A stretch of DNA of 20,256 nucleotides from a virus. Positions within the stretch are counted from its first letter, which is position 1; the number at the start of each line of letters is the position of its first letter. Made by a program: the position numbers and the translations under genes. The stretch covers positions 1 to 20,256 of the IMG/VR virus record IMGVR_UViG_3300025789_000193; one strand, 5' to 3'. Under the pieces are notes generated by a model. That model did not search any database and was not told the DNA's origin. It worked only from the letters and a program-made list of their open reading frames with translations. Below, one piece after another: positions 1 to 20,256 of the stretch.

Positions 1-124
1 TCCAATCAAATTGCCAAGCTAAATCAACGTGGTTATAACGAAATCCACACTTGTCGCAAATTGCATGCGCCTGCGGATTTTTAGACGATGTTCTTGCCCG
101 CCCCGCTTGAGAAGCATAACCCAT
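1..124 (-). CDS. Partial zinc-ribbon-like phage protein (N-terminal 41 residues)
   Basis: The start ATG lies at 122-124, preceded by a strong AAGGAGG ribosome site with a five-base spacer that overlaps the stop of the upstream gene. The reading frame stays open to the window edge, so the C-terminus is missing. The visible part has a basic, Ser-rich start, then NPQAHAIC, a CDKCGF knuckle (C23, C26) and RYNHVDLAWQFDW. From memory, this matches a family of small phage proteins in which a second Cys pair about 25-30 residues later completes a zinc ribbon; that second pair would lie outside the window. Such proteins often sit beside tail-adaptor genes, as here. The molecular role is unknown. Confidence 0.75.
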   Translation of the reverse strand, partial: MGYASQAGRARTSSKNPQAHAICDKCGFRYNHVDLAWQFDW

Positions 125-134
125 TTATGCCTCC

Positions 135-830
135 TTAATTGCGCCAGTAGCCGGAGACCTGAGGCGACACATACATCTGCACATACTCAACGTCCTGTTG
201 AGCAGCTATTGCATACGACTCATCTGCTTCAGCTTTAAGCATTTGAACTAATGCAGGGTTCCATATACGGGCTAAACGATACGCCAAGCCATTAGCAAAA
301 GCTTCCAACCAACGATACGGAATATCAACCGTTTGTCCGCCCGTAAAGTTGCTGTCCTGAATTTGTGTCACTGCGTAATATGATAATGTAGACGGCCCAT
401 TAGATGTGTTTGGGACAGGCCAGACAGTCAATGTTGGGCTAATAAGACGATCAAACCAGTATATCGTGGTGAAGCCTTGTTGCGTCTTATTGGGATAAGA
501 AGCGTATTCTGTACGGCTGACTGGAAGAATAATGCGGTCTACATTCTGTCCGCTATTTGTCGTCGTGACATAAGCATCCAAAACCATAACCACATTTGGG
601 TCAACGCTATACGTGGAAGTTCCCGTGACAAGATTAACCGTCACAAGTTCAACTTTCCAAAGATTAACGCCTTGGTTGGCCCAGCGAGACAACATTAAGT
701 TAGTCGCCATACGAGCCGATTCCATATGCTCTTGAGTAAGGGCAGTTGCCCTTACTCCTGCTGTGTTAAAAGCATAAATTGTAAGTTCGCCTAAGCTTGG
801 GGAGAAAGCATATGTATTGCTCGTGGTCAT
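135..830 (-). CDS. Head-tail adaptor / tail accessory protein, P22 gp4-like
   Basis: This 231-residue protein starts after a TAGGAG ribosome site seven bases upstream. It has an N-terminal helical part (SLGELTIYAFNTAGVRATAL, then an EHMESARMATNLMLSRWANQG helix), followed by a beta-rich centre with the conserved-looking phrase ILPVSRTEYASYPNKTQQG and FDRLISPTLTVWPVP, and a C-terminal helical segment with IPYRWLEAFANGLAYRLARI. I recall this pattern from podovirus proteins annotated as P22 gp4-type packaged-DNA stabilisation or tail accessory factors, which add to the portal after packaging and close the head. Its place after the capsid genes agrees with that. Length is a little above P22 gp4 (166 residues). 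Assignment rests on remembered family features, so the gp4 label is moderate; a virion role is more secure. Confidence 0.6.
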   Translation of the reverse strand: MTTSNTYAFSPSLGELTIYAFNTAGVRATALTQEHMESARMATNLMLSRWANQGVNLWKVELVTVNLVTGTSTYSVDPNVVMVLDAYVTTTNSGQNVDRIILPVSRTEYASYPNKTQQGFTTIYWFDRLISPTLTVWPVPNTSNGPSTLSYYAVTQIQDSNFTGGQTVDIPYRWLEAFANGLAYRLARIWNPALVQMLKAEADESYAIAAQQDVEYVQMYVSPQVSGYWRN

Positions 831-842
831 AACGACTCCTAA

Positions 843-1667
843 TTAGAAGTTCGTGTTAGTAGCATCAGCAATAAGATAACCACCTGCGAAGATTGAACCA
901 ACAAATGGACCGCCTGTATTGGACTTCATTTGGAACTGGATATCCGTTCCGCCGGGGTGTCCCACGGGGACCGTATATGGAATGTTAAAGATTTGCACAA
1001 ATGGTGACTGCGACAGCAATGTCGTGTTGCCATTCAACGTGTAATTGTATCCGTTTTCTTGGGTTGTGCTGGCAAGATTGAATTTATTGTATTCAGCAAA
1101 AATCATGTAGTTGCTGGACGTAAATCCGATACTTGCGTTGCCCTGAACATATGACAGATAGAACGTGTAACCTTTTGGCACGGTATAAAGCGACATCTGC
1201 GTCTGACCAACACCTGCGTTGATCTGGGCATAAAGAACAGTAGCAATCTTACCCGTAATAATACCCGCATTAACGCCATTCGTTATAAACATGCCATTAA
1301 TACGGAAAAACGAATTGGTTGTCGTCGCAGTGCCTGAACCGTTTAAAGTGACGGCTTCAGAAAGCAAATTGTAGTTTGCATCCAAACCGTTGACCTGAAC
1401 AATCAAACCAGCATCAGTTGCGCCAGACGCGCTGAGAAGAACAACAACACCAGCAGTTCCCGGATAGGCATATGCGCCGCCAGATTGCGTTAAGCCTTCC
1501 CACAATGGGCCAAGAGCAGTACCCGCAACCTGTGTGCTGTAACCAAAAATTTCTACGGGCTGGTGGTTGGTAATTAATCCACGGCCTACCTGCAATTCAA
1601 ATGGCTCATGCTTGCCGTTCTTAGTAATTGAATCCCAGATAACGCCGGATTGAGAAATCGTAGCCAT
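843..1667 (-). CDS. Virion structural protein (beta-rich), shares a module with the 411-residue protein
   Basis: This 274-residue protein starts 12 bases upstream of the adaptor-like gene in the same run and has an AAGGTAA ribosome site. It is rich in Gly, Thr, Asn and Ser, with few charged residues in its middle, as is usual for phage head or tail beta proteins. Residues about 88-138 hold VQVNGLDANYNLLSEAVTLN and then a FFRINGMFITNGVNAG segment. The same layout (VNG-D, SEA-T, F-I) appears in the 411-residue protein upstream, suggesting related folds. The C-terminal half has a Tyr-Asn-rich stretch and a final hydrophobic GSIFAGGYLIADA. I recall similar sequences in unannotated phage structural genes; no specific name can be given. 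No signal peptide or membrane helix is visible. Confidence 0.65.
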   Translation of the reverse strand: MATISQSGVIWDSITKNGKHEPFELQVGRGLITNHQPVEIFGYSTQVAGTALGPLWEGLTQSGGAYAYPGTAGVVVLLSASGATDAGLIVQVNGLDANYNLLSEAVTLNGSGTATTTNSFFRINGMFITNGVNAGIITGKIATVLYAQINAGVGQTQMSLYTVPKGYTFYLSYVQGNASIGFTSSNYMIFAEYNKFNLASTTQENGYNYTLNGNTTLLSQSPFVQIFNIPYTVPVGHPGGTDIQFQMKSNTGGPFVGSIFAGGYLIADATNTNF

Positions 1668-1669
1668 AA

Positions 1670-1834
1670 TTACTTACCTTTTTTCCGTGCCGCAGCGGCG
1701 TTGTCGACGAGATTTGGCCAAGGTCTACCCGCAGCCCTTGCCCTAGCTTTAGCACTTTGTTCCTGCTTATGCGACAAGTGCTTTGTGTGATGGTCTTTGG
1801 GCAGTTTAGTTTCCCAAAATGGCTTATCAGACAT
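1670..1834 (-). CDS. Small basic phage protein, 54 residues
   Basis: The start ATG shares one base with the TAA stop of the preceding gene (TAATG), which argues for translational coupling. The protein begins MSDKPFWETKLPKDHHTKHL and ends with a Lys/Arg/Ala-rich tail containing KARARAAGRPWPNLVDNAAA and RKKGK. I recall the KARAxAAGRPxPNxVDN phrase from small conserved phage proteins that travel with DUF6321-type genes, as seen here. It is short, strongly basic and probably a single helix or mostly disordered. A nucleic-acid contact is possible from its charge but not shown. The function is unknown. Confidence 0.6.
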   Translation of the reverse strand: MSDKPFWETKLPKDHHTKHLSHKQEQSAKARARAAGRPWPNLVDNAAAARKKGK

Positions 1835-2076
1835 TAGCAACCCCACTTACGGAGTGATTTATTAATGCGGCTATCTGGATCAGCAGCTTTAGCTGAGCCA
1901 GTCATTTTACGGCGCATTCCGGTCATTCTGCTACAAAAATTGTCATGACGAGGATTATCTTTATCCTTCGTTGGCGCCTTGAGATTATGGCCTTCTGCTC
2001 GTGCAGAAGCGCGTCCCTTGGCGTTTAATCCGCCGGACGGTGACTTGCCTTCAGAACGTGTCCATGCTGCGGTCAT
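1834..2076 (-). CDS. DUF6321-like small phage protein
   Basis: This 80-residue protein carries the hallmark N-terminus AAWTRSEGKSPSGGLNAKGR, followed by NLKAP, a spacer ending in DNPRHDNFCSRM, then TGMRRKMTG and a C-terminal SLRKWGC. I recall this arrangement (W-x-R-xEGKNPxGGLNxKGR ... RRxSFCARMxGM ... SLRKWxC) from a family seen widely in cyanophages and other marine and freshwater phages and listed as DUF6321. It is small, basic and contains two Cys. The ribosome site is weak (GGGTGCC), and a hairpin lies just upstream. Its partner gene overlaps its stop by one base. No biochemical role is known to me. Confidence 0.75.
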   Translation of the reverse strand: MTAAWTRSEGKSPSGGLNAKGRASARAEGHNLKAPTKDKDNPRHDNFCSRMTGMRRKMTGSAKAADPDSRINKSLRKWGC

Positions 2077-2095
2077 ATGGCACCCATGAGAAAGT

Positions 2096-2118
2096 GAGGG
2101 GGCTTTTTACACCCCCTC
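2096..2118 (-). terminator. Possible intrinsic terminator after the His-rich gene
   Basis: A perfect seven-base stem, GAGGGGG with CCCCCTC (arms 2112-2118 and 2096-2102), closes a nine-base loop starting eight bases after the stop codon of the His-rich gene. In the direction of transcription it is followed by ACTTTCTC, a short and interrupted T run, so termination would be partial. It could instead stabilise the 3' end of the capsid transcript. The stem is GC-rich and sits exactly between two genes, which supports a real element. Confidence 0.5.
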
Positions 2119-2125
2119 GCTTATA

Positions 2126-2533
2126 TTAATCGTGTTCAGGCTCGTAAGACTTGTGAGCCTTTGGCTCAGTTCCCTTAGCAGCCGTGGAAAGTGGGTGCAT
2201 GTTTGCACCAATCTCGCCACCATGCTTGCGGGCCTTACGATCTGCACGATGCTTAGCATGTTCACCATGCATTGCATGCTCTGGGTGAACGTGACCACCA
2301 CGCTTGCGCTTTGCGCGATGCTCAGCCTTAGGATGCTCGTGATGATGCTCCTTGTGCTTTGCATTGTGATGGGCAACATGGCCACCATGCTTGCGCTTGG
2401 TGCGACCGCCATGCTTGCGTTCTTGTGCTTCGTGTTCAGTTGGCGAATTTGCGCCAGCGTACACGTCTTTCACAGCAGCATCAGCGTACATTTCGCCGTG
2501 CGTACCGTCTTCTGACTTATGGACCTTCTTCAT
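2126..2533 (-). CDS. His- and Lys-rich GG-motif protein
   Basis: This 135-residue protein contains 24 His by my count (about 18 percent) plus many Lys, Arg and Glu. The N-terminal 35 residues are ordinary (a GEMYADAAVKDVYAG segment). From residue 38 it carries four copies of an [RK]K[HR]GG motif (RKHGGRT, RKHGGHV, RKRGGHV, RKHGGEI) separated by His-rich spacers such as HKEHHHEH. The segment RADRKARKHGG is shared with the 498-residue protein upstream. The ribosome site is AAGGGA. It lies between the 411-residue virion protein (11-base gap) and a hairpin, at the end of the capsid gene run. The composition suggests metal or nucleic-acid binding, but that is inference. No domain is recognised, and it is likely disordered. 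Confidence 0.7.
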   Translation of the reverse strand: MKKVHKSEDGTHGEMYADAAVKDVYAGANSPTEHEAQERKHGGRTKRKHGGHVAHHNAKHKEHHHEHPKAEHRAKRKRGGHVHPEHAMHGEHAKHRADRKARKHGGEIGANMHPLSTAAKGTEPKAHKSYEPEHD

Positions 2534-2544
2534 GGCCTATTCCC

Positions 2545-3780
2545 TTAGAAGTTGTAGTACTGGGTAAGACCAAACAAGCCAGTTGCAGACTGGACATTGT
2601 AGGCCTGAGGTATCTGGCGGAACACATACTTGTTCGTGCCAGTAGACGGCGTGAGATTGACGCCCGACGCATTCGCAAGGTCAATCGTGCCACGGACATC
2701 GCCCGTTGTGGCGGACGGTGTAGTACGGTCAGCAGGTAAGAACCCGTTTGCAGCAAAGCCCGTGTTAACCGCTGGTGCAGTCTGAGAGTTACCAGAGTTA
2801 ACAACAACTTCTGCTGAGGTATCTGAACGGATTGGCAAGCCAACAATTGCAGTCGTACCAACAGAGTAAGCGTGGGTCGTATCAGCCGTGCCGCCGGAAA
2901 GCACCACAGACTTGATATACTTAAACGCCTTCTTGCCGTTTACTGCGTTACCCGCTGAAATCGTGATGGCTTCAGACATTGGATATCCGTAGACATCGTA
3001 GCCGTTAACCGTCGCGGTTGCATAAGTGGCGCTGGCTGCTGCAGTAACGCTTACTGCACGGCCAACCATTGCCATTGGGTTCCAAAGCCAAATTGATGGC
3101 GTCTGGATGTTTGTTGGGATTGCGCAAGATTGCACGTTTGGATAGGCCAAAGTAACCGTACCAGACGTGAATGTTACGTTTTGACTTAGCTGATAAGTAC
3201 CAGTCTGTCCGTTACCAACCGTTGATGAAGTTCCTGTCGTCGTAATCTGAGAGCCGATATAGACGCCAGAAGTTGCACCAAGGGTTCCGCCTGTCACCGT
3301 CGTAGAAGAGGACAGAAGAACCATTCCCGGACCAATTGGCATGCCACTGTTTGCCGTAACAGTCAGGATACCGTTCGTTGCTGAAGCGGTAACTGAAGCA
3401 TAGGCATCAAGTGCCAAAACCGTGTCCGTGGCGCCCGTATCTGACCGGGTAAAGTTGGACGAATAGTAGACGCCAGTAGTAGCGGAGTTAGTCGTAACAA
3501 GCGAAAGAGTCGCGCTTGTGGGGTTTGCAGAGGCAACAATTGCTGCCGCTGCGTTTGTGTATGGGACACCCGTGAACGAAACAATGTCACTAAAGCCATA
3601 CCAGCCAAAGTCTTGAGCGGACTGCGATTCACCCGGAAGGTAGGTGAATGGAAGACGCGGATCAAGGATGCCGCCCCCCGCATAAAATAGCGAGGAGCCT
3701 AGGTCAGGGTTATAGTCCGATGGTTGCGATGGGTTTTGCCCAAATACAATCAGTGGACCGGAGAATGCTGTATCAGCCAT
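2545..3780 (-). CDS. Virion beta protein with an inserted repeat-like beta domain
   Basis: This 411-residue protein follows the capsid gene by 12 bases and has a clear AAGGAG ribosome site. The outer parts (about 1-75 and 215-411) contain SDYNPDLGSSLFYAGGGILD, IWLWNPMAMVGRAV, and the module VNGYDVYGYPMSEAIT ... KKAFKYIKSV (about 258-292), which matches the 274-residue protein. Residues about 128-212 look like a separate domain: ILTVTANSGMPIGPGMVLLS, GVYIGSQITTTG, then GQTGTYQLSQNVTFTSGTVT. I recall this G-x-Y-I-x-S-Q-I ... G-x-x-G-T-Y-x-L-S-Q layout from small beta domains in phage surface proteins. The protein is thus probably a capsid- or tail-attached structural protein with an exposed accessory domain. 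Function is inferred from composition and position. Confidence 0.65.
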   Translation of the reverse strand: MADTAFSGPLIVFGQNPSQPSDYNPDLGSSLFYAGGGILDPRLPFTYLPGESQSAQDFGWYGFSDIVSFTGVPYTNAAAAIVASANPTSATLSLVTTNSATTGVYYSSNFTRSDTGATDTVLALDAYASVTASATNGILTVTANSGMPIGPGMVLLSSSTTVTGGTLGATSGVYIGSQITTTGTSSTVGNGQTGTYQLSQNVTFTSGTVTLAYPNVQSCAIPTNIQTPSIWLWNPMAMVGRAVSVTAAASATYATATVNGYDVYGYPMSEAITISAGNAVNGKKAFKYIKSVVLSGGTADTTHAYSVGTTAIVGLPIRSDTSAEVVVNSGNSQTAPAVNTGFAANGFLPADRTTPSATTGDVRGTIDLANASGVNLTPSTGTNKYVFRQIPQAYNVQSATGLFGLTQYYNF

Positions 3781-3792
3781 AGTGCCTTCTCC

Positions 3793-4707
3793 TTACGAGG
3801 TTGGGAACGAGCCGTAGATCGCGCGCCAGTTGTAGTAACCAAACGAGTAACGCTCGTAGCCCTTAACAAGCAAGTTGTCAGTCACGAAATCGACTTGCAT
3901 GTCTGTTTCAAACTTAATGCGTTCCATATACGCCAAGCCATCAATGTTGGTGAGGAGGAACCAAGCGTAAGCTGAGGTCAAGAAGTCGTTGACCATATAG
4001 CCTTCGCTGAGACCACCTGCCGTCATCATGATCGCGTTGACGTCGTTGTCCGCAGTACCCGGACGCAATTCAGTCTTCGTGAGACGGATTGCAACTGGTT
4101 CTAACTGTGGAGGAACGATTAGTTTGCGGCCACGGGCAAAGATTTTCAAGCCAGCCTGATCTTTGAAGTTCGTGCGGACTGCAATCATTGCATTCAGCAA
4201 GGTGGCTTCGTTCAAGTCAACCTGAGTCGTTGGCGTGTTAGCAACCGTACCACCGTCAATAGGATGCGCCGTGGAGCAGAGTGCTACACCGTCACCGCCA
4301 ACTGCTGCGTTGTACGTCGTTGCCGTGTTAAGGATGTTCGCGCCATAAATTTCCTTAGTCTGCTGGAAAGATTCCACGAGGCCAAGGTTGGATGGCATGA
4401 ACTGGGTCTTGTAGAGGTTATCGTCAATCGCCTTGCGGGTGATTGCGTAACCCAGAGCAATTTCAGTGTGCTCTTGGTTCCAGACGAAGCGTTCGCCAGC
4501 ATTAGAATCAAAAGCGGTCTGGCCGCCTTCAGTCTTAAGCTGTGCGAGGCCAAGGTAACGCATTTCTGCCGTGCGTTCCAAAGCCATCTTTGATTCGTGC
4601 TTCGTGAAGATTTTGTCGTACTGAGATGAAATCATCTCGTACTTGCCTTCTACCCCGCGTAGACCGGGGAGGAGAAGGTCTCTGATCTGACTTAGATTAA
4701 CAGCCAT
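3793..4707 (-). CDS. Major capsid protein (Mu-like / HK97 fold)
   Basis: This 304-residue protein forms the shell. It starts with a strong AAGGAG ribosome site. Features typical of Mu-like and related capsid proteins are the N-terminal helix and LLLPGLRG (11-18), YDKIFTKHESKMALE (30-44), LAQLKTEGGQTAFD (54-67), the HTEIALGYAITRKAIDDNLY stretch (80-99), CSTAHPIDGGTVANTP (144-159), KLIVPPQLEPVAIRL (195-209), and a C-terminal YNWRAIYGS. The length is usual for the family. It is flanked by a probable decoration gene upstream and a virion beta protein downstream, with the scaffold further upstream, which is the standard order. There is no N-terminal prohead-protease fusion, and the scaffold is a separate gene, so assembly is expected to follow the scaffold-dependent route. 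Confidence 0.92.
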   Translation of the reverse strand: MAVNLSQIRDLLLPGLRGVEGKYEMISSQYDKIFTKHESKMALERTAEMRYLGLAQLKTEGGQTAFDSNAGERFVWNQEHTEIALGYAITRKAIDDNLYKTQFMPSNLGLVESFQQTKEIYGANILNTATTYNAAVGGDGVALCSTAHPIDGGTVANTPTTQVDLNEATLLNAMIAVRTNFKDQAGLKIFARGRKLIVPPQLEPVAIRLTKTELRPGTADNDVNAIMMTAGGLSEGYMVNDFLTSAYAWFLLTNIDGLAYMERIKFETDMQVDFVTDNLLVKGYERYSFGYYNWRAIYGSFPTS

Positions 4708-4720
4708 AACACCTTACTCC

Positions 4721-5341
4721 TTAGCTGATGCCAGTTGGGCCAGCGCCGTTGCTGCGGAAGATTTCGTTGTTGAAGCCAACGATTACGTTGCAGTACTGCG
4801 AGGTTGGGTCGCCACCGTTTTGGAAACCAACTTGGTAATCCACAATGGTGAATGGGAAAGTGACAGTCGTTCCAACGGACGAAAGATACGCACCGGAACG
4901 GCCAGTTGACGTGTTGCCCGTTCCAATGGAGAACTGGGCGTATTGGCCCTGAACGCCAGAAGTCTGCGTGGAAAGGGTACCCGTGATTGGGAACGAGGTT
5001 GTGCTTGTCTGAACGATGAAACGAGCATTAGGGTCATCAATGACGTAAGCTTCAACGTCACCCGTTGCACCGGAGCCGGGCCAATAGTTAGACCAGACCG
5101 TGCGGCCAAGAGATGTGTTGAGGTACTTGCAGCCAACAAAAATACCCGCGAGGGTCGTCGTGCCGGGGGAAGCCTGAACGATGTAACCGTTGGCGCTGCT
5201 TACCGCTGGCATTACTGGATCGCCAGTGTAGATAGCACCTGAACTCGACGCAATACGGCGTACGGATTGAGCGAACGTAGGCGCACCACCCGCACCACCC
5301 TGATACTGCGTAAAGCCAAAATACGCTTGCGTATTAGCCAT
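4721..5341 (-). CDS. Probable head decoration protein
   Basis: This 206-residue, low-charge, Gly/Ser/Thr-rich protein lies immediately upstream of the capsid gene (13 bases). It begins with a FGFTQYQGGAGG segment, then ASSSGAIYTGDPVMPAVSS, GIFVGCKYLN and VEAYVIDDPNARFIVQTSTT, and ends PTGIS. The order IYxGDPV ... GxFxGCxY ... AYVIDDPNxxFxVQ is one I recall from phage genes next to Mu-like capsid proteins, often called capsid stabilising or decoration proteins. It would bind the outside of the expanded shell. The ribosome site is AGGAA with a ten-base spacer. The start is preceded by the largest non-coding gap of the head module, containing a hairpin. The function is inferred from position and composition. 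Confidence 0.65.
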   Translation of the reverse strand: MANTQAYFGFTQYQGGAGGAPTFAQSVRRIASSSGAIYTGDPVMPAVSSANGYIVQASPGTTTLAGIFVGCKYLNTSLGRTVWSNYWPGSGATGDVEAYVIDDPNARFIVQTSTTSFPITGTLSTQTSGVQGQYAQFSIGTGNTSTGRSGAYLSSVGTTVTFPFTIVDYQVGFQNGGDPTSQYCNVIVGFNNEIFRSNGAGPTGIS

Positions 5342-5400
5342 AGCAATTTTTCCTGAGTGATGAGGTTACTATGCGCCAAGCACTGCTAACCCCGACAAGA

Positions 5401-5426
5401 TAACCCGCCTCCCACAGGGCAGGTTA
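5401..5426 (-). promoter_or_regulatory. Hairpin in the gap before the decoration and capsid genes
   Basis: The 95-base gap between 5342 and 5436 is long for this genome. It holds an inverted repeat with nine-base arms TAACCTGCC and GGCGGGTTA (one mismatch) and a short loop, 11 bases after the preceding stop codon. It is followed by TCTTG, not a T run, so it is a poor intrinsic terminator. A second partner for the left arm (GGTTAG, 5393-5388 region) lies just downstream, so two alternative foldings are possible. It may be an RNA stability or processing element, or an attenuator. No clear promoter is seen in the rest of the gap. Confidence 0.35.
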
Positions 5427-5436
5427 GAGGCCGTCC

Positions 5437-6000
5437 TTATTCATTAGGAACAGGCATAGCCTCGTATGATTTTTTCACCTGAGGACGGACGCGAGCATCC
5501 TCGCGGGTCATTGTGCCATCAGGTGTGGTGCTAAGCTGTTGTTCCTTAGAACGGACTTGGTTCCTAGCACGACGCAATTCTATAGCTTTTGCTTCATCTG
5601 TCAACTCTTTAGGACGCTCCATCAAAATCATGCCGTCCCGCTCAATCGTGGCGTAATTTCCCGTTGGCATCATAGCCTTGTGGCGGGCGTCACGAGTTGC
5701 CGGAACTGGCGTCCAGCCAGCGTCAGCCAAACGGATTTGGTATGACGGGTCTTCCTGATTATAAATGGTTTTACGCTTCCATTCATATGACCAGCCCTCT
5801 GGAACAATGTATGGATCAATGAAATACTGATCCGTGTTGTCCATATCTAAACCTTGACGGTGTTTGCGGATTTCAGCAACACGTTTCGCCGCACGTTCTG
5901 CGGGGCTTTCCTCCCGCAATTCTCCGCGAACATCTGGGCGAATGTCAGAAGTTGATTTTTTAGGGGTTAATTTAGTAAGTTTGGTTTCATTCTCAGCCAT
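5437..6000 (-). CDS. Conserved phage head-region protein, 187 residues
   Basis: The protein starts after an AGGAG site in the 12-base gap behind the scaffold gene. It has a charged, probably disordered N-terminus (about 1-50), then a conserved-looking core: YFIDPYIVPEGWSYEWKRKT, YNQEDPSYQIRLADAGWTPV, MMPTGNYATIERDGMILMER and a helical RPKELTDEAKAIELRRARNQ (about 58-150), and a polar tail. I recall this D-x-x-x-I-P-x-G-W-x-Y-E-W-K-R ... G-W-x-P-V-P ... LMERP layout from many phage genomes, usually within a few genes of the capsid protein, listed as hypothetical. It is probably a head assembly or minor virion protein. No enzymatic motif is visible. Confidence 0.7.
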   Translation of the reverse strand: MAENETKLTKLTPKKSTSDIRPDVRGELREESPAERAAKRVAEIRKHRQGLDMDNTDQYFIDPYIVPEGWSYEWKRKTIYNQEDPSYQIRLADAGWTPVPATRDARHKAMMPTGNYATIERDGMILMERPKELTDEAKAIELRRARNQVRSKEQQLSTTPDGTMTREDARVRPQVKKSYEAMPVPNE

Positions 6001-6012
6001 TTGGCTCTCCTA

Positions 6013-6906
6013 TTAGTTAAGTTTACCTTCGCGCTTCAACGCGACCATGTTCTTGGCGTAGTCTTCAGGGGACATGCCCATCATTGACGCCATCTCACGC
6101 ATTTCAGAACTTAGACGCACCACTTGAGACTTGCTTGGCGTACCGGACGCAGTTCGTGTGGTGGGAGCGGCGGCTGGAGCATTCCGTTTCTGAACCGGAG
6201 CAGCGGCGGCAGACAATGCAATGTCTTCACCGTCATCAACCTGTGCTGGCGAAGCCTTTCTGAAGCCTAATTGTTGCTCAATTGCGTCAAAATATGCATC
6301 AGAATCAACAATATAGCCGTCAGCCATAGCAATATTGTGAGCGCCAACCATCTTCTGATACATGCGCTGGTCCGTGATGCACTGAGGATGCGCCCTGATC
6401 CATGCGGCGGATCGTGGCGACAGCGTTGAAGCTACTCGTTCAACCGGATCATTGCTCTGTGGCGCCGCTGGTTGTGGGTTAGCTAAACGCTCCTCAAGGG
6501 AAGCCTTGCCATTCTGTAGCTGCAACAACTTTGCAGCATTTAATGACATCGTTTCCTGAATTTGAGCAGCCGCATCGTAGTCACCTGAAGTCATGGCCTC
6601 TTTAAAGTGAGACTTTAGGTAATCAGATTCGCGCTTAAGCTTATCAATCGCCCCAGTAATAAGTTGGAGATTGCTGTCTTGTACTTCAGCGGCAGCCTTT
6701 GTAGCCGTCTGTTGCGCTTGTTGGGCGCGGCTTTCTGCCTCAAACCGGAGTTTCTTTTCCTCCTCAAGGCGAGCCTTCAGTTCCGCAATGCCATCTTCCG
6801 GCGTCTGCGAATCATTTGCCGCTACTTTTGTTTCCGTTTTGTTCTCTTCACCAGCCGCCTCTGGGGCGTCGTCAAGAACGGTAATTTCTTCATCTACTTG
6901 TTCCAT
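6013..6906 (-). CDS. Capsid scaffolding protein
   Basis: The 297-residue protein is placed in the scaffold slot upstream of the capsid gene and has scaffold composition: an acidic N-terminus, a long coiled coil (about 40-145, including ELKARLEEEKKLRFEAESRA and IDKLKRESDYLKSHFKEAMT), an Ala/Pro-rich linker, and a basic helical C-terminus (SSEMREMASMMGMSPEDYAK, then LKREGKLN) of the kind that contacts capsid subunits in P22-like scaffolds. I chose the ATG at 6904-6906, which has AAGGAA eight bases upstream; an in-frame TTG six codons earlier would overlap nothing useful and lacks a good site. Residues about 155-215 (RSAAWIRAHPQCITDQRMYQ) form a separate conserved-looking patch. It would be expelled or degraded during packaging. 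Confidence 0.75.
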   Translation of the reverse strand: MEQVDEEITVLDDAPEAAGEENKTETKVAANDSQTPEDGIAELKARLEEEKKLRFEAESRAQQAQQTATKAAAEVQDSNLQLITGAIDKLKRESDYLKSHFKEAMTSGDYDAAAQIQETMSLNAAKLLQLQNGKASLEERLANPQPAAPQSNDPVERVASTLSPRSAAWIRAHPQCITDQRMYQKMVGAHNIAMADGYIVDSDAYFDAIEQQLGFRKASPAQVDDGEDIALSAAAAPVQKRNAPAAAPTTRTASGTPSKSQVVRLSSEMREMASMMGMSPEDYAKNMVALKREGKLN

Positions 6907-6917
6907 TTGGAATTTCC

Positions 6918-7310
6918 TTACCAAACTGCATCAGGTGCCGGGATGCGGCCACGGATGTCGATGTCACGCAAAACGCGGCATTGAACGCCATGCACGTTCA
7001 TAGACCAGCCATCAGATGGGCGGTAAAACACCCAGTCGTTGACATTAACTTCAACGCCCTTGAACCAATCTTGATCGTCGTCAATAAATGCCAATGGCCC
7101 TTTTTTGACCACAAGACCAACTTTGCCTTGATACTTGTCTTCCTCAACGTACTTATCCGTTAAGTGAATACCGCTTTTGGTCTTGTTAGGGCGCACATAT
7201 GTTGCAATCAAAACATGCGTGTTAAACACTTCAATATCTTTAATGTCGCCCAATTCTTTAAGAATAGATTCCTTTGGGTCTACGTCGTGATGCATCCGCG
7301 TATACGGCAT
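6918..7310 (-). CDS. GroES-like co-chaperonin
   Basis: This 130-residue protein matches the GroES (cpn10) layout. After a 30-residue lead, HVLIATYVRPN corresponds to the first barrel strands. The segment 41-60 (NKTKSGIHLTDKYVEEDKYQ) fits the mobile loop with its hydrophobic contact motif, here GIHL at 47-50 instead of the GIVL of E. coli. It continues with GKVGLVVKKGPLAF, VEVNVNDWVFYR, and the C-terminal strand pattern VQCRVLRDIDIRGRI. GroES caps the chaperonin GroEL; phage versions such as T4 gp31 help fold the capsid protein. Position just before scaffold and capsid genes supports that role. The ribosome site is GAGG with a six-base spacer. No GroEL is encoded in the window, so it would act with the host chaperonin. 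Length is above the bacterial 95-100 because of both termini. Confidence 0.75.
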   Translation of the reverse strand: MPYTRMHHDVDPKESILKELGDIKDIEVFNTHVLIATYVRPNKTKSGIHLTDKYVEEDKYQGKVGLVVKKGPLAFIDDDQDWFKGVEVNVNDWVFYRPSDGWSMNVHGVQCRVLRDIDIRGRIPAPDAVW

Positions 7311-7312
7311 AC

Positions 7313-7522
7313 TTATCCTCTTTCACCTGTTTGAATAATGCGGTCAGCTTCAGACATGAGTTCTCTGGCCCTCTGCAAGCCGCGAATCACGCCCACTCTA
7401 AATTTGTAATCTTTGATGTCGTCCACGTTTCCGTTAACGAGAATAGCAAGCTCATCAGCAATCGCCTCGTCTATGAGGCGGCCAATTTCATACTCTAAGA
7501 GGCTGCTATATGTTTGTACCAT
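7313..7522 (-). CDS. Small helical phage protein
   Basis: The protein (69 residues from the ATG at 7522) is mostly helical and acidic, with LLEYEIGRLIDEAIADELAI, a short loop, and KFRVGVIRGLQRARELMSEA. I recall similar short helical proteins in the head-gene region of many phages, with no function assigned. The start is uncertain: neither the ATG nor an in-frame GTG at 7537 has a well-placed ribosome site, and AGGAAT lies about 16 bases before the GTG, within a small inverted repeat (GGTAT ... ATACC). It is separated by two bases from the co-chaperonin gene. Its order suggests a minor head protein or an assembly factor, but this is inference. Confidence 0.6.
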   Translation of the reverse strand: MVQTYSSLLEYEIGRLIDEAIADELAILVNGNVDDIKDYKFRVGVIRGLQRARELMSEADRIIQTGERG

Positions 7523-7582
7523 GCGGAATGTATACACACCGCACGGTATCTATTCCTATACCATTAGGAAGTTTTAGACGGG

Positions 7583-9079
7583 TTAATCTAAGCCGTAAGC
7601 CTTGATCTTCTCAAGACGGCCCAAGCCGCCACCCGCCGCATGGTCAATCACATGCTCAACCTTACCGCCCATCTTGCGACCAATTGGAGGCATACCCGGA
7701 CGAGCCGCACCCATTGGAGGTAATGCAGGCGCGCCACCGCCCATAGGTGCGCCCATAGGCATGCCGCCCATTGGAGGCATTTGAGGGCGTGGTGGTGGTG
7801 GAGGTGGCATCATTGGCCCACCCATTGGAGGCATCACAGGAGGCTGCGACATGCCGCTATGTGGGTGGATCATGATGTTGACGTTAGTCTTCCCTTTGGT
7901 TGAACCGCCATGCTTGCGAGCAACACGGCCACCGTCAACACCCGGAACTTCATGCGGATAACCTTGACGGACATACAAGCCACGGCCAGCCTCGCCGCCG
8001 TCAGCGTGATGCATGCGCTTCAATGTTTTAGCCAAATTAGCCTTTTTAGCTAACTTTGGATTGTCACTGTGTGCAGCCTTCTCAAGCTTCTTAGCAGGAA
8101 TCTTTTCTCCAGCAGGAACATGAAGAGCCTTGTGAAGCGAACCCGGATGCTTAATAGCGCCTTGAATCCACTTGGTTGGTCCGCCTTCAGCCTTTTTAGA
8201 CTTAGCTTCACCGCCCCAGCAATGTTCATCACGCTTCATAGCAGATGACTTAATCATCTTCTTAATGAGTGCCTTGTCTTCCGCCTCATCAGGATGCGCT
8301 GCGCCGCCCTTGGCATGCTTAGAACGAATTTTACCACCCTTTTTAGCGCCCATCTTATCGGCGTAGCGAGGTGCTTTGGGGCCAGAATGCAGGTTAGGGT
8401 CAACCATTGGCGCGCTTTTCTTGAACACTGGCTCACCATCAGCAGGCAACCCACGCCCCCGTGCGCCCATACGGAAACCATCATCATTTTGAATTTTTTG
8501 TGTGATCTGATCCTGCCCCTCTGGGTCAATGCCGGGGACAAAACCATCATTCGCATAATGTCCACGATGAACTTTGCCGCCCTTTTTCATCATTGGCTTG
8601 CCTGCCATACCCGGCGCAATACCAACTGGAGGGCGAGCCATCATTGGGCGCATTGGACGCATGCCCCGCATTGGGCGACCAGCTAATGGGGCGCCTGCAA
8701 TTGGAGCATCACCAACGGCACCAGCCATAGCCTTGTGAGTACGGCCACCACGCTTCATGCCGCCCGTGTGCTTAACACCAGCGCGTTCGTCATTAGCCAT
8801 TTTGTTGTCGCGGTTGATGTAACCGTCTACAGACATTGCGCGGCCACCCTCTTTACGGGCCTTGCGATCTGCGCGCTTTTTGGCATGTACGCCGTGTACC
8901 TTGCCGCCAGACTTATACTGACGTGGGCTGACTGGGCGCATGCCAGTCTGTTTGTCCGCCTCAAGCATCTCAGGCGGCGACCACGACGAGGAGTCAACTT
9001 TAGTATGAGGCTCACCGCTCTGGATGCCTTTTAACTTCTTGGCTGCACCCTCACGGGCCTGTTTAAGATACTCATGCAT
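7583..9079 (-). CDS. Lys/His/Gly-rich GG-motif protein, likely minor virion component
   Basis: This 498-residue protein starts after an AAGGAG site. It is strongly basic and contains about 14 double-glycine motifs, most with a charged neighbour (KSGGKV, RKEGGRA, KRGGRT, KKGGKV, KKGGKI, ADGGEA, RKHGGST, RKMGGKV). Residues about 301-355 look like a small folded part: KWIQGAIKHPGSLHKAL, GEKIPAKKLEKAA, then LAKKANLAKTLKRMHHADGG; I recall a WIQxAIKxPGxL ... KIPxxxL pattern from other viral proteins, often virion-associated. Residues about 408-470 are a Met/Pro/Gly repeat (MPPMGG). The C-terminus is helical (GGLGRLEKIKAYGLD). It shares RADRKARK-GG with the His-rich protein and ADGGE with the 1132-residue protein. 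Between portal and scaffold genes, an internal DNA-associated virion role is plausible but unproven. Confidence 0.65.
   Translation of the reverse strand: MHEYLKQAREGAAKKLKGIQSGEPHTKVDSSSWSPPEMLEADKQTGMRPVSPRQYKSGGKVHGVHAKKRADRKARKEGGRAMSVDGYINRDNKMANDERAGVKHTGGMKRGGRTHKAMAGAVGDAPIAGAPLAGRPMRGMRPMRPMMARPPVGIAPGMAGKPMMKKGGKVHRGHYANDGFVPGIDPEGQDQITQKIQNDDGFRMGARGRGLPADGEPVFKKSAPMVDPNLHSGPKAPRYADKMGAKKGGKIRSKHAKGGAAHPDEAEDKALIKKMIKSSAMKRDEHCWGGEAKSKKAEGGPTKWIQGAIKHPGSLHKALHVPAGEKIPAKKLEKAAHSDNPKLAKKANLAKTLKRMHHADGGEAGRGLYVRQGYPHEVPGVDGGRVARKHGGSTKGKTNVNIMIHPHSGMSQPPVMPPMGGPMMPPPPPPRPQMPPMGGMPMGAPMGGGAPALPPMGAARPGMPPIGRKMGGKVEHVIDHAAGGGLGRLEKIKAYGLD
7680..7834 (-). repeat. Met-Pro-Pro-Met-Gly-Gly coding repeats
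   Basis: Within the 498-residue gene, near-identical units around CCCATTGGAGGCAT (plus-strand reading) recur at 7680-7693, 7710-7720, 7767-7780 and 7821-7834, with degenerate copies between. They encode MPPMGG or MPPIG units next to a run of six prolines. The copies keep the reading frame, so they are coding repeats and not an array of another kind. The result is a flexible, low-complexity linker. Confidence 0.75.
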
Positions 9080-9121
9080 AAGTCTGCTCCTTCACTGCGC
9101 GTCCGCAGGTGTAATAAGGGA

Positions 9122-9150
9122 ATATTAGCCTATTTACCAAATTTGTACAA
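9122..9150 (-). promoter_or_regulatory. Weak candidate promoter before the GG-motif gene
   Basis: In the 78-base gap upstream of the 498-residue gene, TTGTAC (9145-9150) and TAATAT (9122-9127) are separated by 17 bases, the usual sigma-70 spacing. Only three and four of six positions match the consensus boxes, and AT-rich gaps produce such matches by chance. The gap is one of the few in this gene run and holds nothing else obvious apart from the ribosome site. Confidence 0.22.
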
Positions 9151-9157
9151 TAGATGT

Positions 9158-12100
9158 TCATGATCTGTTCTGCATTCTTAACAGTCGTATAGAATTAGCC
9201 AACGCATTGTTTTCTCCCACAGAACCACCAGAAGCTAGTCTGTAGTTAGGGACTTTAGACCAATCAATAGCATTAGCATATTTGGCAAGACTTGCGCCTA
9301 AATTCTTATAGGGTGTGCTTGCTGGGTATACATAAGGGATAGGCTTGCCCGGAATTACTGGTTGTGGAGGAATAGTAGCCGTCGCAACAGGCGTAACGTC
9401 AGGAACGTATGGCGTAGATTGAGTATTGCCCCCTCCAACTCTTTCAGGAGCCTGATAACCCGGCGCCATAGACTGACCAGTTAACTCAGGGTTGGCATTA
9501 TACCGTGGGTCTGTGTTTATTTTATTATAGGCGGGGTTTAATGAACCATCAGGTAAATACATTGGCACAAATGGATTTGTAACATCTTCAATGAGTTTAT
9601 TAAATGAACTGCCTAACGTAGGATTGCCTCTAGCATCTACAGTTAACGGCGTCCTTGCACCCAATGCCATAGCCGCCACAGAATTTTGGGGGGATTGCAA
9701 CGCCCTATTTAATTGATCGCTAGTGAAATTAGGATTACCCGCCATAACTTGGGCCACGTTATTATTGTAAGCCGCAATCATGCGAGGGTCTTCTACGCTA
9801 TCTACGGGAATATTTCTGTAAGGGTCAGTAAATTGATTGACGTCTGGCGTTAACCCATAAGTGCGGGCCAAAATTGGGTCTGATGGAACGTATGTTTCTG
9901 AACCTTGCGCCACAGGCGTTGTTGGGCCGCCCGCTAAACCAGAGCCTGTAACTTTGGGAGTAGTTGCAGTTGGTTGAGTATTTGGTTCAGTTGCAACCGT
10001 TTCCGTGCCAGCACCTTTTCCGGCCAATGCTAAAGCTTGTTTTACCGCCACATCTTTTGATGCCTCAGTATCTAGCCTTTTTAATGCTGCTTGCATTGGG
10101 TCAACAGGCTGCCCTGAATTTAAAACCGCATTAATAGCAGCTTGCTGTGCCGCATTTGAGTAAATTGGAGATGTTGCGGCGGGTTTTGTATAATTTGCAC
10201 CAGTTAAAACAGCATTTATTGCATCTTCTTGTGAAGCTGGTTGTACCGCCGCAAGAGATTGCGCTGGAGTACCTGACGCACTTGTTAAAGCGCCCTGACG
10301 ATTTAAAATATTTGTCATGTCGCTTAAATTTGCGGCTCCGGTCGCCGCCGCAGCCGTGTATTTATCTGTAGTGTCAGCAAATGGGTTAGGGATTGATACT
10401 GCTTCTATTGGAGTAGGTTCAGTATAATTAGCACCACTTACAACTGCATTAATTGCCGCTTGCTGTTGAGCGGCGGCATTAGCATCAGCTAATTGTTGCG
10501 CTTCCACCATTTGAGCCGCTGAAGCGTCAAGCATTTGAGAGGACATGCCAGATGCAGTTGTTATTGGCCCACTAAGCGGTGGATTGGATGGGCTTGCGGG
10601 TCCATAAAGGTAACTGGTGTCTGTTCCGGTTAATTGATTAACATTTGGATTGGCTAACGGGGAATTTGCGCCAAGTGTATCTACAGGACCATTAGCCGCC
10701 GCAGCCAAAGCAGCCGCCATAGCTTGATCTATTGTTGGTGTAGTTACAGCATTATCTGGGACATTTACAGGAGCAGGTTGTATGTCAGCAATGTTTCCTT
10801 GCGGGGCAATTGAAGGTTGCGATGGAAGATTAGCAGCTTCAGCGGGAGAAACGCCAAACATTTGATTAACAACATTGAGGGCTGAATCCACAATAGACGG
10901 AGATTCTGGCGCAACATTTTGATTTGCTTGCGTTTGTGCGTCAGCCTGTGCTTGTTGATCAGCCTGTGCTTGTTGATCAGCAGACCGTTGTTCTGATTGA
11001 GAAACGCTATCCGCACGGACATTATCGCCACCGCCAGCATCACCGCCACCGCCAGCATCGCCGCCATCATCAAAGTGCTTGCGGGCTATACGCAAAGCAT
11101 GCGCAATGTCGTCATTGACCTCACCACCATCGGCACGGCCACGTTTAGCTAATTCCATAGCCTCACTAAGTGAATCTTTTAATTCTGGGTCAACAATTTG
11201 ATACGCAGTGCTTCCTGCATAAGCTTTGTATTTTGCTGGAGCCGTTGCATTTGGCGTTCTAAGATTATACGCATTAGCAAAATCACGAAATACTTTGTCT
11301 TTGTAAATAGGCGTCTCAAATCCACCTTCATATGTTCCCGGCATAGAGATAGGATATGAACCAACTGGAACTGTTGGAGATTTAGATACTGGATTTTCCA
11401 TATTTAATTTACCAATTGACATACCTGTTGAGTATGTAGGTAATCCCCCCAACAAAGGTTCTGTTGTAGCAAATCTCGCCGCGCCAACGTCAGGAAATCC
11501 GCGTTTTAATAATTCAGAAGTATCCATTCCTTTAGAGAATTTTATTCTTGCGTCGCCCTGACCTTGCTTCATTAAATAATCATGCAATTCGTCTGAATAT
11601 AAACCGGGGAAATCTTCAAATGGCTTGTAAACTTCTTTACCCGCTGAAGAAATTTGTTGTGCTTTCATAAAGTCATTAAATTTTTGAGCGTCTGATGCGC
11701 TAATTCTTGACGGGTCCAACATCCCTAAAAGTGCTTTTGCTGTATGTATAGAAAAGTCACCAGATCGCGGCCCCATGCCAACGTGTACGCCATACACATC
11801 AGGATTTTCATACCCTAGTTTTTTTGACTCTTCTACCGCCGCGCCCGCTTTGTTCGCAAGACCAGATACAATTGATTGACCAGATGCCCAAATGTCTGGA
11901 GTCATGCGCATATAACCTTCCCCACCTTCAGTATCAGTGGGAAAGTGAAGCCGATTGCTATTAATATCTGTAATTCTGCGGCCAGCGGACGTTAAATCTC
12001 CAAAAAATGGAATAATTACGTCGCCTGTCTTCATTGATTGCGGATCAAAAATTTTCCGCTCTTGCATATCACGATATGGCTGGTGTGTATAACTCCACTC

Positions 12101-12556
12101 TTCGTATGGAGTTCTTGATAGCACTTTAGAAAACCGCGAACCGTAATCGCGGGGCGTCATTCCCGCTTGATCCGCTAATTCTTGCAATGTTGTGGTAGTT
12201 GTTGGCCTATTGTGACCCATGCCTACAGATAAATTCGCCGCAGGAGATGGCCCTAATGATCCTAAATCTGATTGGACACTAGAAGGCATTGTATATGGTG
12301 GGAACTCTCCACGGCTGCGAGCTTCAGCACGAGCTACAGCTTCTTCAATATTATTTCTTGCATACGCAGCTTGATTAGCCGCTGCATTAGGAACAATATT
12401 AGATGGTAATTCTTGTTTAGCTAAATTAATTGCATTTATCACATCGTCAGGGATGTTAGACCCTGTACCGCCACCACGCGGAAATACAGTCTCAGTCCCT
12501 AATGTATAGCCGGGCAGCAAGCGACCTAATGGATCAGTTAATTCAGCTTCACTCAT
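9158..12556 (-). CDS. Large two-part protein: globular N-terminal domain and low-complexity C-terminal half
   Basis: This 1132-residue protein starts seven bases after the portal gene. Residues about 130-470 appear folded: TPYEEWSYTHQPYRDMQERK, MKTGDVIIPFFGDLTSAGRR, LHFPTDTEGGEGYMR, DIWASGQSIVSGLANKAG, and a helical section. The pattern of a GDVxIPFFGDxxSAGRxxTxIN stretch followed by P-x-D-x-x-GG-x-x-Y and W-A-S-G resembles, from memory, an accessory domain found in large polyvalent phage proteins injected with DNA. Near 475-510 comes RADGGEVNDDIAHALRIARK and a Gly/Asp-rich run. Residues 510-1080 are Ala/Gln/Pro/Thr-rich with internal repeats. The last 50 residues (TPYKNLGASLAKYANAIDWS) regain normal composition. 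It may be a virion or ejected protein; no catalytic residues are assigned. No signal peptide is seen. Confidence 0.6.
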   Translation of the reverse strand: MSEAELTDPLGRLLPGYTLGTETVFPRGGGTGSNIPDDVINAINLAKQELPSNIVPNAAANQAAYARNNIEEAVARAEARSRGEFPPYTMPSSVQSDLGSLGPSPAANLSVGMGHNRPTTTTTLQELADQAGMTPRDYGSRFSKVLSRTPYEEWSYTHQPYRDMQERKIFDPQSMKTGDVIIPFFGDLTSAGRRITDINSNRLHFPTDTEGGEGYMRMTPDIWASGQSIVSGLANKAGAAVEESKKLGYENPDVYGVHVGMGPRSGDFSIHTAKALLGMLDPSRISASDAQKFNDFMKAQQISSAGKEVYKPFEDFPGLYSDELHDYLMKQGQGDARIKFSKGMDTSELLKRGFPDVGAARFATTEPLLGGLPTYSTGMSIGKLNMENPVSKSPTVPVGSYPISMPGTYEGGFETPIYKDKVFRDFANAYNLRTPNATAPAKYKAYAGSTAYQIVDPELKDSLSEAMELAKRGRADGGEVNDDIAHALRIARKHFDDGGDAGGGGDAGGGDNVRADSVSQSEQRSADQQAQADQQAQADAQTQANQNVAPESPSIVDSALNVVNQMFGVSPAEAANLPSQPSIAPQGNIADIQPAPVNVPDNAVTTPTIDQAMAAALAAAANGPVDTLGANSPLANPNVNQLTGTDTSYLYGPASPSNPPLSGPITTASGMSSQMLDASAAQMVEAQQLADANAAAQQQAAINAVVSGANYTEPTPIEAVSIPNPFADTTDKYTAAAATGAANLSDMTNILNRQGALTSASGTPAQSLAAVQPASQEDAINAVLTGANYTKPAATSPIYSNAAQQAAINAVLNSGQPVDPMQAALKRLDTEASKDVAVKQALALAGKGAGTETVATEPNTQPTATTPKVTGSGLAGGPTTPVAQGSETYVPSDPILARTYGLTPDVNQFTDPYRNIPVDSVEDPRMIAAYNNNVAQVMAGNPNFTSDQLNRALQSPQNSVAAMALGARTPLTVDARGNPTLGSSFNKLIEDVTNPFVPMYLPDGSLNPAYNKINTDPRYNANPELTGQSMAPGYQAPERVGGGNTQSTPYVPDVTPVATATIPPQPVIPGKPIPYVYPASTPYKNLGASLAKYANAIDWSKVPNYRLASGGSVGENNALANSIRLLRMQNRS
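10111..10466 (-). repeat. Three INAV coding repeats in the 1132-residue protein
   Basis: Residues about 697-815 carry three diverged copies of a short unit: AAINAVVSGANYTEP, DAINAVLTGANYTKP and AAINAVLNSGQPVDP. The first two are 120 bases or more apart, so this is a spaced and not a tandem repeat. The DNA copies (around 10417-10466, 10182-10231 and 10111-10147) keep the frame. It indicates internal duplication in the low-complexity half of the protein. Confidence 0.7.
10941..10980 (-). repeat. 18-base tandem repeat encoding Gln/Ala/Asp
   Basis: Two exact 18-base copies (10941-10958 and 10959-10976) encode a DQQAQA unit twice in the 1132-residue protein. About 50 bases away, 11028-11059 holds a second 18-base-period repeat coding GDAGGG. 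Both preserve the frame. Such perfect copies suggest recent slippage and likely length variation between related phages. Confidence 0.8.
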
Positions 12557-12563
12557 GTTTTAC

Positions 12564-14858
12564 CTACTGTATAACGCCGCCGGGCTGTGGTGCCATTTCA
12601 GGTTCGTTGCCCTCAAGACGCTGCAACATGCCCGGATCAATGAGTTGGCGAGCAATGTTAAGGCCTTGTGGGTTACGGGCCATTTCTTCTGCAAACTTAA
12701 CCGCCGCAAGACGTTCACGGCTTTCACGGTCGCGCTTGCGATTGATGGCATCCAACTCAGAGTCAACGCCCTTCTGCCGGATTTCAGCCAATTGGATTTG
12801 ATCCTCTGGCGACATTTGCTGATTCGCGCCCATCTTAGACTGCAACTCAGCCGTCTTGGCTTGCGCTTCCATCATCTTAGATTGCGCCGTAATCATTGCC
12901 GCCTGTCCAGCCATCTGCGCGGCCTGAGCCTGCGGGTCTGGTGGTGGCGGCTGGTTCTGAACGTCACGCAGCAACGTGCTAGGGTTAGCCCAGCCAAGTG
13001 TTAACAAGGCTTCACGGTTAACCGCGTCAAGGTTGTACAAGTCAGGCGCCTGCTGAGCCAACTGCACGAGGGCCGTCACTTTCATGACGCGCTGAATATG
13101 GCTGGCCGTGTTAGGATCAGCTTGCGGAACCAAATCATAGTTATCCAAGGCGGACAAAAATGTCCGCTCATCCCACTGGCCCGCTGGGCGCTTGTTGCGC
13201 TGCCAGAACGAATCAGGGTGGTCGCGGAAACACTGCGCAAGCAACTGGAACTCTTCAGCTTGAGCCGCGTGTAAACGCTTGTGAACGCTATTGAGAAGCT
13301 TCTGGGCTTGCTCAATGATGGCCAATGTCGTGCCAACAGGGGCGTCTTGTTTACCCTCGCCCACTTGCATCTCAGCGGTGCCACCAAGGCGCTGGCCGTA
13401 TTGGCTAATGGTCTCCGCAAATGCACCCAATGCGCTGGATGGCTCCTTGTAAGGCAATGGCATAACGGCTTGCTGGATGGGCATGCCAGCCGTGTCAATT
13501 TGCGCGCCGCCGCCCGGAGGAACGCGGAATATGTTACTATTCTGACGTCCAGAAGTTTTGGCATACAAAAAGCCGGGGAAGTTGGCGTACATACCAGCAT
13601 CAAGCAATTCGCGCCAAACGGCAGTCAAGCCATTGGTCGTATTGCCTAGAATGTGAAGTAGACCCATGCCATAAAACTTGAGACCCGGCACAAAGTCATA
13701 CTTAACAAAGTGTGTGCCTGCCTCTGGTAGGTCTTGATCCTGCTCATCATAATTCCGTACAATATTTAAAATCTGCTTAGACGACACGTCTATGGTAACG
13801 CGGTAAGGGACTTCCAAGCCGGACGACTCGCCGTCAATTTCATGCTCAAAACCCGGAATGTCTAATTCGCAGTAGCACTCATATATTTCGCGGTCACGAT
13901 CTTCCGCGACGTTGATATCGTCTTGAGTTCCTTGAATTGCGTTTTTCTCTTTTTGAACAGCGTCAAGTTCCTTTTGCTTGGCTTGTCCAAGGTCAACGTC
14001 CCGGTATGCGCCAATAATCTGCATTCTTTTGACAACCGTAGGACGCATAGAGATTCTGTGGGTAATCCGGCGAGCATTTGAAAGGTCCGTTGCTTCATTG
14101 TTGACAATAAGGTCATCAGCATCAACCGTTTCAGAAACGGGACGGTTACGCAGGGGGCAAAAGTAAACCTTCTTAAAGGCTGACCCGCCAAAGCCCAACA
14201 TAAAAAGCATCTTGTCCGTGTCAGGATAATATTCCTTTGCAGTCACGGTGAGGTAATGGTTAAAATCCTTCTCAAGATATTCCGCCTGCTGGTCCATTTG
14301 CGGCGAGTCTTGATTGCTGTCTACTCTGATTTTGACAGGCCCGTCAGTGGGCAGTAACTCTGCCCGCGCATTCGCCTGAAAGCGCAATACGGATTCCAGC
14401 AAGAGCGGGTGGCGGATACGGGACATTCCCTCAACAGGTGCGCCATCAGCCGTACCTTGCTGATTTGGAATTTCAATCTTAAGGCCCAGAAGTCGTAGAC
14501 CCTGTGCGCGGTCTTCAATCCACTCCTTGCGAGAATCAATATCTTCCTCAATGCCCTTAATAAGCTGATGAGCAATCGCGGATAAGTCAGTCTCGTTAAT
14601 TTCTTCAGCCAAGTTGGCATACCAGCCCTCAGTTTTCTTTTTCTTAGAAGACTCAATAGGACGCCCGTCAAGGGAAACGCTAATAGAGCCATCCCCGTGG
14701 TCAATACGGAGAACATTGCCATCAACGTCCATTTCTGGCTGATCAGCATCTTCGTCAGCATCCATTACGACAATGGTGTCTTGCCCCTCCACAGAGGGTA
14801 AATCAGGTTGTTCTTGATCAAGGCGTATGTTTGGGACAAGTCCGGGCGTCAGTGCCAT
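12564..14858 (-). CDS. Portal protein (head-tail connector), large podovirus type
   Basis: The 764-residue portal forms the twelve-fold ring through which DNA enters and leaves. Clear family stretches are GMSRIRHPLLLESVLRFQAN (about 144-163), MLFMLGFGGSAFKKVYF, VDADDLIVNNEATDLSNARR, KYDFVPGLKFYGMGLLHILG and LTAVWRELLDAGMYANFPGF, followed by GTTLAIIEQAQKLLNSVHKR. The last 130 residues start with a QPPPPDPQAQ hinge and form a long coiled coil (AQSKMMEAQAKTAELQSKMG, then RESRERLAAVKFAEEMARN), like the barrel extension of P22-type portals. It lies two small non-structural genes and more downstream of TerL and just upstream of the 1132-residue gene. The start has AGGAA eight bases upstream. An acidic N-terminus (about 20-60) precedes the core. 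The length suits a P22-like portal (725 residues). Confidence 0.85.
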   Translation of the reverse strand: MALTPGLVPNIRLDQEQPDLPSVEGQDTIVVMDADEDADQPEMDVDGNVLRIDHGDGSISVSLDGRPIESSKKKKTEGWYANLAEEINETDLSAIAHQLIKGIEEDIDSRKEWIEDRAQGLRLLGLKIEIPNQQGTADGAPVEGMSRIRHPLLLESVLRFQANARAELLPTDGPVKIRVDSNQDSPQMDQQAEYLEKDFNHYLTVTAKEYYPDTDKMLFMLGFGGSAFKKVYFCPLRNRPVSETVDADDLIVNNEATDLSNARRITHRISMRPTVVKRMQIIGAYRDVDLGQAKQKELDAVQKEKNAIQGTQDDINVAEDRDREIYECYCELDIPGFEHEIDGESSGLEVPYRVTIDVSSKQILNIVRNYDEQDQDLPEAGTHFVKYDFVPGLKFYGMGLLHILGNTTNGLTAVWRELLDAGMYANFPGFLYAKTSGRQNSNIFRVPPGGGAQIDTAGMPIQQAVMPLPYKEPSSALGAFAETISQYGQRLGGTAEMQVGEGKQDAPVGTTLAIIEQAQKLLNSVHKRLHAAQAEEFQLLAQCFRDHPDSFWQRNKRPAGQWDERTFLSALDNYDLVPQADPNTASHIQRVMKVTALVQLAQQAPDLYNLDAVNREALLTLGWANPSTLLRDVQNQPPPPDPQAQAAQMAGQAAMITAQSKMMEAQAKTAELQSKMGANQQMSPEDQIQLAEIRQKGVDSELDAINRKRDRESRERLAAVKFAEEMARNPQGLNIARQLIDPGMLQRLEGNEPEMAPQPGGVIQ

Positions 14859-14899
14859 GTGCGGGTTCCTGTAAGAATATCCCGCGCACTATAGGCTAA

Positions 14900-15160
14900 T
14901 TATGCTTTATTCGCAAATGCCTCGTCGTCATCCTTGTCATCGTAATCAAGGTCAGGCTTGGTCAGCGCGTCAAGCATGCGCATCAGTTCCAACCTCAATT
15001 CATCCTTTGTGTCGCCCCAAGGCTTCACAGGATTTGATGTCATGCCCTGAACATTGCCGTTATTGTCGTAAAAAACCTCGTGAATGGCGTATCCAACGTC
15101 TGGGTCGCCAAACAAATTGCGGGTCTCATACTTAACTACCCGGTGATTCCACGTCATCAT
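14900..15160 (-). CDS. Small conserved phage protein (MTWNHRVV family)
   Basis: The 86-residue protein starts with MMTWNHRVVKYE, then YAIHEVFYDNNGNVQG, PVKPWGDTKDELRLELMRML, ALTKPDLDYDDKDDDEAFANKA. I recall this arrangement (M-T-W-N-x-R-V-V, Y-x-I-H-E-V-x-Y-D, a G-D-T-x-x-E-L helix, K-P-x-L) in many small uncharacterised phage and bacterial proteins. Two ATG codons are adjacent; AAGGAG seven to ten bases upstream serves either. The acidic C-terminus is unusual for DNA binding. It sits between the TerL-linked small genes and the portal. Its role is unknown. Confidence 0.7.
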   Translation of the reverse strand: MMTWNHRVVKYETRNLFGDPDVGYAIHEVFYDNNGNVQGMTSNPVKPWGDTKDELRLELMRMLDALTKPDLDYDDKDDDEAFANKA

Positions 15161-15190
15161 TTTGCGTCTCCTTTAAAGACGCTTGCTTAT

Positions 15191-15370
15191 TTACACGATA
15201 TGCAAATCACCGTCAAGTGAACCTGCTAGTGCTTGTATAAAACTTACCGCAACGTGCCGCTTTACACGATATTCGTGGTATTTGTTGTCTATAATCATAA
15301 CAATTTTGATATATCCGTCGCCCAAATCCTTGGTAACGACGGAGTTAATTGTCTTTAATTCATCACTCAT
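15191..15370 (-). CDS. Unknown 59-residue protein coupled to the cysteine-rich gene
   Basis: I chose the ATG at 15368-15370, because it overlaps the TGA stop of the preceding gene (ATGA); an in-frame ATG six codons earlier would give a longer overlap. The protein starts MSDELKTINSVVTKDL, has a beta-like DGYIKIVMIIDNKYHEYRVK, and a hydrophobic VAVSFIQALAGSLDG near the end. It is not recognised. It could form a small beta-sheet and helix fold. Context: one of four small genes between TerL and portal. Confidence 0.5.
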   Translation of the reverse strand: MSDELKTINSVVTKDLGDGYIKIVMIIDNKYHEYRVKRHVAVSFIQALAGSLDGDLHIV

Positions 15371-15600
15371 ATGCCAATCAGCCCACAATAGCCGTAGTCA
15401 TCGCTGTATATCATGTCATTTTCGTCTTCTTCATAATAACTGGCCCACCGCCATGCGGCGCAGTATTCTGAAACGCAAGGCTTGCCAAGGATTTGCCCGT
15501 CAATAACGACTTCTTTGCCGGGTATGCCATTTCCTCTTCCAAAGGGACAAATTACCTTGGACATTTCCTCTGGCGTCATAAAGTGGGGGTTGTCTGCCAT
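15367..15600 (-). CDS. Cysteine-rich small phage protein (C-x4-C-x-AWRW ... GYCG), copy 2
   Basis: The start ATG directly follows the TAA of the previous gene (TAAATG). The 77-residue protein has Cys at 18, 42, 47 and 72: DNPHFMTPEEMSKVIC, then KPCVSEYCAAWRW, and a final GYCGL. The same framework is found in the gene at 19980-20216, so these are paralogues. I recall many phage and bacterial proteins with C-PF-[AG]R ... C-x4-C-x-AWRW ... GYCG, all unnamed. Four Cys suggest zinc or an iron-sulphur cluster, but that is inference. The middle section (21-40), with the IDGQIL stretch, is absent from the other copy. Confidence 0.7.
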   Translation of the reverse strand: MADNPHFMTPEEMSKVICPFGRGNGIPGKEVVIDGQILGKPCVSEYCAAWRWASYYEEDENDMIYSDDYGYCGLIGI

Positions 15601-15858
15601 TTAATTGCACCCCTCGAACAAAAAACCCACTGGCTCACCCGTCTCATCGTCTAATATTTCCAACTCAAACACGCGGTCTGTTGGGATGTAAGCAATAAGC
15701 AGGCTTTCAGGAAACGGGTCTTCCTCAGTTCTAGGCACGTTGTTATAAAAAGCAATTCTGCCGTCGTAGACGCTGCACGAATCAGCCTTGACCGTCTTGT
15801 GGGTGTGGCCGGAATGATCATACGGATTGAGTGTTATTGACCAAGTATGCTTAGGCAT
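15601..15858 (-). CDS. Unknown 85-residue protein
   Basis: The gene starts after a good AGGAG site and lies 38 bases downstream of TerL. The protein is beta-like: KHTWSITLNPYDHSGHTHKT, CSVYDGRIAFYNN, then ESLLIAYIPTDRVFELEILD and a C-terminal VGFLFEGCN. No family is recognised. It contains two Cys and is mildly acidic. Its coupling to the cysteine-rich gene (the stop touches the next start) suggests co-translation. Function unknown. Confidence 0.5.
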   Translation of the reverse strand: MPKHTWSITLNPYDHSGHTHKTVKADSCSVYDGRIAFYNNVPRTEEDPFPESLLIAYIPTDRVFELEILDDETGEPVGFLFEGCN

Positions 15859-15896
15859 TATACTCTCCTGTGGTTAATTTTTTACATAGCATGCAA

Positions 15897-17591
15897 TTAG
15901 ACGGGATACAATGGCTGGCTTTCCCTACTTCCCCGGAACATATTATTTCCCGCAAGTTCAGCGGTCCGCTCAGCGCCACGCTGAAGCATTCCTGTCCCGC
16001 GCAGCCAATTTAGCGCCTGCGTTACCGTATCGTGTAAGTCATCATGTTTTCCCTTGGGAAATGTGGCGCATTGAGCCACGACCATCTCAGCCCAAACACG
16101 GAAAACATCGCCGCCAGCATCCGTTGGCGCCACAATCATCCCCTCAGAAAACAGATGTTGAACGGAATAGGTTCTGGCGACCTTATCCATCCCCTTAGGG
16201 TCAATTAATCTGACGCCGTAATTTTCGTAGCCAAATAACCGTCGCAGTTCTTGGCTGACGGAAATGCCGGACGCCTTGTTTTCAATCAGCAGGTAGTCAA
16301 TCTTCCATTCACGGGCAGACTGTCCTATTTTGTTGACAAGTTCATGAAGTTCCATGCGCCCCTGCCACGCATGCATAAGAATTGCCTTTGGCACGTCAGC
16401 TTCGCGGTCTTCCGCAGAGATACGCTGCCAGTTTCCCGTCATGTCTGCGCCAATTACGCCAGATGCCGGGCCAGCGTCACGGTATACGCCCCATATTGTG
16501 CAGGCAGAAAAGTCGCCCTCAAACTCTTTGGCGCCAAATGCCGTATCAACAGACGCTATGACTATTTCTAGATTGTGTGGAAACTTTTCTTTAGTCCACT
16601 CGCCCCACCATTCTCGTTTAATAATACCACCGCCTGCTGGCTCTGGACGCTGCTGCAACTGACCCGCCGCCGCATAGGGGCCAAGGGTCTTCTCAAGCAA
16701 TGTAACTTCTTCATCTCCAAACCGCTCAGGCCAAAGTAGCTGACCCTCCTCCGTTCTTTGGTCAGTCCAGACCACTGGCTCGCCGTCATTAAACTCTGCG
16801 GGAACAAGAACATTGTACGTCCTCCGTGCAGTTTCAAATCTCATTGGCAAGCAAAGGTGCGTCCACTCACCAATGTCCTTGGATAGAATATGCCCCGTAA
16901 CGTCGTTCTCTGACAAGCGTTGTTGAATAACTATTTTGACACCCCGCTTGGGGTCATTAAGGCGGGTGGACCACGCCATGTCCCACCACTCAATCGTGGA
17001 CGCCACAATAGCTTCAGAATTAGCTTCCTGAGCATTGTTAGGATCGTCCGCAATCAAATAATTACCGCCAAGACCCGTCGTGGCTGATCCAACTGACACT
17101 GTGTTGCGTATACCGTTCTTGTCATTCTGAAAGCGCGTTTTGGTGTTTTGATCGCCAACAAGTCTAAACCTGTCGCCCCACAATGTCTGATACCATTTGC
17201 TTTCAATAAGGCGCCTGCACTTTACAGAATCTTGCACAGATAAGCCCATCGCATAGGAGGAGTGCAAAAATTGCATTCCCGGCCCAGAAGTTGGCGACGA
17301 AAGGCTTTGAGTCCATACCCAAGCTGGGAACATAGTCCCGGTAATGGTTGACTTTGAGAATCTAGGCGGCACGTTAATGATTAAATTTCTAATATAACCA
17401 TCAGCACAAGCTTGTAAATGCTCACATATAGCTTGCAAAGCAAAGCCGCCCTCAGCAAAGGGCGCGGAGTCAATCTCACGCCACGCCCGTTGGGTAAAGT
17501 TATACAAGCTTTCTTCGTAGTTAGCCGCCTTTAGCTTCCTACGCAGGATTCTTGCCTCGCCTTCAGATAGATTATTTACATCAAATGTCAT
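15897..17591 (-). CDS. terL: Terminase large subunit (packaging ATPase and nuclease)
   Basis: TerL cuts concatemeric DNA and drives it through the portal. The 564-residue protein shows an ATPase with a Walker A of the PPRxxKS type (VPPRFSKS, 74-81), a Walker B YLIADDPN (178-185, with D182 and D183) and a coupling motif VIQQRLSENDVTG (221-233). The C-terminal nuclease has its acidic residues at D349 (SVDTAF), E437 (LLIENKASG) and D517/D518 (KHDDLHDTV). Family length is about 450-600. The start ATG has no clear ribosome site (GGGG lies about 15 bases away); no better in-frame start exists before residue 74. It follows a possible small terminase gene by 31 bases. It is the most secure call of the window together with the capsid and portal genes. 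Confidence 0.95.
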   Translation of the reverse strand: MTFDVNNLSEGEARILRRKLKAANYEESLYNFTQRAWREIDSAPFAEGGFALQAICEHLQACADGYIRNLIINVPPRFSKSTITGTMFPAWVWTQSLSSPTSGPGMQFLHSSYAMGLSVQDSVKCRRLIESKWYQTLWGDRFRLVGDQNTKTRFQNDKNGIRNTVSVGSATTGLGGNYLIADDPNNAQEANSEAIVASTIEWWDMAWSTRLNDPKRGVKIVIQQRLSENDVTGHILSKDIGEWTHLCLPMRFETARRTYNVLVPAEFNDGEPVVWTDQRTEEGQLLWPERFGDEEVTLLEKTLGPYAAAGQLQQRPEPAGGGIIKREWWGEWTKEKFPHNLEIVIASVDTAFGAKEFEGDFSACTIWGVYRDAGPASGVIGADMTGNWQRISAEDREADVPKAILMHAWQGRMELHELVNKIGQSAREWKIDYLLIENKASGISVSQELRRLFGYENYGVRLIDPKGMDKVARTYSVQHLFSEGMIVAPTDAGGDVFRVWAEMVVAQCATFPKGKHDDLHDTVTQALNWLRGTGMLQRGAERTAELAGNNMFRGSRESQPLYPV

Positions 17592-17622
17592 GGAAACAGT
17601 TTACGCCCCATGAAAAACTATA

Positions 17623-18012
17623 TCAAGCGGCGGCGTCTACAACCTTTTTGGGCCTCATATCTTTTAAACGCTTCAGTGCGCTGTCAGGGTAGGCGCGACT
17701 GATGTGCATAATTGATCCAAGTTGCTCCACCTTCCTGCGGCGGTCTATGTATTTGCCCAAATCATGGCTAATTAAGTCTTGTTCAATGTCACGCATAACC
17801 CCAACAGTTTTGTTTATTGCTGACATGACAGACTGGTAGTCCGTTTCCTCCGCATGAGAGGCGCGAATAAGGTTTTCCGCCGCCTTTTCCGCCCGTGTCT
17901 GCGGAATACCTACGTCTTTGGGTTTTGGCCGCATGTTAAACTCGTCTAAATAGGCATATACAAGATCGTTAAGGGTTGTTAACGCCTCAACGCCAACCAA
18001 TGATTGTGTCAT
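17623..18012 (-). CDS. Possible small terminase subunit, or unknown helical protein
   Basis: The gene overlaps the previous stop with ATGA and ends 31 bases before TerL, the usual slot for TerS. The 129-residue protein is mainly helical: ALTTLNDLVYAYLDEFNMRP, then GIPQTRAEKAAENLIRASHA, DYQSVMSAINKTVGVMRDIE and a basic C-terminal part (DRRRKVEQLGS, ALKRLKDMRPKK). No clear DNA-binding helix-turn-helix can be identified by eye. Length fits a small TerS (100-180 residues). The call rests mostly on position and helicity; a different regulatory protein is equally possible. Confidence 0.4.
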   Translation of the reverse strand: MTQSLVGVEALTTLNDLVYAYLDEFNMRPKPKDVGIPQTRAEKAAENLIRASHAEETDYQSVMSAINKTVGVMRDIEQDLISHDLGKYIDRRRKVEQLGSIMHISRAYPDSALKRLKDMRPKKVVDAAA

Positions 18013-18245
18013 TTTACCACCTTTAATTTAATTTTTGTTTTAAAGCTTGCAGGTTTGGCATCTAGTGCCTGATTTGCAATGTCTTTGCTGTCTGCGTTGT
18101 ATTGTGAACGGGATATTTTCGACAATGCTTCATGCATGGTTTTTACTTCATCCATCATTTCATGTATAAAATCCGCCACATGGTCTAGATCAGCGTATCT
18201 ACATTGTAGACACAAATCCCAGTAATCAGGCCAGCGTTTCGTCAT
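18009..18245 (-). CDS. Unknown 78-residue protein with a C-x2-C motif
   Basis: The start overlaps the preceding gene by about 20 bases. The protein has MTKRWPDYWDLCLQCRYAD (Cys at 12 and 15), a long helix (VADFIHEMMDEVKTMHEALS) and a basic C-terminus (FKTKIKLKVVK). With only one Cys pair, a full zinc finger is not supported. It is translationally coupled to the possible small terminase gene by ATGA. Family not recognised. Confidence 0.5.
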   Translation of the reverse strand: MTKRWPDYWDLCLQCRYADLDHVADFIHEMMDEVKTMHEALSKISRSQYNADSKDIANQALDAKPASFKTKIKLKVVK

Positions 18246-18570
18246 CGTCCCCGCCTAACAGTTCGCGCATATCCAGCCAAAGTTCCACAAACTTATCGCG
18301 CAAGTTTTCATATTGCCGTATTTCTGCAAGATACTCATCAATCAAATCAGCGGCTTGCCACTCAAGCGTTGTTTCTTTGGGCCACGTTGAAATGCCCGTT
18401 TTAGGGTCACGTTCAGCATGTTCACATTCTTCAGCTTGTTGGCGCAAAGCTTTTTTAATGTCGCTTGGAAACACATACTTTGGCGGGTGCGGTTTAAAGT
18501 TACCATTTGCCACAGCTTCCTTAGCTTGTTCCAAAAGCCACGAATCATACCATTCTTGAATCTTACCCAT
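18226..18570 (-). CDS. Unknown 114-residue protein
   Basis: I use the ATG at 18568-18570 with AGGAG eight bases upstream; a GTG one codon earlier is possible. The protein begins GKIQEWYDSWLLEQAKEAV, then HPPKYVFPSDIKKALRQQAE, an acidic His-containing AEECEHAERD, a Trp-Pro segment (STWPKETTLEWQAADLIDEY) and a helical acidic end (LWLDMRELLGGDDDETLA). It is not recognised. Its start region is a close copy of the start region of the gene at 18702 (see repeats). Confidence 0.5.
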   Translation of the reverse strand: MGKIQEWYDSWLLEQAKEAVANGNFKPHPPKYVFPSDIKKALRQQAEECEHAERDPKTGISTWPKETTLEWQAADLIDEYLAEIRQYENLRDKFVELWLDMRELLGGDDDETLA

Positions 18571-18590
18571 CACTCATTCTCCTTCAGCGC
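18567..18590 (-). repeat. Start-site repeat B, copy 1
   Basis: This 24-base segment contains GAAGGAG, a GAGTG and the start ATGG of the 114-residue gene. It matches 18812-18835 at 21 of 24 positions. A shorter third copy is at 18679-18695. All three precede or include the start codon of consecutive genes. Confidence 0.7.
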
Positions 18591-18682
18591 GAATGCCATT
18601 CTAATTTAATTACATCATCCCATGCTATAAACCATCCGCCGTCATGGGACACAAATTCAAATTTCCAAAAACTAAATTCCAT
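18584..18682 (-). CDS. Tiny ORF, 32 residues, Trp- and Phe-rich
   Basis: The ATG at 18680-18682 is preceded by AGGAGGGGGAGTG, an excellent ribosome site. The protein starts MEFSFWKFEFVSHDGGWF and ends DDVIKLEWHSR. A longer reading from 18799 is possible, but it would lie over the gene at 18702-18815 and lacks this site. It has no signal peptide; it is aromatic-rich. The gene is one of a chain of tightly packed small genes. Function unknown. Confidence 0.5.
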   Translation of the reverse strand: MEFSFWKFEFVSHDGGWFIAWDDVIKLEWHSR

Positions 18683-18695
18683 CACTCCCCCTCCT
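18679..18695 (-). repeat. Start-site repeat B, short copy
   Basis: AGGAGGGGGAGTGATGG here differs at one position of 17 from the matching part of 18812-18828. It serves as ribosome site and start of the 32-residue gene. Confidence 0.65.
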
Positions 18696-18701
18696 ACAAT
18701 T

Positions 18702-18815
18702 TTAAATGCATACACACGCAATGAAAATGAACCATCCCCATCCATCTGCCCCGCGCATTGCGGTAACAGCCGCGCAAACAAGGGCAACACAGGCGACAAG
18801 GTGCTTATCTGCCAT
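18702..18815 (-). CDS. Tiny membrane protein, 37 residues
   Basis: The ATG shares one base with the TGA stop of the preceding gene (TGATG), with GGAGG upstream inside that gene. The protein starts MADKHLVACVALVCAAVTAM, has a short Gly-Trp linker (RGADGWGW) and ends with FIFIACVCI. Two hydrophobic stretches (about 6-19 and 28-37) suggest membrane insertion; the first resembles a signal anchor. I recall similar very short hydrophobic proteins in phage early regions, without function. It is too short for standard gene-calling thresholds, but the junction supports it. Confidence 0.55.
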   Translation of the reverse strand: MADKHLVACVALVCAAVTAMRGADGWGWFIFIACVCI

Positions 18816-18835
18816 CACTCACCCTCCTTCAGTGC
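18812..18835 (-). repeat. Start-site repeat B, copy 2
   Basis: This copy spans the end of the coiled-coil gene and the start of the 37-residue gene. It matches 18567-18590 at 21 of 24 positions. Here the sequence codes the KEGE end of the upstream protein, while in copy 1 it is partly non-coding, so coding constraint does not explain the match. Confidence 0.7.
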
Positions 18836-19027
18836 GGCATGAAATGTAAACCTATTACTGCTAACGGATGCGCCAGTGTAATTTACAGTGCATTGTAATA
18901 AGTCTTTTAATTCATCATTTTCTTCCCGCAACCGTTTGTTTTCCTTTGTCAGATAATCGTTCAAATCATGCGCCGCCTTGTTATCGGCCAACAATCGGTT
19001 GATTGTTGTCTCTGTTTCTTTATCCAT
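18815..19027 (-). CDS. Coiled-coil small protein, 70 residues
   Basis: I chose the ATG at 19025-19027, which overlaps the TGA of the gene before it; a GTG two codons earlier is possible. The protein is a charged helix, ETETTINRLLADNKAAHDLN and LTKENKRLREENDELKDLLQ, with leucine spacing fit for a coiled coil, followed by a Cys- and Thr-containing tail (TVNYTGASVSSNRFTFHAAL). It could dimerise, or bind a partner. Short coiled-coil proteins of this kind are common in phage early regions, often uncharacterised. Confidence 0.6.
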   Translation of the reverse strand: MDKETETTINRLLADNKAAHDLNDYLTKENKRLREENDELKDLLQCTVNYTGASVSSNRFTFHAALKEGE

Positions 19028-19146
19028 CACCACTGCACCTCCCCGTTAGTTACAACCTGCACATACCACCTGTCGCCGTCTTCGTTCTCCCACAGCGCAC
19101 AGATGTCGTCGCCGTCCCGCTCATGGCGGACTATCCATTGTCTCAT
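19027..19146 (-). CDS. Tiny protein, 39 residues
   Basis: The ATG overlaps the TGA of the upstream gene (ATGA), and AAAAGGAT lies just before. The protein begins MRQWIVRHERDGDDICALWE and ends with VQVVTNGEVQW. It reads like a single beta sheet with aromatic ends. It is not recognised. Overlaps at both ends and a plausible ribosome site support expression despite the length. Confidence 0.5.
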   Translation of the reverse strand: MRQWIVRHERDGDDICALWENEDGDRWYVQVVTNGEVQW

Positions 19147-19301
19147 TTTGGTATCCTTTTAATAACCCAATGTGCCACCTGCGATACGCCATCAGGCAAA
19201 TCATTTACCCATTCCCAATCAGGCATACTGGCGGTCTTGTAACGTGACCATACCAAGTAGGTTGCTGTGATGGACTGAATACCGCCAAGAAAATGGATCA
19301 T
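19143..19301 (-). CDS. Small protein, 52 residues
   Basis: The ATG overlaps the TGA of the upstream gene (ATGA), with GGAG ten bases upstream. The protein starts MIHFLGGIQSITATYLVWSR, then ends with DWEWVNDLPDGVSQVAHWVI and KRIPK. The N-terminal half is fairly hydrophobic, without a complete membrane helix. The final CCAAAATGA junction is the third consecutive occurrence of that nine-base sequence. Unknown function. Confidence 0.5.
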   Translation of the reverse strand: MIHFLGGIQSITATYLVWSRYKTASMPDWEWVNDLPDGVSQVAHWVIKRIPK

Positions 19302-19321
19302 TTTGGCGGCTCCGGTAATGG
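19298..19321 (-). repeat. Gene-junction repeat A, copy 1
   Basis: This segment encodes PLPEPPK, the TGA stop and the overlapping ATG of the next gene. It matches 19600-19623 at 22 of 24 positions, with the difference confined to two adjacent bases. It holds GGAG and CCAAAATGA. Confidence 0.8.
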
Positions 19322-19603
19322 AGGTAAATTAAATTCATTTAGAATTTCGTTGCATAACAATCGTAACTTTGGTTGCAAGTTTCCCTTATACTTTTCATTG
19401 CGGATGTCTTCTGATGTAAACAGAACGCGCCATCCTCCAATTAACGGTTTATAAGACACCCAAAAACCAAAATGCAAATTGCCGTCTTCTTTTAATTGAA
19501 CGTCAGTTTCTGAATTTTCCCCCAACGCTGGCTTTAAGTGAAAATATTCAAAACCTCTTACACCCGGTAAAATTAAATCTTTTATTTCTTCCATTGTTTT
19601 CAT
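19298..19603 (-). CDS. Unknown 101-residue protein with a capsid-like N-terminal motif
   Basis: I chose the ATG at 19601-19603, since it overlaps the TGA of the DUF551 gene and has GGAGGGG just upstream; an in-frame ATG nine codons earlier overlaps more. The N-terminus MKTMEEIKDLILPGVRGFEY resembles the capsid protein start (IRDLLLPGLRGVE): 9 of 13 residues identical and three conservative. The rest (LHFGFWVSYKPLIGGWRVLF, LRLLCNEILNEFNLPPLPE) is unlike the capsid protein. Its C-terminal PLPEPPK is coded by nearly the same bases as the end of the DUF551 protein. No known family is recognised. Confidence 0.55.
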   Translation of the reverse strand: MKTMEEIKDLILPGVRGFEYFHLKPALGENSETDVQLKEDGNLHFGFWVSYKPLIGGWRVLFTSEDIRNEKYKGNLQPKLRLLCNEILNEFNLPPLPEPPK

Positions 19604-19623
19604 TTTGGCCCCTCCGGTAATGG
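19600..19623 (-). repeat. Gene-junction repeat A, copy 2
   Basis: This segment encodes PLPEGPK at the end of the DUF551 protein, the TGA stop and the overlapping ATG of the next gene. Homology with copy 1 stops exactly at both ends of the 24 bases. The core CCAAAATGA also occurs at the next junction (19143-19151). Confidence 0.8.
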
Positions 19624-19794
19624 CATCCAATGGGTTACTTCGTCATCGTCAACAGTAAAGTCGCCATAACAATCCTCTTGCCACTTACTGACTTTAGCGT
19701 TCCAACTGGCAATTTGAACATGACCCAACCAAACAACCAGTATTCTTTTTTCATCAATTTTTGGCGCTGTTTCTATCGGTTGCCAATCAGTCAT
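19600..19794 (-). CDS. DUF551 family protein
   Basis: The 64-residue protein has the family pattern: WQPIETAPKIDEKRILVVWL at the start, QIASWNAKVSKWQED in the middle, and THWMPLPEGPK at the end. DUF551 proteins are short, found in many phages and prophages, with no assigned function; the hallmark is W-x-PIETAP and a terminal THWMPLP. It is complete here. The ribosome site is weak (GGGGGTGT). It lies in the dense small-gene cluster, coupled to the next gene by ATGA. Confidence 0.85.
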   Translation of the reverse strand: MTDWQPIETAPKIDEKRILVVWLGHVQIASWNAKVSKWQEDCYGDFTVDDDEVTHWMPLPEGPK

Positions 19795-19806
19795 AACACA
19801 CCCCCA

Positions 19807-19983
19807 TCAAAAAGTTGACCCAAACAAAATTACGGAAATAAGTTCCAGCAACATTGTCCATAAGATAAAAATTCCAAGAGCGGCAGCTGGGACCACAAGT
19901 CCAATAAACATTATAGTGACAAAAATTGCTTGTGGCTTGTCCGCGTAAAACTCTTTCAGGAAGTATTGATAAACAGATTTCAT
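19807..19983 (-). CDS. Small membrane protein, 58 residues
   Basis: The ATG overlaps the TGA stop of the upstream gene (ATGA). After a charged start (MKSVYQYFLKEFYADKPQ) there is a long hydrophobic segment, AIFVTIMFIGLVVPAAALGI and on to about residue 43, and a second, LLELISVILFG (45-55). One or two membrane helices are likely. No lysis protein is otherwise seen in the window, but such a small protein with one or two helices is not enough to call a holin. A moron-type membrane protein is another option. Confidence 0.55.
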   Translation of the reverse strand: MKSVYQYFLKEFYADKPQAIFVTIMFIGLVVPAAALGIFILWTMLLELISVILFGSTF

Positions 19984-20216
19984 GACCGCACCATGCCGCA
20001 GTAGCCGTGGGTTGTGCTAAATAGTCCTTCGCGTATCACGCAATCGTCTATATCTTTTACTTCTTTAATTAAATTAACCCACCGCCAAGCCATGCACTTG
20101 GGGCCACTACATCCGTAATGTTCATGCGGAGTAGCAACGCAATCCATTTTGAATGCCTCTTCAGGCGTCACATAGTGTGGGTTGTCAGTCGTATTTTGGT
20201 TTATTGTCATCGTCAT
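19980..20216 (-). CDS. Cysteine-rich small phage protein (C-x4-C-x-AWRW ... GYCG), copy 1
   Basis: The 78-residue protein has Cys at 26, 36, 41, 59 and 73. It shares DNPHYVTPEE, the C-x4-C-x-AWRW stretch (CSGPKCMAWRW) and the final GYCG with the gene at 15367-15600. The start could also be the ATG two codons on, and only GAGA precedes it as a ribosome site. The extra C59 has no counterpart in the paralogue. Zinc or iron-sulphur binding is inferred from the Cys pattern alone. The role is unknown. Confidence 0.7.
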   Translation of the reverse strand: MTMTINQNTTDNPHYVTPEEAFKMDCVATPHEHYGCSGPKCMAWRWVNLIKEVKDIDDCVIREGLFSTTHGYCGMVRS

Positions 20217-20256
20217 TCTCGTTAATTGATATGGTTAAGTTTGTTATCTGTGAGTA
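20185..20256 (-). other. Possible 3' end of an upstream gene, frame undecided
   Basis: At the right edge, two minus-strand frames remain open. One runs 23 residues to a stop at 20185-20187, ending DDDNKPKYD and overlapping the start of the cysteine-rich gene. The other ends sooner, after LTDNKLNHIN, just before that gene. Either could be the tail of a gene outside the window. The evidence is too short to choose. Confidence 0.25.

Follow-up and report, generated by a model that had tools for sequence, protein, structure and literature searches.

An exchangeable portal-adjacent phage gene and its probable role as a packaged, tagged cargo protein

Polyvalent proteins are presented by Iyer et al. 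(2017; PMC5512222) as large proteins, encoded near virion genes and predicted to be both packaged and injected. The family of slot genes discussed here shares this place near virion genes, and relatives of its product fuse ART-PolyVal, InPase or LPD23 to the domain that is the subject of this work. In the window, that is, the whole stretch of 20,256 nucleotides analysed (virus record IMGVR_UViG_3300025789_000193), the late virion genes of a terminase-portal phage lie alongside, as they do for polyvalent proteins. The protein of the window differs from these, however, in that a single folded domain is recognised in it, and none of those catalogued in Pfam; its variable part is an N-terminal payload, which precedes a constant tag and changes from allele to allele of a single slot. 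A second term of comparison is provided by the internal proteins of T-even phages, described in PMC3012670 as diverse proteins directed against attack by the host, with only a short capsid targeting sequence in common. Slot proteins are like them in organisation only, a short common tag being borne by unlike proteins: they bear it at the C-terminus, with repeats further inside, and a single gene next to the portal supplies the payloads as its alleles. Encapsidation and cleavage by the head protease mark the T-even proteins; for slot proteins, encapsidation is a prediction. Polymorphic toxins, too, join payloads that can be exchanged to a trafficking part that stays constant, but here the payload is N-terminal, the constant part C-terminal and the carrier a phage. 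The main point of what follows is that other N-terminal payloads are found in the same slot of near-identical phages, with the leader and tag sequences kept. We read the slot product as probably, though not assuredly, an exchangeable, virion-packaged and tagged cargo protein, in the manner of the T-even internal proteins.

The slot gene and its surroundings

The first-pass annotation had described a gene of 1132 residues at positions 9158-12556, between the portal and capsid genes and the largest of the window, and this description was accurate. The gene is one intact frame on the minus strand, a point left unstated in that annotation, its start codon lies a few bases past the end of the portal gene (12564), and it is the longest open reading frame of the window, the portal frame (764 residues) coming second. 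The frame is not due to chance, because other contigs encode near-identical stretches of it: L002 matches residues 1-514 at 100%, and L001 residues 477-1132 at 96%, the matching stretches in the two contigs being 94-100% identical. Terminase, portal, GroES and capsid genes share its strand in a late virion block (Table 1), and six frames taken as genes, the GroES homologue among them, separate it from the major capsid gene. In seven of the eight loci compared, the 498-residue neighbour is conserved, with 60-99% identity over what could be aligned; L131, where the contig ends, gives no match.

Three motifs quoted from the N-terminal part, GDV-x-IPFFGD, SAGRR and GG-x-x-YMR, were all located within residues 179-218 (GDVIIPFFGD at 179-188, SAGRR at 191-195 and GGEGYMR at 212-218). 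The low-complexity C-terminal half, announced with its INAV units and tandem repeats, was recovered as well, with two 18-base arrays of 2.3 copies each (10941-10981 and 11026-11066) and three INAV units, at residues 702, 780 and 808. The protein matched no family of Pfam or PHROG at E<=0.1; in particular, Pfam gave no Phage_lysozyme2 domain in it.

Table 1. Positions of the slot gene, of the parts of its product and of neighbouring genes in the window
Feature	Position	Strand	Remarks
Slot gene, putative cargo protein of 1132 aa	9158..12556	minus	single open frame, 1132 codons and stop
Leader, residues 1-53	12398..12556	minus	holds N-terminal box (NIPDDVINAINLAK)
Payload domain, residues 154-472 (model spans 110-480)	11141..12097	minus	hmmsearch, AlphaFold2, conservation
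Internal box, residues 477-500 (GGEVNDDIAHALRIARKHFDDGGD)	11057..11128	minus	DNA homology to L001, L108, L113 and L130 restarts within it
Low-complexity linker, residues 501-1109	9230..11056	minus	18-base repeats and three INAV units
C-terminal tag, residues 1110-1132 (GGSVGENNALANSIRLLRMQNRS)	9161..9229	minus	same kind ends slot proteins with other payloads
Portal gene, 764 aa	12564..14858	minus	anchor of the slot; PHROG portal, E 3.9e-35; Pfam SU10_portal, E 1.5e-16
Large terminase gene	15897-17591	same as slot gene	PHROG, E 3.4e-81
Major capsid gene	3793-4707	same as slot gene	PHROG major head protein, E 9.7e-11
GroES-like co-chaperonin	6918..7310	minus	Pfam Cpn10, E 1.9e-7
Gene after slot gene, 498 aa	7583..9079	minus	Lys/Gly-rich, C-terminal GRLEK motif

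Payload exchange and conserved boxes

Polymorphism of the slot was followed in 39 loci whose portal is 80% or more identical, 34 of which have a usable +1 gene and five of which do not. When compared by blastp over residues 56-480, the +1 genes of these 34 loci fall into six classes, and portals that are 83-100% identical precede five sequence classes other than that of the window. Pfam recognises a lysozyme payload in the slot relatives L004, L005 and L118, and, below its cut-off, ART-PolyVal in the slot protein of L116. Leaders are common to unlike payloads: that of L126 is identical to the window's at 52% of 48 residues and stands before a different payload, and L108 has the same leader (53/53 residues) with a portal at 98%, GroES at 100% and the major capsid protein at 100% over 234 residues, the domain being only 43% identical. 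At the DNA level, homology with the window ends at codon 2-3 in five of six comparisons and at codon 66 in one; it restarts in the internal box in four of the six (L001, L108, L113 and L130) and at C-terminal codon 1113 in three (L108, L113 and L131). As judged from sequence comparison, the N-terminal domain is exchanged as an allele in otherwise near-identical phages of this freshwater group.

The box at which DNA homology resumes is a short 'GGxV...NALR' pattern. It was noticed by reading slot proteins, and the following counts, made on related sequences, are not independent of it: by a regular expression, 13 of the 14 slot proteins that are complete have the box at their C-end (in the fourteenth, that of the window itself, it was recognised by eye), as against none of 58 other genes, and by gene position the box is present in 26/43 +1 genes, 2/28 +2 genes and 0/160 genes of the other four classes. 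Loci with a portal less than 80% identical, which make only a partial hold-out, have it in 14/25 +1 genes, 2/16 +2 genes and 0/96 other genes. In these +1 genes its place is N-terminal, C-terminal or interdomain, and the C-terminal tag is found at the C-end in 4 of 18 cases and anywhere in 7 of 18. The box becomes weaker in distant relatives and is absent from marine ones; among 55 non-redundant domain proteins, 40 are without its strict form. A set of ten named phages whose portals are related, to which MW202675 and CRP-902 were added (genes listed by hand, those of L259 and L260 set apart), has the strict box in two of the 18 cargo candidates picked by hand, both from MW202675, and in one of the 80 other genes; the box therefore does not characterise the wider portal group. 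Other putative leaders are met in this portal group, MANP[VI]K in CRP-902 and MANGLLEMQSRPYRTSNLFDIPVDEGTR in C72C1/L011.

The payload domain and its likeness to modified-base readers

The payload of the window belongs to a mixed alpha/beta family, designated 'GDR/WPG/GFPD', which, in viral stretches selected with a degenerate motif, hmmsearch confirmed in all 96, as against only 2 of 66 stretches from prokaryote genomes; one query of 72,556 plasmid records returned none. That the N-terminal part is a real domain, common to large multi-domain phage proteins, had been proposed in the first-pass annotation and is borne out: open frames that carry it reach about 2200 residues, and ART-PolyVal, InPase or LPD23 accompanies it in 7 of the 13 larger relatives that were scanned. 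The four phage records found with the domain are labelled hypothetical protein or 'type I restriction enzyme'; gp72 of Roseobacter phage CRP-902 carries the domain. In Pfam, PHROGs and NCBIfam, searched with the protein of the window and with 68 domain sequences, no family covers the domain. Weak and scattered matches to Arg_decarbox_C (Pfam, two members, best E 3.3e-5), to TIGR01132 pgm (two members, best E 5.1e-4), to phrog_21033 (six members, best E 0.0038) and, in fewer members, to others were read as chance; ribosomal protein uL1, the best profile match among PDB sequences (E 0.097), was rejected. Across 73 sequences, D188 is conserved in 70/70, R362 in 73/73 and H399 in 71/72, and D268 is replaced by N in 22/73. 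Of 21 positions with high conservation, the copy of the window departs from the family at three (R189L, W317F and H399V).

Structure prediction followed by structural search, which the first-pass annotation had proposed, gave a confident AlphaFold2 model for residues 110-480 (pLDDT 91.1, pTM 0.89), but the search returned a weak resemblance to YTH and EVE domains and no established fold. Two models resemble these modified-base readers with VIA-align Z up to 7.6 and 7.8, values below 8 being background for this aligner. The first 13 rows for one model and the first 15 for the other are all YTH or EVE chains, the rows that come next are unrelated (Z 2.7 and 3.5), and the only matches above Z 4.5 in both models are YTH or EVE structures, with some 130-154 residues aligned. 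Foldseek against the PDB gave nothing at E<=0.001 with either model (best E 0.33 and 0.91, rejected). Likeness to these PUA-like domains does not extend to sequence profiles: alignment by hhalign to a two-sequence YTH profile had a probability of about 0.1%, which is not significant, Pfam found YTH or EVE in 0/68 domain members at E<=0.1, and the EVE model was not found in the record of the window. In a search of BFVD, the structure match of rank 15 is a Flavobacterium phage protein, a 'Structural protein' by its label only.

By eye, the order VW(C/S)(S/T) - helix - VYLLFS of YTH domains resembles the WAS - helix - PVYG of the payload family, and W224, conserved in 61/72, is a candidate cage residue. 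The payload family differs in adding a helical insertion that bears the WPG...GFPD motif, and the second cage Trp of YTH has no placed counterpart in it. On the models, we lean slightly towards a PUA-like fold. Because of the resemblance to YTH and EVE domains, binding of nucleic acid is predicted, perhaps of a modified base, although this ligand is a tentative and rather doubtful proposal.

Cargo protein or alternative functions

We may now see how these features would fit together. A single large protein is composed of a short leader, a payload, the box 'GGxV..I..ALRIARKHFDDGG', then an extended flexible linker and, at the C-terminus, the tag 'GGxV..NNALANALR', and close relatives keep leader, boxes or both while the payload is swapped (this domain, lysozyme, ART-like, ParB-like and others). 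Tag and boxes would keep the protein on the inner face of the head as this assembles, close to the portal; it would be packaged, enter the host with the DNA and, once inside, its payload would act on host defence or on nucleic acid. The suggestion that the protein is ejected agrees with its portal-adjacent place, which would suit a protein carried in the virion. In the open-access literature, including the available text of PMC10149686, no virion proteomics or infection data were found, elemoC, elemo and CRP-902 included, and no description of the payload domain or of the tag was found there.

An ordinary structural or ejection protein would be a fixed part of the head-neck or of the ejection channel (compare T7 gp14-16 and P22 gp16), with an N-terminal domain that merely drifts fast. 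Its portal-adjacent place and low-complexity linker would suit this role, and some slot alleles contain a lysozyme, which is common in ejection proteins. Drift does not explain, however, why DNA 94-97% identical up to the start codon is followed by unrelated payloads and then by homology again at the boxes. Furthermore, Pag-Yong1, QDWS535, ct2os315 and ct2G2228, with related portals, do without any gene of slot-gene size between portal and GroES, so that the slot gene is not an essential part of this type of head; we hold a fixed structural role to be unlikely. Another way to account for the breakpoints, which coincide with the boxes, is to see these as recombination hot spots or neutral linkers joining cassettes, with no role in packaging. 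Yet in the loci with portals below 80% identity the same protein pattern, albeit one found by eye, sits in +1 genes and in none of 96 other genes, which suggests selection on the protein, and we hold the purely recombinational explanation to be unlikely.

The payload might also be a catalytic effector, transferase or nuclease-like, injected to modify a host target by means of D188, D268, R362 and H399. These polar residues are strongly conserved and the fusion partners are enzymes, but no enzyme family or fold was matched, D268 is often N, and the copy in the window lacks both H399 and R189; we give this proposal little credit. The enzymatic or toxin-like activity envisaged in the first-pass annotation found no backing, since no catalytic family matched the protein of the window or, credibly, any of the 68 domain sequences, and lethal-factor chains appeared among the Foldseek rows only at E>=4, taken as noise. 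Finally, the protein could be made early and counter defences inside the cell without ever being packaged, as the one-domain members of the family, devoid of any box, might suggest. Against this stand the position of the slot gene within the late block, all on one strand, and the reading, in the account of PMC5512222, of polyvalent proteins near virion genes as packaged; this last alternative is very unlikely.

The cargo protein that we favour can be extended into a more ambitious proposal, which as a whole is rather doubtful. In one portal-adjacent locus, unlike payloads would be exchanged between short conserved boxes; 'GGxV...NALR' would be a portable tag, by which whatever protein is fused to it would be loaded into the virion, there to await injection; and the payload would found a family of virus-restricted readers of modified nucleic acids, used at entry against defences based on base modification, with other leaders serving other lineages. 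If the cargo interpretation is true, it reveals a cargo system of phages in which leader, payload, boxes and tag can all be recognised and the payloads read as alleles, and a payload family for which Pfam, PHROGs and NCBIfam have no model. Two questions would then become accessible to experiment: by what means early effectors that are diverse and have no fold in common are sorted into phage heads, and against which defence each payload is directed. The tag might also serve to load proteins into a phage.

An exchangeable payload behind the portal

The slot gene, which follows the portal gene, belongs in the window to a terminase-portal-slot-GroES-capsid block, and the 498-aa gene next to it is a conserved partner of the slot. 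The motifs read in its product by the first-pass annotation, with the low-complexity half, the INAV units and the 18-base repeats, were all found again. Comparison with loci from other viral contigs shows an exchangeable payload between constant boxes. Between the window and one of them, L108, the portals are 98% identical, GroES 100%, the capsid 100% over 234 residues and the leader (residues 1-53) 53 of 53, around a domain (the folded N-terminal part) that is 43% identical. At the DNA level, the window and L001 are 94% identical up to codon 2, then carry unlike payloads, and are 96% identical from codon 481 onward, into the next gene. When six loci are compared with the window, homology from the upstream side stops at codon 2-3 in five and at codon 66 in one. 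Four of the six regain it inside the internal box (residues 477-500), and three at codon 1113, within the C-terminal tag (residues 1110-1132); L111 and L130 stop before the tag.

Features of the window around the slot and at its ends
Feature	Position	Strand	Remark
135-aa very basic ORF	2126-2533	minus	near capsid genes
498-aa gene	7583-9079	minus	next gene after slot
Slot gene, 1132 codons	9158-12556	minus	between portal gene and 498-aa gene
Portal gene	12564-14858		adjoins slot gene
22-base imperfect tandem repeat	20182-20228		near end of window

A portal search returned 80 loci, 39 of them with portals at least 80% identical (including the window, L001 and L003-L005), and 34 of these had a usable next gene. 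Compared by blastp over residues 56-480, the next genes form six classes. Thirteen loci belong to a ParB-like/lysozyme group (the ParB-like label being putative, from motifs) and eight to an 'HDLHDNGHLF' group; six have the window's domain, and four belong to an 'HVEELQSDWGQ' group. L117 with L135 make up a fifth class, and L116, which has a weak ART-PolyVal match, a sixth. In several loci of the 'HDLHDNGHLF' group the slot is divided, one gene carrying the payload and another the tag.

The 'HDLHDNGHLF...FRAVHD' class matches phrog_3170, of unknown function, and the 'HVEELQSDWGQ' class partially matches phrog_7348; both motifs are visible by eye in UOF80349 of MW202675. These two payload classes, seen in L113, L111 and relatives, have no Pfam match. 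Related portals also occur in Planktothrix phage Pag-Yong1, Alcaligenes phage QDWS535, ct2os315 and ct2G2228 (L257-L260), with GroES directly or one short gene after the portal and no large cargo gene between; L251-L253 and L256 have large genes in another place, between terminase and portal. The product of the 498-aa gene ends in AAGGGLGRLEKIKAYGLD and is rich in [KR]xGG motifs; a similar '(G/S)xGRLEK' end is found beside the slot in distant relatives (e.g. L142, L178, L180 and UOF80350 'yenB' of MW202675). The 135-aa basic ORF has KHGG and KRGG motifs like those of the 498-aa gene, and its product is possibly a DNA-binding internal protein.

Boxes, tags and leaders

The expression describing the boxes, [IV]..A[LIVM].[ILMV][AVT][RK], was written post hoc, after the slot proteins had been read. 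In this strict form the box is carried by 12 of the 18 non-redundant slot proteins and by 15 of the 55 domain proteins. The 20 next genes all lack it, and it turns up in 20 of 693 other genes; among the 22 other box proteins listed, 17 stand after a portal, four in polyvalent clusters beside a domain gene, and one is unexplained. Sorted by position, it is found in 26 of 43 genes just after the portal (+1), 2/28 at +2 and 0/160 portal, +3, later or upstream genes, with a Fisher p of 5e-17 that is not a true probability because the sequences are related and the expression post hoc. Loci with portals less than 80% identical, seen only once the expression was fixed, gave 14/25 at +1, 2/16 at +2 and 0/96 elsewhere. 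The C-terminal tag, scored in the last 50 residues by a second, likewise post hoc expression, from which the window's own tag departs by one residue, is present in 13 of 14 complete slot proteins of the close group, three of ten +2 genes (the split ones) and none of 58 others; at distant loci the counts are 4/18, 2/13 and 0/91.

Of 18 cargo candidates in twelve named phages, the genes of L259 and L260 not being counted, two have the strict box, and these belong to MW202675; of 80 other genes one has it. Other leaders are shared as well: in CRP-902, gp65, gp66, gp68 and gp72 have a common MANP[VI]K leader (37-43% over the first 28-35 residues) before unlike remainders, gp63 being without it, and C72C1 and L011 have one (94% of 32 residues) ahead of unlike payloads.

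The domain and its predicted fold

The N-terminal region of the window protein matched 3 of 50,697 phage records by tblastn, at 25-28% identity, a fourth record with the domain coming from another query; one query of 72,556 plasmid records gave no match. A DNA motif derived from WPG...GFPD picked out 96 stretches in viral_contigs, all 96 with the domain by a four-sequence HMM, and 66 in genome_contigs, where it is present in two, both metagenome-assembled genomes. On these counts the family seems confined to viruses, as far as these collections and this motif go. Among members of the domain alignment, Pfam, PHROG and NCBIfam have no family covering it.

In 73 non-redundant sequences (Neff 30; window numbering), D188 and G213 (70/70 each), R362 and G379 (73/73 each) are fully kept, as are G and P of GFP 354-356 (73/73; F 72/73); the W of WPG 317-319 is kept in 71/73, H399 in 71/72 and W224 in 61/72. 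The window copy differs at R189L, W317F and H399V.

AlphaFold2 models of window residues 110-480 (68 sequences; pLDDT 91.1, pTM 0.89) and of the L023 domain (92.4, 0.89) are not independent, since their alignment sequences are identical. In VIA-align, YTH chains rank first for both (11 rows, Z 6.0-7.6, and 13 rows, Z 6.3-7.8), these rows being many copies of one family and Z below 8 being reached by unrelated models as well; EVE chains follow (Z 4.2 and 3.6 for the window, the latter being Rpa0253, which we take to be an EVE; 5.3 and 4.8 for L023), and the top unrelated rows stand at Z 2.7 and 3.5. Foldseek against the PDB gave neither model a match at E<=0.001, nor did hhalign match the domain to two YTH sequences; among predicted viral structures 17 entries match at E<=0.001, almost all without a named function. 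We take a PUA-like fold as a lead. For the window's payload, nucleic-acid binding is weakly favoured over catalysis.

A probable cargo slot among polyvalent and internal proteins

The smallest relatives of the domain are proteins of about 440 aa that contain hardly anything more; the largest are open frames of about 2200 aa. Thirteen larger ones were scanned: ART-PolyVal is present in four, InPase in three (both in one) and LPD23 in one, at least one of them occurring in 7 of the 13. UOF80306 of MW202675 (L007:6759-9455) joins the domain to InPase in one protein, and its annotation as a 'type I restriction enzyme' looks wrong. All three partners are known as domains of phage polyvalent proteins (PMC5512222).

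The boxes would fasten the slot protein to the inner side of the head; it would be packed in the virion and then injected, its payload acting at entry. The model for this is provided by the internal proteins of T-even phages, varied anti-defence proteins that have a targeting sequence as their sole shared feature (PMC3012670). The boldest reading, in which the slot embodies a portable virion-loading tag with readers of modified bases as payload, seems rather unlikely. Our verdict is that a domain family apparently confined to viruses sits in a tagged, polymorphic slot, probably one for cargo, as a variant of the polyvalent or internal proteins.
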